Of a stretch of 64,000 nucleotides of DNA, positions 1-64,000 are shown in pieces. Under the pieces are notes generated by a model. That model searched no databases. It was not told the origin of the DNA and worked only from the letters and a program-made list of their open reading frames with translations. Positions within the stretch are counted from its first letter, which is position 1. Each line of letters starts with the position of its first letter. This stretch comes from Betaproteobacteria bacterium (GTDB lineage Bacteria; Bdellovibrionota_B; Oligoflexia; Silvanigrellales; Silvanigrellaceae): NCBI GenBank assembly GCA_016868315.1, contig VGHE01000005.1:62001-126000 (forward strand), given 5' to 3'. A program made the position numbers and the translations under genes.

Positions 1-1350
1 CAAACGCAGGTCGTTACAAATCTTGCTGAGCTTGGTTGCGAGGCGCTTCAAGATTCCGGAAAAAAGAACAAACGAGCCGGTATCGGGGGTGGCCTCAATT
101 AGATTTGCAGAGCTGACAAGCTTAAATCCGGTCACATGATTCAGATGAATGAGTGCCTTGGCTCGGTATTCCGGGTGCGCCGTAATGCCGGTACCAATCG
201 CCGTGCCGCCGAGGTTCACCTCGAGGAACAAGCGCGCAGCATCTTGAAGGCGCATGATGTCCTCTTCCAAATTAACGCGAAACGCCTCAAATTCCTGACC
301 GAGGGTCATGGGCACTGCATCTTGGAGCTGCGTACGCCCCATCTTCACAACAGAGGAAAATTCACCCGCCTTCTTAGCCAACGCTCCACACAACTCTGCC
401 AAAGCATCAATCAAAGTCGGGAGCGCGTGCAGAATCGCAACGCGCACTGCCGTGGGATAGGCATCGTTTGTGGATTGCCCCAAGTTCACGTGGTTGTTTG
501 GATGAATCTTTTTGTAGTCACCTTTTTTAAAGCCTGCAATCTCAAGGGCACGGTTCGCGATGACCTCGTTGGCGTTCATGTTGGTCGAAGTGCCGGCACC
601 GCCCTGAATTACATCAACTACAAACTGCTCGTGCCAATGCCCTGCGATGATTTCATCGCAAGCTCTGCACACAGGCTCACAGATATCAGCCGATAAAAGC
701 CCCAAATCCCGGTTGGCCAATGCGGCAGCCTTTTTCACTTCTGCCAGTGCACGTATAAGCGACGGAAAGCCTCGCAGAGTCACGCCAGTAATATTGAAAT
801 TCTCGCACGCACGAAGTGTTTGGACACCAAAATAAGCTTCCGCAGGAACCTCGCGCTCGCCCAATAAATCGTGCTCGTGACGCGTTTTTCCGGAGCTATA
901 GATGGACGACAGCAGGCCGCGGTTGCCTGCACCTTGAATGCGGCTGAAAATGTATGAGGCAATATTATGCTGAATCTTAGCGGCAAGAGCTGGCTGCTCG
1001 GATTGCATTTTGAGAAACGATTCACGACGCAAAAGCATGAACTCAACATCGGTGAGTGCTGTGGCCGTGGCCTGATGCAGAGTTCCGTCTTTCATGAGTG
1101 AAGCTTCTCCCATGAACTGACCGGGACCATAGAGTGTGGTTTTCTCATCCCAATCCACACTGCCCAACTGCGCCTGCAGCTCAACACGCCCTGACACAAT
1201 AATTCGCAGGCGATCGCGTGTTGCACCGGGAGAGTAAATCGTTTCGCCGACCTTGCTCGAACTTTTCTGAATATAGGTTTTCAGAGTTTTGAGTTCACCA
1301 GGGGTGAGATCTGCAAAAATAGACAGGCCGGAAAGAGTGGTGTCGGACAT
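1..1350 (-). CDS. aspA: Aspartate ammonia-lyase with N-terminal cyclic-nucleotide-binding domain (partial, 3' end outside window)
   Basis: Reading down from the ATG at 1350 gives 450 open codons to the window edge. Residues 1-150 form a cNMP-binding fold (GETIYSPG near residue 34, GQFMGEASL near 97). Residues from about 155 match aspartase: DLLGERE, YFGVQTLRACENF, GGAGTSTNMNANEV and LGQSTNDAYPT are all visible. Aspartase converts aspartate to fumarate and ammonia in the cytoplasm; the catalytic SS loop lies beyond the edge. The start has GGAG eight bases upstream and follows the PilZ gene by 31 bases in an operon. The usual Arg of the cNMP phosphate pocket is replaced (sequence LHQATATA), so the ligand may not be cAMP or may be lost. 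The lyase assignment is firm; regulation by a nucleotide is inference. Confidence 0.9.
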   Translation of the reverse strand, partial: MSDTTLSGLSIFADLTPGELKTLKTYIQKSSSKVGETIYSPGATRDRLRIIVSGRVELQAQLGSVDWDEKTTLYGPGQFMGEASLMKDGTLHQATATALTDVEFMLLRRESFLKMQSEQPALAAKIQHNIASYIFSRIQGAGNRGLLSSIYSSGKTRHEHDLLGEREVPAEAYFGVQTLRACENFNITGVTLRGFPSLIRALAEVKKAAALANRDLGLLSADICEPVCRACDEIIAGHWHEQFVVDVIQGGAGTSTNMNANEVIANRALEIAGFKKGDYKKIHPNNHVNLGQSTNDAYPTAVRVAILHALPTLIDALAELCGALAKKAGEFSSVVKMGRTQLQDAVPMTLGQEFEAFRVNLEEDIMRLQDAARLFLEVNLGGTAIGTGITAHPEYRAKALIHLNHVTGFKLVSSANLIEATPDTGSFVLFSGILKRLATKLSKICNDLRL

Positions 1351-1381
1351 GAGTTCGTCTCCGCTGGGAAGACCAACAGTC

Positions 1382-2251
1382 CTACACAGATTCTGCGGTT
1401 TGAACAAGTTTAATGAAAGCCCGCAGAGCCGCATCGAGCTCGCTTGTCACCTCGGTGAACTGAAAGCCAATACGGTAGAAGTTCTCGCGCATTTGCATTT
1501 CGTCGGAACTCGGCAAGAGCTTCAAACGGTTGGCAACGATACGCTGGAGATCGTTGTAATTGCCTTGCATCACGGCTGAGGTGGTTTTCTTGGTCCAGCG
1601 CACCGAAACATGCACAGCGATCGGCGCTGTGCTGGGGAGAAACAAATGCGCCTTGAGCTCGTCTTCATCGGCTCGGAACAGGTCTGCCACCGCCGCATAG
1701 CGTGTAAAGCAAGCCACTCCACCGAGACTCACGTCATCGAGCCGCACTCGCGCCGATGATGAGGTTTCGTCGCGCAAGAAGCGCGGGATAAAGGGAGAGT
1801 CAAAACGCTCCAACTCGATCCGGCGATCAGGAAACTCTAGAAATGCCGCGCACGAGATGGGTACCCGAAAACGCGAATTCGTGCGTCGCTCGAATGCTAC
1901 GAGTTTCTCAGGGATAGCAAGCAAGATTTTACCTGGTACGCGCTGCTTGATTTTGGAGACGAACACAATCTTCTTCGACAGCAGAATGAATTCGATACGC
2001 ACAAGCTTATAGGGTGCGAGTAGGGAATCGCCCGAGGGCGAAATACCAGCAATCACCAAAGAGCCTTCAGCACCAAGCAGATCCTCAACCACACCGCGCA
2101 CTAATTTGCCATCGTTGGCATACTTAATGAGAACCTGAGTCTTACGCCGGTTGACCTCACGCAAAATCTCAAGCACCTGCTCCGGACGCGAAAATGCAAT
2201 CGCTTTTTCTTTGGGTGTAGATTTGTCCTGCCCCATCGCTGCGTTGGCCAC
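1382..2251 (-). CDS. PilZ domain protein, likely c-di-GMP receptor
   Basis: 289 residues with two parts: an N-terminal region (about 20-110) resembling the YcgR-N type beta domain, and a C-terminal PilZ domain from about residue 120. Both c-di-GMP contact motifs are present: RRTNSR for RxxxR and DVSLGG for D/NxSxxG. PilZ proteins of this layout bind c-di-GMP and act as cytoplasmic effectors of motility or surface behaviour. The start is probably a GTG at 2251, preceded by GGGAGG eight bases away; an internal ATG at 2236 has no ribosome site. It lies 27 bases after the flavin oxidoreductase and 31 before the aspartase, so these three are probably cotranscribed. The c-di-GMP role is inferred from the motifs; the target is unknown. 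Confidence 0.85.
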   Translation of the reverse strand: MANAAMGQDKSTPKEKAIAFSRPEQVLEILREVNRRKTQVLIKYANDGKLVRGVVEDLLGAEGSLVIAGISPSGDSLLAPYKLVRIEFILLSKKIVFVSKIKQRVPGKILLAIPEKLVAFERRTNSRFRVPISCAAFLEFPDRRIELERFDSPFIPRFLRDETSSSARVRLDDVSLGGVACFTRYAAVADLFRADEDELKAHLFLPSTAPIAVHVSVRWTKKTTSAVMQGNYNDLQRIVANRLKLLPSSDEMQMRENFYRIGFQFTEVTSELDAALRAFIKLVQTAESV

Positions 2252-2278
2252 TTCAAGAGCCTCCCACAGCCCAGTGTC

Positions 2279-3871
2279 TCAAGTGCCCATTGAATCTGCA
2301 AGGCCGACCCCATTCAGGAGAGCCGTCACAATTCCGTGAGCAGGGCGCACGTGGGCGCCGCAGAAATACAAACCCTCCTCGCCCGTCGAGGTTCCGGGGC
2401 GCTTCCAAAGAAGGTCGGAGACCGTCGGTGCGAAGCCATAGCCATTGAGTGTAACGGAGTTGAGATAGCGTCTGTGGGTCAGGGGCGTGCCGAGCTCGCA
2501 CCACACCAACTCACCTTCAAGAGCAGGCCAGCAGCGTACGATGCGTTGCGTCAAAGTTTTGAGAATCTGCTCCTTCTTGAGACGGTAACCACGCCCATAG
2601 CCCCCACGACTCTCGGGAACCCGATAGGTATCGAGGTCATCACCACCCCAGATGTCACTGGTGGGCGGACACAAGAACATGGCCTGAAACACGCCATGTG
2701 CGCCAATCTTGTTGTCGGGCTTAATAGCCTCCGGATCGCGCAGCGAACCTGTCGACATGTACACAGGCGCACCAGCCGCCAAGAGCTCAAGGTCTTGCTC
2801 AAGGTAACATTGCTCAGAATCGAGCGTGCCCATGAGCCAATAATTGCAATTCTTCAAACCATAATCCTCAAGTGCTTTTTGGGTTGCGAAATAACCCACA
2901 ACCAACGCATGAGGTGTTTCAACTCGGCGGAGCTTTTCTCGCAAAAACGCAGACAACGAAAACCCTTCAGCCACTTCTTCAAGGAGTCTGGGGTCGGGAG
3001 TCCACACCACATTCCGTGCCAGATATTTCTCTCCTGATTGCGCTTTGACCACGTAGCGCACGCCTTCACCTGCAAGAGTGGTATCGTGCGCACGTTCAAT
3101 TTCGGCGGGGCAATTGGTTTTGTACTCAACCGCAGGATGGAGCAGTGCATCAATCATCGCGCGCCCACCTCCCCGCACAAAACAGGCATTCTCAAAGTAA
3201 TAACGCTGCACAACCATATGCAGCACAGCACTCACACGCGAGGGAGGCACACCAATCAAAACATGATGAACAGCGAGAATCTCGCGCAGCTTGCCATGGA
3301 TTCCGAGTTCATCAAGAAACTGACCAAGTGTCTGAAAAGCGAGCTTCCCGAGCCTCAGTTTGTGATTCGATTTGAAAAATGCCCGCAGCGTTTTTTTGGT
3401 CGTCAAAGGAAAATCCACTGTGCGCATGAACTGCCAAACAATCTCAAGCGCCTCGAAATATTTTTTTATCGAAAGAGCTTGTTCCGGATAAAGACGCTCA
3501 AGTTCCTCTGAGAATTGCGACATGGGTCTGCAGTAGGAAATCTCCTCGTCTGCAGACGCACCACCTTTTTCAAAGCGCAAAACTTCGAATTGGTCATCGA
3601 GAGCAATGGGCTCAAGTTCGATATTCAAACGCTCAAGAGCCGATGCAAAATGGCTGCCGCGTGCGGTATCGGCGATGTAATGAATTCCTACCTCGAACAC
3701 AGCGCCTGCGCGCTCGAAAGGTAACAAATGGCCACCCAGGGACTTGCTCTTTTCAAGGAGCAAAACCTTTTTGCCCTTCACGGCGAGCCGCCGAGCGAAA
3801 GACAACCCCGCTAGACCGCTTCCAAAAACAACGGCATCAAAGACTTGATGGGGAGGGTACATGTTGTGCAT
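2279..3871 (-). CDS. FAD-dependent oxidoreductase, phytoene desaturase/carotene isomerase/retinol saturase family
   Basis: 530 residues. The N-terminus has a dinucleotide-binding site (VVFGSGLAGLSFARRL) followed by the acidic ribose contact LLLEKSKSLGGH, typical of the amine-oxidase/phytoene-desaturase superfamily. The C-terminus carries GLYFCGAHVRPAHGIVTALLNG, the second FAD contact of the same family. Closest in style to the CrtI/CrtISO/RetSat group acting on polyenes or similar lipids; no carotenoid genes are adjacent, so the substrate is unknown. The start is taken at the ATG 3871 with AAAGG upstream; a TTG at 3877 is possible. First gene of the operon with PilZ and aspartase. Divergent from the TonB-like gene, sharing 3872-3984 as promoter region. 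Confidence 0.8.
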   Translation of the reverse strand: MHNMYPPHQVFDAVVFGSGLAGLSFARRLAVKGKKVLLLEKSKSLGGHLLPFERAGAVFEVGIHYIADTARGSHFASALERLNIELEPIALDDQFEVLRFEKGGASADEEISYCRPMSQFSEELERLYPEQALSIKKYFEALEIVWQFMRTVDFPLTTKKTLRAFFKSNHKLRLGKLAFQTLGQFLDELGIHGKLREILAVHHVLIGVPPSRVSAVLHMVVQRYYFENACFVRGGGRAMIDALLHPAVEYKTNCPAEIERAHDTTLAGEGVRYVVKAQSGEKYLARNVVWTPDPRLLEEVAEGFSLSAFLREKLRRVETPHALVVGYFATQKALEDYGLKNCNYWLMGTLDSEQCYLEQDLELLAAGAPVYMSTGSLRDPEAIKPDNKIGAHGVFQAMFLCPPTSDIWGGDDLDTYRVPESRGGYGRGYRLKKEQILKTLTQRIVRCWPALEGELVWCELGTPLTHRRYLNSVTLNGYGFAPTVSDLLWKRPGTSTGEEGLYFCGAHVRPAHGIVTALLNGVGLADSMGT

Positions 3872-3984
3872 GGCCAATCTTGCCTTTCTGTCCTATGGTT
3901 GGTGGCAAATTGAAAGGCAAAGACGGATTGTTGTCAAAACGCGTTAAGCTTTCCAACCAGGTTCTCCAGATTTGGAGAGAGACG

Positions 3985-4839
3985 ATGAGTCGCGACTCAT
4001 CGCCCGCGCAGACTATTGCCGCAGTCTGTTTCGCCCTGCTTTTGCATGCCTCCCTCTACACCCTCTCCGGCCGCATCAAAAGCGCTTCGACCGAAGCCAC
4101 GCCCAAACAGGAATCGGTTAGAGTGACAATCGCGCCACCCAAGCCTGCACCGCAGCAGGTGGCACCCCTCAAAGGGTCAAAGGTCAGCGAACAAAAAAAC
4201 AAAAGCCCACAGCCCCGCCCGCAGGTGCTGACCTCCAAAGCAGACACTCCGGTCAGCGACGCTCCTTCTGTTATTTCACAACCCCAAGAAGCTTCACCCC
4301 CCAGCAGCGTGGCCACTCCACCGCCCCCATCCTCATTGCTTGAGGAGAGGGAAAGCCCCCTCCTCCCATCCAGCAAAAGCAAGTTCATGGAGAGGCAGCG
4401 CAAACTTGGAGAGGTCATCGGCGCGGGAGCTATTGCGGGTGACCTCGACGTACCGGATGTAGTCAGCGAGAGAGACCCAAACAGCTCCGTGCGCCGCACC
4501 GAGTACACCTTCGCAGGATACTTTGATTCCCTGAATCGTCGCTTTGTTGAGGCCTGGGGCGGCGTCCGCACTCTCCCCCCGCAATCACGCTTTGATGGTA
4601 AAGTAGGCGAATTTATCGAGTACGACGTGGTTATCAACCGCGACGGCTCACTGCGTAAAATCATTAATATCACAGCTAAAAGAGAACCTTTCAGGGACTT
4701 CTCTGCAGTGGATGACCTGGTCACTGGTGTCTTTCAAGCCATGTTCCCATTTCAGCCGGTTCCCGAGCGCATCCAGAACGACCCCCTGGTCATCCGCAAG
4801 CGCATCCAATTCGTCGGGTTCAAATACACCCTTTATTGA
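3985..4839 (+). CDS. TonB-like energy transducer protein
   Basis: 284 residues. One N-terminal membrane segment (about residues 10-28) with a His at position 21, as in the conserved transmembrane His of TonB. Then a proline-rich periplasmic stretch (about 45-130; PPKPAPQQ, PPPPSSL) and a C-terminal globular domain with the TonB-like segment VVINRDGSLRKI. These features fit a TonB-family protein that links proton-motive force to outer-membrane transport or to another envelope job. The ATG at 3985 has GGAGAG upstream; the frame stays open further 5' but that region overlaps the divergent oxidoreductase gene. No ExbB/ExbD or receptor is nearby, so the partner is unknown. It could also be a TonB/TolA-like protein for another envelope complex. 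Confidence 0.7.
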   Translation: MSRDSSPAQTIAAVCFALLLHASLYTLSGRIKSASTEATPKQESVRVTIAPPKPAPQQVAPLKGSKVSEQKNKSPQPRPQVLTSKADTPVSDAPSVISQPQEASPPSSVATPPPPSSLLEERESPLLPSSKSKFMERQRKLGEVIGAGAIAGDLDVPDVVSERDPNSSVRRTEYTFAGYFDSLNRRFVEAWGGVRTLPPQSRFDGKVGEFIEYDVVINRDGSLRKIINITAKREPFRDFSAVDDLVTGVFQAMFPFQPVPERIQNDPLVIRKRIQFVGFKYTLY

Positions 4840-4889
4840 GCCTCGGATGCTTGTACTTTCCCCAGGGTTTTGTGCTACAACAACTGGGC

Positions 4890-4895
4890 TATAAA
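4890..4895 (+). promoter_or_regulatory. Candidate -10 element upstream of mreB
   Basis: TATAAA lies 41 bases upstream of the mreB ATG in an AT-rich stretch between the TonB-like gene and mreB. No good -35 hexamer was found at normal spacing, so this is a weak call that would allow mreB its own transcript. Confidence 0.3.
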
Positions 4896-4935
4896 TATTT
4901 TCTAAAAAACCACACCATTGCCTTCGGAGGGGTGG

Positions 4936-5964
4936 ATGTTCGATTGGTTTCTGCGTTTGCTGTCCCATGATCTCGCTATTGACTTGGGAACGGCCAATAC
5001 ACTTGTTTACGTTAAAGGTAAGGGCATCGTTGCAAACGAGCCTTCAGTTGTTGCCGTGCAGCGAGACAGCCGTGGTCTGCGGACTGTTAAAGCAGTAGGT
5101 CGCGCAGCGAAGGAAATGCTCGGACGTACTCCCGGAACCATTGAAGCCGTTCGTCCTATGAAAGACGGCGTGATTGCCGACTTCGAGCTCACCGAGAAGA
5201 TGCTCAGCTACTTCATTGGCGTTGCGCACAACCATCGCTCTTTGGTGCGTCCACGCGCGGTTATCTGTATTCCTTACGGAATTACGGAAGTGGAAAAGCG
5301 AGCCGTACGTGAGTCCGCCGAAAGCGCGGGTTGCGCTTCCGTATTTCTTATTGAAGAACCCATGGCGGCCGCAATCGGCGCCGATCTTCCCATTCACGAA
5401 GCTAGCGGCAACATGATTGTCGACATCGGCGGCGGAACCACAGAAGTCGCAGTTATTTCGCTGCTTGGTATCGTCTACTCGAAGTCTGTGCGCGTGGGTG
5501 GCGACAAAATGGACGAAGCTATCGTCAACTACCTCAAGCGCCGTTTCAACGTATTGATCGGTGAGAGAACCGCTGAGCAAATCAAAATTGCCATCGGCTC
5601 TGCGTATCCTGAAGAAGAAATCCGCACCATGCAGGTCAAAGGCCGCGACCTCGTTGCCGGTATTCCCAAAACCATTGAAGTAACGAGCGAAGAAATTCGC
5701 GAAGCAATGCAAGAGCCAATCAACGCTATTGTTGAAGCTGTGCGCTTGGCTCTCGAGAAAACTCCTCCAGAACTCGCAGCCGACATCGTCGACAAGGGTA
5801 TCGTGCTTGTGGGCGGTGGTGCACTTATCCGCAACCTCGACATTCTTCTCCGTGAAGAAACCGGCTTGCCCATTCTGGTTGCCGAGAATCCTCTGACGGC
5901 AGTTGTTATGGGCTCGGGTCGCGTGCTCGACAACCCAGATCTCCTCCGTGAAGTAACCTTCTGA
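4936..5964 (+). CDS. mreB: Rod-shape-determining actin homologue MreB
   Basis: 342 residues, normal MreB length. MreB polymerises on the inner membrane and directs lateral wall synthesis. Visible actin-fold signatures are phosphate 1 loop [12 protein letters not shown] near residue 13, phosphate 2 loop [14 protein letters not shown], and the adenosine motif [15 protein letters not shown]. The N-terminal [12 protein letters not shown] is an amphipathic membrane-binding helix, which favours the ATG at 4936 (preceded by CGGAGG) over one six codons upstream. mreC/mreD do not follow; instead a strong terminator lies at 6010-6044, so mreB is the last gene of its transcript here. Confidence 0.97.
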
Positions 5965-6009
5965 AAGCTCTTCCACCGACCGCCACAAGCGGAACGCGTG
6001 GGGTTCTTC

Positions 6010-6044
6010 AAAAAAGAGACGGGCAGCGTGCTCGTCTCTTTTTT
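6010..6044 (+). terminator. Rho-independent terminator after mreB
   Basis: A perfect 12-base inverted repeat, AAAAAAGAGACG and CGTCTCTTTTTT, separated by an 11-base loop, with the T tract as part of the 3' arm. It lies 46 bases after the mreB stop. Because both arms carry A/T runs it could end transcripts from both strands, including the minus-strand gene at 6114. Confidence 0.9.
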
Positions 6045-6113
6045 ATTTCTAGTTTTAAAATTCTGAAGTGCGGACGCAAAAAAAATGGAAGTCCCACAGA
6101 TCAATAGAGAGGC

Positions 6114-6629
6114 TCAAGGACGCTTCACACAGAACTCAACAAAACGCTGAAAATCCCAGGTTTCAAGCTCTGCGCGGAGCAGCTCCTCGGCGCGTTCAGC
6201 TGGATCGAAACACCGCAGTGCTGAACCCCTCACTTTGCCCGTAATAACGGGGAATGTGTAAACCAAGTTTGCATAGTAGGCATTCGTATACTGACTGCGG
6301 CCTAGCCTGAGTCGCACTGAGCCGTAGTCTTTACCGTTCGCCGTTGTCAGAGCTCCATCGAGACACTGATTTTCCGCGCAGGTTGCATAACCCTGCTCCT
6401 GCATTTTTGCATTTTGCTCTTTGCAGTATTCCCGAAGCTTGAGCACTGATTCCTTCAAGCTCTCTTCGATAACCGAAGAAATTTTGCCGCAGCTCATGGG
6501 CACGCCCAGAGGCCAACCAATCGGCTCAATTCCATCGAGATCAGCAGCCGTACCATTGGCAAGTGCCACGTTCGCGGCAGCTGAGCTCAACAGAGCAATC
6601 AAACTCGAATGAATCAACGCACGGCGCAT
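6114..6629 (-). CDS. Exported protein, paralogue of the adjacent lipoprotein
   Basis: 171 residues with a Sec signal peptide (MRRALIHSSLIALLSSAAA, cleavage near ALA-NG). The mature part has the pattern VPMSCG, then YCKEQN, then GYATC and ENQC. The upstream gene product shares this pattern (VPLYCGG, FCELQN, GYVRC, TGLC), so the two are tandem paralogues. The conserved cysteines suggest disulphides in the periplasm. The gene follows its paralogue by 10 bases and is the last of the pair. No known family was recognised; function unknown. Confidence 0.75.
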   Translation of the reverse strand: MRRALIHSSLIALLSSAAANVALANGTAADLDGIEPIGWPLGVPMSCGKISSVIEESLKESVLKLREYCKEQNAKMQEQGYATCAENQCLDGALTTANGKDYGSVRLRLGRSQYTNAYYANLVYTFPVITGKVRGSALRCFDPAERAEELLRAELETWDFQRFVEFCVKRP

Positions 6630-6639
6630 GCTTCAGGAC

Positions 6640-7266
6640 TCACTTGTTTTGAGGAATGCAAGGCCCTGTTTTGGGTGCAAGCGCAGCCTTGCCAATTTCG
6701 CTGAGAATGGTCGACTGAACTGAAGAGCTCAGCGGATTCACACATGCAAGTACATCAGGCGTGCGCGCTAGTGGAATATTGAATTCCAGAGTGATGTAAA
6801 TGCGGCTTCCGAACACTGAATCGCTCGAACCACCCGAACCGCCACCGCCACCGCCATAGCCACCGAACATGCTGCTCATGCTACTCCCGTTGGAAACCGT
6901 AAACTTCATCGTGGGAGCAGCCTTCGAGCCTGGTGAATATTCTTGCTGGCACAACCCCGTAGGACAGCGCACATAACCTGCTTTAGCAGTTTCAATGTTC
7001 TGCAATTCACAAAATGCGCTAAGCCGACGCGCTGACTCGATGACGAGATCGAGCGTCTGCGCAGCAGAGTTGCCGCCACAATACAAAGGAACATCGTACA
7101 TCAAACCGTAGGTGCGCTGCGGCTCGCTCAAAGTCTTACTTTGAGTTTCACCGACCTCATTGCCACAACCAACGACGGCCGTGGCAGAGATGCAGGCAAC
7201 CGAGATAAACCCGAGAAAACGACGCGATGGGGTGGAACACTCGACCCGAATGCCGGGAGTTTTCAT
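6640..7266 (-). CDS. Lipoprotein of unknown function, paralogue of the adjacent exported protein
   Basis: 208 residues. Lipobox AVVGC places the acylated Cys near residue 34. The body has the same cysteine pattern as the next gene (VPLYCGG, FCELQN, GYVRC, TGLC) with a glycine-rich insert (GGYGGGGGGSGG) near residue 145. The start is taken at ATG 7266, with AAAGG about 11 bases upstream; an ATG 18 bases further up has no ribosome site. The two genes make a minus-strand pair and are likely the product of a local duplication. No homologous family was recognised. Confidence 0.75.
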   Translation of the reverse strand: MKTPGIRVECSTPSRRFLGFISVACISATAVVGCGNEVGETQSKTLSEPQRTYGLMYDVPLYCGGNSAAQTLDLVIESARRLSAFCELQNIETAKAGYVRCPTGLCQQEYSPGSKAAPTMKFTVSNGSSMSSMFGGYGGGGGGSGGSSDSVFGSRIYITLEFNIPLARTPDVLACVNPLSSSVQSTILSEIGKAALAPKTGPCIPQNK

Positions 7267-7398
7267 ACTTGCGCAACCTTTCATTGGCAGGCGAGCCACC
7301 GGAGAGAGATTTTACCGTTGGGCAACTCCATGAATGGCGCCCCCAGTTCCACCCGGGAGCGGACAACCTGTCAATCAGGTTTACGCAAAGAACAAGAA

Positions 7399-7584
7399 AT
7401 GAACAATGGAATTTGTGGGGAATCACCGAGTCAAGAAAACTGCGTCAAAGCTGCAGTCAGAGACCTCAAAAAAGACAGGAATTGTGACGTTGAACCGGAA
7501 AGCCCGGTTCGGAAGCTTTTGGAGCAGCTCGGAGAAATGCTAAACTCGAGTCCAAGACAAGTCCGAGAATGGAGCATCAAGTGA
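7399..7584 (+). CDS. Small hypothetical protein (61 residues)
   Basis: Short acidic/basic cytoplasmic-type protein with four Cys in the first 40 residues and no signal peptide or membrane segment. Its TGA overlaps the probable GTG start of the next gene in a GTGA arrangement, the coupling style seen throughout this window; this is the main support that it is translated. The ribosome site upstream of ATG 7399 is poor (A-rich, AAGAACAAGAA). No family recognised. Confidence 0.4.
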   Translation: MNNGICGESPSQENCVKAAVRDLKKDRNCDVEPESPVRKLLEQLGEMLNSSPRQVREWSIK

Positions 7585-7925
7585 CGCTGATGGCTGCACA
7601 GTGGGAATTGGATCAAATCGAACAGACGCTGAGGGAGCGCTTTCTAGAGACCCAGATAGAAAGCCGCCCCTTTATTGTTCGTTTCATTGGTACCACAGGT
7701 GAAATCGGTCGGCGTTGCCTCACGTTTAATTTAGAGGTGCGTGAGAATGAGTTTTTACCGGAAAAGAGATACCTGGAGCAGTTTGTCGATGAATTGCGCG
7801 CGCAGGGCTGGGATATCGACGAGTTGCGACAGCCACTGGCTCCAGGCGACAGCTTTGATGCCCGACTTTGGTTGATGATTTACGAAGAGCACAACACACA
7901 AATGGCGGTCGGGGAGGGCCCATGA
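7581..7925 (+). CDS. Hypothetical cytoplasmic protein (114 residues)
   Basis: An acidic soluble protein with no signal peptide or membrane segment; the sequence LDQIEQTLRERF suggests a helical N-terminus. The start is placed at a GTG (7581) with GGAG six bases upstream, overlapping the stop of the previous small gene; an ATG at 7569 is the alternative. Its stop overlaps the start of the following lipoprotein gene (ATGA at 7922-7925), so the three genes are probably one translationally coupled unit. Not recognised as a known family. Confidence 0.6.
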   Translation: MTLMAAQWELDQIEQTLRERFLETQIESRPFIVRFIGTTGEIGRRCLTFNLEVRENEFLPEKRYLEQFVDELRAQGWDIDELRQPLAPGDSFDARLWLMIYEEHNTQMAVGEGP

Positions 7926-8548
7926 ACAAAAAAACTCAGCAGAAATCAGCTCTAGTTTTGCCGCATTCGCAAACCCAAATTTGGGTTTTGGGTCTGGCTG
8001 TCGCCCTGGCGGGCAGCGCTGTGACGGGCTGCAAAAGCCGTTTGTTTTCGTTTGGTGAAGAATCGAATGCGGGCGGCAACCCACCCTCCTCTTCCGATCA
8101 AAACCGCGCAGGGCAGATTGCCATTGGACAGCAGAGCAATCCCAGCTCAGGCTCAGGTGCGCAAAAAAGTGATAACGTGACCGCAGCACCCTATGCCCCC
8201 CTTCAGGGAACTCAAAAGAAACTCGCCCTCGGCTCAACACAACGCTTCGAAGTCAACGGCCAGCAAGTGGACGTCACCTTCGAGCAAATCGTTGAGGACT
8301 CGCGTTGTCCGAAAGATATGGTTTGCGTGTGGGAAGGCCAGGCGAAACTTCAGTTCGCCCTCAGTGTTCAAGCCCATGGTCTTTCTAAGAAAGTTGTTCC
8401 GACGCTGCGCGCCGGACACCCCGAGCTAGGTCAGGTTCTGGTGGGCACCATCGGGCTCGACCTCGTTGGTCTGAGCCCAGATGCAGTGAGCACGGGTCAG
8501 AAAGCCGTTTCACCCGAAGCCACAGTGGTGGTTGGCAAAGCTCCCTGA
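7922..8548 (+). CDS. Lipoprotein with a CP-x-VCVWxG cysteine motif
   Basis: 208 residues. Signal peptide with lipobox AVTGC (Cys near residue 38), a Ser/Gly/Asn/Gln-rich spacer to about residue 95, then a small domain with the motif SRCPKDMVCVWEGQAKLQF. This SRCP...CVWxG motif recurs in uncharacterised exported proteins of several bacterial groups, as far as I recall; no biochemical role is known to me. The start overlaps the previous stop (ATGA). The 3' end overlaps by 52 bases the end of the convergent metalloprotease gene. Confidence 0.75.
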   Translation: MNKKTQQKSALVLPHSQTQIWVLGLAVALAGSAVTGCKSRLFSFGEESNAGGNPPSSSDQNRAGQIAIGQQSNPSSGSGAQKSDNVTAAPYAPLQGTQKKLALGSTQRFEVNGQQVDVTFEQIVEDSRCPKDMVCVWEGQAKLQFALSVQAHGLSKKVVPTLRAGHPELGQVLVGTIGLDLVGLSPDAVSTGQKAVSPEATVVVGKAP

Positions 8549-11034
8549 GCTGCTGCAAGAATGGCGTTCAGAATAATGGCCGCCGGAGCGCGCGCCTCTG
8601 GCCACAGAGCTTCACAGCCAGGCGCATTGGCAGCCGCTGCTGAAGTGTCTCCCGAGGTCGCCGTGCAAGGCTCACGATTCAAAAGCAGCTGCAAGGCTTG
8701 AGCATGACTACCCAAACGTCTAACCGCAGGGTGCTCGGGATTTTCGCCCGCAAGCACTCCCAAAGCGGTCACTGCAAACACCATGTCCTCAATCGACTTT
8801 TGGCCTTTGATAACCAAGATGACCGACTTACGCGAACCAGGCGCTGGACCATCGATGCTCGTATTAGGCACAGCGAGAACCTGCTGGCGGTGATTGAAGA
8901 ATGCATCAGGCAAAGCAAAAACGAACGGTTGACCATCGAGTTTTGCCTGTGAAGCTTCTTTGCGTTGACCATCATCGAGGAATTCGAAGTCAACGGCAGT
9001 GCCCTTGGGCAGAACAACCTGATGACCGAAGTGGTCGAGAAGATCATCCAAATAAGGATATGTGACACCAGCTTGGAAAACGTTGTTCACAACACCGGTA
9101 TAAGCGCTATCTGAGCCGCGGCTCTTGGCACGTGTTTGCAACATGCGCGTCACGGCCATAGCTGAAATCCCCACATCTTTACGCACGAGTTCAGAAATCA
9201 CGGCTCCGTACTCGGGGCTGGCAAAGAAGTCAGGCTTGAGCTGCAGAGCTGCCTTCATCGCAACAGGCTCAACACCATACTTAGACGCGAAGCTCTTAAG
9301 AAACTCCTGCTGAACACCCTGACCATTGTAGGCCAATTCAGCAAGCTGCAAGTATGCCTTGCGTGCCGCGAATTCAGTTGTTTCGGCAGCCGTCTGCTGT
9401 GCAATTCCCCACAGCGCTGTGAGCTTCTGCAACTCTTGACCCAGACTTCTCACGAGCTGCGCGTAAACCATGGGTGAACGCGGATCGAGAACCGCATCCA
9501 TGGGGTTTGCATAGCGCAAACGCTGAAGAATCATATTGGCACGGTGCAAGGTAAATTCGTTGAAGTCCTTGCCGTAGTCGAAGCGCTGGCAATTACCCAG
9601 TGCGGTGACGTTGCGATCAGTACAGAAGGCAGTCTGGGTTTTGAACTTCATGCCTTCGCTAGGCAGGTAATAAGCCGCAGCAAGAGCAACAATGTCGTAG
9701 GCACCAAACGTAGGCAATCCTGCAGCACCATCGGCCGAGGCGAAATCTTTCATCGCGCCCGCACCCATATCGATACCGTAGTCGTTGTAGTCCATCACGG
9801 AATCCGTGTGCACATCGACCGCCACAGGAGGCTTAACATCGGCTTCGAGTTCAGCGGGCGTTGTGGAGGCAATGAAGTTATGCCGCAATCCAAAAACGTG
9901 ACCAAGTTCGTGAACAAGCACAGAACGCAACAGTGACAGAGCTCCTGCTTCCGGAGAATTCACGAGCGGCGAAGTGATTACGGGTGCACCACTCTCGGCC
10001 ATGTTGATGTCAGCGTTCGGTATGAACTGCTTAACGCAGTCGAGCTTCGAGTTCATCACATTCTTGCCGCTGCTCAGACGCTTAACGAAACTCGCAAAGC
10101 TGCTGCCATCCGTATGAGCTGCCTCAAGAGCTCGGGCACGTTTCTCAACCAACTCTTTGAGTGAAGACTTGTGACCAAGCTGGCTGCGGATTTCCGAGGC
10201 CAGGTGCTCAGCAGAACCCAATTGCAGAGCGTTTGCGCTTTGCACAGGCTCGAGCGTCGCGACCATCTCTGAAGGTTTAACAACACGACCGAGTTGTTCC
10301 GAGGCAAAGCGTGCCAACGCTGCGAGGTCGCCTTTGCGGTTCGCTGCGTCGAACGCCTTAAGAGCCGCAGGACTGACGTCTCCGCCATTGGAATTACGTT
10401 TGCTGAAAATACCGAGGTTCGCCAAAGCCGCTTCGCACTTGGCATCCCAAAGGAAACGACTGACGGGCGACGGAACCGTACCAGCCGGGCGCCTGGGAAG
10501 ATTCGGCTCTTTGTCCTTCTGCCAGGTGCGCGCGAAGTAGCTCTTGCAGCCCTCCATTGCCCACATGGAACCAGTCATCATGACGTCACCGGAGATGATT
10601 TCACCCGTCTTTGGATTTGCCGCTGCAGTTGCCCAAGCAGAACCAATAGCAAATGAGTCGTCCCAGAAAATCATGTTGACGCGCGGATCAGCGGCGCTGA
10701 CCGCACCGCCGAGTGCAAGACCTGAATCACGATTTTGAGCTTCAAATTCATCCTGCGTGAGAGCGGTGATACGCGCAGCAGCCTTACCCTCAGGTGTAAG
10801 CCCCTTGAAGAGCTCCGCATAGGAATTTACCGCGGATTTGAAAACCGGAACCACTGCAGGCGGAACACTGCGGCTAATAACGAAGGTAATGTCTTTCTCG
10901 AGGTTAAACTTGCGCACATAAGCAACAGGCTCACGCGCACGCCCACCACGGCTCTCAAAAAGAGGTTCGGTCACGAAGTAGGGGACGTCTTTGCCCTCGG
11001 TGCGATCGTTCACGCCGCGTGAGCGCAGTTCCAT
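8497..11034 (-). CDS. Zinc metalloprotease lipoprotein, C-terminal part of a frameshifted gene
   Basis: 845 residues from the first in-frame ATG after the break at 11034-11089. It contains the zinc motif HELGHVFGLRH (HExxHxxGxxH, encoded near 9880-9913) and a downstream SVMDY Met-turn, the metzincin arrangement, and resembles the large bacterial zinc-dependent metalloproteases that carry DUF5117/DUF4953 regions. Removing one copy of a 28-base tandem duplication joins this frame exactly to the upstream lipoprotein frame, giving a 1275-residue protein (8497-12352). The ATG at 11034 has no ribosome site, so on its own this part is unlikely to be translated or exported. The proteolytic role is inferred from the motif; substrates are unknown. 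Confidence 0.85.
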   Translation of the reverse strand: MELRSRGVNDRTEGKDVPYFVTEPLFESRGGRAREPVAYVRKFNLEKDITFVISRSVPPAVVPVFKSAVNSYAELFKGLTPEGKAAARITALTQDEFEAQNRDSGLALGGAVSAADPRVNMIFWDDSFAIGSAWATAAANPKTGEIISGDVMMTGSMWAMEGCKSYFARTWQKDKEPNLPRRPAGTVPSPVSRFLWDAKCEAALANLGIFSKRNSNGGDVSPAALKAFDAANRKGDLAALARFASEQLGRVVKPSEMVATLEPVQSANALQLGSAEHLASEIRSQLGHKSSLKELVEKRARALEAAHTDGSSFASFVKRLSSGKNVMNSKLDCVKQFIPNADINMAESGAPVITSPLVNSPEAGALSLLRSVLVHELGHVFGLRHNFIASTTPAELEADVKPPVAVDVHTDSVMDYNDYGIDMGAGAMKDFASADGAAGLPTFGAYDIVALAAAYYLPSEGMKFKTQTAFCTDRNVTALGNCQRFDYGKDFNEFTLHRANMILQRLRYANPMDAVLDPRSPMVYAQLVRSLGQELQKLTALWGIAQQTAAETTEFAARKAYLQLAELAYNGQGVQQEFLKSFASKYGVEPVAMKAALQLKPDFFASPEYGAVISELVRKDVGISAMAVTRMLQTRAKSRGSDSAYTGVVNNVFQAGVTYPYLDDLLDHFGHQVVLPKGTAVDFEFLDDGQRKEASQAKLDGQPFVFALPDAFFNHRQQVLAVPNTSIDGPAPGSRKSVILVIKGQKSIEDMVFAVTALGVLAGENPEHPAVRRLGSHAQALQLLLNREPCTATSGDTSAAAANAPGCEALWPEARAPAAIILNAILAAAQGALPTTTVASGETAF

Positions 11035-12352
11035 TTGAGAGATGCTGAGCGGAACTGCCTGTTTGAGAGATGCTGAGCGGAACTGCCTGTGTTTCTGCGA
11101 ACGAATCTTTTCCCGAGGGCAGTGGAAAAAAACCTTGCACCAAATGAACAGTCGGGCGGAGTGAATCTTTACCCGTGCTTTCTTCACCCGCCTCATCGTT
11201 ACCACCCAAGAGTGGTGCCGTGGCGTTGATGAGCACCAGCTTGTCGAGCACAAGGCTTGAATCTTTTGAGTTAAAGTAAAGGCCGTTGTTCATCCCAGCC
11301 AGCACTGCTTTCGGAGCATGCGCAATCTTGGGAACCACGACGTCAGCTTCCATTTGCAGCGCAGGCTCGTTGCCGGCACCGAAAGACGACACGAGAAAGC
11401 TTTTATTCTCAGGACGGCTGAAATCGACCTGATAATATTTTTCCTTGGATTGCGGATCTTCGACCGTGCGTACGATTGGGTACGACGCAACGATGAGGTC
11501 TTCCTGAGACGAACCTGCGTAAAGACCTTCGCCAGGACGGCTGACAATCATACGTTTGTTGTTGATTTTGAATTCAACAACCATCGATTCGAGATTGAAA
11601 ACGCGGCTTGAGCCCACAGAGCCCTGCTGCAGCGAAGTGGTCAAAACATAACGCTTGCCTTCGATGAACGAGCTTCCCAAGTAAGGAAGATCCATGGACG
11701 CCTGCTGCACCGAAAGAATTTCAAGTGCACGTGTGGCTGTATCGAGCGAACGGTTCATGCGCACAAGCATTGCTTCAATGCGGTCGGCCTGCGAAAACAG
11801 CGAAACCATGAGAATCGGGGCTGAAGCACTGAGCGCATCGAGCTGAGCATTGCTCAACAATGCACGACCAGTTGCTTTCTCTGGTTGAGCTGCTGAATTC
11901 AACCAACGACGTGCATCGCGTTCGTTTTGGAAATTGTCTTCAACAATCTCGTAAAAGAGACAGCTGAGAAATGCGGACGACTTCTCTGGAGCGGCAACGC
12001 AGTTGGTCGACGACTGACGCCCGACTTTCTGGGTAATGCCTTTGGCAAAGCTTCTCGCCAGTGCTTCTGCGAGAATCTCGCGTTCCTTCGCGCTTACACT
12101 GCTGCGTTCCACGGCTGAAAGACTCTCATTGAAGAGAGCACCGAGACCCAAAGAAAGTTCATTTTCGAGTTCATCAGCAAGACTGCGCGCCTGAGCCGGT
12201 GTAGCGGGCACTTCGGGTTGCACAAATTTACCAGAGGGGAGCTCGCGCGACTGGCTTTTGTCGCGGCTGCAGCCAGCAACTAACGACAAGCCGAGCGCGG
12301 CAACGAGACCGATTTTAAAGTACTTTTGGAGGGTATCCAGGGGTGTTTTCAC
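10955..12352 (-). CDS. Zinc metalloprotease lipoprotein, N-terminal part of a frameshifted gene
   Basis: 465 residues. A signal peptide ending in lipobox LVAGC (Cys 28) directs it to the envelope. Residues 1-430 are the true N-terminal region of the metalloprotease; the last 35 residues (starting TGSSAQ) are out of frame, read through the second copy of a 28-base duplication to a stop at 10955. The start is taken as GTG 12352 with GAGG six bases upstream; ATGs at 12376 and 12397 lie in frame but have poorer sites and would lengthen the signal n-region. Whether the gene is dead, phase-variable or a sequencing/assembly artefact cannot be told from one sequence. Confidence 0.8.
   Translation of the reverse strand: MKTPLDTLQKYFKIGLVAALGLSLVAGCSRDKSQSRELPSGKFVQPEVPATPAQARSLADELENELSLGLGALFNESLSAVERSSVSAKEREILAEALARSFAKGITQKVGRQSSTNCVAAPEKSSAFLSCLFYEIVEDNFQNERDARRWLNSAAQPEKATGRALLSNAQLDALSASAPILMVSLFSQADRIEAMLVRMNRSLDTATRALEILSVQQASMDLPYLGSSFIEGKRYVLTTSLQQGSVGSSRVFNLESMVVEFKINNKRMIVSRPGEGLYAGSSQEDLIVASYPIVRTVEDPQSKEKYYQVDFSRPENKSFLVSSFGAGNEPALQMEADVVVPKIAHAPKAVLAGMNNGLYFNSKDSSLVLDKLVLINATAPLLGGNDEAGEESTGKDSLRPTVHLVQGFFPLPSGKDSFAETQAVPLSISQTGSSAQHLSNGTALTRRERSHRGQRRPLLRDRTSF
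11034..11089. repeat. Perfect 28-base tandem duplication that frameshifts the metalloprotease gene
   Basis: Two identical 28-base units, 11034-11061 and 11062-11089, each beginning TTTGAGAGATGC on the plus strand and ending GAACTGCCTG. Twenty-eight is not a multiple of three, so the extra copy shifts the minus-strand frame. Both frames read AVPLSISQ at the junction, as expected for a recent duplication in coding sequence. Confidence 0.97.
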
Positions 12353-12599
12353 GCCAGACCTCGCGATGAAGAGCATAAGGGGACAGCGCACTAGCAAGAG
12401 ACCACATCAGGGTCAACAAAATTCTTGAATGATTGGCCATTTCTCCAAAATGACAACATCACGAAAAGACTGAATGAGATCGCTGGGGAGAACTCTTTGC
12501 CATTATTATAAGCAAATATATCTTGCGGCCTCACTCATCTTCTCCTAGCAGAGAGGAAGTGCGCGCGAAACGCGCCTTTCTTTGAAAGGAGAGTTGCCC

Positions 12600-12899
12600 A
12601 TGAGCACCTTTTCAACGCTCTTCAACCGGTTCGAGAGAGCCACTCAGCCTCGCTTCATGACAGACCTCAAACCGCACTTTCCGAGTGTGGAGGAACTGCT
12701 GGCAAAGGCAGAGAGAACCACGCAGAGCTGCAGACTCTCGGAGCAGATTGATGTGAGCCGGCTTTTCTATAAAGACGTGGCTATCCGTGGTTTGAATAGC
12801 CGCAGATACTCGATCGAAGAGGCTAAACGTGTCGGCATTATTGTCGATTACCTGGCCGAGACTCGCCGCCGTCAGCTGGCTCCCGCAGACGCGGTTTAA
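12600..12899 (+). CDS. Hypothetical protein (99 residues)
   Basis: A soluble basic protein without signal peptide or membrane segment; the C-terminal half looks helical (EEAKRVGIIVDYLAETRRR). The ATG at 12600 is preceded by a strong AAAGGAGAG site with six-base spacing. It is a single gene, divergent from the metalloprotease and overlapping the convergent lipoprotein by 62 bases at the 3' end. No family recognised; the strong ribosome site and conserved-looking composition suggest it is expressed. Confidence 0.6.
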   Translation: MSTFSTLFNRFERATQPRFMTDLKPHFPSVEELLAKAERTTQSCRLSEQIDVSRLFYKDVAIRGLNSRRYSIEEAKRVGIIVDYLAETRRRQLAPADAV

Positions 12900-13863
12900 C
12901 CAGCGCACCCGAGGCGGAGGTCACCCTCCCCCGTCCTCGGGAATCCAGGCCAAGCACAACCTCGGCTGCGTTTGTCTGACTTTTAAACTTCCTCAGGCGG
13001 GTCATGGTCTCCGACCAAGCCCCCAACCGCCGCAGCGCCGAAACTCGAAACCGACGCACGTCATCCTGTTTTCTCAAAGCCAATTCTTCGGTCAGCTGAG
13101 TCCAGCTGGCCAAACGAAAAAGCACTGAACGCGCAAAAACCAACGCCTCGAAATACAAATCGTGATCAATCCAGAGCGCAACATGCTCAACCCGGTCGTC
13201 TGCCTGAAAAACCACGAGGTCACCGACGGCAAAGCCACTGTTACGCTCTCGGCTCTGTGCAGCTGACGATGAGCGCGAGAACGGCACCGCGCCAACAAGC
13301 TTAAACACCTGCCGGTTGGAAAGAAAATCTTCGAGCTGCGTATCGGCATACGACACAAAGCGGAGGTTACGACCGTCGCTCAGTAAAACTGCAAAGAGTG
13401 CTTCAACAGAGCTGAGTTTTGCAGCTTTGGAATCGAATTGAAACTCGTGGTTCAAAACTGCCTGCACGGATGGTGAGAACAAATCCGACAACTGATAATT
13501 CTGTTCTGCTTGTGAAAAACTGACCCGTGATGAAGAGCCGCTAGAATAAAGCGAAACAAGCCTCTGAAGCTCAGCTGGGCTCGAAGCAGAAAGAGTGACT
13601 TGCAGACATCGCAGTGAAACAGCATTTTGGGTTTTACCCGTGGGCATAGGCAGCGCCAGATCACGCAGCGAGGCCTGCACCCGAATCCCAAAACTCTCGA
13701 GAAGAGGAAAAGTAGGAGTATCAACCGTATCGTTCGATACAGTCGATTGCACTGCACCCTGAGGTTGACGCGGCTTGTCGCGGACACACGAGAGCAAAAG
13801 AAAAGCCATGAGAGCCAACACCAGAGCTCCCACGCGCAGTGCTTTGGGTTGGCTGAATTTCAT
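12838..13863 (-). CDS. Lipoprotein of unknown function
   Basis: 341 residues with a signal peptide ending LLLSC, so the lipidated Cys is near residue 26. The segment GDLVVFQADDRVEHVALWID resembles the GDLVxF...HVxIY strand pair of NlpC/P60-type domains, but no catalytic Cys-His pair could be assigned, so this may be only fold similarity or chance. The ATG at 13863 has GAAGG eight bases upstream; a GTG 15 bases earlier is less likely. It starts 15 bases after purH and is probably the last gene of the his-purH transcript. Envelope location is well supported; function is unknown. Confidence 0.65.
   Translation of the reverse strand: MKFSQPKALRVGALVLALMAFLLLSCVRDKPRQPQGAVQSTVSNDTVDTPTFPLLESFGIRVQASLRDLALPMPTGKTQNAVSLRCLQVTLSASSPAELQRLVSLYSSGSSSRVSFSQAEQNYQLSDLFSPSVQAVLNHEFQFDSKAAKLSSVEALFAVLLSDGRNLRFVSYADTQLEDFLSNRQVFKLVGAVPFSRSSSAAQSRERNSGFAVGDLVVFQADDRVEHVALWIDHDLYFEALVFARSVLFRLASWTQLTEELALRKQDDVRRFRVSALRRLGAWSETMTRLRKFKSQTNAAEVVLGLDSRGRGRVTSASGALVKPRLREPADGGESRPGNRQ
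12908..12941. terminator. Compound hairpin at the end of the 12600-12899 gene
   Basis: Outer arms CCCGAGG (12908-12914) and CCTCGGG (12935-12941) enclose inner arms GGAGG and CCTCC. It starts nine bases after the stop of the plus-strand gene but has no T tract, so it may be a weak terminator or an RNA stabiliser. It lies inside the 3' coding part of the convergent lipoprotein gene. Confidence 0.4.
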
Positions 13864-13878
13864 GCGCAGCACCTTCAC

Positions 13879-15534
13879 TCAATGCTTGAAGTGACGATGA
13901 CCGGTAATGAGCATCGCAATGCCTGCTTTGTTGCATGCATCGATGACCGAGGCATCTTGAACGCTGCCGCCCGGCTGAATGATTGCCGAAATTCCTGTGT
14001 CTTTAAGGAGCTCAATGCTGTCGGGGAAAGGGAAGAATGCATCAGAAGCCAAAACTGCTCCTTTGAGCTGCAGCCGGGCTTTTTTCAGGCAATATTCAAC
14101 AGCATCAACGCGATTAGTAAAACCTCCGCCCACGGCAATCGTCTGCTGTGCATTCGCAATGACGATGGCATTGGAGCGCACGTGTTTGACAACCGAGTAT
14201 GCAAACCAGCACGCTGATTTATCGGTTGGGCTCGGACGCGCATTGGTTGGGATGTGCAGCTTCTCGGGATCGAAAATAACGTCATCGGCATCCTGTACGA
14301 GGAAACCTCCCTGCACCTGAACTACTTGCTGCTTGTTCAGCAGCGGCAACTGGGTGTTAACCAGCACGATGCGCAAATTTTTCTTCGAGCACAGAGTTTC
14401 TAGAGCCTCAGGATCGAACGCAGGCGCGACAACCACTTCGAGAAAAGTTTCAATGAGCGCAAGAGCAACGTTGAGATCGACTTTTCGGTTGAAAAGAACC
14501 ACTCCACCAAACGGACTGACCGGATCGCCCTCAAAAGCCTTACGATAAGCATCCAAAGGAGATGCACCAAGAGCGACACCGCAGGGCAGATTGTGTTTGA
14601 TGATGACACAGGCGCCATCGCGGAACTCAGTGATGAGGCGAATGCCATGCTCCATGTCGAGATAGTTGTTGTAAGACAACTCTTTACCATTCACGCACTG
14701 CGCTTCAGCGAGCGAACAAGCTGCCCCCTGATGCACAACCCCTGATTCGCTTCTGTAGAGCGCGGCCTTCTGATGCGGATTCTCGCCATAGCGCAGTGGT
14801 TTTACACGCTCGAGTTCGTACGTGATTTGAGTATCAAGAAGCTGCGCCGCAAGGCTCGCCTGGCGCTGCACTGGACCACCGCCCAAGCGCAAACCAGTTA
14901 TGCCATGCAACTTGTGACGCAGGGCCAGCGAAATAACTTCATCGTAGGTGGCGGTTTCACTCAGAGCTTTGAGCGCCAACTCAACCCGCAGTTGCCCGGG
15001 AATGTCGCCGCTGTGCTTTTGAACTGATTCCATGAAAAGTTTGTAGTCGTGCGGATCACACAGCACTCCCACACGGCTGAAGTTCTTGGCCGCAGCACGC
15101 AGTAAGCTCACACCACCAATGTCGATATTCTCAACCAGAGCCGACAACTCTTCCGTGCGGCGCAGGGTTTCCTGGAACGGATAAAGATTGCACACAACAA
15201 GATCGAATTTTTCAATCCTGTGCATTTCAAGATCGTGATCGTCGCTTTCGGAATTGGGTTTGGCAAGAATCGCCCCGAAGATTTTGGGATGCAGTGTTTT
15301 AACGCGACCACCAAGTATCTCGGGGAAACCGGTTATTTCCTCAACCTTTTTAACAGCGAATCCATATGAAGTCAGCTGTTCCGCCGTGCTCCCCGTAGCT
15401 GCAAGTGAGCAACCTTGAGCGATAAGAAACTGCGCAAGTTCACGCAGCCCTGATTTGTCGGAGACGCTCAAGAAAGCACGTTTGAGTGGAATTTTTTCGA
15501 GCCAATTAGAGGGGGAAGCATCAGACGTAACCAT
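13879..15534 (-). CDS. purH: Bifunctional AICAR formyltransferase / IMP cyclohydrolase
   Basis: 551 residues, standard length. It formylates AICAR with 10-formyl-THF and closes the ring to IMP, the last two purine steps. N-terminal cyclohydrolase (MGS-like) domain with LSVSDKSGL, GSTAEQL and the KTLHPKIFGAIL signature; C-terminal transformylase with LRYGENPHQKAA, KHNLPCGVA and DAFFPFPDSI visible. The ATG at 15534 has GAGG eight bases upstream; GTG at 15543 is an alternative. It follows hisA by 127 bases in the same direction. AICAR is released by the HisH/HisF step, so linkage to his genes makes metabolic sense, though hisH and hisF are not in the window. Confidence 0.97.
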   Translation of the reverse strand: MVTSDASPSNWLEKIPLKRAFLSVSDKSGLRELAQFLIAQGCSLAATGSTAEQLTSYGFAVKKVEEITGFPEILGGRVKTLHPKIFGAILAKPNSESDDHDLEMHRIEKFDLVVCNLYPFQETLRRTEELSALVENIDIGGVSLLRAAAKNFSRVGVLCDPHDYKLFMESVQKHSGDIPGQLRVELALKALSETATYDEVISLALRHKLHGITGLRLGGGPVQRQASLAAQLLDTQITYELERVKPLRYGENPHQKAALYRSESGVVHQGAACSLAEAQCVNGKELSYNNYLDMEHGIRLITEFRDGACVIIKHNLPCGVALGASPLDAYRKAFEGDPVSPFGGVVLFNRKVDLNVALALIETFLEVVVAPAFDPEALETLCSKKNLRIVLVNTQLPLLNKQQVVQVQGGFLVQDADDVIFDPEKLHIPTNARPSPTDKSACWFAYSVVKHVRSNAIVIANAQQTIAVGGGFTNRVDAVEYCLKKARLQLKGAVLASDAFFPFPDSIELLKDTGISAIIQPGGSVQDASVIDACNKAGIAMLITGHRHFKH

Positions 15535-15661
15535 CTCGAACACCTCATGCGGAACAAAGGAGTGAGCCGGGGACTTTCAGACGCAGAGAGCCATAGCATG
15601 AGAGTGCGCGAAACGAAACAATGTGGCGATTTAGGAATATTACAAGAATGAAATGCGCCCC

Positions 15662-16423
15662 TCAGAAGCGTCTTGCATACACAAGAGCATCCCGCAGCTT
15701 GAGAGTGCCCTCTGCCAGAGCTCGACCTGTCACAACCCCACTTACACCGGGGCACTGCGCAAGAGCTTCTATGTCGGCGATATCACGCACCCCACCGCTG
15801 GCAATAACCTCAAGTCCCGAAGCAGCTGCCAAGTGTGCCGTGGCGGTCAACGCCGCACCTCCGAGCAAACCGTCGCGCTCAACCTCGGTAAACAGAACTC
15901 TTTGCACTCCACAGGTCTTCAGTCGCATCGCAAAATCAAGAGTCGTTTCGGTTGAGGTTTGAGTCCAACCGTGGACTGCAATCTTGCCACCGAGACTGTC
16001 GACACCAATTACAAATCGCCCAGGATCGCTCTGCACGAAGCACATCACCTCATCGAAGTGTGTGGTTGCCCAGGTTCCAATCACAACGCGGTGAGCGCCG
16101 GAATCGAGAGCTTGTTTTAAACTTTCGGGAGTTCGGATTCCACCCCCCAACTGAATACAAATTCCGTTTTCGGCAGTGAGACTGCGCAGGACATTATCTG
16201 TGCTCGAAGCTCCTACATGCTCGGAAGCTTTGTCAGCAAACGCTGCGTTCAGGTTCACCACATGCACCCAGCGCGCGCCAGCCTCACGGTATTCCTGGAG
16301 CTGACGCACCGGATTGGCATGTACAACTTCTGCTGTGGCGCGCACACCTTTTTTCAGACGCACGCTCTGCCCGTCGAGCAAATCTATAGCTGGAAAAACC
16401 TCAAATGCATTCACAGGAGTCAT
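15662..16423 (-). CDS. hisA: Phosphoribosylformimino-5-aminoimidazole carboxamide ribotide isomerase
   Basis: 253 residues, TIM-barrel isomerase of histidine synthesis (ProFAR to PRFAR). Visible motifs are FPAIDLLDGQSVRL with the first catalytic Asp, VNLNAAF, QLGGGIRT, FVIGVDSLGG with the second catalytic Asp, and ASGGV for phosphate binding. The ATG at 16423 overlaps the hisB stop (ATGA). A longer reading frame exists upstream but lies wholly in hisB. Last histidine gene of this operon in the window. Confidence 0.96.
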   Translation of the reverse strand: MTPVNAFEVFPAIDLLDGQSVRLKKGVRATAEVVHANPVRQLQEYREAGARWVHVVNLNAAFADKASEHVGASSTDNVLRSLTAENGICIQLGGGIRTPESLKQALDSGAHRVVIGTWATTHFDEVMCFVQSDPGRFVIGVDSLGGKIAVHGWTQTSTETTLDFAMRLKTCGVQRVLFTEVERDGLLGGAALTATAHLAAASGLEVIASGGVRDIADIEALAQCPGVSGVVTGRALAEGTLKLRDALVYARRF

Positions 16424-17034
16424 ACCAGACGCCCTTTTGTGGAGGGTATTTCTGCATTCCCAGTGGTCTGCCATGCCCGCTTTGCGGCACGTGCAAAGGC
16501 TTTAAAAACAGCTTCAGCAACATGGTGGTCGTTTTCACCGCGAATGACATCGACATGGACTGTCCAGCGTGCATGCAGCACAAATCCGCCAAAAAATTCC
16601 TTCAGCAACGAACTGTCGAGTTGACCGATGAAGGGTCTGCGGAACTGCGCACCAAAATGCAAAAATGGGCGTCCAGAAACATCAATGACCACCTTCGCGA
16701 GGGCTTCATCGAGTGGGCACTCCATCAAACCGAAACGCTCAATGCCGGCACAATCTCCGAGTGCCTGTGCAACAGCTTGTCCAATCACAATGCCCACGTC
16801 CTCAACCGTGTGATGCTGATCTATGTGCAGATCTCCAACACAATCGACTGAGAGAAAGATTCCCGAGTGCTTCGCAAAAGCCTCGAGCATATGATCAAAG
16901 AATCCAATCCCCGTTGAAACTTTACCCTGCGCAAAACTGGGTGCAGGCTCAAGATCAAGTTCAACCGTAATCTGAGTTTCCTTCGTTTGGCGCTGCACTT
17001 TTGCTTTTCTTGGGGCTCTGGTGAAATCGGTCAT
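16420..17034 (-). CDS. hisB: Imidazoleglycerol-phosphate dehydratase
   Basis: 204 residues, the monofunctional form without the HAD phosphatase domain found in enterics. Metal-binding motifs are present: GFFDHML, DLHIDQHHTVED and, near the C-terminus, GENDHHVAEA. It converts IGP to imidazole acetol-phosphate, which is the HisC substrate. Start and stop overlap hisC and hisA by four bases each, so the proteins are likely made in step. A separate histidinol-phosphatase is needed and is not seen here. Confidence 0.97.
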   Translation of the reverse strand: MTDFTRAPRKAKVQRQTKETQITVELDLEPAPSFAQGKVSTGIGFFDHMLEAFAKHSGIFLSVDCVGDLHIDQHHTVEDVGIVIGQAVAQALGDCAGIERFGLMECPLDEALAKVVIDVSGRPFLHFGAQFRRPFIGQLDSSLLKEFFGGFVLHARWTVHVDVIRGENDHHVAEAVFKAFARAAKRAWQTTGNAEIPSTKGRLV

Positions 17035-18131
17035 CGCAACACCTCAATCAAAATATTTTTAAGTCTTTCAAAATCATTCTCCGGTGGCATGCTGATACGC
17101 ACGGCCTGTGCAAGGCGACCGGAGCCATAACGCCGCACCAGGAATCCAGCTGCGAGCAAAGCAGATTCCAACTCTGCAGCCTTGGGTGTGGTGAAGAAAA
17201 CAAAGTTCGCTTGCGAGTCGGCCTGCATTTCGACCCGACGGCACTCGCTTAGAATTCTCTTAAGAGAGTTTTTCTGCTCAACCGTGCGGGCAATTCGCGC
17301 GTGTGTTCGTTCGACCTTGTGCTCAAGCACATGACACGCCAAGACCTCAGATGGCCACGCTATTGAGTAAGGCGGTTTAAGCGCGCGGAACAGGGCAATG
17401 TTGTCTTTGTGCGAAACCATGGCACCGACCCGCAAACCGGCGGCGGCCCAAGCTTTTGAGAGAGTGCGCAGCACAACGACATTGTCGCGAAGCAGAGCCT
17501 GTTTCACAAAACTTTGTTTTTCTGGATCCTGCACGAACTCAACATACGCTTCATCGACAACCAACAGACCACCAAATCGATCTGCAAACTCCAAAATCAT
17601 TTCAGGCGGGCAGACGGTTCCCGTCGGATTGTTGGGCGAGCATACGATAGCAACCTGGCAGCCGAGAACTTGTGCGGAAAAAAGTTTCAGGGGGTCAAAG
17701 CTGAACGTGGCATCCAGTTCGATGTCCACAACCTCTGCGCCATAGAGACGCACCAGATTTGCGAAGAGCGAGAATGTTGGCTGCGTCACTGCCACCTTTC
17801 GGCCTGGTGCAAACAGCGCTTCTGCCAATAACGTAAGTGCCTGACTGCTGCCGGACGTGACCTCGATATTCTCCTCAGGCACCTCAAGAGCCGAAGCATA
17901 AGCCTTTAGCAGCCGGGTGGGTTCAAGACTTGGGTAAATGTTGATGCTCTCCGGCTTAAGCAAAGCCTGGGAAAGCACCTGCGCAAACTCCTGCTTTTCT
18001 GCAGCGCTTAAACCGAGGGTTTCATTCTGATGAAGACGAATGCCGGTATCGTTTTCCTTGAGCGTGTAGCGCGGAAAACGGAGAGCTTCTTTTCGGAAGA
18101 GGTCATGAATTCTGGTGCTTGGCATGCTCAT
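17031..18131 (-). CDS. hisC: Histidinol-phosphate aminotransferase
   Basis: 366 residues, PLP fold type I aminotransferase. Motifs visible: GSSQALTLL, CSPNNPTGT, LLVVDEAYVEF, and the Schiff-base Lys in TLSKAWAAAGLRVG. It transaminates imidazole acetol-phosphate with glutamate. The ATG at 18131 has AAGGAG six bases upstream and overlaps the end of hisD (18128); a longer frame upstream has no site. A second ATG six bases later is possible. Confidence 0.95.
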   Translation of the reverse strand: MSMPSTRIHDLFRKEALRFPRYTLKENDTGIRLHQNETLGLSAAEKQEFAQVLSQALLKPESINIYPSLEPTRLLKAYASALEVPEENIEVTSGSSQALTLLAEALFAPGRKVAVTQPTFSLFANLVRLYGAEVVDIELDATFSFDPLKLFSAQVLGCQVAIVCSPNNPTGTVCPPEMILEFADRFGGLLVVDEAYVEFVQDPEKQSFVKQALLRDNVVVLRTLSKAWAAAGLRVGAMVSHKDNIALFRALKPPYSIAWPSEVLACHVLEHKVERTHARIARTVEQKNSLKRILSECRRVEMQADSQANFVFFTTPKAAELESALLAAGFLVRRYGSGRLAQAVRISMPPENDFERLKNILIEVLR

Positions 18132-19441
18132 GGTAGACTCCTTGCTCCGCGCACACGCGCTGCTGCTGCATGCGCCCACAGCTGTTCTGCGTCTGCAAAA
18201 ATGCCCGTGGATTCTGCCAAATCGAGAACATCGCTCTGCGTAAGGCTCAGCACCGAAGAGCGGCGCACAAAATCATAGACTCCGAGCGGCGAAGAAAAGC
18301 GCGCTGTTCCAGCCGTAGGAAGCACATGACTCGGTCCGGCGAGATAGTCGCCGAAACTTTCTGCGCTCCACCGGCCGAGAAAAATAGCACCCACACCTTT
18401 AAGCTCTGACAGCCAGTACTTCTCGCCCTCGGTCTCCTGTGCACAGCGGGTCTGCACATGGAGATGCTCTGCATTGAGACTGTTGGCTACCTTCACAAGC
18501 GCATCCCGACTCTCAACCACACAAAGCGCACCCCATTTATCGAGGCTCGTACGTGCAATCGGAGAACGATCGAGACATGTTTTTTCCAGCAAACGTTCAA
18601 GGGCTTGGCGCACAGCTTCAGCTTCGGCAACACTGGTGGTCACGAGAACAGAACTGGCATCTTCGTCGTGCTCGGCTTGAGCCAACATATCGAGTGCAAT
18701 CCATTCCGGGTTGCTACTGCCATCCCCCAGAATGAGGATTTCCGAGGGGCCTGCAAAACCATCAATCCCAATGCGGCCAGCCAAGCACTGTTTGGCTGTC
18801 GCCACATAAACATTTCCTGGGCCAACAATCTTGTCGCAGCGCGCAACACCTTCAATACCATAAGCCGCCATTGCAACCGCTTGCGCACCACCCACAGCAT
18901 GGATTTCAGGAATCTGAAGAGCACATACAGTGGCGGCGAAAACGGGATCCTGCAAAGAGCGTCCCGGAGTAAACACGGCAAGCCTCTCCACACCCGCGAC
19001 TTGAGCGGGAACCGCCGCCATCACCACGCTGCTCGGATAGAATGCTTTGCCTCCTGGAACATAGAGCGCAACCGAGTCGAGCGGTTGAACGCGCGATGCG
19101 AACCGACTTTTCCCGATGGTCGCCCAACGCGTTTCGTCGCGTTGGATTTGGTGGTAGCTGCGTACCCGGTCGATTGCACGATGAATGACACTCAGTGTCT
19201 GTGCAGGACACAGCTGCGCAAGCTCACGCAAATCTTCATGGCTGTAGGTGAGCTTTTCTGTGGACGGGATATTTTCAAGCTCGGCACGAAGCTTCAACAC
19301 TCCCGCGCGACCCGAGGCTTTGACCTGGCCAATAATGCTCTGCACGCGGGCAAGAACAGTTGGATCTTCAGAAGGCGCGCGTTGTTCGAGAGATCGAATA
19401 AACCCGAGGATGGTCTCAGTATTTTTCAGAGTGCGGATCAT
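18128..19441 (-). CDS. hisD: Histidinol dehydrogenase
   Basis: 437 residues, normal length. It oxidises histidinol to histidine in two NAD-linked steps with a zinc ion. Motifs: ALYVPGGKAFYPSSV, GPGNVYVATAK, GFAGPSEILI, AQAEHDEDA (zinc Gln-His), NAEHLHVQ with catalytic His, and GPSHVLPT. The ATG at 19441 is chosen for the normal HisD N-terminus; it sits inside the last 26 bases of hisZG. Overlaps hisC by four bases. Confidence 0.96.
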   Translation of the reverse strand: MIRTLKNTETILGFIRSLEQRAPSEDPTVLARVQSIIGQVKASGRAGVLKLRAELENIPSTEKLTYSHEDLRELAQLCPAQTLSVIHRAIDRVRSYHQIQRDETRWATIGKSRFASRVQPLDSVALYVPGGKAFYPSSVVMAAVPAQVAGVERLAVFTPGRSLQDPVFAATVCALQIPEIHAVGGAQAVAMAAYGIEGVARCDKIVGPGNVYVATAKQCLAGRIGIDGFAGPSEILILGDGSSNPEWIALDMLAQAEHDEDASSVLVTTSVAEAEAVRQALERLLEKTCLDRSPIARTSLDKWGALCVVESRDALVKVANSLNAEHLHVQTRCAQETEGEKYWLSELKGVGAIFLGRWSAESFGDYLAGPSHVLPTAGTARFSSPLGVYDFVRRSSVLSLTQSDVLDLAESTGIFADAEQLWAHAAAARVRGARSLP

Positions 19442-21128
19442 GGTGCAAAGCCTCAGGCGTAAAAAGTTCAAAGTGTGCATCAACGACGCAAGCGGATGCG
19501 CGCCAATGGGCGAGCCAATGTCGGATGTCACCGTGAGACTCAACGTAATATCCACGGGACATCACAAGTTGAACACGCGTCTGGGTCAGTTCTTCAAAAA
19601 CAATCAGGCCATTTTCCCGCAGTGTAGAACCCGTTTCCACCAGGTCGACAATGGCGTCGCTAAAGGAAATCACGCTAGCAAGTTCAACGCTTCCTTGCAG
19701 AGGCAAAAGTTCGGGATTCACACCCCGCGCACGCAACAAGCGCATGGCAAGATTTGGATATTTAGTGGCCACTCGATTCCGGCGCGAGCCCAAAAGAAGC
19801 TCACGCTGCTCGGGCTTGCCCGCAAGGCAGATACGGCAACGACCGAACGCAAATGTCACTGGCCGCAACAAAGCATTGGCTTCTTCATCGAGAACATCCG
19901 AACCAGCCACAGCGATTTCGGCGATACCACGCTCAACGTAAGAGACGACGTCGGCATTTTTCACCAGTAAGAACTCGAATCTGCCACACTCACTTGGAAT
20001 AACGAGTTTTCGCGTTGTTTCTGCACTCTCGGCAAGGCGAATGCCAATGCGCGCAAAGGCCTCGACTCCCCATTTTTGCAGTCGACCTTTGGGCAAAGCA
20101 ACCCGCACCGGACGGCGCTGCGGCGGCTGCGGCGGCTGAGCGGACTCCACACGCGCCGTAGCCGAGAAGTCATCCTGTACACCGGCAGTTTGTGGGTCGC
20201 GGATCATGAAACCAGCTGCGGCGGTTGCCAAGCCAAAATGCTGCAGAAGCTGGTCGTAACGACCACCACCGCCCACAGAATGAAGCCGGCCACCCGCATC
20301 TTCCGCCCAAAAATCAAAGACGATGCCACTATAAAACGAGCGCTGGCGGGTCAGGAGTGGATCGATTTGGAAGTGAACCTGCGGGTGACGCGTCCGGAAG
20401 AGCTCTGCAACCTCAACGAGATTGCGGTAGACCCCCGAGTTTTCCCACACCCCTTTGGAGTTCAATCCAGCACGCCCGAAAATATCTTCGAGCTGAGCGA
20501 GATCTTTGCACTGTACAGCTGCTTTTAGCTCTGAAAGCAATGAACCTCGCCGGGCAGCATCGGAGATATTTTGTGCGAGCTCTTCTTCGAGGCTGCGAAT
20601 GAGGCGGGCGTCCCCGAATACAACCCGGAGTCCTCGGTATCCGAACTTCTGCAGGGCGCTCAAAGCCAGGTCGAGAAGCTCGGTTTCAGCAACAAATTCC
20701 TCTTGTCCGACAATCTCTGCTCCGAACTCATAAGATTCAAATTCAGAGGCGTGCCCCAGCCTGAAGCCTTCTGCTCCGAGCAACCCTTGCGGGGAAAACA
20801 CCTTGCCTGAATAGAAAAGCTTGAATGGAAACTGCAGTTCAGCCCTGTGGCGGCGCACGAACTGGGCTGCAAACAGGGTGAGGTCACTGCGCAGGGACCA
20901 AGCAGTCGCATTGGTGTCGAAAAATCGGGGGGCGCCCGGAAGAATGGTCTCTCCGGACAGACCGCTGACAAACTCACCTGAGGGCAAGCTGAGCGGAAGG
21001 TTGAGTTCCGCGAAACCGCGTCCCGACGCCAACATCCGGAAATCATTTTCCCATCCACGCAGACGCGCCAAACCCTCCCCCAGGCGCGGGAGAAATTTTG
21101 AGGGAGTTGAACGCGAAGCTTCTTGCAT
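19416..21128 (-). CDS. hisZG: HisZ-HisG fusion: ATP phosphoribosyltransferase regulatory and catalytic subunits in one protein
   Basis: 570 residues. Residues 1 to about 320 are HisZ, a class II aminoacyl-tRNA-synthetase-like subunit (FKLFYSGKVFS as motif 2, GGGGRYDQLLQHFG as motif 3-like). A proline/glutamine linker (QPPQPPQRRP) near 330-340 joins to short-form HisG from 341 (VRVALPKGRL, AGSDVL, DLVETGSTLRENGL). HisG starts histidine synthesis from ATP and PRPP; short HisG needs HisZ to be active and for histidine feedback, normally as a separate protein. No stop or frame change separates the parts. First gene of the operon; ATG at 21128. Confidence 0.93.
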   Translation of the reverse strand: MQEASRSTPSKFLPRLGEGLARLRGWENDFRMLASGRGFAELNLPLSLPSGEFVSGLSGETILPGAPRFFDTNATAWSLRSDLTLFAAQFVRRHRAELQFPFKLFYSGKVFSPQGLLGAEGFRLGHASEFESYEFGAEIVGQEEFVAETELLDLALSALQKFGYRGLRVVFGDARLIRSLEEELAQNISDAARRGSLLSELKAAVQCKDLAQLEDIFGRAGLNSKGVWENSGVYRNLVEVAELFRTRHPQVHFQIDPLLTRQRSFYSGIVFDFWAEDAGGRLHSVGGGGRYDQLLQHFGLATAAAGFMIRDPQTAGVQDDFSATARVESAQPPQPPQRRPVRVALPKGRLQKWGVEAFARIGIRLAESAETTRKLVIPSECGRFEFLLVKNADVVSYVERGIAEIAVAGSDVLDEEANALLRPVTFAFGRCRICLAGKPEQRELLLGSRRNRVATKYPNLAMRLLRARGVNPELLPLQGSVELASVISFSDAIVDLVETGSTLRENGLIVFEELTQTRVQLVMSRGYYVESHGDIRHWLAHWRASACVVDAHFELFTPEALHHDPHSEKY

Positions 21129-21284
21129 GAGTGGCGTCCCTATTCTAGGAACATGGCTGAGAGTCGGACTCCAGAGGAACTGGCATCAATTACAGCTGTT
21201 TGCAAGTGAAACCTCGCTGCCCGGCCGGAAACGCAGCCAATCTATTGATCCTGCACAATTGCTTCTCAGAGGAACGATTGCATC

Positions 21285-21872
21285 ATGGAAATTTTTCTTA
21301 TTGTCATCAAAGTCCTGCTTGGTGTTCTTGCAACACTGTTGGCTCTTGTATTTCTTGCCTTCCAGCTGTGGCAGCGCATTCCCTCGGCCGGCGTGAGCTT
21401 CAAGGCGCAAGACTTCATCAGCATGGGTCTGGTTGCTTTGCTCTTCGCTCTGGCCACCAACAGCTATTGGGGTGCACTCGCGTTCATTCCCATGTTGCTC
21501 GTTAAATTCGCAAGCCAATTTTTCATTCAGAAAAACAAAGTGCGTGGTAGCGGCCGGTGGATTGAGGTTCAATGGACTAAAATGACCCCGCGTGGCTTCC
21601 AAATCCCCGCACAACTTCAGAGTGAATTAAAGCGCCTGCCTGGCGATCAACACATTTTGTTGCCACGCCGCATTGGTCTTTGGGCAGTCAAATACTTTCT
21701 CAAGTCCGTGCGCAAAAACGCATCCAAAGGTCCTGTTCCCATGAAGGCCGCTCAGCAAGAGCAGGCATTCGAAATGGTCGAACGCTTAGGCAGCAACATC
21801 ATCAAGCTCGAAAAAGGAAAAACCGAACAGCTCGCATTGCCGTTCGGTGTCTTGAAAGTCACGCGCCTGTAA
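21285..21872 (+). CDS. Membrane protein of unknown function
   Basis: 195 residues. Two hydrophobic segments (about 3-27 and 46-72) anchor the N-terminal third in the inner membrane, followed by a basic soluble C-terminal region of about 120 residues. GAGGA lies 12 bases before the ATG, which is a little far. It is divergent from hisZG (156-base shared upstream region) and followed by a terminator at 21911-21934. No family recognised. Confidence 0.7.
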   Translation: MEIFLIVIKVLLGVLATLLALVFLAFQLWQRIPSAGVSFKAQDFISMGLVALLFALATNSYWGALAFIPMLLVKFASQFFIQKNKVRGSGRWIEVQWTKMTPRGFQIPAQLQSELKRLPGDQHILLPRRIGLWAVKYFLKSVRKNASKGPVPMKAAQQEQAFEMVERLGSNIIKLEKGKTEQLALPFGVLKVTRL

Positions 21873-21896
21873 AAGGCTTGTGGCACAGGTCTAACT

Positions 21897-22529
21897 TTAA
21901 TCGAGAACCCACCGCGGCACGCCCGCGGTTTTTTCATATCCGCATGCAAAAACTGCGGGAATGGTGTCGTTCATGGTGCTTTTCACAAAGACATCGGAAA
22001 ACTCATTCCATTTTTGGGCATCCATAAGCGATGCGGTCCACTCGAGCAAAGCCTTCTGCGATGTGGCAATCCAAATTGTGCGCGGCTTTTGAGAGAGAAT
22101 GTCAACGTGTGTGGAGATGAGGTCTTGAATGGCCTCTGCCAACACACCTTGACGTGGTTTGTCTTCACTGCAGCGATCCAGGCGTGCATCCACACAGACA
22201 GGCAATGCACAAGCCTGCGCCACGGGTTCGGCGGTCTTCAGGCTGCGAGTCGCTTCACCGGAAAAAAGCAGAAGGTCGGGATAAAACTGACTGGCGGCAC
22301 GGATTGCTTGCTCAAACGACTCGGGCTTTTTGAACGCACGCCAGCGAATATCTTCGGCCAGCGACTGCGCGCGCGACTCAAACGCATCATCAAGCGGCAA
22401 CCTCAAGGTTTCACTTGCGAATCCAAACAGGGTCTGCGCCAAATTCCCCGCTGATTCTTCACCGTTCCGGCTCAAAAAGCCTGGTGCACCGGCTTCTGAT
22501 TGCGTGTAAAATAGGAAAAGTATTTTCAT
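21897..22529 (-). CDS. Degenerate histidine-phosphatase-like (SixA-like) protein
   Basis: 210 residues. The layout follows the histidine phosphatase fold: a first strand LFLFYTQSEA in the place of the LxLxRHGEA strand, then LSRNGEESAGNLAQTL like the LTxxGxxQA helix, then DLLLFSGEATRSLKTAEPVA like DxxxSSxxxRAxxTAxxxA, and ALPVCVDARL. The phosphoacceptor RHG is replaced by YTQ and no second catalytic His follows RTIWIAT. If the relation is right, the protein is catalytically inactive or works differently. The assignment is by pattern only. Start ATG 22529 with GGGG five bases upstream; divergent from the aldehyde dehydrogenase, 30 bases apart. Confidence 0.55.
   Translation of the reverse strand: MKILFLFYTQSEAGAPGFLSRNGEESAGNLAQTLFGFASETLRLPLDDAFESRAQSLAEDIRWRAFKKPESFEQAIRAASQFYPDLLLFSGEATRSLKTAEPVAQACALPVCVDARLDRCSEDKPRQGVLAEAIQDLISTHVDILSQKPRTIWIATSQKALLEWTASLMDAQKWNEFSDVFVKSTMNDTIPAVFACGYEKTAGVPRWVLD
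21911..21934 (+). terminator. Terminator for the membrane protein gene, inside the end of the opposite gene
   Basis: ACCGCGG, five-base loop, CCGCGGT, then TTTTT. It lies 39 bases after the stop at 21872 and is embedded in the last codons of the convergent gene at 21897-22529, so the DNA serves both as coding sequence and as a terminator. Confidence 0.85.
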
Positions 22530-22559
22530 TGCAGCCCCGTGAGTTGCGCAGGGAAATTT

Positions 22560-24008
22560 ATGACTTCAGAGCATTCCGTTGATCTCTCAAAATTGCAAGC
22601 ATTGCAAAGCAAATTGCGCCAGGGCCACCTTTCTGGAAAAACCAAGCCCGAAGCTCAAAGGTACACTTTGTTGTCGCGCCTTGAAGCCCTGGTGATCGAC
22701 AACCAGAATGAGATTTGCGCGGCAATCACAGCCGATCTCGGGCGCCCTGCCGAAGATTCAATTATCGCTGAGCTCAGCGTTGTTATCGAGGAAATCCATA
22801 CGGCAAAAGCAAATCTCAAAAAATGGATGAAGCCGCGGCACAAGTGGATGCCGCTCGTGCTGTTCCCTTCAAAAGGTTACATTGCGCCGGTTCCCTTTGG
22901 CGTCTGTCTCATCATCGGCCCCTGGAATTATCCTATCCAGCTCCTGCTTGCTCCCTTGGTTTCGGCACTCGCTGCGGGCAATTGTGCTCTTTTGAAGCCT
23001 TCCGAATTAACACCACGCTGTGCACAGCTCCTGGCTCAGCTTCTCCCCCGCTATTTACCCGATGATGTTGTGCAGGTTGTTGAAGGCGGTGCTGAACTCA
23101 GCCAAAAACTGCTTGAGCTACGCTGGGATTTCATATTTTTCACGGGCAGCACTGCTGTTGGAAAAATCGTTGCCCGAGCTGCAGCGCAGTACCTCACACC
23201 CACGGTGCTTGAGCTCGGAGGAAAATCGCCCTGTATCGTTGATTCCACCGCCAATTTAGAAGTCACTGCACGGCGCATTCTTTGGGGGAAAGCACTGAAT
23301 GCAGGGCAGACCTGCGTGGCGCCTGACTACATTCTCACTCCTCGAGATAATGTTCAGCCACTGCTGGCAGCTCTCAAAAAAGTGCTCGCTGAGTTTTTTC
23401 CGGAAGGCTTTAAGAGCTCAGAGTCATTCTGCAGCATTGTAAACGAGCGCCATTTTGCGCGCCTCAGCGTGTTGCTAAATGAGCATCAGAAGGAGCTCGC
23501 TCTGGGTGGACGCGCTCAGCCCAGCTCAAACCTCATTGAGCCCTCGTTTTTCTTGTTTGACAGCAGCAGCGCCGCAACTGCCGCCATCATGCAAGAGGAG
23601 ATTTTTGGGCCGCTGCTGCCAATCATTGCACTCGACGCGCGAGATCAAGCCATCGAGTTCATCAACGCGCGCGAGCACCCGCTCGCTCTGTATATTTTTT
23701 CCGCCGACAATAACTTCATTGAGAATGTCGAAAGCCAAACCACGTCAGGATCGTTCGTAGCCAACGACACGGTCATTCAATTAGCCACAAGCCAATTGCC
23801 CTTTGGAGGGGTTGGAGAGAGTGGCCAGGGCTCCTACCACGGGATGAGTGGTTTCAATGCCTTCAGCCAATGGCGATCCGTGCTCAAGCGCCCGTTCTGG
23901 CTCGATCTGCCGGTGAGGTACCGCCCGCTCCGCCCCTGGAAGATGTGGATCCTAAGAAAATTATTGAAATTTTCGGAACCAGCGAAAGTGTCTTCCCCAC
24001 CGTCCTGA
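22560..24008 (+). CDS. Aldehyde dehydrogenase (ALDH3/fatty-aldehyde type)
   Basis: 482 residues. Oxidises aldehydes to acids with NAD(P). Visible: oxyanion Asn in GPWNYPIQL, cofactor strand FTGSTAVGK, catalytic Glu in VLELGGKSPCIV, nucleophile Cys in NAGQTCVAPDY, and EEIFGPLLP. The short N-terminus, PWNYP motif and a basic/hydrophobic C-terminus (LRPWKMWILRKLLKF) match the ALDH3 group that includes long-chain fatty aldehyde dehydrogenases, and suggest membrane association; substrate is inference. ATG 22560 has AGGGA upstream. The next gene starts 45 bases later. Confidence 0.92.
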   Translation: MTSEHSVDLSKLQALQSKLRQGHLSGKTKPEAQRYTLLSRLEALVIDNQNEICAAITADLGRPAEDSIIAELSVVIEEIHTAKANLKKWMKPRHKWMPLVLFPSKGYIAPVPFGVCLIIGPWNYPIQLLLAPLVSALAAGNCALLKPSELTPRCAQLLAQLLPRYLPDDVVQVVEGGAELSQKLLELRWDFIFFTGSTAVGKIVARAAAQYLTPTVLELGGKSPCIVDSTANLEVTARRILWGKALNAGQTCVAPDYILTPRDNVQPLLAALKKVLAEFFPEGFKSSESFCSIVNERHFARLSVLLNEHQKELALGGRAQPSSNLIEPSFFLFDSSSAATAAIMQEEIFGPLLPIIALDARDQAIEFINAREHPLALYIFSADNNFIENVESQTTSGSFVANDTVIQLATSQLPFGGVGESGQGSYHGMSGFNAFSQWRSVLKRPFWLDLPVRYRPLRPWKMWILRKLLKFSEPAKVSSPPS

Positions 24009-24053
24009 GTCGGTATATAGAGTGCCCCCAGTATAAAAGTGAATGGGGGGCCT

Positions 24054-24836
24054 ATGAACGTTCAGTTCGAGAACCATTTGTCCGCGCGCGTTGTGGAAGT
24101 TCACTTCCCCGATGGACTCAAGGTGACCAACAAAAGCGACCTTGCCGCCCTCAAAACAGCCTGGAGTGAAAACCTTAAAAAGTGGCACTCACCTTACACC
24201 TGCCTTTTTGATTGTCGGGTTTTGGAGGTCAGTCCTGAGCTGCAGCCTGACTTTGAAAAGCTGATTGCCTTCTTCAAGAATTTTTTCATGCGCTCAATCA
24301 TGGGTTTTTGCGCAGCAGGTCATCCACCTGCGTGGTGCCCCTTTGAAGTCATCGAAGGCTACGAAGCAGCTGTGGCTAAGACGGGCTTGGCTCGAGGAGC
24401 AGGACTTCAGCGGGATCTTTCCGACCTGCGCAGCCGCATTCAAATTGACAACGACTTCAACGCCCACGTGATGGAAATCAGCTTTCTTGCAGACACTCAT
24501 CTTGAGAGTGCATCGGACGTGACCACGCTGCGCAGCAAGGTACAGAATATTCTTAAGATGTGGCATTCGCCCTACAGCATCATCTTTAACTGCGTGAATC
24601 TCACCTTCAGCGAGCCCGCTGCACAAGAGTTCGTGCGGTTCGAAAAATTCGTGAAATCATTCTTCTGCAAAAACATCATTGGCTACGCACCGCGTGGTGA
24701 AAAGGGTACATATCCCTTCCAGACGTTTCGATCGCGGCACCTTGCTGCGGCTGAGCTCGAGCACAGCGGAATCCAATCAGGATCCGTGGCGAACTGTTCC
24801 ACGCGCAAAACCCCATCGACCAGGAGCAACGAATGA
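24054..24836 (+). CDS. Hypothetical protein with two tandem copies of one domain
   Basis: 260 residues. Two copies of about 100 residues align throughout: VVEVHFPDGLKV with VMEISFLADTHL, LKKWHSPYTCLFDC with LKMWHSPYSIIFNC, and FFKNFFMRSIMGFC with FVKSFFCKNIIGYA. The alternating strand/helix pattern and the late ExxxF...IxG segment recall STAS-like folds, but this is weak. No signal peptide. ATG 24054 follows GGGGGG. The stop overlaps the start of the next lipoprotein gene by four bases, so the two are probably coupled. Function unknown. Confidence 0.7.
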   Translation: MNVQFENHLSARVVEVHFPDGLKVTNKSDLAALKTAWSENLKKWHSPYTCLFDCRVLEVSPELQPDFEKLIAFFKNFFMRSIMGFCAAGHPPAWCPFEVIEGYEAAVAKTGLARGAGLQRDLSDLRSRIQIDNDFNAHVMEISFLADTHLESASDVTTLRSKVQNILKMWHSPYSIIFNCVNLTFSEPAAQEFVRFEKFVKSFFCKNIIGYAPRGEKGTYPFQTFRSRHLAAAELEHSGIQSGSVANCSTRKTPSTRSNE

Positions 24837-26899
24837 ACCGAACGAAGACAAGAACTGGTTTCGGTGCATCGCTGCGACACTGGTTGCCGCTTTCTCTCCT
24901 CATATCCGTGAGCTCGCTGCTGGCTTGTTCTGCGAATGACGTTCTCTCCTCAAGTGGGCGGGCACTCGAGCGCGAGAACAAAACACAACAGCCTAGCGAG
25001 AATTCGAAAGACACATCTCAACAAAGCAATCCTTTGTACCCAGAGCCAAAAGCACCGCGCGCATCACGACTTCAAGCGGGAGAGATGAGCACATCGAAAG
25101 CTCTTGCAGTGCTCGCTGCTCTCGAGCGCTTTCAAGAGCGCTCGCTGCTTGACCCGCTCGTTTCGGTTGAGCAATTGCGAATCAAAATGAAGCAGCTGCT
25201 TGCGGATATCGATGGTCTGGCAGTTGCGGAAAATCTTCCTGAAGCAGAACTGATTCTGGCTCGACTCGCCGACATTCAAAAAAAGACATTGGATATTGCC
25301 GCGCTTGCAACTGAGACGCAACACAAGGGCGTGTGGTTGCTGTGGAGCGAGAAGCTGCTGTTCACATCGAGCGCGACACGTCATTATTTTTCGGAAATTG
25401 CGCTCAATCAGTATGAAAAGGCCATTGAACTTAACGACGAGAATACCTTCATAATTGCGCGCGAGCGACTTGCGCGACTGATACACTCCGACCACGAACG
25501 TAGGCTGGTCGCCATTTTGCGTCGGGCTTCAAAAGAGACCAAAGCCTACACATCAACTCTCGACCTTCTTGCATCTTCCGGCGGCGCTCTTGCACGGCTG
25601 AATTTGTATCAACGCTTCCTGACCGAACCGAGTGTCGAACTGGCAGAAGCAATTGCCAAAGCTGGTTTACCGCGTGTGTCTGACCTCGTGGGTGAAAACG
25701 CACATCTATCTGATGGCATTCCGTTCGTGCCCAACACTCGGCCTGCAATCCTCGAAGGTATCAATGGAAGTCTATTCCGTGACTTCAAAGACCAATGGAA
25801 AGAGCTGCAAAACTACTTCGACCACATTCGCAAAGTTCCTTCACGCTTCGCGCGCTCTCGCGACAAATGGCTTGATATGCATGAACAGGTGGAATCGCTT
25901 GTGGGGTTGTTGTCGGTCGACGACGCTCAGAAGAACAAACTGAAGCAGAGCATTGTGCAAACCTTTCGCTCGCGACAGTCACCTGAAGAGCTCGTATATA
26001 AAATGAACGGCATTGAGTTCCGCGAAGGCGATATCGTTCTTCTCCAGACGGGCGCCGTTGGGGGCCTGTGGGAAACCTTCACGCGCTCGGGCTCGATGCT
26101 AAGTCACCTCATGATGGTGACCTTCGGCGAAGACGGTCTGCCCTACACGGTCGAAATGAATTTCGGCCGTCTCCTAATTGCACCACTCGACCTTCATGCG
26201 GATCGCTTTACGGTCGTTCGTGGCAGGAACCTTGCAGCAGAGGAAAGACGCAAAATTCGCGCTTCATTCGCATCGCTGAAACGCCAGAACGTCCGCTATG
26301 ATTTCCGCTTCAACTCACACGACAGCAACCGCCTCTATTGTTCAGAACTCGCAGCCGCTGCTTTCAAGCGGGCTCAGGTCAACAGAAAACCGATTGTTTT
26401 CGAAGCGGCTTCAGATCGCGCCGCCGAATTGCTGAGGTCTGCGGGCATCCATGATCCCCAATTTTATGGTCAGGGAAGTTATTTGGCGAGTCCAGATTTT
26501 GAGGTTATCTCACAGCAAATTCAGTCCGATCCTATTCCTCTCATCCGCGGTCAACTGGTGCTCGAGGCATTCAGCAAACACGTTGCAACATCGTCTGCTG
26601 TGAAGTTGTATCGGCATCCCGAGGCACATCAGGTGCTCGCATTGTCGACTCTTGCACAAACCACAGACGACGAGATGCGCAGAGCACTTGGACCGCAAAG
26701 CTTCCTTTATGTTGTCATGACGCTCGATCGCCTTCTGCATGCAGTTGATACTGATGCCTATGGCCTCCAGCTCAACGCAGAGCGCAATAATGCCTTAAGC
26801 ATGTCGCGTATCAGCGAACTCAAAGATGCTGTTGAGAAATCGTTGCAAGACACCGTGCCAAAACACCTCTCTCCTGTGTTTCCGCCGGGGCAGCGCTGA
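24833..26899 (+). CDS. Lipoprotein with permuted NlpC/P60 (YiiX-like) peptidase domain
   Basis: 688 residues. Signal peptide with lipobox LLACS (Cys near residue 32), a long helical region to about 390, then a domain with EGDIVLLQTG, LSHLMMVTFG and, later, RLYCSELAAAAF. That order (GDIVL, then His, then a Cys in CSEL) is the circularly permuted papain-like NlpC/P60 family of YiiX/YebB. Members cleave amide or ester bonds; the substrate here may be peptidoglycan or a lipid and is unknown. The ATG overlaps the stop of the duplicated-domain protein. No terminator was seen after it. Confidence 0.75.
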   Translation: MNRTKTRTGFGASLRHWLPLSLLISVSSLLACSANDVLSSSGRALERENKTQQPSENSKDTSQQSNPLYPEPKAPRASRLQAGEMSTSKALAVLAALERFQERSLLDPLVSVEQLRIKMKQLLADIDGLAVAENLPEAELILARLADIQKKTLDIAALATETQHKGVWLLWSEKLLFTSSATRHYFSEIALNQYEKAIELNDENTFIIARERLARLIHSDHERRLVAILRRASKETKAYTSTLDLLASSGGALARLNLYQRFLTEPSVELAEAIAKAGLPRVSDLVGENAHLSDGIPFVPNTRPAILEGINGSLFRDFKDQWKELQNYFDHIRKVPSRFARSRDKWLDMHEQVESLVGLLSVDDAQKNKLKQSIVQTFRSRQSPEELVYKMNGIEFREGDIVLLQTGAVGGLWETFTRSGSMLSHLMMVTFGEDGLPYTVEMNFGRLLIAPLDLHADRFTVVRGRNLAAEERRKIRASFASLKRQNVRYDFRFNSHDSNRLYCSELAAAAFKRAQVNRKPIVFEAASDRAAELLRSAGIHDPQFYGQGSYLASPDFEVISQQIQSDPIPLIRGQLVLEAFSKHVATSSAVKLYRHPEAHQVLALSTLAQTTDDEMRRALGPQSFLYVVMTLDRLLHAVDTDAYGLQLNAERNNALSMSRISELKDAVEKSLQDTVPKHLSPVFPPGQR

Positions 26900-27085
26900 C
26901 GCACACCGAGCCTCATTTGCAAGGGAAATTTTTCCCATTGCCGTCAAAGTCTGCCGGGCACTGCAGATTCGGACGACAAGCCAACACCCCTTCGGCCGAT
27001 ACATGGTTTGACACTGAAAACTCTTAGAGGTTTGAGTGTCGCGGAGCACAAGGAAGTGCGCCGGCTATGCCATGGAGGGCTCCCT

Positions 27086-27421
27086 ATGCCTGATTTTTAT
27101 CTGGCTCAACGCCTCAAGAAACTGTGCGAGACTCCTTGCACACTTCTCTGGCTCGAAGGTTCGAAGCACGAAAGAGTTCTTTCGGTGCGTCTGCAGGAAA
27201 GCAAACTGATTCTGAACCTCTCGGATCAAACCAGCCGCGTGGTTGTGTTTGAACGCTACTCGGTGACTGCGGTCGGACTGCAGTTCTGGTCGCAGGGTCG
27301 CCCCGGCGTGTTGTTCCGATGGGAACAGGTTCCGCGGGAGGTTTGGGACTCGCGCAAGTCGACCGCTCTCAAGATGCCCCACGTCCCCAATCCGGATGAA
27401 CCACCACCCACAGCTGCTTGA
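27086..27421 (+). CDS. Hypothetical protein (111 residues)
   Basis: A soluble, mostly beta-type protein with no signal peptide (strands such as LLWLEGS, VLSVRL, KLILNLS, VVVFERYSV). The ATG at 27086 has GGAGGG six bases upstream; the frame is open for 26 more codons upstream without a site. It follows the YiiX-like lipoprotein by 186 bases and is convergent with the minus-strand operon. The strand pattern is a little like small barrel or PilZ-type folds, but no motif supports it. Not recognised. Confidence 0.6.
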   Translation: MPDFYLAQRLKKLCETPCTLLWLEGSKHERVLSVRLQESKLILNLSDQTSRVVVFERYSVTAVGLQFWSQGRPGVLFRWEQVPREVWDSRKSTALKMPHVPNPDEPPPTAA

Positions 27422-27483
27422 AAAGCGCTGTGGCGTCGTTTGAGGAGCTCTGCTCACATCTCCTAGCGACCTACGTGCGGATC

Positions 27484-28845
27484 TCAATCGAGCTGGCAGG
27501 AGAGCAACTGGCGGTAGTGCTTCTCGACGTCTTGAGCAAAACGCTCGCGCTTTCCCGGGATGCCGTTAAAGGAATACGCCAACTGATACAGGTCACTCGA
27601 ACCAGCGGCTACCTTGGCTGCGACCTGGCGTAAGCCGAAGCGCAAATTTGTTAGCATGTTGTGTGTGATTCCCCGCCACGCGGGATCCTCTTGCGGCAGT
27701 TTGCGACCTGCGGGAGTCACCGCTGCGCTCACCCGCGCCAGACCAACACCTCGACACCGTCCGCGCCAGCACTCGTCGTGCCACAAACCAAGCCGACTCT
27801 GGGTCATCACAAAGGCCATGTAGGCCTCTACCGGACGCAAGCGACCGGTTGCCCACGCACGAAATGTCTGTGCTTCGGGCGAGTGAGGTTCGTGCACTAC
27901 GCGATAAAAGCAACCTTTGAGAAAACGCGCCCGTCCACACACATCGAGTGTGTGAAAATCTTTGTTGCCTAGCAGGGCTGAATCCTCGCTGCGATCGAGC
28001 GGATAAACCTGAGGTTGCTGCAGGGACAGCAGACGCCTATCGATTGTTGTAAAATCGGCTGTTCCGGGTCGCTCATCCCAACTGTGCACACAGTAGGTTG
28101 GTGCACGTGGAGTGTCATCGACCTGTGCAACAACAGATTTTGCAGGCTGCTCTTTGACCGGCGCTGGAACTTCGACAGGCTGCTCTTTGACCGGCACCGG
28201 AACTTCTGCGGGCTGCTCTTTGACCGGCACCGGAACCTCCGCGGGCACAGAGCCTTTTTCAAGTGCTGGTTTTGTAATTTCGGGACGCACGGCCGCAGGA
28301 GATTCCTCGTTGGCAAATTTGAGAAAATCAGGAGGCCAGACGATTTCATCACATTGGCTCTGCTGCACCGCTGGCACTGTTGCACGACAGGCCATAATCT
28401 GTTGCAAAGTGAATGGACCATAAATATTGTCCGAACCGATACACACTCCATTTCGGCCAGGTGAGGTACCAGGCGGACAGCCCTGCTTGTAATTCGATAC
28501 AAGAGACATCAGGAGCTCGAATGGCCAATCCTGTTTTTGCACACAGGTGGAAGCATCCTCAGGGGATTTCTCGCGACACAACTCCTGAAGCTGCAGCGGA
28601 AAAGGTCCCAGTGCAAATCCACCACGCGTCACACAAACCCGAGGAAAAGAATTAAAACGTGTCCCGGAAGGACACACAGCAGATGTGGCATCCGGGCTCG
28701 CTCGGCTTGAAATAGAACCTGAGGCGCTCTCTTTTGATCCGCTCGAAGACTCTTTGACTGAGTTGCGAGACACGCAGCCAGTTATGAGCAAGCCCAGAGC
28801 GCAGCCCATAGAAAAGGTCAGCGAGACAAAAGAACGGACACGCAT
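27484..28845 (-). CDS. Lipoprotein with EVPxPVKEQP repeats and a degenerate lytic-transglycosylase-like C-terminus
   Basis: 453 residues. Lipobox LLITGC near residue 24. Residues 55-170 hold two Cys-rich units that align (CPSGT...VCVTRGG...GPFPLQ and CPPGTS...VCIGSD...YGPFTLQ). Three near-identical 11-residue repeats (PAEVPVPVKEQ type) follow near 195-230. The C-terminal part (AYMAFVMTQSRLG ... GVGLARVS ... LAYSFNGIPG) has the SLT transglycosylase layout, but the catalytic Glu of the ESxxG motif appears to be Gln. It could bind peptidoglycan without cutting. Last gene of the coupled minus-strand operon; TGATG overlap with the upstream gene. Confidence 0.6.
   Translation of the reverse strand: MRVRSFVSLTFSMGCALGLLITGCVSRNSVKESSSGSKESASGSISSRASPDATSAVCPSGTRFNSFPRVCVTRGGFALGPFPLQLQELCREKSPEDASTCVQKQDWPFELLMSLVSNYKQGCPPGTSPGRNGVCIGSDNIYGPFTLQQIMACRATVPAVQQSQCDEIVWPPDFLKFANEESPAAVRPEITKPALEKGSVPAEVPVPVKEQPAEVPVPVKEQPVEVPAPVKEQPAKSVVAQVDDTPRAPTYCVHSWDERPGTADFTTIDRRLLSLQQPQVYPLDRSEDSALLGNKDFHTLDVCGRARFLKGCFYRVVHEPHSPEAQTFRAWATGRLRPVEAYMAFVMTQSRLGLWHDECWRGRCRGVGLARVSAAVTPAGRKLPQEDPAWRGITHNMLTNLRFGLRQVAAKVAAGSSDLYQLAYSFNGIPGKRERFAQDVEKHYRQLLSCQLD
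28145..28244. repeat. Three 33-base in-frame repeats in a lipoprotein gene
   Basis: Three copies of a 33-base unit (plus strand GGCTGCTCTTTGACCGGC core) encode an 11-residue Pro/Val/Glu repeat between the Cys-rich and C-terminal domains. Copies differ at a few bases. Length is a multiple of three, so copy number can change without a frameshift; it probably acts as an envelope spacer. Confidence 0.8.
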
Positions 28846-30728
28846 CAAGGTTTGGAACCCTCCAGAGTCCGCCTGTATGAACGCAAACAGACACGAAAAA
28901 ATTCAGCTGCCTGAGCGACATCGTAACCGCGCTGCTCGCAGACGCCAACATTCCAAACGGGTGTCAAAATCACATTGAATTTAGGATCAGAGAAAATCCA
29001 TTCACTTCCACCAATTCCCAGCGCAACTGGTTCACCCTGGCTTGAAACCACATTAGGACTGTAGAGATCAGCAGTTGCTAGTTGCTCACCAACTCCAAGA
29101 AACATCTTTGCCTTGAGAGTCGACTGTTGTACCGAGAGGGTCATCACATCCTCGGCGACCGGCACAACGAAAGCCATCAAAGCAGCACAGGCAGAGATTT
29201 GAGAAAAGGCCAACCAACGCGCAACTCCTCCTGAGAAGAGCGGGGAAAGCTTTCCGCGCTGCACACCCAGCTCGCCCCAGGACCGCAACAAAATTGCGCC
29301 AAAGCCCAAAAGCAGCCCCGACAGCACCAGACCAAGCGACAGCGAGCTGGAGTGTTGCAAGAGCGAGGCGAGCACCGCTTCTTCGCGCGGCTTCAGCTGA
29401 ATTTGAGCTGCCAAAATCGGCTCCCACAGCAACACTGCACAGCCCAGCAACACGAGCGCCAATGGAAGAATAAAAGCAGACCACTGAGCAAAAAAATGCA
29501 ACGCCTTTTGGGGAATCTTGTGCATTGAAAAAGAGCTATCGTGACCCGCAAAACTCGCAAGCAAAGCAAGTGCAGGCCAGATAGGCCAAATATAATTGGG
29601 CAGTTTTGTAGCGAGAAAGGAAAAGAACACCAGACAAAAAAGGCTCCAAGATATAAGCCAACGTTGAACTGCCCTCGATTTTTCAACAGCTGGAGTTCGC
29701 TTATTCTCAACGCGAGATTCAGGCTTCTTTTGAGTTCCTATGACGTAAACATAGGCAAGCCACGACAACGTAAAACCAGCTCCAAGGAGAACTATGGGAA
29801 CGTAGTAAAACACACTCCCACTGTGCCCCTCAAAGGCAGTCGTTGCCCGACCAAAGTGATGCTTGATAAAAAACTCTTCAACAAATGCACTTCCACCGCT
29901 GCTCCACAAAAGCCAGTAAAAACCAGCCGAGAAGAGTGCTGCCACCAACCATGCTGGAAAGAAATCGCGCAGCCCAGAATGCAATACGTTTAAAAAACTT
30001 CCACGCGGATTTTCTCGCCATTGAGATCCCTGCTGAAGCACAAGAAACACGACAGCCGCACCCGCAGGTAGAACCAAGCCAATGAGACCTTTGGTCATTG
30101 CCGCGCCTGTCATTCCAACAACTGAGCCGCAAAACAGCATCCAGGAAAAGCCAACTTGCTCGGAGTGACGGCTGACTCGCAAAGCCTCACAGCAAAAATA
30201 TAGAGATGTGAAAAAGACCAACATCGGGTCGAGAAGAATAGCCGAGGAAGAGATGGTGGGAAGAAAACTCATCAACAGAAAAAAAGCCGGAGGAATTCCC
30301 GCTTCATGGGTACGACGCATCTCGAAATCAGTGGCCTGACGCACCCCGGAAAGCAACATCCAGGTACGGTGTAACAGCCATGCAAGTGCGACCGCGAAAA
30401 AAATGCTCACCGTACGGCTTGAAAATGAAGTTACCTGTGGAGCACTTCCATCGGCCAGCGCACTGAACGCAGCGAGTACCGAAATATAAAAGGGAGGCTT
30501 ATGATTGTAGGCTTCACCATTGAACAATGGCTGGCTAAGCCATCCACCGGCACGTTTCATTTCTTCGGCCATTTGGCGATACACGGACTCGTCGAAATCA
30601 AAAGGCTCGATAGCCAGAGACCGCAACCAGAAAAAGGCGAGACAGCCACCCACGCCCATCAGTATCATTGGACTCAAAGCAAGCCGAGCAAGTCTTCTCC
30701 ACGCTGAAATTTCAGGTTCCGGAAACAT
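28845..30728 (-). CDS. Integral membrane glycosyltransferase, ArnT/PMT type (GT39/GT83-like)
   Basis: 627 residues with about eleven hydrophobic segments. The first periplasmic loop has FDFDESVYRQMAEEM, the Asp-Glu motif of polyprenyl-phosphate-sugar transferases (ArnT and relatives), followed by YNHKPPFYI, which also matches the family. Such enzymes move a sugar from a lipid carrier to lipid A or a protein at the periplasmic face. The acceptor is unknown. ATG 30728 is chosen (AAGGA upstream); it overlaps the end of the methyltransferase gene by 17 bases. The stop overlaps the next lipoprotein start. Confidence 0.8.
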   Translation of the reverse strand: MFPEPEISAWRRLARLALSPMILMGVGGCLAFFWLRSLAIEPFDFDESVYRQMAEEMKRAGGWLSQPLFNGEAYNHKPPFYISVLAAFSALADGSAPQVTSFSSRTVSIFFAVALAWLLHRTWMLLSGVRQATDFEMRRTHEAGIPPAFFLLMSFLPTISSSAILLDPMLVFFTSLYFCCEALRVSRHSEQVGFSWMLFCGSVVGMTGAAMTKGLIGLVLPAGAAVVFLVLQQGSQWRENPRGSFLNVLHSGLRDFFPAWLVAALFSAGFYWLLWSSGGSAFVEEFFIKHHFGRATTAFEGHSGSVFYYVPIVLLGAGFTLSWLAYVYVIGTQKKPESRVENKRTPAVEKSRAVQRWLISWSLFCLVFFSFLATKLPNYIWPIWPALALLASFAGHDSSFSMHKIPQKALHFFAQWSAFILPLALVLLGCAVLLWEPILAAQIQLKPREEAVLASLLQHSSSLSLGLVLSGLLLGFGAILLRSWGELGVQRGKLSPLFSGGVARWLAFSQISACAALMAFVVPVAEDVMTLSVQQSTLKAKMFLGVGEQLATADLYSPNVVSSQGEPVALGIGGSEWIFSDPKFNVILTPVWNVGVCEQRGYDVAQAAEFFRVCLRSYRRTLEGSKP

Positions 30729-31482
30729 CGGAGGATTCCTTTTTGGTTTTTCGGGTGCCAAGTTGAATTTGGATCTGACTGAAAAAACCACGTAGCATGC
30801 TGCCTTCGCGTTCCGTAATTTGTGCTCTGTTCAAAATGCGGTGGAAATAATGCAAAAGCCTGTCTGGATTGCCGTCGCGGTTAAGTTCAACCTCAACCAT
30901 GACCTGTTTCCAGTGGTCAATCAGACTCAACAAACTCTGCGCAGCAATTGGCTTTTCGCTTTCAAGACGCGTTGCGACTGTCGGCTTCTCGGGGAGGCTT
31001 GAGCCTCCCTGCCAAAGCGCGCCTGCGAGCACGACTCCCACGGCCTGGCTCAAGTTCATGGAGGGCATGCCCGGATGAGTTGGTAATGTGCACAAATGTG
31101 TGCAGAGCGAGAGATCGTCGTGAGAAAGTCCGGTGTCCTCAGGGCCAAAAACCAAACAATTGACCCCACTTTGGGCGCGCAGTTCGGGAAGCTCCGACCA
31201 ACCAAGATCAGGCCTTCGCATGTCACCCATGCGCCGGCTGAAGCCGATGATTGTGTCGGCCTCACCCAGAGCTTCGCGCAGAGTGGCGCACACCTTGAAG
31301 CCTTCCAAAATGCCACGCGCATGATGCGTTGCGAGCATACGTGCTTCATCCGAAAGAACATCGCAACGGGGTGCAACAACATGCACGTCGTTGACGCCAA
31401 AATTACCGCACAAACGTGCGACTGCACCCACATTGCTGGCATGCATGGGAGCAACCAAAACAATGCGCAGACCAGTGTTCAC
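30712..31482 (-). CDS. trmJ: SpoU/TrmH-family RNA 2'-O-methyltransferase, TrmJ-like
   Basis: 256 residues. SPOUT-fold motifs: RIVLVAPMHASNVGAVAR (motif 1, Asn and Arg), CLVFGPEDTGLS (motif 2) and MPSMNLSQAVGVV (motif 3, SAM knot). Like TrmJ it has a C-terminal helical extension of about 90 residues. TrmJ methylates the 2'-O of position 32 in tRNAs. The start is taken as GTG 31482, which overlaps the upstream stop in GTGA and has GGAG eight bases before. The family is sure; the exact target RNA is inferred. Confidence 0.85.
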   Translation of the reverse strand: MNTGLRIVLVAPMHASNVGAVARLCGNFGVNDVHVVAPRCDVLSDEARMLATHHARGILEGFKVCATLREALGEADTIIGFSRRMGDMRRPDLGWSELPELRAQSGVNCLVFGPEDTGLSHDDLSLCTHLCTLPTHPGMPSMNLSQAVGVVLAGALWQGGSSLPEKPTVATRLESEKPIAAQSLLSLIDHWKQVMVEVELNRDGNPDRLLHYFHRILNRAQITEREGSMLRGFFSQIQIQLGTRKTKKESSDVSGT

Positions 31483-32159
31483 AGAATTTTCTCCAGACAA
31501 TGTTTGTAGAGCAATTCCTGGGCAGCATGAGATGCCTTTAAATGATGCTCACGCCACTGTGGATGAGCTTCCGGACCAACAACATTGCTGACCCCAAGCA
31601 CTGCTCCCCAAGGCACACCGAAGTCTTCTGCCGCGAGTGCAACGCCATAAAGTTCAAGATTTTCGAAATCACCCTGACCTGCCAGCACGCGGGACAACTC
31701 AGGTGCAAGAGTGATTCCAGGTGTCGACAACGCCGAAAGAGTGGCGCTTGAAAAAGGCTCAAGACCTGCTTGCAGGCGCTCGTAGCCCGACTTCAGACCT
31801 GGCAAATAGGAGTCACCACGGAGGAGGTCACCATCACACCAAGACACGGCAGACACAAAATGCGCACTCTCGAGCGCATGCTGGCTCGCATAGGCTCCCG
31901 CGGTGGCCAGAAAAAACACCGCGTCAGGTTGAGAGCCATGAAATTTGCTGACAGAAAGCAGGTGTGTCAACGCTGTTGCTGCGCGCGGAGAACCCACCCC
32001 CGTTCTTAAAAATCCAACAGAACCGCACAACGTAACGTGCTCATTGTAGGCAACCGAATGGCTTTTTGCAGCAAGTGCATCGACCAGGTCGCGCTGCTCT
32101 GGCCACCAGGCGGAAACCACCCACGTCCGGATGCTCGACAGTCCCTCGGCTGAATTCAT
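31479..32159 (-). CDS. Nucleoside phosphorylase-superfamily nucleosidase (MTA/SAH or futalosine hydrolase-like)
   Basis: 226 residues. The region FLATAGAYAS corresponds to the phosphate/ribose loop, and LELYGVALAAEDFGVPWGAVLGVSNVVG near residue 170 corresponds to the EMExxAxAxVxxxxxxPxxxxRxxSD signature of the PNP_UDP_1 family; the usual MEG Glu is shifted to ELYG and the final Asp is Asn. These enzymes break glycosidic bonds of methylthioadenosine, S-adenosylhomocysteine or futalosine. The substrate cannot be assigned. It overlaps both neighbours by four bases. Confidence 0.65.
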   Translation of the reverse strand: MNSAEGLSSIRTWVVSAWWPEQRDLVDALAAKSHSVAYNEHVTLCGSVGFLRTGVGSPRAATALTHLLSVSKFHGSQPDAVFFLATAGAYASQHALESAHFVSAVSWCDGDLLRGDSYLPGLKSGYERLQAGLEPFSSATLSALSTPGITLAPELSRVLAGQGDFENLELYGVALAAEDFGVPWGAVLGVSNVVGPEAHPQWREHHLKASHAAQELLYKHCLEKIL

Positions 32160-34117
32160 GTTTTCTCCATATCATTGTTCAGTTTCAAAAGCTGCTCACT
32201 GCTTTCCATCCAATCGGTTTCGACCTCTGCAAGTTTCTCACGGAGGGACAGCTGTTCTTCGCCAAGCTTCTGAGCCATCACAAAATCGCTACCTACGTTT
32301 TCAAGCTTCAGTTCGAGGTCTCTGAGAGAATCGCCGAACCGAGTCATTTGCTGTTCGAGCTCGTCAATTTTTTTCTGTAAGCGCTGACGTTCACGCTTTA
32401 CGACCTGTGCATCGGCACGTTGTTGTAAACGAGACTCCTTGTCTGAGGAGCCCTTATTCGGCTGCGTTGAATCAGGCACTGCTGAAGCTGCATCGAGGAT
32501 ATTGGGAAATCCGCTGACCTGTGCCAAGCGAGGATAGTCTTCCAGATTCCCCTCAAAAAGCGCGTAGCGGCCGCCAGGCAGCATGACAAAAATATGTGTT
32601 GCAAACGAATTTATGAATTCACGATCATGGCTCACACAGAAAACTGTGCCTTCATAATCCTGCAGAGATTCTGAGAGAATTTCAGCACTAGACATGTCGA
32701 GATGGTTGGTAGGTTCATCGAGCAGCAGAAAATTAGCTTTTTGCGACAACAGAATTGCGAGACCAACCCGATTTTTTTCGCCTCCCGAGAGCACACCGAC
32801 CTGTTTAAAAACATCGTCGCCATGGAATAAAAAACTACCGAGCAGCGCTCGAGCTTCTTTCTCGCTGAGAGACGTGCGTGCAAGCACATTCTCCAGAACT
32901 GTTTTTTGAGGCTGAAGTACCGAGAGCTGATCTTGGGCAAAGTAAGCAGGAATGACCTGGTGACCGCTCACATACTTTCCCAGGATGGGCGGAATGACTT
33001 CCGCGAAGGTCTGCAGAAGTGTGGACTTGCCAATACCGTTTGCACCAATCACACAGATCTTCTGACCACGTATGATGTTCAATTGGATGCCACAGGCCAG
33101 AGGCTGAGCGTTTGCATAGCCAATGGAAAGATCTTCCACTTTGAGAACATCTTTACCGCTGGGTGTGGCTGCAGGAAATGAGAATGCAACCGAATTCTCT
33201 TGTTCGGGCAAATCGAGATCGTCTTCAAGATCTTGCAAACGGGCGAGCATCTTTACCCTCGCCTGTGCCTGCCGTGCCTTGGTCGCCTTTGCACCGAAGC
33301 GTTCTACAAAGCGCGTCAGCTCGGCCTTGCGGCGTGCAATGGCTTCAGCCCGCGCAACGTCCTGCTGTTCAAATTGCTCCTTCTGATCAAGAAAGGCATC
33401 GAAGTTTCCTTTGTAGCTGCGCAAATTTCCACGTGAAAGATGCAAAGTAATTGTTGCGAGGCGGTTCAAAAGACCGCGGTCATGCGACACGAAAACAAGA
33501 CAGCCACGAAACTGCTTCAGATAATTTTCGACCCACACCAGACTCGGCAGGTCGAGGTGGTTGGTCGGCTCGTCGAGAACCAGGAATTGCGGGTCGTTGA
33601 GAAAGACCTTGGCGAGCTCCAAGCGCATACGCCAGCCCCCCGACAACGTTTTCGGGTTAACCTCAAACTGTGCTGTACGAAAGCCAAGACCTGTTAGGAT
33701 TCCACGCGCTCGACTCTCTAACGCAGGACCACCTGCGTCTTGAAAATCAGCCTCGGCCTTCTCGAAGGCTGCTAGTGCTGCGGGGTCTCCCAAAGCGACC
33801 AGCTTGATTTGCGCCGCATCACGTATGCGCATGAGTTCACTGATGCGCAGGTGGCCAGCCACGCACTCTTGCAACAGGTTGGTCACGGGATTGGGGTTTG
33901 GTTCCTGAGGCAAATACCCAATCACGCATTCACGTGGCCGAATCATTGCTCCGGAGTCGGCCTCTTCAATCCCACACATGATATTGAGAAGTGTGGTTTT
34001 GCCGGCACCATTGGCACCCACTAAAGCAACCCTCTCTCCCGCGGGAAAGTGGTAGGTTGCATCTTTCAGAATAACCTTTGGTCCATAAGATTTATTAAGA
34101 CCTTCGAGCCTTATCAC
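32156..34117 (-). CDS. ABC-F family ATPase (YheS/Uup type)
   Basis: 653 residues with two ABC domains and no membrane segments. First domain: Walker A GANGAGKT, signature LSGGWRMR, Walker B LVLDEPTNHLD; second: GANGIGKST, LSGGEKNR, LLLDEPTNHLD. The linker between them is charged and helical, and the last 110 residues form a coiled coil (LQKKIDELEQQM). ABC-F proteins act on ribosomes stalled in translation. The first domain has a VGANGAGKTTLL start as in EttA/Uup/YheS; the subtype is not certain. Start GTG 34117 (GTGA overlap with the hydrolase) or 34123. Coupled to the nucleosidase downstream. Confidence 0.93.
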   Translation of the reverse strand: MIRLEGLNKSYGPKVILKDATYHFPAGERVALVGANGAGKTTLLNIMCGIEEADSGAMIRPRECVIGYLPQEPNPNPVTNLLQECVAGHLRISELMRIRDAAQIKLVALGDPAALAAFEKAEADFQDAGGPALESRARGILTGLGFRTAQFEVNPKTLSGGWRMRLELAKVFLNDPQFLVLDEPTNHLDLPSLVWVENYLKQFRGCLVFVSHDRGLLNRLATITLHLSRGNLRSYKGNFDAFLDQKEQFEQQDVARAEAIARRKAELTRFVERFGAKATKARQAQARVKMLARLQDLEDDLDLPEQENSVAFSFPAATPSGKDVLKVEDLSIGYANAQPLACGIQLNIIRGQKICVIGANGIGKSTLLQTFAEVIPPILGKYVSGHQVIPAYFAQDQLSVLQPQKTVLENVLARTSLSEKEARALLGSFLFHGDDVFKQVGVLSGGEKNRVGLAILLSQKANFLLLDEPTNHLDMSSAEILSESLQDYEGTVFCVSHDREFINSFATHIFVMLPGGRYALFEGNLEDYPRLAQVSGFPNILDAASAVPDSTQPNKGSSDKESRLQQRADAQVVKRERQRLQKKIDELEQQMTRFGDSLRDLELKLENVGSDFVMAQKLGEEQLSLREKLAEVETDWMESSEQLLKLNNDMEKT

Positions 34118-35004
34118 CCGCACTGTCCCCGAGAATCAATCCACTGTGCGAAAGCATCGATGGCCTGCGTCCTGTATTGCGGCAGCTCGTTGAAAATCTC
34201 ATGACCCGCACATTCAATTTCCTGACCGCGGAATCGCCCTTTTGGAAACACCGGTAAGAGCGATCGGGTTTTTCCAGGATCAACCAGTTTGTCTGCACCC
34301 GCAAAAACCAGCGTGACTTGTGTGCGCAGTGATTGAATCGCCTGACGGATCATGTCGTCGTTGACGCTACTCAGAAAGACGTTGCCAAACCGAGCCGAGA
34401 TCGAGAACAAATTCATTTCGTCAGCCATGTATGCCGCGTTGTTTTCAGGATTCTCGGAGAGATTTTCTGGCACGATGTCGATGGGCACAGGAGCAAGCGG
34501 TGCAACGCGGGGCAAAGCAGCTGCAGCGAGCTTCTTCCAATGAGGAACTTCTTGGCGGATTTTAAAAAGGGGAGAACTTAAAAACACGGGCGGACAGTTA
34601 TCCTGCATAATGGAAGCTGCATAAGTGACCAGCAGTCCACCGAAACTGTGGCCAAGAAGACCGAAAAACATATCTTTCTTTTGTTGCAGACCCACGAGCG
34701 AGCGGCTGTGGTTCACAACGAACAGAACGTCAAGGACAAGTGCATGCAAATTCTCCACGTCACCGCGCCGAGGTCCGGATTTGCCATGTCCACGCAAATC
34801 GAAACAAGTGAAAATCATGTTGCGGGAGCAGGCTTCCTCCGCGAGTTCAGCGTATCTGCCGCTGTGCTCACCGAAACCATGAACGGCAAGAACCAACCCA
34901 TCTATTTTTGACTCTCCGGCGGCAATTCCAGCAGGAGAGAAGCATCGGAAAAAAAGTTCAGTGCCATCAAAACTCTTGAGATATTCGGTGCGTTCAACGG
35001 CCAT
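34114..35004 (-). CDS. Alpha/beta hydrolase, monoacylglycerol-lipase-like
   Basis: 296 residues. Oxyanion strand VLAVHGFGEHSGRY, CFDLRGHGKS, and nucleophile elbow LLGHSFGG; the catalytic Asp is in AGADKLVDP and the His in CAGHEIFNE. This HGxxEHxxRY pattern is characteristic of the monoacylglycerol lipase/lysophospholipase group (Hydrolase_4). The ATG at 35004 has GGAGG nine bases upstream; a longer frame to 35085 exists but lacks a site. First gene of the minus-strand operon, divergent from flgG. The substrate is inferred. Confidence 0.88.
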   Translation of the reverse strand: MAVERTEYLKSFDGTELFFRCFSPAGIAAGESKIDGLVLAVHGFGEHSGRYAELAEEACSRNMIFTCFDLRGHGKSGPRRGDVENLHALVLDVLFVVNHSRSLVGLQQKKDMFFGLLGHSFGGLLVTYAASIMQDNCPPVFLSSPLFKIRQEVPHWKKLAAAALPRVAPLAPVPIDIVPENLSENPENNAAYMADEMNLFSISARFGNVFLSSVNDDMIRQAIQSLRTQVTLVFAGADKLVDPGKTRSLLPVFPKGRFRGQEIECAGHEIFNELPQYRTQAIDAFAQWIDSRGQCG

Positions 35005-35075
35005 TCGAAAAAAACCTCCAGAGGCAACATTTTTTCCGCGCAGGACTTTGGCAAAAGCGGAAAGGATTAACTGTC

Positions 35076-35092
35076 TGGAATTCAAGATTCCA
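35076..35092. promoter_or_regulatory. Small inverted repeat between the hydrolase and flgG
   Basis: TGGAAT-TCAAG-ATTCCA, six-base arms and a five-base centre, in the 136-base divergent region. It might be an operator for either gene. No clear sigma-54 (GG-GC) or sigma-28 promoter could be seen nearby, so this is tentative. Confidence 0.25.
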
Positions 35093-35140
35093 ACGTAGGC
35101 TGAGCAAAGAGTGTCTCCAGCAACATACAGGAGGAACCCT

Positions 35141-35926
35141 ATGCTCCGCAGCCTCCAAACATCTGCGACCGGTATGGAAGCTCAGCAACAGCTGATCGAC
35201 ACACTGTCAAACAACATTGCCAACGTCAACACGAACGGCTTCAAGCGCGGACGGGTTCATTTCAACGACCTTTTGTACCAGAACCTGCGCGCACCTGGCC
35301 TGAGCTCTGCCAACGGAACGGTTGCCCCAACCGGCGTACAGATCGGTAACGGCGTGCGCTTGGCCTCCATCGAAAAGTCTTTCGAGGAGGGCAGCATCAA
35401 GATCACCAAGAACGACACCGACGTGATAATCAAAGGGCGTGGCTTCTTCCGCATCCAAATGCCCGATGGTTCGTTGTCGTACACCCGCGACGGCGCCTTC
35501 AAACGCTCGCCAGATGGGCGATTGGTGACAACCGAGGGGCTCCCGCTGGTCCCCGAGATCACCATTCCGCCAAATGCTTTACGAGTGCAGATTGGCCTTG
35601 ACGGTGTGGTTTCGGCTTCTATTCAAGGGGAAGCGGAACCACGCAACATTGGCCAAATTCAGATCTCGAATTTCATCAACCCAGCAGGCCTCAATTCGAT
35701 AGGCCGCAACCTCTACACATCAAGCCCCGCCTCAGGCGAGCCTGTTGTGTCGACACCCGGAGAGAACGGCACTGGGCAACTGGGACAAGGCGAACTCGAG
35801 TCGAGCAATGTCAATATCGTCGAGGAAATGGTGACCATGATCACAGGGCAGAGAGCCTACGAGCTCAACAGCAAAGTGATCAAGACGGGCGACGAAATGC
35901 TTGCAACTACAAACCAAATGAGATGA
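35141..35926 (+). CDS. flgG: Flagellar distal-rod protein FlgG
   Basis: 261 residues, standard length. N-terminal LRSLQTSATGMEAQQQLIDTLSNNIANVNT is the rod/hook signature, with the conserved NNIANVNT; the C-terminus ends VSTVEEMVTMI-like (SNVNIVEEMVTMITGQRAYE), the coiled-coil end of FlgG. It forms the distal rod through the P and L rings. ATG 35141 has AGGAGG seven bases upstream. It opens the flgG-flgA-flgH-flgI-flgJ block; proximal rod genes are not in the window. Confidence 0.97.
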   Translation: MLRSLQTSATGMEAQQQLIDTLSNNIANVNTNGFKRGRVHFNDLLYQNLRAPGLSSANGTVAPTGVQIGNGVRLASIEKSFEEGSIKITKNDTDVIIKGRGFFRIQMPDGSLSYTRDGAFKRSPDGRLVTTEGLPLVPEITIPPNALRVQIGLDGVVSASIQGEAEPRNIGQIQISNFINPAGLNSIGRNLYTSSPASGEPVVSTPGENGTGQLGQGELESSNVNIVEEMVTMITGQRAYELNSKVIKTGDEMLATTNQMR

Positions 35927-35930
35927 TCTG

Positions 35931-36746
35931 ATGCTAGCATTTGAACTCCCCCCCATCGATCTGATTGCTGTCGACTACATCGGCCTGTCTCAGTTGGCCG
36001 ATGTTTCGGAGAAGCAAAAAGATGTCCTGCGTCAGGCACTCGGCCAGATCCTGCCGAACTCAAAGGAGCTCGTCGACGCAAACGAAGCTCCGACAGCCGT
36101 GCAGAGCTCAGGAATCTACGTGCGATGCCTGCAATGCGATCCGAAAACCGATGGTACTCCTGTCGCAATCAAGGTCATTGGCAGTGAAGCAAGCCTTACC
36201 TCAAATGGTAAAGCTGCACAGCAGTTCAAAATCCTCGTTTCGAGCGGCGATCAAAAACAAAGTTCTTGGAATATTGAACTTGGGCAGAGAAAAACAGCCT
36301 GGTATGCACTTCCAAAACTTGAAAGTATTCCGCACAACGGGCGTCTCGACAAAGGGCATTTCCTCGTGAAGCCCTGCGTTGAAGGACTGAGCTGTCCCAA
36401 TACTGCAACCTTCACAAGCAAAACCGAGTGCACTCAGGCGCTTGAAAAGTACTATGGCAAACGAATCGATTTGAATGCCGCACAAAGCCTCCTCAAACGT
36501 GAGAAAACAATCACGCTTGAGAAATTACCCTTTCAGTACGACGTAAAAGCACAAATGCAGGTGCGCGCCCTGCTCGCCTCCGGTGGGAATTCGCTAACCG
36601 TGAAAACGCAAGGCCGCTCTCTCAAGAACGGCAGCCTCGGCGACATCATTCCGGTCGAGATCAAGGCGCCTTCGTTCTCTAACCAAAAGTCTAAACAACT
36701 TGAGGCACGCATCATTGGCGAGGGAGAGGTCGAAATTGTTCGCTAA
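35931..36746 (+). CDS. flgA: P-ring assembly chaperone FlgA
   Basis: 271 residues. The C-terminal third (VRALLASGGNSLTVKTQG...GSLGDIIPVEI) is the FlgA/SAF domain that chaperones FlgI in the periplasm. The N-terminal part is divergent and holds two Cys pairs. No clear signal peptide is seen (MLAFELPPIDLIAV), which is odd for a periplasmic protein; the true start or secretion route is unclear. It begins five bases after flgG and its end overlaps the likely flgH start. Confidence 0.8.
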   Translation: MLAFELPPIDLIAVDYIGLSQLADVSEKQKDVLRQALGQILPNSKELVDANEAPTAVQSSGIYVRCLQCDPKTDGTPVAIKVIGSEASLTSNGKAAQQFKILVSSGDQKQSSWNIELGQRKTAWYALPKLESIPHNGRLDKGHFLVKPCVEGLSCPNTATFTSKTECTQALEKYYGKRIDLNAAQSLLKREKTITLEKLPFQYDVKAQMQVRALLASGGNSLTVKTQGRSLKNGSLGDIIPVEIKAPSFSNQKSKQLEARIIGEGEVEIVR

Positions 36747-37893
36747 CGTTTTTGAAAACTTGCTTCTTCGTTGGGAGTGCGCCCTTGAGTGGTATCTACT
36801 TAAGGTTGATTCCCTCAACGCTCGCTCACAGAGTCATTTCGAGCGAGTCTCCTCGAATCTTGTGCACTTCTCTGAGAAACCAGAAAATTCAAACAAACTC
36901 CTCAAACTCACATTCAGTGGTCTAATCATTACCTTTACGGTTTTGCTTTTCAGCTGCCAGACACTGCCACCGCCTCAACCGCGCGCTTTTCCGCAAGCAC
37001 CGACTGCACGGAAGTTTGAAACTGAAAAACCAGAAAGAAACATCGATCAGCTCTATCTGAAACGCGACGAATTTATCATCAAAAATCGTGAGACTGGCTC
37101 GAGCACAGGTTCCATTTGGGCTGACACACAGGAACCACGAACACTGCTTTCTGATCCAACTCCGAGCCGCGAGGGGCAGACCGTCACCGTTCTTATTCCT
37201 CCAGAACTGCAGTTCGATCCCAAGTCGGTGACTGTCACCGACAACACCAAGAGCAAGGACAAAGGCAACTCCAAAGATAAGAAGAAGAATACTGAACAGG
37301 AAAACGCTGGTCTCAAGCTCACCGACCCAGATTCGGCAAGTCCGACTGTTCAGCTCAGCCAGGGAACCATAAAATCCCTCAAAATGCAGATCGTGGGATT
37401 CGAACCCGGTGGGGATGTCTTCCTGCGCGGCCAACGTCGCTTCGTTGGTGCCAATGGCGAGGAAAACATGACCATGATTCTTGCGAAAGTGCCTCGCCGT
37501 GCACTCACAGGCTTCGAGCTTGATGCTCGAGAACTCACAGACGTTGCCGTGAACGAAGATATTGACGGACGCCAAAAGGAATATACGGCTCCCGGTTGGG
37601 ACGAAATGGTTTCGCGCCGTCTTGCTGGATTCGCGCCCGATCTGAAATCCGAAATGTCTGCCATCGACAGTCTGCGCGATGAAATTCGCGCAGCACAGTC
37701 TGGTTTGCGCGACCAAGCAAAAGCCAACGAAACTGAACGCGAGAGAATCAGGAAAGAGCGTGAACGCATGGCCGAGCAAGCGACCGAACAACAGAAGCGC
37801 GCGAGCGCTGCCGCTGCTGCCGCTGCTGCTGCTCCAACAGGAGCCCAGGCTGCGCCCAAAGCTCCTGAAAATGCCGCTGGAGGCACGCCATGA
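36736..37893 (+). CDS. flgH: Divergent L-ring lipoprotein FlgH with C-terminal Ala-rich extension
   Basis: 385 residues, longer than usual FlgH (about 230). Position between flgA and flgI, the hydrophobic lipoprotein segment ending LLFSCQ, SIWAD...DPTPSREGQTVTVLIP (matching GSLF...DxxAxxVGDIVTVLI), and MQIVGFEPGGDVFLRGQRR fit FlgH, which forms the outer-membrane L ring. It has a Lys/Asp-rich insert near 155-175 and an added coiled coil (AKANETERERIRKERE) plus poly-Ala tail. The start is unsure: TTG 36736 has GAGAGG six bases upstream; ATG 36700 and GTG 36862 are alternatives, the last giving the most normal signal peptide. Confidence 0.75.
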   Translation: MFANVFENLLLRWECALEWYLLKVDSLNARSQSHFERVSSNLVHFSEKPENSNKLLKLTFSGLIITFTVLLFSCQTLPPPQPRAFPQAPTARKFETEKPERNIDQLYLKRDEFIIKNRETGSSTGSIWADTQEPRTLLSDPTPSREGQTVTVLIPPELQFDPKSVTVTDNTKSKDKGNSKDKKKNTEQENAGLKLTDPDSASPTVQLSQGTIKSLKMQIVGFEPGGDVFLRGQRRFVGANGEENMTMILAKVPRRALTGFELDARELTDVAVNEDIDGRQKEYTAPGWDEMVSRRLAGFAPDLKSEMSAIDSLRDEIRAAQSGLRDQAKANETERERIRKERERMAEQATEQQKRASAAAAAAAAAPTGAQAAPKAPENAAGGTP

Positions 37894-38993
37894 TGCACAG
37901 CCATCCAATCACTGCACTGAGTCTCATTCTTTCAATCTTGAGCCTGCTCATGGGAGCGCCGGCCTCCGCGAATCAGGCACGTGGAAATACCGACCCACGC
38001 ACTTCCGACGACTCCGCGCCCGTGCGTCTCAAAGATTTGGTTGAATTCCGCGGCGTGCGCAGCAACCCGCTGGTTGGACTCGGTCTCGTGGTCGGTCTCT
38101 CCGGAACAGGTGACAGCAAGCAGAGCCTTGCAACCAACAAGGCGGCATCTAATTTGCTCACTCGGCTCGGTGCACAGGTCAACCCTGCACAGGTTGTGAC
38201 ACGCAACATTGCTGCCGTTATCGTAACAGCAGAGCTGCCCGCGTTTGCACGCATCGGCGACAAACTCGACATTCGGGTTGCTACGGTTGGTGACAGTGCG
38301 AGCCTCGAGGGCGGAACACTGCTCATGACCACCCTGAGTGCAGCCGATGGACAAGTGTATGCTGTAGCGCAGGGTCCACTCAGCCTCGGAACAGCAATGA
38401 CAGGGGCAGAGGGTGGAGGCGGTGGAAATAACCGCAGTAGCGCCCCGAAGACCATTGCCATTAGCCAAAATGCAAGCGTCGAACGTGAGTTTCAAAGCTC
38501 ATTCATACACAACGGCAATATCGAGCTCTCGATCAAAAATGCAGACTTTACAACCGCCCATCGCATTGCACACGCAATAAACAAAAAATTCAACGAGTTT
38601 ATCGCATCACCCATGAACAGCGGATTGATTCGTGTGCGTGTTCCGGAGCAGGCGCTCGATTCGCCCAGCTTCACACCTGTCGACTTCATGGCAGTGCTGG
38701 AGCAAATCAAGGTTGAGCCAGACAGCCGTGCGATTGTTGTTATTAATGAGCGAACAGGAACAATTATTAGCGGCTCGAATGTAACGATCATGCCCGTGGC
38801 CATCAGTCATGGCAACCTTGAAATCATTGTGCAAGATGAAACCCGATACGTCAGCAAGGTTCCAAAATCCACAACCGTGGGTGACCTAGTCCGTGCGCTC
38901 AATGAGCTCGGAGCTGGCCCGAAAGATCTCGTCTCCATTCTGCAGGCTCTCGATGCTGCTCAGGCTCTCAAAGCGCAGCTGAAGTTGATGTGA
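37890..38993 (+). CDS. flgI: Flagellar P-ring protein FlgI
   Basis: 367 residues. Sec signal peptide (cleavage near PASA-NQ), then VRLKDLVEFRGVRSNPLVGLGLVVGLSGTGD, the FlgI signature, NMxxx-type segment LATNKAASNLLTRLG, and the C-terminal LVRALNELGAGPKDLVSILQAL typical of FlgI. FlgI subunits form the periplasmic P ring around the rod with FlgA's help. The ATG overlaps the flgH stop (ATGA). A short Gly/Asn stretch (EGGGGGNN) interrupts the middle. Confidence 0.97.
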   Translation: MMHSHPITALSLILSILSLLMGAPASANQARGNTDPRTSDDSAPVRLKDLVEFRGVRSNPLVGLGLVVGLSGTGDSKQSLATNKAASNLLTRLGAQVNPAQVVTRNIAAVIVTAELPAFARIGDKLDIRVATVGDSASLEGGTLLMTTLSAADGQVYAVAQGPLSLGTAMTGAEGGGGGNNRSSAPKTIAISQNASVEREFQSSFIHNGNIELSIKNADFTTAHRIAHAINKKFNEFIASPMNSGLIRVRVPEQALDSPSFTPVDFMAVLEQIKVEPDSRAIVVINERTGTIISGSNVTIMPVAISHGNLEIIVQDETRYVSKVPKSTTVGDLVRALNELGAGPKDLVSILQALDAAQALKAQLKLM

Positions 38994-39002
38994 GGAAAGT
39001 CG

Positions 39003-39485
39003 ATGATTTCTATCAAAGCCAGCGCATCTTTTCCTAACCTGCCCGACCAGAGCCGCCCTGCGGAACTGGGAGCCTCGCAAGTCAGTGCTGTAAAGAATGA
39101 AGCTCTGCAAAAAAAGCGCGAAGAGGCAGAAAGGGTTGCGCAAGAATTTGAGACCATGTTCATGGACATGATGGTCAAGTCGATGCGCCAAACGGCTCAG
39201 CGCGAAGATGTTTCGAATGCCGAAGATATCTATCAAGGCATGCTTGATTCCGAATATTCAAAGTCAATGACGGCAAACCAATCGTTCGGAATCAGAACCC
39301 AAATTCTCGACTGGCTAGAACAGACCGATCCGGAATTAAAAATTTTCGCAAATGAAAAGAACTCTGCAGGTACAGAGAACGGAATGCGTAGCGATTCAAA
39401 AATCGACAGTAAGAATCTGCTCAACGAATCTATGGCGCTGAAGGCTGCAACCCAGGCCTACAAAATGTCTTCCATTTCACGCTGA
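39003..39485 (+). CDS. flgJ: Rod-binding protein, FlgJ N-terminal domain type
   Basis: 160 residues. AQEFETMFMDMMVKSMRQT and YQGMLDSEYSKSMT are the conserved FlgJ-N segments (EF..xFx..MxKxMR, D.....D...). There is no muramidase domain, as in many non-enteric species where rod capping and peptidoglycan opening are split. Good ribosome site (AGGAAAG) before ATG 39003. Ends one base before the convergent DUF455 gene. Confidence 0.92.
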   Translation: MISIKASASFPNLPDQSRPAELGASQVSAVKNEALQKKREEAERVAQEFETMFMDMMVKSMRQTAQREDVSNAEDIYQGMLDSEYSKSMTANQSFGIRTQILDWLEQTDPELKIFANEKNSAGTENGMRSDSKIDSKNLLNESMALKAATQAYKMSSISR

Positions 39486-39486
39486 A

Positions 39487-41646
39487 TTATAGCAGCTCAC
39501 TCAGGCCAAGCGCATCAATGACTTGATTCAGGTCAGTCGCAACAACCAAACAAGTCCAAACCTGTTCGCACACATCAGCAGGGGTCGTTTCAAGAAGTCC
39601 CGAGAGAATAACCGTTCCGCCACTCTTACTTTGCACTTGAAGTGGATAATCGTTCATCCAGCGCTCACGCAGTTCAACAAAAGTACTGACACCGAACCGC
39701 TCAAGCCAGGCCGAATTGACATGCAGCCACAAACCCGTGCGTCCCGGAGCAATGCGACGGCTCAATGAAAGCGCAACTCGCCCCATTGTGTGTCGAGGAT
39801 TGATTTCAATAATAGGGAGAATCTCGGCCTCACCCGTGGCATTTTGGTAAAGAAATGTATCCACGCCGAAGGGACCTGTATACCCCTGTTGAGCCAGGGC
39901 TTCTCCCACGAAAACTGCAGCGCGTTGGAGAACATCCTCAACACGTCCAAGCTGTGCCGAGGGCTCGGCATGCCAAAAACGCAGAATCTTCTGATCACAG
40001 CTGGAGAGGAAGCGCCCAACAACCGAGCCAGCATACTGGCCATTGGGGAGATTAAGAATGCGCGTAAACCCAAGGACATGAACTTGATGCTTGCCATCCT
40101 TGAAATCAACACGCCCCTGGACAGAGACGTCCACCAGCCGTTCGAAGAGCGGCTGAACAACTGGAATCTCGCCAATGCGCCAGGATTTTTCAAACCAACG
40201 CCGCAACACTTCAGGCTGTTCAGACCAAGAACAGGCTGAAATATTCTCTACAAGTCTATGCCGCCCAGCGGCGCTCCAAGGGCGCTTGGCGATAAATTTT
40301 CCATTGTATCCGGCTTCCACAAAAGTGCGGATACAACTTTCGAATTGCTCCGGTGATGCCACGACCTGACCCACCACAGGGGCAGGCGGAAGGCGTTTAT
40401 CGTCAGAGTGCTTCTCGAGAAAATCCTTCAATACGCTCAGGGCAAAAGCCTTCGAGTAAATTTTGCGGAAGAGGCTAAGGTCGGTCGACCCTTGCTCGGC
40501 AAAGTTCAATTTTAATTGCTCAGCAAGACGCGCTGTGCGTGGGGTTGTAGCCCAGGGATGTACAGACTGTAGTTTGCGCAATCCCAAACGGCTCTTCAAC
40601 TCAGACGCTTCGCTGCGGGAATAAAGCAATTCGGGCAAGCCAAATCCACATCCACGCAAACGGAGAAGAAATTCGCGCGGCAACTCACGCGGACAAATAA
40701 GCACATCGTCCTGATTCAAAACATAGAGCATCGCGGGAGAAAGATCGGTACGTGCACTTGCAATTGCAGCAGTAAGCTCAACAACCTGCCCCTGACGGCG
40801 AATCTCCTCCTCCGCCTCGGAGTTGTAGAAGGCAAGGCGCGGCAAACCACCCTTCGACTGACTAAACACCTTGAGCTCGTCGATAAAATCCTGATCGAGT
40901 CCTGCTTTTAGGCGAAACTCTTCCCTGAAAATAGTTCCCTTGGCACGTGCGGCATTGATTTCTCCGCCAAGAGCTTCACAAAAAGCCTTCCAGTCGGATT
41001 GCGACTCACTTTTCCAGCGCCGAAACCAAACAACTCCATGCTTCACATGCCCAATTTCATCATCCAGAACGGATTGAAGGAGATCCGCAGTGTGGTGCTG
41101 ACCAATATCGCGCAACACATCGCGAAAATAGGCCGCAAAATCCAAATTCGCCTGTTCAAACGTCAGACTCATCCGCGCTACGTAATCGAGCGGGGTTTGC
41201 ATCGAAGCGCACTGGCTCCAAAAAAAATCATTCACCGGTATGTCACCCAGCTCAACACCAACTTCACGCATCTGCGCCAGGTACGAAGCCAGATGACGCT
41301 GTTCATCCAACATGGTTTTGGCCACACCCATCCGGAATGCTGGGGGGGCATCTGGAAATTTGAGCAAGGCGAGCGCCATGAGCTCGAGCGCCAACAGTTC
41401 ATGGTTTGCAAAAAAATGGAGAAGCACCCCGACTTTGACCGGGTCAAGCAGTTCGGCACGGGTCGGAAAACTGACCTTGGCCGCATTCTTCCAACGCTCG
41501 AAATCGAGCGCAGCGGGGCGCCCAGGACGAAAGGGCAAATGTTGCGGCTGAAACGGTTGCACATCGGTCAACTCACCGGGAGAGCAGAGTTTTTCCTCCA
41601 TCCGGCAAGAAAACAGAATTGTTTTGGCAAAATCAGTTAGCTCCAT
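39487..41646 (-). CDS. Fusion of ferritin-like DUF455 domain with ATP-grasp-like domain
   Basis: 719 residues. Residues 25-260 are a ferritin-like DUF455 (COG2833) domain with a full set of diiron ligands: FANHELLALE, MLDEQRHLA, FEQANLD and DDEIGHVKHG. The C-terminal half (about 395-700) has an ATP-grasp pattern: GKFIAKRPWSAAGRH like a nucleotide-binding Lys-Gly loop, then GPFGVDTF and EINPRHTMG (metal-binding ExNxR). ATP-grasp enzymes join acids to amines; DUF455 proteins have no proven general role. Possible RNA or peptide modifying enzyme, inference only. ATG 41646 has GGGGAG eight bases upstream. It lies between flgJ and fliL on the opposite strand. Confidence 0.75.
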   Translation of the reverse strand: MELTDFAKTILFSCRMEEKLCSPGELTDVQPFQPQHLPFRPGRPAALDFERWKNAAKVSFPTRAELLDPVKVGVLLHFFANHELLALELMALALLKFPDAPPAFRMGVAKTMLDEQRHLASYLAQMREVGVELGDIPVNDFFWSQCASMQTPLDYVARMSLTFEQANLDFAAYFRDVLRDIGQHHTADLLQSVLDDEIGHVKHGVVWFRRWKSESQSDWKAFCEALGGEINAARAKGTIFREEFRLKAGLDQDFIDELKVFSQSKGGLPRLAFYNSEAEEEIRRQGQVVELTAAIASARTDLSPAMLYVLNQDDVLICPRELPREFLLRLRGCGFGLPELLYSRSEASELKSRLGLRKLQSVHPWATTPRTARLAEQLKLNFAEQGSTDLSLFRKIYSKAFALSVLKDFLEKHSDDKRLPPAPVVGQVVASPEQFESCIRTFVEAGYNGKFIAKRPWSAAGRHRLVENISACSWSEQPEVLRRWFEKSWRIGEIPVVQPLFERLVDVSVQGRVDFKDGKHQVHVLGFTRILNLPNGQYAGSVVGRFLSSCDQKILRFWHAEPSAQLGRVEDVLQRAAVFVGEALAQQGYTGPFGVDTFLYQNATGEAEILPIIEINPRHTMGRVALSLSRRIAPGRTGLWLHVNSAWLERFGVSTFVELRERWMNDYPLQVQSKSGGTVILSGLLETTPADVCEQVWTCLVVATDLNQVIDALGLSELL

Positions 41647-41731
41647 CGAGCACACTCCCCAGAAACCAACCTCATCAGTACGTTTCTTGACGCCCAAGCG
41701 CAACAAAAGACCGACACCTGACCGGGCAATT

Positions 41732-41754
41732 CCCCTCTCTTTCGAGGGGGTTTT
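41732..41754 (+). terminator. Orphan terminator-like hairpin upstream of fliL
   Basis: CCCCTC, six-base loop, GAGGGG, then G and TTTT on the plus strand, 119 bases before the fliL ATG and after no plus-strand gene. It could end a short leader or small RNA starting in 41650-41730, or attenuate the fliL operon. Confidence 0.6.
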
Positions 41755-41872
41755 CGCATTCTGGCAAATCTTGCCCACGGGTCTCACGACATACGGACAT
41801 ATTTACACCATAGCGCGCCGGCGGAATCTGAGAAGCTCAAGGCGAGACCCTGTGCCGTATTCGGGAGTGATC

Positions 41873-42790
41873 ATGTCTAAGAAAGAAGCGAAGAAACCGG
41901 AAGAAGGCAAAGCCGAGGCCGCGAAAAAGGAAAAAGGGCCACCCGATGAAATCGCGGAGACCCGTAAGAAGAGAAAGCTTGTGCTTTTTCTTGGACTCAC
42001 AGCTGTAGTCTCTCTGGCAGCAGCTGCAGGTGGATTTTTTGTCTACAAAACCTTTGTGCAGAAGCCACATTCAATGGCTGCAAAAAAGGATGACACTGCA
42101 GCCCACGACAAGAAAGACGGGCACGCAGAAGACAAATCCAAGGCACATGATGAAAAGAATGATGGCGCACCGGCCGACAAAAAGGATGGTGCTGCATCTG
42201 ACAAAAAAGATGACGCAAGCGCTGAGAAGAAAGATGCAGCTGCCGACAAAAAAGACGGCGATAAGAAAGACGCTGCTCATGCTGATGCCAAGAAGGACGG
42301 CAAAGACGAGGCCAAAACAGACGCTAAAGATGCCGGTAAGGATGCTGGAAAAGACGCAGGCAAAGATGCCGGGAAAGATGCGGCCAAGGATGCCAGCAAG
42401 GATAAACCAAAAGACGGTGAGAAGAAGGATGAAACAGCAAAGACGAACGAGAAATCTGACGTCAAAATGTTTCAGTCTGATGAGACCTTTGGCGAAACCT
42501 ACGCTCTTCCAAAAATGGATTTGAATCTCGGCAATCCACTTGAGAACCGATATCTCCGTATCGCGGTGTCGATCGAATACACAGGTGGTAAAGAGCAGCA
42601 AGACGAGCTCAAAAAACGCGAGCCCCAAATCCGCGACCTCATTATCAGCTCAGTCAGCACCCGCACGAGGCTCGATCTCTTGACCGACAAAGGCAAGGAA
42701 AAGCTCAGACGCGAACTGATCAGCAAAATGAACGAAACCTTCTCGAGACCTGTGAAGACAATTTATTTCACAGACTTTCTGGTGGAGTGA
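41873..42790 (+). CDS. fliL: Flagellar basal-body protein FliL with extended Lys/Asp/Ala-rich linker
   Basis: 305 residues, about 130 longer than usual FliL. Short basic cytoplasmic N-terminus, one membrane segment (about 36-60), a periplasmic linker of about 110 residues made of KKD, DAGK and KDA repeats (residues 70-190), then the FliL domain (YLRIAVSIEY, LIISSVSTRTRLDLLTDKGKEKLRRELI, IYFTDFLVE). FliL surrounds or supports the stator. ATG 41873 has GGGAG five bases upstream. First gene of the fliL-fliA block; ends four bases before fliM. Confidence 0.92.
   Translation: MSKKEAKKPEEGKAEAAKKEKGPPDEIAETRKKRKLVLFLGLTAVVSLAAAAGGFFVYKTFVQKPHSMAAKKDDTAAHDKKDGHAEDKSKAHDEKNDGAPADKKDGAASDKKDDASAEKKDAAADKKDGDKKDAAHADAKKDGKDEAKTDAKDAGKDAGKDAGKDAGKDAAKDASKDKPKDGEKKDETAKTNEKSDVKMFQSDETFGETYALPKMDLNLGNPLENRYLRIAVSIEYTGGKEQQDELKKREPQIRDLIISSVSTRTRLDLLTDKGKEKLRRELISKMNETFSRPVKTIYFTDFLVE
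42090..42440. repeat. Low-complexity Lys/Asp/Ala coding repeat in fliL
   Basis: Degenerate AAGGAT/GACAAAAAAGAT and GATGC(C/T)GG(C/T/G)AA units, including four consecutive DAGK codon groups near 42330-42380, encode the periplasmic linker. Units are multiples of three bases, so expansion keeps the frame. Confidence 0.8.
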
Positions 42791-42793
42791 TTC

Positions 42794-43777
42794 ATGGAAC
42801 AACAGGTTCTGAGTCAAAGCGAAGTCGATGCACTCCTCAATGCGGTCTCCGATGGGCGGATTGACTCGCATGAGACAGAAGAAAAACGCGATGAATCGAA
42901 TTTCGTTCGATATGACCTGACCAACCAGGATCGTATCATTCGCGGCCGTATGCCGACACTCGACATCATCCACGACCGCTTCATCCGTCTTTTCCGTGTA
43001 TCGCTATCGGCTGCACTCAGAAAAGTTGCGAACATTGGTGTCAACAGCAGTGGCCCCATCAAGTTCGGCGAATTTATGAACAGCCTTCCTCTACCCTCAT
43101 GCCTGAACATTCTTAGGGTTGACCCACTCCGCGGATCTGCCGTGATGGTCATAGAAGCTAAGCTTCTTTATGGTCTGGTGGACAGCCTCTTTGGTGGAGG
43201 AGAAGTGCCTTACACCAAAATCGAAGGTAAGGATTTCACCCAAATTGAAATCAAAATCGCGCGCCGTATTGTCATGGCCGCGATCGATGACCTCGAAAAA
43301 GCGTGGGCTCCTGTTTTCCCGCTGCGGATTCACTATTCGCGTACTGAAATCAACCCTCAATTTGTGGCGGTGGTTCCGCCTTCAGATGTAGTTATTTCAA
43401 CCACATTCGATGTTGAACTTGAGAAAATGAGCGGCTCTATCAAGCTGGTCATCCCCTACTCAACACTCGAACCAATCAAATCCAAACTGAGTGTCGGCTT
43501 CCAAAATGAGCAACTTGAAGTTGACCATATCTGGATCAACCGCATTAAGAACCAGCTTCTTGGAACACAAGTCAACGTCTCCTGCACCCTCGGATCAGCC
43601 TGGATCAATCTCCGGGACATGATGGAGCTTACCGAAGGCGACATCATCATTCTCGATCACGAGGCAAACAAACCACTCAACATCATGGTTGAGGGGGTTC
43701 ACAAATTCAGGGGCGTTCCCGGGATTGTCCGGGGCAACAGAGCAATAAAAATCACAGAAAGCGTGGGAGACGTGTGA
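42794..43777 (+). CDS. fliM: Flagellar motor switch protein FliM
   Basis: 327 residues. N-terminal LSQSEVDALLNAVSDG is the CheY-P-binding segment and start signature; then YDLTNQDRIIRGRMPTLDIIHDRF and the CheC-like middle domain, and the C-terminal SpoA domain (GDIIILDHEANKPLNIMVEGVHKFRGVPG). FliM forms the C-ring wall and receives the chemotaxis signal. The stop overlaps fliN. Confidence 0.98.
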   Translation: MEQQVLSQSEVDALLNAVSDGRIDSHETEEKRDESNFVRYDLTNQDRIIRGRMPTLDIIHDRFIRLFRVSLSAALRKVANIGVNSSGPIKFGEFMNSLPLPSCLNILRVDPLRGSAVMVIEAKLLYGLVDSLFGGGEVPYTKIEGKDFTQIEIKIARRIVMAAIDDLEKAWAPVFPLRIHYSRTEINPQFVAVVPPSDVVISTTFDVELEKMSGSIKLVIPYSTLEPIKSKLSVGFQNEQLEVDHIWINRIKNQLLGTQVNVSCTLGSAWINLRDMMELTEGDIIILDHEANKPLNIMVEGVHKFRGVPGIVRGNRAIKITESVGDV

Positions 43778-44181
43778 TGGCAGACAACAACCAGGGTTTC
43801 AGTCCAGAAGATTTCGGCCTCGACAGCAAGTCAATCAGTGAAGCGCCAGCTCAGGAAACGAATCCCATGGCGAAGTTTCACGACGACAGTCCCATGAACA
43901 AGATCGATCTCTCGCGCATGAAAATGGTTCTCGACGTTCCTCTCAAGGTCACCGTTGAGCTCGGAAGAACCAAGCTGCTCGTGAACGATCTACTGCAACT
44001 TGGCCAGGGTTCGGTGATTGAACTCGACAAAATGGCCGGCGAACCCATGGAAATTTACGTCAACGACAAGCTCGTTGCGATGGGTGAAGTGGTTGTGGTG
44101 AACGAAAAATTCGGCGTGCGCCTGACCGACGTCATGAGCGGATTGGGCATCGAAGACGTTCCACCCGCAGAAGCTGTCTGA
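43777..44181 (+). CDS. fliN: Flagellar motor switch protein FliN
   Basis: 134 residues with an acidic N-terminus and a C-terminal SpoA domain (VLDVPLKVTVELGRTKLLVNDLLQLGQGSVIELDK, GEPMEIYVNDKLVAMGEVVVVNEKFGVRL). It makes the lower C-ring rim. ATG 43777 has GGGAGA about seven bases upstream and overlaps the last base of the fliM stop; a GTG three bases earlier is possible. Confidence 0.97.
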   Translation: MADNNQGFSPEDFGLDSKSISEAPAQETNPMAKFHDDSPMNKIDLSRMKMVLDVPLKVTVELGRTKLLVNDLLQLGQGSVIELDKMAGEPMEIYVNDKLVAMGEVVVVNEKFGVRLTDVMSGLGIEDVPPAEAV

Positions 44182-44206
44182 AATCTTGAACCAAAAGGAT
44201 TGAACT

Positions 44207-45523
44207 ATGAACTCCCTGCTTCATAAGATTAAGCTCAGAAAAACTGCGATGGCCTGCGTCGCTGCAGCAAGCGTCCTGCCCACATTGGCGCAAAGCGCGC
44301 CGATCGCGGGTGCCGGCTCGGATGCCGCTCGGGGCAACAGTCCTACGAATGAAGCAGCCACAGGAACACTTACAAACGCTGCAGCTGCCCAAACAATCAA
44401 TGGCAGTCAGGTTCCTCCGATTCCAGTTGCGGACACAGGCTCCGCAGTGACTGCGACAACAGCCGCTGCTGGTGCTGCAGTTCCTGCCACAACCACAGCT
44501 GCGACACTGGTGCAGGACGCACAGAAGAACACTGATCCGAAGGCTTCCACCAGCCCAGCTGTGACGGGAGCAGCTGCTCCAACACAGGTCGTCCCAAACA
44601 CGAACATCAATCCAGACAACAACACACAGTCTGCGCCCACGGCCACGACCGCGTCCGGGACAACAGAGGCGCCGCAAGGCGTGGCACCTGCACAGGCCAC
44701 CGACACAACTCTACTTGTTCCCAACGGCGCAGCACTGCAGACACAATTATTGCCGCTCAGTGGCACCGAAGGCTCACCTTGGAGTTCATATGCTGCCGGC
44801 GCATTTCTGATTTTGGGACTTGCAGCTGCAGGTGTCATGCTCGTGCGTTTGCGCCAGGGTAAGACCTTCGGGCTGAACCGGAGCGAGAAACAGATGCAGC
44901 TCATCAGCACTCTCGCACTTTCACCCAAAAGACAGATTCTTCTCATCCGTATTCGCGACAAGGAAGTTGCGGTTGCGGCCACCGAGCATGGAATGACCGT
45001 TCTCACTGAAATGCCTGCGCAAGCAAAAAGTCTGAACCAAGGCACAGATGATTCGGGAGGCGAGGAACCACGCCGCAGAAAGGTTCAGCAACGTATCGCC
45101 CAAGACGAACCTGTGAAGCTGGTGGCTGCCGAGTCGGGTTCACTGGGTGAAGAAACAGCTGTTGCACGTTCGGAAATGCTCATGGGAGCCCTGAAAAACC
45201 TCCGTGAAAAGAACCAGCGCGGTCGGAACACCACAACATCGACTGAAACACCCGTCACAAACCGGTCGATTACAACTGAAACCACGGCCGCCGAGAAAAA
45301 GGTTCTTGAAACCATAGCCGACAGCAGAGGCAAAGCGGAATCGACTCTGAAGCAGACCCGAGCAGCATTTCCCAAGTACCTGGCCAATGCATTTGAACAG
45401 GAAAGCAAAAGAAACATCGCTCAAGGCAATTCCAGCGCCAACAACAGCGGTGGAACAGATGATGCGAGCAGCGTCACAAACATGATCCGCGAACGTCTGA
45501 AGGATTTGCGTCCACTCGCATGA
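44207..45523 (+). CDS. fliO: FliO-like flagellar export-gate assembly protein with long Ala/Thr-rich N-terminus
   Basis: 438 residues, much longer than typical FliO (100-200). Signal-like N-terminus (to about AQSA), an Ala/Thr/Pro low-complexity periplasmic stretch to about 195, one membrane segment (SYAAGAFLILGLAAAGVMLV), then the FliO cytoplasmic beta segment (MQLISTLALSPKRQILLIRIRDKEVAVAATEHGMTVL). A disordered C-terminus of about 150 residues follows. Position between fliN and fliP and the core segment support FliO, which helps FliP ring assembly. Confidence 0.82.
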   Translation: MNSLLHKIKLRKTAMACVAAASVLPTLAQSAPIAGAGSDAARGNSPTNEAATGTLTNAAAAQTINGSQVPPIPVADTGSAVTATTAAAGAAVPATTTAATLVQDAQKNTDPKASTSPAVTGAAAPTQVVPNTNINPDNNTQSAPTATTASGTTEAPQGVAPAQATDTTLLVPNGAALQTQLLPLSGTEGSPWSSYAAGAFLILGLAAAGVMLVRLRQGKTFGLNRSEKQMQLISTLALSPKRQILLIRIRDKEVAVAATEHGMTVLTEMPAQAKSLNQGTDDSGGEEPRRRKVQQRIAQDEPVKLVAAESGSLGEETAVARSEMLMGALKNLREKNQRGRNTTTSTETPVTNRSITTETTAAEKKVLETIADSRGKAESTLKQTRAAFPKYLANAFEQESKRNIAQGNSSANNSGGTDDASSVTNMIRERLKDLRPLA

Positions 45524-45582
45524 GTGTTATCGCTTAGGCGAGCAGACTGCTTCTAAAACGTTCTCCAACGGGGCAAGTGACA

Positions 45583-46461
45583 ATGATCAGTGTGCTTAAA
45601 ATTAAAACCTTTTCATACAGAATTCTTGTCACGTTGCTTATAGCCTTCGGGTTGTCGCAGGCATTTCTCATGCCGTCACTCGCCTTGGCACAAGCCCAGA
45701 AGCAAGGGCAAACAGCGACTGTTCCCCAAATTGCCCCCGTCACGGCACCGGGTCTGAACCCATCAAAGACAAGCCTCAAACCAAGCACGATTCCTCTGTT
45801 CTCGCTGAGCATTGGTGACTCGGAAAACTCCGATGACCTCGTACCGGCGTTGCGCGTGGTGGGAATTCTCACAATTCTTACACTTGCACCGGCGATTCTC
45901 CTTTTGACAAGTGCGTTCACAAGAATTCTCATCGTTCTCTCGTTTGTAAGGCAGGCGCTGGGTTCGCCAACAATGCCACCAAACCAGGTTTTGATCGGAC
46001 TCTCGCTGTTCCTGACCTACTTTGTCATGGCGCCAACCACCAGCAAGATTTACGACACAGCCATTGTGCCCTACATGGCAAAAACCATCACGGCCGATGT
46101 CGCATTTGATAAAGCCCAGGCTCCCGTGCGCGACTTCATGATGGCTCAGGTGCGCAAAGAAGATATCAAGCTGTTCTTAAGCCTCTCGCAAGGTCCTCAG
46201 CCGCAGAAGCCTGAAGACATCTCCATGCGCGTTCTGATTCCATCATTCATTATCAGCGAACTCAAGAGCGCATTTCAAATTGGATTTCTCGTCTATTTGC
46301 CCTTCATCATCATCGACATGATTGTCAGTGGCGTGCTCATGGCTATGGGTATGATGATGCTTCCGCCAACGGTTGTCAGTTTGCCACTCAAGATCATTCT
46401 TTTCGTCGTGGTCGACGGCTGGAATCTTCTCGCAGGCTCACTCATTAGGAGCTTCTCATGA
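45583..46461 (+). CDS. fliP: Flagellar export-gate protein FliP
   Basis: 292 residues. Signal peptide (FliP is one of the few gate proteins with one), a Gln/Pro-rich stretch, then the FliP core: PAILLLTSAFTRILIVLSFVRQALGSPTMPPNQVLIGLSLFLTYF in two recognisable blocks (FTRxxIVL, PPNQ) and LIPSFIISELKSAFQIGFLVYLPF. Pentamers form the export channel with FliQ/FliR. ATG 45583 is chosen; GTG 45577 is also possible. Overlaps fliQ by four bases. Confidence 0.97.
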   Translation: MISVLKIKTFSYRILVTLLIAFGLSQAFLMPSLALAQAQKQGQTATVPQIAPVTAPGLNPSKTSLKPSTIPLFSLSIGDSENSDDLVPALRVVGILTILTLAPAILLLTSAFTRILIVLSFVRQALGSPTMPPNQVLIGLSLFLTYFVMAPTTSKIYDTAIVPYMAKTITADVAFDKAQAPVRDFMMAQVRKEDIKLFLSLSQGPQPQKPEDISMRVLIPSFIISELKSAFQIGFLVYLPFIIIDMIVSGVLMAMGMMMLPPTVVSLPLKIILFVVVDGWNLLAGSLIRSFS

Positions 46462-46733
46462 ACAGCCAGCAGGTGATCGATATCCTCATGGAGCTCGTCT
46501 ACGCGACTGCTGAATTGAGCCTACCATTGCTTGTCACAGCTCTAGTCGTTGGTTTGATCATCAGTATTTTTCAAGCCGCCACACAAATCAACGAAGCAAC
46601 ACTTTCGTTCCTGCCAAAAATCGCAGCCATGATTGCCGTTTTTGCGATCATGAGCCCATGGATGGTGCGCAGAATGACAACTTATACGCAGGACATTTTC
46701 AAAAAAATCCCGGAGATCACAAAGCAAAAATGA
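46458..46733 (+). CDS. fliQ: Flagellar export-gate protein FliQ
   Basis: 91 residues with two hydrophobic hairpin helices (LPLLVTALVVGLIISIFQA and AAMIAVFAIMSPW), the FliQ pattern including QAATQINEATLSFLPK. It packs around FliP in the export gate. Start overlaps fliP (ATGA), stop overlaps fliR (ATGA). Confidence 0.97.
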   Translation: MNSQQVIDILMELVYATAELSLPLLVTALVVGLIISIFQAATQINEATLSFLPKIAAMIAVFAIMSPWMVRRMTTYTQDIFKKIPEITKQK

Positions 46734-47542
46734 ACTTTGAATCGCTCTTCCAACTTGACCCACAAGTCTGGCCATTCGCAGTGATGATGTTCCTGCGGAT
46801 TGTGAGCGTGCTTTTCTTTATGCCTATATTTGGTGATACCACTGTACCAGCGCGCATTCGCCTGTTGCTTGCACTCACCATCAGTATCTGTGTTTGGCCC
46901 GTGGTTGAGGGCAATATCCGTGCCGTTCCTGGATTTATTCAGTGGAGCCCACTGACCCTTGGACTTGCAACCATCAGAGAAGTGTTCTTTGGATTTGCGG
47001 TTGGCTTTGCTGCGAAAACGCTAATTTTCGCTGCGTCGATTGCTTCGCATATTGTGGGCGTAAACATGGGTTTCCAAACCGCCACGCTATTTACGCCACA
47101 AACTCAAACCCAAGAATCCGCCTTTTCCTCTTTCAAAATCTGGCTAGTCACAATTCTGCTTCTGACCTTCAACGTTCATCACATCTTCATTAAAGGAATT
47201 GTTAATTCATTCGCAACAATTCCAATTGCAGCAAGCGCCAATCCCGAAGTTCTGATGGGCGTTATCATCCAATCCATCACCGCAAGCTTCGACATTGGTT
47301 TGCGCATCGCAGGCCCTCTTCTTCTGATTCAGACACTCACCACAATTGCACTTGGACTTCTTAACCGAGCACTGCCACAGCTCAACGCATTTATTATCAG
47401 TTTTCCAGTCAGTTTCCTGCTCAGCATGGTTGTTCTTTTCTTTTCAGCATCAGCTTTTGTCCGGTTAATTGGCACTCAGGGCAGCATGCTCGAGGTCGCT
47501 GCATTCAACCAGGTTCAAAGAGCCTTCGGCACAAAGAATTGA
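46730..47542 (+). CDS. fliR: Flagellar export-gate protein FliR
   Basis: 270 residues, six or so membrane segments. Conserved FliR features: FLRIVSVLFFMPIFGDTTVPARIRLLLALTI, and LVNRALPQLNAF-like LLNRALPQLNAFIISFPV. Caps the FliP5 ring and, with FlhB, controls export. The ATG at 46730 overlaps the fliQ stop; longer upstream readings are inside fliQ. Followed by flhB after eight bases. Confidence 0.96.
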   Translation: MNFESLFQLDPQVWPFAVMMFLRIVSVLFFMPIFGDTTVPARIRLLLALTISICVWPVVEGNIRAVPGFIQWSPLTLGLATIREVFFGFAVGFAAKTLIFAASIASHIVGVNMGFQTATLFTPQTQTQESAFSSFKIWLVTILLLTFNVHHIFIKGIVNSFATIPIAASANPEVLMGVIIQSITASFDIGLRIAGPLLLIQTLTTIALGLLNRALPQLNAFIISFPVSFLLSMVVLFFSASAFVRLIGTQGSMLEVAAFNQVQRAFGTKN

Positions 47543-47550
47543 GGTGACGA

Positions 47551-48654
47551 ATGGAAGAGCGCGGAGAGAATCAACAGGACAAAACCGAAGAGGCGAGCGA
47601 AGAACGTCGCAGACAGTACCGTGAGGAAGGTCAGCTCGCCAACCCGCGAGAAATGCTCGCTGCCATCACATTGATGATTGTTACCGTGGGTCTCACATTT
47701 CTCGGTTCAGAAATCTTCGTATCCTTAGAAGCGAGTTTCAACCGTGCTCTGGCTCTTGTCGCATTTCAATCGAAGAAGAATCTCGATTTCATGGACATGT
47801 TGAACCAGGTGGTCGCACCTGTGGCTCCCGTCATGATCGGCACCATTGCCTTGCTGGGAGTTGTGCCTTCCATGATTGGCCTTGTTTTTACCCAGTTCAA
47901 CTGGTCTTGGAAAAAAATAACTCCAACCCCCGACAAGCTCAACATTGTCTCGGGTCTGCAAAAGATGCTCTCTGTTGGTGGATTTGAAGAATTGGTCAAG
48001 GTGTTGATCAAGGGCATCGTTCTCTGCACGGTTCTTTATGTTTTCATGAAAAAGGAACTTGAAGAAAGCGAACTCTACTTCTTCTTCTCGAACGGCGTTA
48101 TGGCCGAGAGTCTTTTTGGCGCCATCCTCAAGCTCCTCACCTGGGTCACGGTCACAATGGTGATCTTGGGAGCTGCCGACTACGGCTGGAGCTGGTTTCG
48201 GCTAGAACGTCAGATGATGATGAGCAAGCAGGAAGTCAAAGAAGAGAACAAGTCACAAGAAGGTGACCCGCTCGTCAGAAGCCAACGCCGCCGCATAGCA
48301 CGCGAAATGATCATGCGAAAAAACATCAATGCTGTTCCCACTGCGACCTTCGTTGTAACAAACCCAACTCACTTCTCGATAGCGATTCGATATGTCCGCG
48401 GAATGCCCGCTCCGATTGTGGTTGCCAAGGGACAGGATTTTCTCGCCATGAAGATCCGCGAAATAGCAAAAAAGAATGACATCATGCTGGTCGAGAACAA
48501 GGCTCTCGCACGCACCTTGTACAAGACAGTTAAAGTCGGACAGGAAGTTCCACCCAGCCTTTATGCATCGGTGATTGAGGTCATGAAGGTTATCTATCAG
48601 GCGCGCGGAAAAGATTATTTCGAACGTTTCAACCTTCAGAGTGCAGTGGGCTGA
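47551..48654 (+). CDS. flhB: Flagellar export switch protein FlhB
   Basis: 367 residues. N-terminal DKTEEASEERRRQYREEGQ is the FlhB/SctU start pattern, followed by four membrane segments and a cytoplasmic domain with the autocleavage site NPTH (VTNPTHFSIAIRY). Cleavage lets export switch from rod-hook to filament substrates. Good ribosome site (GAGGTGACGA). Confidence 0.98.
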   Translation: MEERGENQQDKTEEASEERRRQYREEGQLANPREMLAAITLMIVTVGLTFLGSEIFVSLEASFNRALALVAFQSKKNLDFMDMLNQVVAPVAPVMIGTIALLGVVPSMIGLVFTQFNWSWKKITPTPDKLNIVSGLQKMLSVGGFEELVKVLIKGIVLCTVLYVFMKKELEESELYFFFSNGVMAESLFGAILKLLTWVTVTMVILGAADYGWSWFRLERQMMMSKQEVKEENKSQEGDPLVRSQRRRIAREMIMRKNINAVPTATFVVTNPTHFSIAIRYVRGMPAPIVVAKGQDFLAMKIREIAKKNDIMLVENKALARTLYKTVKVGQEVPPSLYASVIEVMKVIYQARGKDYFERFNLQSAVG

Positions 48655-48684
48655 GCCCTGGGCATGACGAGGAGGGAGTGATCT

Positions 48685-50805
48685 ATGGCAACAACTGGAA
48701 CACTGACTGACAGCGCAGCAAATCAGTCAACTGGTTCTTCTTTGGCGTGGCTCAAGAGTCCAGACATCCTGATGGCACTGGCTGTGGTGGCTATCTTGCC
48801 CATCATGCTTTTCCCTATTCCTGCGCTCCTTCTTGACCTTCTGCTTGCCATCTCATTGTCGACGTCTCTGGTTATCATGCTCGTTGCCGTTTACATCAAA
48901 AAACCACTCGAGTTCGGTGTTTTCCCAACTGTCCTTCTCGTTTCAACGCTTTTCCGTCTTGCTCTAAACGTGTCTACCACACGCTCCATTCTCACCCACG
49001 GTGGCGACACCACGGGGAACATGAGTAACCTCATCCAGGCCTTCGGAAACATCGTGATTGCCGACAATATAGGTGTCGGTTTGGTGATCTTTATCATCCT
49101 CACGGTCATCAACTTTGTGGTTATCACCAAGGGTTCGGGGCGTATCGCGGAAGTCGCTGCACGATTCACTCTCGACGCTATGCCCGGAAAGCAAATGGCG
49201 ATCGACGCCGAGTTGAATGCTGGTCACATTAATGCAGATGAAGCTCGACGCAGAAGAACAGCCGTGGAAAAGGAAGCAGACTTCTACGGTGCCATGGACG
49301 GTGCGTCCAAGTTCGTTCGTGGTGATGCCATCGCCGGCATCATCATTACACTGGTAAATATGATTGTTGGTCTGATTATTGGAATCATCCAGTTCAACTT
49401 GAGTGCCGCTGATGCTGCAAAAACCTTTACCCTTCTTGCAGTCGGTGACGGTCTTATTGCTGCGATCCCTGCATTGATGATCTCAACCGCTGCGGGTCTT
49501 ATTGTGACCCGTGCGACCTCCGAGGGTGACCTCGGTGGACAGGTCTTGAAGCAGTTCCGAGTGCATCCAAAAGCGCTCTATGTTGCCGCATGCATAATCA
49601 TACTCCTCGGACTCGTTCCCGGATTTCCAAAAATCGCATTTTTTGGTCTGGCTGCTGCTATGGTTTTTCTCGGGCGTATTGCTGAGCGCAGTGTCAGTGA
49701 TGAGAAGAAGCTTGAAGCTGAAGGAATTGAGAAAGACGCTCAAGGAAAAGAAAAGAAAGAGTCAGAGAGTATTGAATCACTCATGCGGTTGGATGTTCTT
49801 GCTGTTGAGGTTGGACACGCTCTGGTTCACCTCATCGACCCGCAGCAAGATGGCGAAGTGGTCGACCGCATCCAGAGCATCAGAAAGCAGTTTGCGCAGG
49901 AGCTCGGAATCGTTGTTCCGCAGATTCAGCTGCGCGACAACCTGCAACATGATCCAGGCCAATATTCCATCTCGCTGAAGGGCAGCAAAATTGCGACTGG
50001 GCAGCTGATGGTTGACTACTTCCTAGCCATGGATCCAGGCAATGTTGAGATGCCCATTGGAGGCGAACCAACAACTGACCCTGTCTACGGGCTTCCCGCG
50101 CTGTGGATTCACAAACGCGAAAAAGATGATGCCGTATTCCGTGGGTACACTGTGGTCAACTGCGCCACCGTAATAGCAACGCACATCACCAAGGCTCTGC
50201 GTGAGCACGCTGCTGAACTTTTGACCCGGCAAGACGTTCAATTTCTGGTCGACAAACTCCGCGAGACAAACCCGAAAGTGGTTGAAGAAGTCATACATTC
50301 AGAGCGCCTGTCGCTCGGCGACGTGGTCAAGGTCATGCAAAACTTGCTGCGCGAGGACGTGTCGGTGCGGGACATTCTTTCACTCTTCGAGTGCCTGGCT
50401 GACCACTGTAAGATTGTAAAGAACCCTGAGGTTCTCTCTGAGCAATGTCGCAAAGCGCTTGGGCGTGGCGTCGCACAGAAGTACTGCAACGAAAAGGAAG
50501 AGCTCGTGGTCGTTACATTCGATCGGATGATTGAGGATGTTTTGGGTGGAGGTCTTGTGACCACCGACAACGGAAGCAGTTATCTCAATCTCGATGCACG
50601 CCAGGCTCAGGAAATTCTCCAGAAACTGATGAATGGAATTTCAGTCTTTGAAACCGAAGGAACACAGCCTGTGCTGTTAATTTCGGCGCGCCTAAGACTC
50701 GCATTCCAGCGCCTCATGGTGCGTTATCTGCCGCAGGTGGCTGTGCTTTCTTACGACGAAGTGCCATCGGGAATGCAAATCAGAAACATTAAAATGATTT
50801 CCTAA
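48685..50805 (+). CDS. flhA: Flagellar export-gate protein FlhA
   Basis: 706 residues, standard. Eight membrane segments in the first 330 residues with the FHIPEP block (FTLDAMPGKQMAIDAELNAG, DFYGAMDGASKFVRGDAIAG), then the cytoplasmic ring domain to the C-terminus. It forms the nonameric export ring and binds chaperone-substrate complexes. Preceded by GGAGGGAG. Twenty bases of spacing to flhF's leader follow. Confidence 0.98.
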   Translation: MATTGTLTDSAANQSTGSSLAWLKSPDILMALAVVAILPIMLFPIPALLLDLLLAISLSTSLVIMLVAVYIKKPLEFGVFPTVLLVSTLFRLALNVSTTRSILTHGGDTTGNMSNLIQAFGNIVIADNIGVGLVIFIILTVINFVVITKGSGRIAEVAARFTLDAMPGKQMAIDAELNAGHINADEARRRRTAVEKEADFYGAMDGASKFVRGDAIAGIIITLVNMIVGLIIGIIQFNLSAADAAKTFTLLAVGDGLIAAIPALMISTAAGLIVTRATSEGDLGGQVLKQFRVHPKALYVAACIIILLGLVPGFPKIAFFGLAAAMVFLGRIAERSVSDEKKLEAEGIEKDAQGKEKKESESIESLMRLDVLAVEVGHALVHLIDPQQDGEVVDRIQSIRKQFAQELGIVVPQIQLRDNLQHDPGQYSISLKGSKIATGQLMVDYFLAMDPGNVEMPIGGEPTTDPVYGLPALWIHKREKDDAVFRGYTVVNCATVIATHITKALREHAAELLTRQDVQFLVDKLRETNPKVVEEVIHSERLSLGDVVKVMQNLLREDVSVRDILSLFECLADHCKIVKNPEVLSEQCRKALGRGVAQKYCNEKEELVVVTFDRMIEDVLGGGLVTTDNGSSYLNLDARQAQEILQKLMNGISVFETEGTQPVLLISARLRLAFQRLMVRYLPQVAVLSYDEVPSGMQIRNIKMIS

Positions 50806-50842
50806 GAGTGTCAGATGACTCTCAGTGTTCAGGGGTGAGACA

Positions 50843-52342
50843 ATGGATGTCCAAAAGTTTGAAGCTTTTAGCATGCAGGACGCGATCAAACTTGTGAAGC
50901 GCGAGCTGGGCAGGGACGCGGTTATTCTATCTACGCGAGAGAAAACAACGACCCAAGAAGGCAGTGGCAAGCAGATTCGAGTAATTGAGGTCACTGCTGC
51001 ACCTGCAGCATCGAACTCAAAGGCGATCACTCAGTCTCGGAATCCCCAGGCGGCAGCTTATCAGAAAACAAGCGTGCTATCACCTGAGCAGGCAGCCAAG
51101 GCACAGAGGGCTCAGTTCCCCGTTGTCCAGAAAAAGAACGAGGTGAATGTCGTCAAGAACATGCCCACCCTCGGGCAGTTGAATCCTGCGACGCGCGATC
51201 TGGCCAAAACTCTCGCTGGCGCGCTCGAGCCGGGGCAGCAATCTATTCCAAAACGCACCACTCATTTGACCTCAACAGAACTCGTGCCCGCAGCGTCGAC
51301 AGCTATCGGCACTTCCGTCAGCGCGAAGCAAGAGCAACATCTCTCTGGCATCAACCGCAAGTTCGACGAACAGGCGAGCGACGAAGTCCGGATCCTGCGT
51401 GAAGAACTCGGACGAGTCCGAAGAGAGGTTGAGCAGATCCCTCAAGTTAACGTCACTGATCAAATGCAAGAAATTCGGGTGATGCTGCACGACCTGATGC
51501 GTCAGCGCCATTACCGCGATAACGAGAATATGGCTATACAAGACGAATGCCTCAACGATATTTGCATCCGCCTCCGTGCAGCAGGGGTTCTTGAGGCGAT
51601 CATCTCCGAACTCACGCACGTCGTGATGTCGGGTCCACGACCAACCCAGGGCGACGGCTCACCTCTCGTGGGAGAAAAGCTCAAAGAGCACTATCTCAAT
51701 CAAAGCATTCGCTTTCTGTTCCGACAGATGAGCGTGACTCCCCAGGCCAACTTCACCAATCAGAAGATTGTGGCGCTCGTGGGCTCCACGGGCGTGGGTA
51801 AAACCACTTCAATTGCCAAGCTCGCAGCACGCCTACAGCTGAACGATAAGAAGCGAGTTGCTATGGTCAGCATGGACGCCTTCCGTATCGCTGCAGCCGA
51901 CCAGCTCAGAGCCTACTCCAAGATTCTTGACTGCCCTTTCACAGAGGTTTCCGACCTCGAAGATCTCTCGGAATTCGTCGCCAAATTCTACGACTACGAC
52001 GTCATCTTCATCGATACCGCAGGACGCAGCAGCAAACACAACTCTCAAATGGATCAGCTCAAGCAGCTCACCACCATGCCATTTCCGGTTCACTTCCACA
52101 TGGTTCAATCGGCAAGCATGAAGCAGCGCGACCTGGATGAGAATCTCAAGGCCTTCAGAATGGTCAATCCGCAGAGCCTGATTTTCACCAAGCTCGATGA
52201 GTCTTGGAGCTTCGGTGAGATCCTCAACACGAACATCACCAGCAAGATTCCACTGTCATTCTTTACGACCGGGCAGAAGGTTCCTGAAGACCTCGAACCT
52301 GCCACCAAAGAACGGGTCGTCGAACGCATTTTCAGACTTTGA
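50843..52342 (+). CDS. flhF: Flagellar placement GTPase FlhF
   Basis: 499 residues. N-terminal FlhF B region (MQDAIKLVKRELGRDAVILSTR), a long variable middle, and a C-terminal SRP-type NG domain: VGSTGVGKTTSIAKLAA (G1), SMDAFRIAAADQLRAYSKIL (G2), FIDTAGRS (G3), TKLDE (G4). FlhF recruits the first basal-body pieces to a cell pole, so polar flagellation is likely. ATG 50843 with AGGGGTGAG upstream. Followed by flhG. Confidence 0.96.
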   Translation: MDVQKFEAFSMQDAIKLVKRELGRDAVILSTREKTTTQEGSGKQIRVIEVTAAPAASNSKAITQSRNPQAAAYQKTSVLSPEQAAKAQRAQFPVVQKKNEVNVVKNMPTLGQLNPATRDLAKTLAGALEPGQQSIPKRTTHLTSTELVPAASTAIGTSVSAKQEQHLSGINRKFDEQASDEVRILREELGRVRREVEQIPQVNVTDQMQEIRVMLHDLMRQRHYRDNENMAIQDECLNDICIRLRAAGVLEAIISELTHVVMSGPRPTQGDGSPLVGEKLKEHYLNQSIRFLFRQMSVTPQANFTNQKIVALVGSTGVGKTTSIAKLAARLQLNDKKRVAMVSMDAFRIAAADQLRAYSKILDCPFTEVSDLEDLSEFVAKFYDYDVIFIDTAGRSSKHNSQMDQLKQLTTMPFPVHFHMVQSASMKQRDLDENLKAFRMVNPQSLIFTKLDESWSFGEILNTNITSKIPLSFFTTGQKVPEDLEPATKERVVERIFRL

Positions 52343-52361
52343 TGATTGGGAGTGAGCAAAA

Positions 52362-53297
52362 GTGTTTGATCAAGCTTCAACGTTACGACGCCTTATGGAA
52401 GAAGCCCGCACGCCCCAGAGCAGCGGAGCATCAGCCTACAACAATGTCGCAGGTGTCACCGGCAAAATTTCTCCGGCACCCCGTGTTCTCACAGTCACCG
52501 GCGGAAAAGGTGGTGTTGGCAAAACTTTGACCACTGCAAACCTTGGGCTGTGTTTCGTCCGGGAAGGGATGCGAACATTGGTGATAGACGGTGATTTTGG
52601 TCTCGCCAACCTGGATGTGCTTCTGAATGTTCGAGCTGACTCGACACTCGAAGATGTTCTCGTGGGTGAACGCGAGCTCAAAGACGTCATCGTCACTGGC
52701 CCGGAGGGACTTCGTCTGATTCCGGCCTCCAGCGGTATGCCTCGAGTGAGTGAGTTGGGACAGATGCAAAAGTTGGTTTTGCTAGACCAAATAGAAAGCA
52801 TCCAGGACGACTTTGACGTCGTTCTGATCGACACGCCCGCAGGCGTGTCCAAAAACGTCCAGTACTGGGCTGCCAGTGCATCAGAAGTTCTTTTGGTTGC
52901 TACGCCCGAGCCAACAAGCCTAGCCGATGCTTATGCCACCATGAAGGTTCTCTCCCAAACAAATCATGAAACCTGCTTCAAACTGATCGTCAATATGGCC
53001 AAGAGCGACGACGAAGCACTGCGTGTGTTTGAGCGACTGAGCTCGGTGGCAAATGAATACCTAAACGTCAGACTCGATTATGTGGGAATGGTGCCGCTGT
53101 GCGACTCAGTGCGCAATTCGGTGCGCGAACGTACGCCATACGTTCAGCGTTATCCATTTTCACCTGCATCCCGTGGACTGAGGGGCATCGCTCGTGAAGT
53201 CCTGTTCAACAACAATGCGCCGCAACCCAAAGGAACGATGCAGTTCTTCTGGAAGCGCCTGGTTGCTGGACAAAACGTTGAAACATTTGGTCGTTGA
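52362..53297 (+). CDS. flhG: Flagellar number regulator FlhG (MinD-like ATPase)
   Basis: 311 residues. Deviant Walker A VTGGKGGVGKTLTTANLG, DGDFGLANLDVLLN, and DTPAGV motifs of the ParA/MinD family; N-terminal FDQASTLRRLME matches the FlhG segment that stimulates FlhF (it contains the usual Gln-Ala-xx-Leu-Arg). FlhG limits flagellar number. The likely start is GTG 52362 with GGGAGTGAG upstream. Confidence 0.95.
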   Translation: MFDQASTLRRLMEEARTPQSSGASAYNNVAGVTGKISPAPRVLTVTGGKGGVGKTLTTANLGLCFVREGMRTLVIDGDFGLANLDVLLNVRADSTLEDVLVGERELKDVIVTGPEGLRLIPASSGMPRVSELGQMQKLVLLDQIESIQDDFDVVLIDTPAGVSKNVQYWAASASEVLLVATPEPTSLADAYATMKVLSQTNHETCFKLIVNMAKSDDEALRVFERLSSVANEYLNVRLDYVGMVPLCDSVRNSVRERTPYVQRYPFSPASRGLRGIAREVLFNNNAPQPKGTMQFFWKRLVAGQNVETFGR

Positions 53298-53316
53298 TTC
53301 CTGAAGAGGTGTATCT

Positions 53317-54210
53317 ATGAGCACGGGCAGCGCAGCGAAAAAGCAACCGGTTCAGGAAAAAACAACAGCAAAAGGCACGCCTGCCGGTACCGAGGCGAAG
53401 ACCTCGCGATATGCCAGCGAGAGCGGTGAGAATGCTGCCCGTAAAACTGCTGCAGCAAAGAAGCAGGCCACAATTCAGCAGCGTGCACAGAATTCAGCAA
53501 CTGATCCGATGCGCAATCAGGTCATCATGGACTATGCGCCTCTCATCAAATACATCGCCCAGAAGATTGCGGCACGCCTACCCTCGAATATCGATCTTGA
53601 CGATCTTTTTTCTGCTGGCGTGATTGGTCTTATGGATGCAATCGACAAGTATGACCCAGGGCGTGACAACAAGTTCAAGACCTATGCAGAATTCCGCATC
53701 CGCGGTGCAATTCTCGATGAGCTCCGCAATCAAGACTGGGTTCCACGCTCGGTGCGTGAAACGAACAAACGGGAAGAGCGCGCCCGCTATGAGCTCGAGC
53801 AGGAACTCAAACGTCCACCAGAGGACAAAGAGGTTGCTGATCGTTTGCAAATGCCCCTCGAGGAGTTCCACGCCAAATCCGGACGCACGCGTGTTTCCAT
53901 GCTCAGCCTCGAAGAGCTCGGCGGTGTTCACTCCGGCGATAAAAAGTCACTGCTTGAGTGTCTCGAAAACCCGAACTCTAAAAATCCATTCATGATGCTC
54001 AAGCAAAAGGGTGTTCGAGATATTATTTTGAAGACCGTTGAGGAGCTTCCAGAAAAGCAGAAGCTTGTATTGAGCCTCTACTACTATGAGGATCTTAACC
54101 TCAAGGAAATTGGAAAGATTCTCGACGTAACTGAGTCGCGAGTCTCACAGCTTCACACTCAAGCTGTTTCAAAAATGCGCGCAAAACTCAAAAATCTCTT
54201 GCAAGAATAA
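53317..54210 (+). CDS. fliA: RNA polymerase sigma-28 factor FliA
   Basis: 297 residues. An Ala/Lys/Thr-rich N-terminal extension of about 65 residues precedes the sigma core: YAPLIKYIAQKIAARLPSNIDLDDLFSAGVIGLMDAIDKYDP (region 2), FKTYAEFRIRGAILDELRNQDWVPRSVRE (region 2/3) and LSLYYYEDLNLKEIGKILDVTESRVSQLH (region 4). It directs late flagellar promoters. Its location directly after flhG is common in polar flagellates. Confidence 0.96.
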   Translation: MSTGSAAKKQPVQEKTTAKGTPAGTEAKTSRYASESGENAARKTAAAKKQATIQQRAQNSATDPMRNQVIMDYAPLIKYIAQKIAARLPSNIDLDDLFSAGVIGLMDAIDKYDPGRDNKFKTYAEFRIRGAILDELRNQDWVPRSVRETNKREERARYELEQELKRPPEDKEVADRLQMPLEEFHAKSGRTRVSMLSLEELGGVHSGDKKSLLECLENPNSKNPFMMLKQKGVRDIILKTVEELPEKQKLVLSLYYYEDLNLKEIGKILDVTESRVSQLHTQAVSKMRAKLKNLLQE

Positions 54211-54225
54211 ACGGAGTTTTCTGTC

Positions 54226-54621
54226 ATGCCAATGCCACCAAACGATATTAAGATTCTTGTGGTCGACGATTTTCCTACCATGCGGAAGATTGTGCGTCAG
54301 GTTCTCCGTCAGCTTGGATACGAGAACGTGCAAGAAGCCGAAGATGGTCGTGCCGCTCTTGAGCACTTACGCCAGAAGGGCAACATCGAATTCGTTATTT
54401 CCGACTGGAACATGCCTAACATGACGGGCATCGAGCTACTCAAAGCAGTTCGAGCAGAACCCGCATTTAAGACCCTTCCCTTTCTTATGGTCACTGCCGA
54501 GGCCGACAAAGAAAGCATTGTTGAAGCGGTCAAATCGGGCGTCAGCAGCTATATTGTTAAGCCTTTCAATTCGGCAACATTGAGAGAAAAAATCGAGAAG
54601 ATTTTCGCAAACCGGAGGTAA
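54226..54621 (+). CDS. cheY: CheY-type single-domain response regulator
   Basis: 131 residues, receiver domain only. Acidic pair Asp14/15 (LVVDDF), phospho-acceptor Asp60 ([10 protein letters not shown]), Thr90 (VTAEA) and Lys112 (VKPF) are all present. The WNMPNM-G block is characteristic of the chemotaxis CheY that binds FliM. Lies 15 bases after fliA and three before the next gene. The cognate kinase is not in the window. Confidence 0.96.
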
Positions 54622-54624
54622 CTC

Positions 54625-55110
54625 ATGACAGGCCCACTGACTTCTTTTGATGAGCTCCATGGTGACCAGGAAGAGTCCTCCAACAACGGTGGCAAGCTCT
54701 CTACGCTCGAGCTGCTTTCCTCACTGCGCTTGCGCCTCGTTTCGAAGAAAATTCCGCTGCGCTATTGCAAATTCAACATCACCAACACAGTCAACAAGAT
54801 GCTTCAAGGCGAGACACTGAGTGTTGCTCCCGATGGTGCCACGTTCTACTCGAGCCTGACCTATGACCCGGGTTGCTTAATGCGCTTGCTGGTTGAGGTT
54901 CCTGACTACTGGGCTCGCAAATCAAAGCATGTGGATTACCGCCACACTGAGGCACCGTCTTCGTTCCAGATGCTCTGCCGGGTCGTGACTTGCGAAGATG
55001 TGGGTAAACGCCCAAACCGCTACCTCATCACAGTACAGACAGTGAACATCGACCCCATCGATGGCAAGGTTCTGGCTGATTACCTTGGCGTGGGAGCTGG
55101 CGCAGCGTGA
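54625..55110 (+). CDS. Hypothetical protein, possibly atypical PilZ-like
   Basis: 161 residues, soluble. RYCKFNITNTVNKMLQGETLSVAPDGATFYS and the later LMRLLVEVPDYWARK, QMLCRVVTCEDV, LITVQTVNIDP strand run, ending KVLADYL, resemble a PilZ barrel in order of strands, but RxxxR and D/NxSxxG are absent, so c-di-GMP binding is unlikely. Its place between cheY and a DUF2802 protein, with a stop overlapping the next start, suggests a flagellar or chemotaxis role. No firm family assignment. Confidence 0.55.
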   Translation: MTGPLTSFDELHGDQEESSNNGGKLSTLELLSSLRLRLVSKKIPLRYCKFNITNTVNKMLQGETLSVAPDGATFYSSLTYDPGCLMRLLVEVPDYWARKSKHVDYRHTEAPSSFQMLCRVVTCEDVGKRPNRYLITVQTVNIDPIDGKVLADYLGVGAGAA

Positions 55111-55715
55111 ATACTATCGTCATTCTCTCCATCTTTGGTTTCGTCTTTCTCATGCTGGAAGCGCTCTTTTTCATGAGTTGCTTTCGCTGGCTCTCCAATG
55201 GAAAAAAGATTCGAGAGCGTGAGTTCATGCGTCTCGATCAAGAGCGCAGCGAACTCGTTGAACTGCAGCAATCGGTTTCCATGGAGTTGGCGCAGGCCAA
55301 AAAAATCTCCGAGGAAACGCTCTCTAAGCTCAAAAGAGTGGGTGCTGATGCCCATGCCGAGTGGACCGAAATGACCCACAAGTGTGAGAGTCTGCTCAAA
55401 GAGCTCGAGGACAAGTCCCGTGAGTTAACAGAAACCTCAATCAGCCACGTGAATCGGCAGCGGATGCAGTTGGAGAAATCGGTTCAGATCGCATCACAAA
55501 CGTCATCTGAACTCGTAGAATCCACCAATAATGCCAAGAGACTTCTTCGATTCCTTGATGAAAACGTTCCCTCCGATGAAATCCTCAAAGAGCTGCAGGC
55601 AGAGAAATACGCCGAAGCGCGACGCCTCATCCAGGAAGGCAAGGAACTCGGCACCATCTGCCGGAAACTTGGCTTGTCACAGAGTGAGGTTCAGTTACTC
55701 TCCTACATGGGGTAA
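55107..55715 (+). CDS. DUF2802-type membrane-anchored coiled-coil protein
   Basis: 202 residues. One N-terminal membrane segment (about 3-25), a long coiled coil (about 40-150) and a C-terminal helix-turn-helix-like segment EARRLIQEGKELGTICRKLGLSQSEVQLLS, the DUF2802 pattern seen in flagellar clusters of polar flagellates. The role is not established; position suggests a link with flagellar assembly or chemotaxis. ATGA overlap with the previous gene. Confidence 0.75.
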   Translation: MNTIVILSIFGFVFLMLEALFFMSCFRWLSNGKKIREREFMRLDQERSELVELQQSVSMELAQAKKISEETLSKLKRVGADAHAEWTEMTHKCESLLKELEDKSRELTETSISHVNRQRMQLEKSVQIASQTSSELVESTNNAKRLLRFLDENVPSDEILKELQAEKYAEARRLIQEGKELGTICRKLGLSQSEVQLLSYMG

Positions 55716-55735
55716 GACTCTGGAGAGTCATTTCA

Positions 55736-56917
55736 ATGCTTTCTACTTTTTTTCGTTGCATCTCTACTTCTCTACTCGCGGCAATCGTCCCTTTGTGTTC
55801 GCTGGCGAGCGACCTGCCACAGGTCTACACAAAAAACACAGAGAAACTCGTGAGAGGCAACGCTCCCCTACCGCTTGTGCTGCAGGTCGGTCTCGATGCC
55901 GGAATGCTCGATCACACAACAACCATCACACGCGAGGGACCATTCTCGGGAACGTCGTTTGCGGGAAAAACCCTTGCGTCTTTCCTTCTCGAAGACTGGA
56001 TTCTTGAAGCAGGGCTGGGCTGGAGTTACTCAGCTCTTTACGGCAAAACCAGAAGCGAAAGTCCAACTGATCCGGAGCTCGGCCACCGGGTTTACACACA
56101 AGCAGCCTTTGCCGAGGCAGGAGTGCGCTTTCGTCTCACGCCGCGAGTGAGCCTAGGCTTGATTGTGCAAGATTACTTTGGCACAGATCTGACCCTCAGC
56201 CAGCGACAAGGTCTTGTCAACAATATGCTCCTTGGCGGAGGAATGTTTGCAATCGACCTGCTTAAAGAGTCGGGCATCTTTCGTTTGGGCGCGTTTCTGC
56301 TGGCAGAGCTCCCCGACAACAAGCGCAAAGTCATTAACTATGGCGCATCTCTTCAGTTTGGGATCCCGCTCAGGAACTACGATGTCCTGATGCGCAAGAC
56401 CGATGTCTACGTGCGAAGAGAGCGTGTGCAAAAGGTTGAAGTTCCAAAAATCATAACGAAGACCATTGTGCGAGACTTGACCAAATACTCGCTGCCTCTT
56501 GAAAGCTTTAGGTTCCTCAAGAATCAAACAGCCTTGAACCCAGAAGACCAAGAGTTCGTTTACGAATTAGGCCAGACACTCAAACAGACCTCTCAGCACT
56601 ACAAACTTGTGACAGTTGAAGTGTCCGTTCCGGATTCAGGTGATTCACGGCGCGACCAACGCCTCAGCGAGATCCGCGCGCTTTCGATTCGCAATGCCAT
56701 AGTCAGTGCAGGACTCATGCCCGCACAGCGTCTGCTTGCTCGTGGCGAAGGCAGCAGGAACGGTGGTTCGGAGACGAGCCCGGGTGCTCTTTCAAGCACT
56801 TTTGTTGATCTGTCTTTCCTTGGGCTCACCAACCCCGATGCCGTTGCTGACGCGCTCAATCAACTTCTGAAGAGAAGAACGACTCCGGACACATGCCGAG
56901 GCGACCGATGCAAATAA
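55736..56917 (+). CDS. Outer-membrane protein with degenerate OmpA-like domain
   Basis: 393 residues. Signal peptide, a barrel-like region to about 235 with alternating strands, the linker VQKVEVPKIITKTIVRDL, then a C-terminal region like OmpA (LVTVEVSVPDSGDSRRDQRLSEIRALSIRN) in which the Asp and Arg that bind diaminopimelate are kept but GHTD is changed to SVPD and the final RRVEL strand is lost. Probably links outer membrane to wall weakly or not at all. Overlaps the intact OmpA gene downstream by 10 bases. The upstream hairpin GACTCT-GG-AGAGTC contains the ribosome site. Confidence 0.75.
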   Translation: MLSTFFRCISTSLLAAIVPLCSLASDLPQVYTKNTEKLVRGNAPLPLVLQVGLDAGMLDHTTTITREGPFSGTSFAGKTLASFLLEDWILEAGLGWSYSALYGKTRSESPTDPELGHRVYTQAAFAEAGVRFRLTPRVSLGLIVQDYFGTDLTLSQRQGLVNNMLLGGGMFAIDLLKESGIFRLGAFLLAELPDNKRKVINYGASLQFGIPLRNYDVLMRKTDVYVRRERVQKVEVPKIITKTIVRDLTKYSLPLESFRFLKNQTALNPEDQEFVYELGQTLKQTSQHYKLVTVEVSVPDSGDSRRDQRLSEIRALSIRNAIVSAGLMPAQRLLARGEGSRNGGSETSPGALSSTFVDLSFLGLTNPDAVADALNQLLKRRTTPDTCRGDRCK

Positions 56918-58116
56918 CAAGATCGTTTGTGCATAAAGTCTCCTTCGCCCAACTGTTGATTGTATTGTCGAGCTCGCAGGCTATCGCCTCAACCTCTATT
57001 AGCCAATCGAAGAGCGTGCGCACCAGCGCCGACACAACACGCCCGAGTGGGTATGGTCTTGATCTCTTTGTCGGCGCTGACGGCGCACTTGTAAGCACGA
57101 CTCCTGACAGTGACGAAGAAAGTCCAAAAACAGGGAGTCTCTATGGCGGCAAAGCAGCACTGACACTCACCAACCTCGATTTAGAAATAGAAACTGGCGG
57201 CGGCTACTACAAAACACGACTCCTGGGTGATGCTGATATTGTTGAGGGTCCCACCCCCGACACCAAGGTGCGTCTGGAAAATGTAAAAATTTTCACCGAT
57301 ACCGGTCTGGTTGAAATCTCGGCTCGCCTCCGTCTCAACGAACCTTCAGCAGACAATGCCGTTTGGTCTGCAGGGCCTGTCGCCAAAGCGTTCTTGGGCA
57401 CAAATGCCTCGTTTGGCCCAGACTCTTTGAAGACCTATCGTTCGGGAATTTTCATCGGAGGACAGGTTGCTCTCACATTCGGGTCGACTTGGAAACCCAG
57501 GCTCATTCTCGAATACAATACCGACATCAATCTCTACGAACGTCAGGTTCATATCGCGCTTCTCAGCCTGCAGTTCGGTCGCAGCCTTTTCACCCCAAAG
57601 ACCATAGTTAAAGACGTACGCACGCAAGTAACGGACGAAACAGTCAAGAAGGTCACGGTCGAAAAGCCTGTTGAAAAACAGATCATCAAAGAGAATGTGC
57701 GTTTCCTGCTCGATTCCGAAACGGTCAATTTCGAAACAGACAAAGCAGTTCTGCTGTCTCGCTCAGAAACTTTTCTGCGCGAATTGGGACGAATGCTTGC
57801 CCAGTATCCCGACCGCTGGAACCAGCTAACTGTGGAGGGGCATACCGATATCCGCGGCAGTGCAGATCGCAACAACCGTCTTTCGCTCGCAAGAGCCAAC
57901 TCCGTGCGCGAGGCGCTCGTGAAAGCAGGCGTGGCTCAAAACAGAATCCGAGCCGTTGGATTTGGATTCAATCGCCCATTGGATCCGGCCAACAATGAAG
58001 TTGCCTGGGCGCGGAACAGACGGGTCGAGCTCAGTTTTGAAGGCGTACGGGATGCACGCTGGCTGCGGGAGGTCTTGCAAAAACTCAAGGTCGCCGTCGG
58101 TTCATTGCCCCGCTGA
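56908..58116 (+). CDS. OmpA-family outer-membrane protein
   Basis: 402 residues. Signal peptide (cleavage near AIAS), a beta-rich region to about 240, a linker with KTIVKDVR and VEKPVEKQI, and an intact C-terminal OmpA domain: VEGHTDIRGSADRNNRLSLARANSVREAL and NRRVELSFEG, with the peptidoglycan-binding Asp and Arg. Similar layout to the preceding gene, so they are probably paralogues. ATG 56908 has GAGG six bases upstream. They follow the flagellar genes directly, so a function in flagellar sheath or envelope anchoring is possible but unproven. Confidence 0.88.
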   Translation: MQITRSFVHKVSFAQLLIVLSSSQAIASTSISQSKSVRTSADTTRPSGYGLDLFVGADGALVSTTPDSDEESPKTGSLYGGKAALTLTNLDLEIETGGGYYKTRLLGDADIVEGPTPDTKVRLENVKIFTDTGLVEISARLRLNEPSADNAVWSAGPVAKAFLGTNASFGPDSLKTYRSGIFIGGQVALTFGSTWKPRLILEYNTDINLYERQVHIALLSLQFGRSLFTPKTIVKDVRTQVTDETVKKVTVEKPVEKQIIKENVRFLLDSETVNFETDKAVLLSRSETFLRELGRMLAQYPDRWNQLTVEGHTDIRGSADRNNRLSLARANSVREALVKAGVAQNRIRAVGFGFNRPLDPANNEVAWARNRRVELSFEGVRDARWLREVLQKLKVAVGSLPR

Positions 58117-58623
58117 CATCTGAACACCTGCGCTCAGAAACTCCTTGGCTCGGCCCACAATCCAGAACGGACGACCTTTGCGGTAGTTCCGCTGATCACC
58201 AATGATCCGGTCGGCAGCACTCCGCTTTTCGACATCGCTGAACTTGGCTGAGCTCAACACAATACGCAAAGCGTGGTCGCGCACGACCAATGCGTCGTCC
58301 GCAATCGCACTCTCCAAAACACGTCGGCACTGATCCATCGAAAGGATGCCACAAACGTAATTGACGCAAGCAGTGCGCCCTATCCAACTGAGCGATTGGA
58401 AAAAGTCAGGCGAGACCAGGGAGGCACGTTGCCCCAAGGAGTCGAGTTGCTCGAGGCGGCCTAGCACCTGGTAGTACTCGGATTCAGAGCCAATTGATGG
58501 CATTTCAAGAGGCTTGAGCTTGTTCGGCGCAGAGGACTGGGCTGCGAACACCTCAAAAGGCTTCAGGAAAACCAAAAACCCCAGCGCAACAGTCAGAACA
58601 ACGGGAGAAAGAGCCGCCCTCAT
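58102..58623 (-). CDS. Small exported protein of unknown function
   Basis: 173 residues with a Sec signal peptide (cleavage near VFAA). The C-terminal half is helical, with ALVVRDHALRIVL like one HEAT-type repeat. The ATG at 58623 has GGAGG six bases upstream; longer readings to 58707 lack a comparable site. It converges with the OmpA gene, overlapping by 15 bases. No family recognised. Confidence 0.65.
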   Translation of the reverse strand: MRAALSPVVLTVALGFLVFLKPFEVFAAQSSAPNKLKPLEMPSIGSESEYYQVLGRLEQLDSLGQRASLVSPDFFQSLSWIGRTACVNYVCGILSMDQCRRVLESAIADDALVVRDHALRIVLSSAKFSDVEKRSAADRIIGDQRNYRKGRPFWIVGRAKEFLSAGVQMSAGQ

Positions 58624-58714
58624 ACAGATCCTCCGATGCCCCATTTTCATCAAAACTGACCTCTCTGACCAGCCGCGCTGAGCTGAATTAATCAGCAGCG
58701 CAACCAACTGTAAT

Positions 58715-58720
58715 TTTATA
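58715..58720 (-). promoter_or_regulatory. Candidate -10 element in an AT-rich divergent region
   Basis: On the minus strand TATAAA sits in a strongly AT-rich block (58720-58750), about 92 bases before the ATG at 58623. A clear -35 is lacking; the AT tract may act as an UP-like or curved element shared with the plus-strand gene at 58829. Confidence 0.35.
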
Positions 58721-58828
58721 GCAAATTCAAATTAAATTAAATTTAAACAAAACACCGTCAAGTTCGCGTCGGGAGCTTCCGATGACTCCTGTGATTTTAG
58801 AGTTTCGAAAAAACGGAGGAAAAAGGCA

Positions 58829-59392
58829 ATGGGTGCGGCGGTTAACGAAAGGATTTGGTTCTACTATGCCAAGGAAGTGCAAGTCGGCCCGATGACTGAG
58901 ACTGAGCTCAAAGCTGCGATTGCAGAGGGCACAGTTCAATCCACCGACTACGTTTACCGCGAGGGGTTCGCCGACTGGAAGACACTCTCGGACGTGGGTG
59001 AATTACTGCCCCCAGTCAAGTCACACTTGATTGCTGTTCCGGCTGCACCTGCAGCACAAGAACCGCTTTCCCGGCGCGCACCGCGCGCTCAAATGCAGGA
59101 ACTTGTCGTGGCACACAACGATAGCCACGTCGCGACAGGACATATCCGCAATATCTCCATTTCGGGAATTTATTTCGAAACAGAGGATGCGGTTTTTCAG
59201 CTCAACGACGAAGTGAAATTGACCCTCAAAGAAGGAAAAGGTTTGGGCAAGCCAATGCACCTGAAAGCTGTGGTGGTTCGCCAGGCAAGAGAGAATGGCT
59301 TGCATATCGGTTACGGGCTCGAACTGCGCGGTCTCGATGAAGCTTCACGCAGTCGCATTCTTGAATACGTGAAGCGGAACCAATCAGCCTGA
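58829..59392 (+). CDS. GYF_2-PilZ two-domain protein
   Basis: 187 residues. The N-terminal GYF_2 (DUF4339) domain WFYYAKEVQVGPMTETELKA...DWKTLSDV covers about 9-60; a Pro/Ala linker follows; then PilZ from about 80 with RRAPR (RxxxR) and NISISG (N-x-S-x-x-G). GYF_2 domains bind proline-rich peptides or act as adaptors; PilZ binds c-di-GMP, so it likely connects c-di-GMP to a partner protein. It starts after AACGGAGGAAAAAGGCA and the next gene follows 24 bases later, so the next protein may be that partner. Confidence 0.85.
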   Translation: MGAAVNERIWFYYAKEVQVGPMTETELKAAIAEGTVQSTDYVYREGFADWKTLSDVGELLPPVKSHLIAVPAAPAAQEPLSRRAPRAQMQELVVAHNDSHVATGHIRNISISGIYFETEDAVFQLNDEVKLTLKEGKGLGKPMHLKAVVVRQARENGLHIGYGLELRGLDEASRSRILEYVKRNQSA

Positions 59393-59416
59393 GGCAGTGC
59401 CCGAAGGGAGGAGAAC

Positions 59417-60646
59417 ATGTCCCATCATCTGAGAGAACTCGAACCAGAACAGGCACTGTCTGTTGCGCTCGCAGAAATCGACGGCGGTACAACCCAACAG
59501 CTGCATGCAAACGACACTCATAAGTTGAATTTTCAGCGCGGATTCAAATTCTCTTCGCAAGATGCACGGGAGCAAATTGTAACCCATGCAGCACAGCGTC
59601 TCCGCGCTCTGCACGAATCTCAAAAACATCTCGAAGGCCCGATTTGGCTCGTTGCTGCGGGGCTGTCGCACGAGAAAGACTGGGACACAAGTTTGGTTTT
59701 TCTGAGGTCATTGCTAAGTGTCTCCCAGGACGCTGACTTCTATAAAGAAGTTGCCATGGCCATGTTGCATCTTTCCGACGTTGAGCTCACAGATCACAAA
59801 GGCAAAACACCAATTGGCCAAACCATTCTCGTACTCGTGACAGAATTTGGACTTATGGTTGCTGAGAATTCGGGAAAGAGCGGACTTGACCCACAAGGTG
59901 CTGCGCGTGTTGTTGAATACATAACCACCAGCCTCCTTGCACGCAGCAACGTCAACAACAACGCTATTCGCGTTTCGTTGTTGCACTACTTATCCAAATG
60001 TCCGCTGAACACAAATACAAGCAGTCAGCTGAATCGAGTGATCAGCCGCTTCGGACAGAGCTTTCTCGACGACATGTTGAATGCATTCTTCGAGCAAAAG
60101 AGACGCGGTACCGCTGCGTTTTTCTTCTTGGCTGACCATCTCAGCACATTCTTCACAGCCGCACCTGCACTCGCTGAAATGAGTCACAGCGTGCTTCGGC
60201 ATTACATGCTCAAGCACCCCGACGAATTTCCGAGTTTCATGGCATCCTATTCAGACTGGGTATCGCGTGAGCGTTTGACTTTGTCTATCACAGCGAATCA
60301 CCTGGCATTGCTCATTAAGGCTGCCGCCGATGTCTCCCAGAAGCAGCTTGCTGAAAATCTGTGTGCTGTGCTTCAGAAGCATCTCAAACTCTTTGGCGAG
60401 GTCTCCAAGGAGCTGCTTGATGATGAACTGCAGAAAGTCGAAGGCATCCTTCTTGGCAACAAACAAAGCAAAAACATGATTATTGAAGACATCCTTGCAA
60501 GCCTTCAAACGCTGCGCCCAGACGCAAAGAAACAGGCTCGTTTGGTACCCTTGGCAAAGCTCAAGAAGATCAAAGAAAACGTAAAACCGGCAAAGGTTGG
60601 TACAAAGCCCACACCTCTCGAATCGATGTTGTCATTGGCGTCTTAA
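59417..60646 (+). CDS. Hypothetical helical protein, probable partner of the GYF_2-PilZ protein
   Basis: 409 residues, soluble and mostly helical, no signal peptide or membrane segment. The middle part repeats patterns of 30-40 residues (RVSLLHYLSKCP, LNRVISRFGQSF, LADHLSTFF) that recall TPR/ARM-like solenoids, but none is convincing. The C-terminus is Lys-rich (KLKKIKENVKPAK). Good ribosome site (GGAGGAGAAC). Cotranscribed with the GYF_2-PilZ gene; role unknown, c-di-GMP linkage is inferred from this. Confidence 0.6.
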   Translation: MSHHLRELEPEQALSVALAEIDGGTTQQLHANDTHKLNFQRGFKFSSQDAREQIVTHAAQRLRALHESQKHLEGPIWLVAAGLSHEKDWDTSLVFLRSLLSVSQDADFYKEVAMAMLHLSDVELTDHKGKTPIGQTILVLVTEFGLMVAENSGKSGLDPQGAARVVEYITTSLLARSNVNNNAIRVSLLHYLSKCPLNTNTSSQLNRVISRFGQSFLDDMLNAFFEQKRRGTAAFFFLADHLSTFFTAAPALAEMSHSVLRHYMLKHPDEFPSFMASYSDWVSRERLTLSITANHLALLIKAAADVSQKQLAENLCAVLQKHLKLFGEVSKELLDDELQKVEGILLGNKQSKNMIIEDILASLQTLRPDAKKQARLVPLAKLKKIKENVKPAKVGTKPTPLESMLSLAS

Positions 60647-60653
60647 AATTCAC

Positions 60654-61751
60654 TCAGGATAAAACCTGTTCACACACACCCGGAGCGAATACTCTCTTCC
60701 GGGTGTTCTCTTGTATCTGCAAAAATTTACTTTCATCAAAGCTCTCTTCAATAGCGTAAATAAAAGAAAACTCTGCAGATAAATCATGACCAAGCAGAAG
60801 CGGGTCATCCGAGCCAATCAAAATCGGAACATCCTCACGGAGGAGTCGGAAGGCAGGATGATCTTCCGCGCGACCGGAGAAGGTCTTCAACAATAGATTG
60901 CTCAGCGGACACATCACCACATTGCTACCGAAGAGATACCCGCTCTGAACTCCCACAAACCCATGTGCGACCCGGTCAGGAGAAAGCGTCTCGACGCTTG
61001 TACGATGCATTTCAACAGTGTTCCCTTCGCCGCTGTGAATGTCTATCTTGAAGCCCAAAGCGCGCACGTCGTTGACGAACTCACGGTGCCCTTCAAGATC
61101 ATGATGGCTCTCAGATCCACCCAGACCTATGGCAACAATTAAAGGCCTCCCCTGCGCATCGAAGAAATCATTTGACTCAAGGCTTTGCCGTAAAACTGTT
61201 TTCATTTCGAGACGCTCATCGGCTGTGGATGGCCAAAGCGCATCCATCACCAGGCGCACTTCGAATCCTGGATGGGCGGCGAGTCCGCGCTTCAAACCGC
61301 GCACGTACGCATGCAGCACTTCGGAAAAATCAAAAATCTCAGGAGCAATTTGAAAACGCCGACGCATGAAGCTCAAGTCGGCGGGTGAAAAGTAAGCCTC
61401 AGTGTAGCGGATGTTCTGCGGAACGCGGGAGGCAACAAACGACTCCGCAAGAGCCTCAACATCGCTAGGAGTTCTGATGGAACGTGAAAGGTCGACCCAG
61501 GCCATTATGAACTCACGCAGATTTGCAAATGGAGCGCGCTGCCAGGGGTAAGAGCTGCTCCAGGTGTTGGGTCGGTTGAGTGATTCATAAAACCCCGGCG
61601 CAACACCCGCCTCGAGGTGAACATGGGTTTCGACCTTGGGCTGTGCCTGAACCCAACTATGGAATTTCTCGATGGACGCTGCTGAGCGTACCTTTCGCCG
61701 ACTTCCCACATCATCAACAAAACTCTGAATTAACTGAGAAAAGACGGTCAT
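60654..61751 (-). CDS. Adenosine deaminase family hydrolase
   Basis: 365 residues, metallo-dependent hydrolase barrel. THVHLEAG (metal His pair), IDIHSGEGN (third His and catalytic Glu), RVAHGF (proton-shuttle His), and GSDDPLLLGHDL (metal Asp) are all conserved, in adenosine/adenine deaminase order. It would convert adenosine or a related purine to its hydroxy form. The exact substrate cannot be read; GSDDPLLL differs a little from the standard SLNTDDP. ATG 61751 has AGGAG six bases upstream. Single gene. Confidence 0.85.
   Translation of the reverse strand: MTVFSQLIQSFVDDVGSRRKVRSAASIEKFHSWVQAQPKVETHVHLEAGVAPGFYESLNRPNTWSSSYPWQRAPFANLREFIMAWVDLSRSIRTPSDVEALAESFVASRVPQNIRYTEAYFSPADLSFMRRRFQIAPEIFDFSEVLHAYVRGLKRGLAAHPGFEVRLVMDALWPSTADERLEMKTVLRQSLESNDFFDAQGRPLIVAIGLGGSESHHDLEGHREFVNDVRALGFKIDIHSGEGNTVEMHRTSVETLSPDRVAHGFVGVQSGYLFGSNVVMCPLSNLLLKTFSGRAEDHPAFRLLREDVPILIGSDDPLLLGHDLSAEFSFIYAIEESFDESKFLQIQENTRKRVFAPGVCEQVLS
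60676..60706. terminator. Hairpin after the 59417-60646 gene, inside the convergent deaminase gene
   Basis: Perfect nine-base arms ACACCCGGA (60676-60684) and TCCGGGTGT (60698-60706), thirteen-base loop, followed by TCTCTT. Thirty bases after the plus-strand stop. It can serve as a weak terminator for the plus-strand gene; the same bases code for the C-terminus of the deaminase. Confidence 0.5.
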
Positions 61752-61868
61752 AAGGCGCTCCTAGGCACGAATCCTGCGGGCAAAAAATGCTGCAGCCAAA
61801 GGTCAAAGTACCCGCATCTCATGATTTCTCAAGATTCTCCGATCTTTGCCTTAGGAGGACGAGTTGCT

Positions 61869-63167
61869 GTGTTGCCCTTTGGTCGCGATTCACAAAAGCT
61901 AAAAGATTCGATTGTGCGAAGCGCCAGCTCCCACTCGGCTCTCGTAGCTGCGAGCTTATGTCTGTTGCCCCTGCCCGTGCTTGCAGCTGAGCCAGCAGCA
62001 ACAACTCAACCCCAAGAGTGGAAAAACAATTGGAGCTCGCCCTACTCGAGAGCTCTTGGCGGAAGCCAAACGGCTCATGCCGTTAACGAAGACGCTGTGT
62101 TTTCCAACCCTGCGGCTCTCGCACGCACGCGCAATCCTCGCAGCAGAAAGACTGTTGATGTGGTGGAGATTCCAAAGCTCTCCGTGGGCGGAAACGCCAT
62201 ATTGATGGATGCGTTGAAAGGCAAAGGACTACAGCCGAGTAGCTGGTTGAAGAACTTGGGAACAGCAGCTGCCGAGAGCAGAACCTACATGGAGATTCAG
62301 CTTTTTCCATGGCTCGTGATGGGGGAAAGGCGCGGTCCAACCTATTTTCTTGGCTTACCTCTGCGCTCTACGCTGCTTGCATTGCCTTCCACTGACGGAG
62401 GTTTGTCGCGTCAGATTGAAACTCAAACGACCGCAATGGCTGCGCTCGGGGCTGTTCTCTCGAATCGCTCGGGTACATTTTCACTTGGACTCACACTCCG
62501 CCCTAATATGCGCTGGAGCAGTCGCAACAACTTTAATATCATCGACATTGTAAGTTCAAAGAAATTGATATCGGAGGCCAAAAAATCGGCCTTTAAAACC
62601 ACTTCAACCGCAATCGATTTAGGCCTCACTGCAACTGCAGGCGATTACTGGCTTCCAACCCTAGGTGTGAGCATTTTAAATCTACCCACGGGTTGTGTTG
62701 AAAACTTTCCCAATCCAGCCAACGGAAAAACACAATCAATCTGTGGCGCAAAACGCACCGGCGAGGTCAATAACGACATCCCGGGGACGCAAATAGACCC
62801 AACTGAAATTCGAGCTGGCCTCAGTATCACCCCGCGCTTCAAGCTCGGCTCACAGCGCATCAATATTAAAATCTCGGGCGACATATACCCTCTTCCCATT
62901 AAAAGCGGCGGCAAAAACTATGGCTTTCAGGATGTGAATATCAACCAACTCACACATGCAGGTGTAGAAATTTTCACAGGAAACGCCTTAAGTAGCAGAA
63001 ACTATTCTCTGCGCGCAGGCTTGAATGAGAAGCGCACGTCTTTTGGCATCTACATTCCAATGCCACACTTCAGCATTGAAGCCGCTGTTTACGATGCGGC
63101 ATTGTTTACCGATGGAGTGGCGGGTAAAGAGCGCCGCTACTTGATTGGGCTCTCCAGCGACTGGTAA
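61869..63167 (+). CDS. Outer-membrane beta-barrel protein (FadL/PorV-like)
   Basis: 432 residues. N-terminal signal peptide ending LPVLAA, then SSPYSRALGGSQTAHAVNEDAVFSNPAALARTRN, the strand-turn pattern of the FadL/PorV/UPF0164-type barrels (alternating Gly/Asn with FxNPA), and many amphipathic strands to a terminal Trp. Probably an outer-membrane transport or structural barrel. The start is placed at GTG 61869, ten bases after AGGAGG; an ATG at 61821 has no site but would be a normal start codon. Followed by a lipoprotein gene after 56 bases. Confidence 0.75.
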   Translation: MLPFGRDSQKLKDSIVRSASSHSALVAASLCLLPLPVLAAEPAATTQPQEWKNNWSSPYSRALGGSQTAHAVNEDAVFSNPAALARTRNPRSRKTVDVVEIPKLSVGGNAILMDALKGKGLQPSSWLKNLGTAAAESRTYMEIQLFPWLVMGERRGPTYFLGLPLRSTLLALPSTDGGLSRQIETQTTAMAALGAVLSNRSGTFSLGLTLRPNMRWSSRNNFNIIDIVSSKKLISEAKKSAFKTTSTAIDLGLTATAGDYWLPTLGVSILNLPTGCVENFPNPANGKTQSICGAKRTGEVNNDIPGTQIDPTEIRAGLSITPRFKLGSQRINIKISGDIYPLPIKSGGKNYGFQDVNINQLTHAGVEIFTGNALSSRNYSLRAGLNEKRTSFGIYIPMPHFSIEAAVYDAALFTDGVAGKERRYLIGLSSDW

Positions 63168-63223
63168 CATCCGTTGGCCATTCTTCGCGCATACAGCGAA
63201 GGTGCCTCACGGAGCGAAAATCG

Positions 63224-64000
63224 ATGAAACACACTTTTTTGCGTCAATTTCTGGCAGGACTGTTTGGACTCCAGTTCGTTGCAGCCTGTGCCACTCAAGG
63301 CAATGTTCCGCCACCTCAGATTGTCGGAAACACGGAACCATCGAGCCCCAAAGCTCCCTCAACATCGACGAATGCAGAGCAGCAACAAACTCCTGCGAAT
63401 CAAGCCGAGCAACCTTCAATTGCTTTCGTCACACAATTCGAAATAGCTCTGGCCAAGCGCAATTGTGAGGCAATCAATTCACTCGAAAAGCGTTTGGTTG
63501 CTCCACCTGAATCCTATTCCAACGGTGTTCTGCTCGCGACGCAGTGGTGTGCTCACCAGAAAGAACCCGAGAACAAAGAGCTGCTCCAAAAACTAAACAC
63601 GACCATCGATCAGGCGCTCAAAAATGAAGCTCCTCTTTTTGACCCAAGTTACCTCGAAACGTTGCGTGCCGATGCTCTTGCTGCTGCCGGCGACGGTGCG
63701 TCTTCGCGACAAGCGTTTGCAAAGGCACTCAGTGTTTCAGCATTGCAATTCATGAACATGGTCTCGGGGCAAACTCTGCGGAACGATCTCCAAGGCCTCG
63801 AATCCGCATTGAGCGGCTCACAGCTCGCGCTGCTGCGTGACGTACGCAGTAATTTGGCCGATTCCATGACACAGGCAGCTGCCCTCACAAAATTCGACGA
63901 ATTGCTTTCTCAAGCACCTGCTGGCTCTCTCAAAGAGAGAATGCAAGCCGTGCGCCTCAAGCTTTTCTCGGCCTTTGAACTTTCGTTTGCGAGCCAGCTC
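63224..64000 (+). CDS. Lipoprotein of unknown function (partial, runs off the right edge)
   Basis: The visible 259 codons encode a signal peptide with lipobox VAACA (Cys 22), a Pro/Ser/Thr/Gln-rich spacer (about 25-65) and a helical region. GGAG lies nine bases before ATG 63224. It may form an operon with the barrel gene upstream. The helical part could hold TPR-like repeats but none was confirmed; the end is missing. Confidence 0.75.
   Translation, partial: MKHTFLRQFLAGLFGLQFVAACATQGNVPPPQIVGNTEPSSPKAPSTSTNAEQQQTPANQAEQPSIAFVTQFEIALAKRNCEAINSLEKRLVAPPESYSNGVLLATQWCAHQKEPENKELLQKLNTTIDQALKNEAPLFDPSYLETLRADALAAAGDGASSRQAFAKALSVSALQFMNMVSGQTLRNDLQGLESALSGSQLALLRDVRSNLADSMTQAAALTKFDELLSQAPAGSLKERMQAVRLKLFSAFELSFASQL

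Follow-up and report, generated by a model that had tools for sequence, protein, structure and literature searches.

Simple-sequence-repeat contingency loci carry long arrays of short units that are kept across strains, and their reading frames change with the copy number of the tandem unit. The capsule genes of Streptococcus pneumoniae undergo spontaneous, reversible sequence duplication, described for the type 3 locus, cap8E, and tts (Waite et al., 2001, 2003, cited in PMC4243769). Our literature search returned nothing direct on cap3A or on microhomology. Here we describe a 28-base tandem duplication that interrupts a putative metalloprotease gene in a 64,000-nucleotide stretch of a Silvanigrellales genome, hereafter the window. 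Like the pneumococcal duplications presented in PMC4243769, the one at this locus is perfect, lies within an open reading frame, is presumably inactivating, arose without a prior repeat array, and is in principle reversible. Reversion and a phenotype are reported there, while the present locus is a single genome's case. It shares with contingency loci the change of frame through tandem-unit copy number, but consists of two copies of a 28-base unit, and its relatives have no repeat. The split reflects a recent mutation of an ordinary sort, or possibly an assembly error, rather than any novel system.

The two copies are perfect and adjacent, and they lie inside a minus-strand coding sequence (Table 1). 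Tandem Repeats Finder reported positions 11034-11090 with a period of 28, 2.0 copies, 100% match and 0 indels, base 11090 being one extra match beyond the two copies. A pattern search of the whole 3.24-Mb assembly, allowing up to 3 mismatches, returned the unit at exactly two adjacent sites (C5:73034-73061 and C5:73062-73089, corresponding to the two copies in the window), with no further copies. Because 28 is not divisible by 3 (28 mod 3 = 1), the reading frame is broken, and the N- and C-terminal open reading frames are in different frames. The duplication is not a matter of chance; in 464 kb, comprising the window and 20 further stretches of the same genome, it is the sole perfect tandem duplication with a period of at least 12 that is not divisible by 3. 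Perfect repeats of shorter period not divisible by 3 were seen at L055 1014-1042 (period 10, 2.9 copies) and at L048 5239-5256 (period 8, 2.25 copies).

Table 1. Coordinates in the window of the duplicated unit and of the two parts of the split gene.
Feature	Positions	Strand	Basis
28-base copy adjoining the protease part (downstream in the gene sense)	11034..11061	-	Repeat finder and pattern search
28-base copy adjoining the lipoprotein part (upstream in the gene sense)	11062..11089	-	Repeat finder and pattern search
N-terminal fragment: N-terminal domain with a lipoprotein signal (LVAGC)	10955..12352	-	Open reading frames, match to G001
C-terminal fragment: metzincin domain, HELGHVFGLRHNF and Met-turn SVMDY	8497..11089	-	Pfam PF16313, G001 homology, alignment

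Two other repeats in the window lie in coding sequence. At 28145-28246, within the minus-strand frame 27484-28848 of a putative lipoprotein, a 33-base unit occurs 3.1 times in frame and encodes PAEVPVPVKEQ-like repeats; since its period is a multiple of 3, coding is kept. At 42161-42403, degenerate repeats with units of 12 and 24 bases code for a long linker rich in K, D, G, and A in a single-pass membrane protein (plus-strand frame 41624-42790), the C-terminal part of which appears FliL-like by eye.

The N-terminal open reading frame (12397..10955, minus strand) and the C-terminal one (11253..8497, minus strand) both run open across the duplication, so that both frames are open for a few hundred bases around the break. 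The N-terminal frame, an open reading frame of 480 amino acids, carries a signal reading ...LSLVAGC, and the GTG at 12352 is its likely start; its match to residues 2-442 of the homologue in G001, a relative of the same genus, stops at residue 447, and the final ~33 codons, past the break, are out of frame. The C-terminal part matches Pfam PF16313 (DUF4953, "Met-zincin") with an E-value of 1.8e-14 and 54.2 bits against a cut-off of 24.2, whereas no Pfam match was obtained in the N-terminal part. The zinc motif HELGHVFGLRHNF and the sequence S(V/M)MDYNDYG are present in all four aligned homologues. Judging from this HExxHxxGxxH zinc motif followed by a Met-turn, the C-terminal part is a predicted DUF4953 metzincin. 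The C-terminal part is thus like other members of DUF4953, scoring above the family cut-off; the intact relatives differ from them by an additional N-terminal lipoprotein segment of ~440 residues without a Pfam match, and in the window this segment is severed from the protease. No signal peptide of its own was found on the C-terminal fragment. The gene is single-copy, with no second copy found elsewhere in the genome. The predicted structure of an intact relative's protein was of low confidence (mean pLDDT 52), and a sequence search of solved structures returned no relative of the protein.

The first-pass annotation had described two perfect 28-base copies at 11034-11089 where the frame of an N-terminal lipoprotein gives way to a HELGHxxGLRH protease, and had proposed that removal of one copy restores a single 1275-codon frame. 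The repeat finder and the genome-wide search confirm the copies, the open reading frames and the DUF4953 match agree with the split, and the coordinates yield the restored frame exactly: counting from 12352 (GTG) through 8497 (stop) and subtracting 28 leaves 3828 bases, enough for 1275 codons and a stop. Beside the protease gene, at 12841-13878, lies a putative lipoprotein gene, collinear in G001 and G002, whose match to NlpC/P60 is borderline and falls short of the curated cut-off (E 1.7e-4).

The locus was compared with the four closest relatives in which the homologue is full-length: G001 and G002 belong to the same genus, G003 and G004 to the same family; the public records for three of the four are metagenome-assembled genomes (CAIZJW010000205.1, JADCJN010000010.1, and RFOM01000001.1). 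All four carry the gene as an uninterrupted single frame (1282, 1280, 1295, and 1238 codons in G001 to G004, respectively), and an arrangement as two separate genes, the alternative that the first-pass annotation had named for close relatives, was seen in none. Identity of the C-terminal part to the two same-genus relatives is 72% and 61%. In the G001 alignment the N-terminal part corresponds to residues 2-442 and the C-terminal part to residues 431-1282, so that no piece of the homologue is lost between the two parts and the duplicated segment alone has two matches. At the homologous site the four relatives have no repeat, both DNA and protein holding a single copy. Because the relatives are single-frame and lack the duplication, it is derived in the lineage of the window and private to its genome. 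A recent pseudogene is expected to have intact orthologues at the same place, and here the orthologues are intact in G001-G004, with collinear flanking genes in G001 and G002. We found no further genome of this species, and the two-copy state is known from one genome. Elsewhere in the window, the plus-strand open reading frame 4906-5961 encodes a protein with 99.7% identity to that of G001 and 99.4% to the portion visible in G002, values much higher than those of its neighbours; it is probably a very conserved housekeeping protein.

The gene is otherwise undamaged: its about 3.8 kb contain neither a further stop nor a further frame break. The share of single changes that would give a stop is 0.037 in the N-terminal part and 0.032 in the C-terminal part. 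From the lack of a further stop in about 3.8 kb and this nonsense share of 3-4%, we calculate that unconstrained divergence since the break is roughly below 2% (95%), a bound that fails for the C-terminal part if that part is still in use. The non-synonymous distance to the outgroup G003 is 0.770 for the window and 0.810 for G001 in the N-terminal part, and 0.635 and 0.651, respectively, in the C-terminal part. Because the distances of the window are not above those of G001, its lineage gives no indication of relaxed constraint; synonymous sites are saturated. The identity of the two copies says little by itself about age, given that they are 28 bases long. Given a gene without other damage and a protein whose evolution has been no faster than that of its sister, the event is either very recent or an assembly error.

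Under the latter explanation the organism itself would carry a single copy in an unbroken gene, and the assembler or a mixing of strains would have created the other. The pristine state of the gene and the confinement of the duplication to this record both agree with it, as does the fragmented nature of the assembly (27 contigs, 94.8% complete, probably metagenome-derived). The assembly does not seem error-prone, however. In a survey of 126 kb, based on 102 query proteins from two relatives whose alignments reached 70% or more, two frames were needed for the split protease gene only, which was met by the queries of both relatives. Internal stops flagged in this orthologue survey were mostly near the ends of stop-to-stop frames, and the few elsewhere (e.g., G002 C1 138879-139607) were in alignments that probably reflect spurious open reading frames. 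The singularity of the duplication in the 464 kb sampled also speaks against an artefact, and ordinary repeat-driven misassembly is unlikely because the 28-base unit occurs nowhere else in the genome. We therefore consider an assembly or consensus error unlikely, and less likely than a recent frame-breaking duplication.

We also considered whether the split gene might still work, either as two cooperating proteins or through recoding in the frame overlap that would give some full-length protein. The open overlap around the break is compatible with this, as is an ATG at 11034 in the C-terminal frame, directly following the second copy. However, near the break, candidate starts have no Shine-Dalgarno-like motif at the usual spacing, the C-terminal part lacks a signal peptide where the protein of the relatives is one exported chain, and none of the relatives is split, which makes a functional split very improbable.

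Most likely, the split is a sporadic, recent and presumably loss-of-function mutation that leaves the protease domain without an export signal. We put the probability at about 0.68 that a spontaneous, very recent 28-base tandem duplication frame-shifted a single-copy lipoprotein metzincin gene of ~1275 residues, with loss of the exported protease. The duplication may have arisen by replication slippage or template misalignment. Microhomology at the junction amounts to one base, which does not suggest a repeat-driven event. The 28-base unit is overlapped by an 8-base inverted repeat (GCAGTTCC / GGAACTGC); hairpin-driven slippage is a weak idea, as the folding energy does not surpass that of shuffled sequences (z -0.34). 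Translation from the normal start would yield a lipidated N-terminal domain followed by ~33 wrong residues and a stop. The catalytic domain, encoded just downstream of the break, would, if made at all, have no signal peptide and remain cytoplasmic, and in this way the exported protease would be lost. The mutation might be reverted at some low rate by loss of one copy.

A mutation that can revert is not thereby a phase-variation locus, since such a locus requires that several states occur in the population. Under selected phase variation, gain and loss of the copy in a population would turn the exported protease off and on. This has a precedent in that tandem duplications inside open reading frames can revert, as in the pneumococcal capsule genes (PMC4243769). 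The gene is otherwise intact, as a switch would be, but intact flanks are equally expected from any very young mutation. Moreover, a contingency locus keeps its repeat tract with varying copy number, and none of the four relatives has a repeat at the site; the one-base microhomology and the single state in a single genome point the same way, and we regard a selected switch as highly unlikely. The first-pass annotation had called the event very recent and inactivating or phase-varying; the frame-breaking and recent nature holds, given the single-frame relatives, and phase variation is not supported, for the reasons above. By analogy with the pneumococcal capsule genes, one could even imagine that uncultured Silvanigrellales populations switch a large surface metalloprotease through gain and loss of short random tandem duplications, which we regard as very improbable.

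Caution is called for, since automatic annotation of this locus would list a lipoprotein gene and, separately, a gene for a protease lacking a signal peptide, where the relatives show a single gene. If reads confirm the duplication, this little-studied bacterial order would offer a clear case of a large exported protease whose function was lost very recently.
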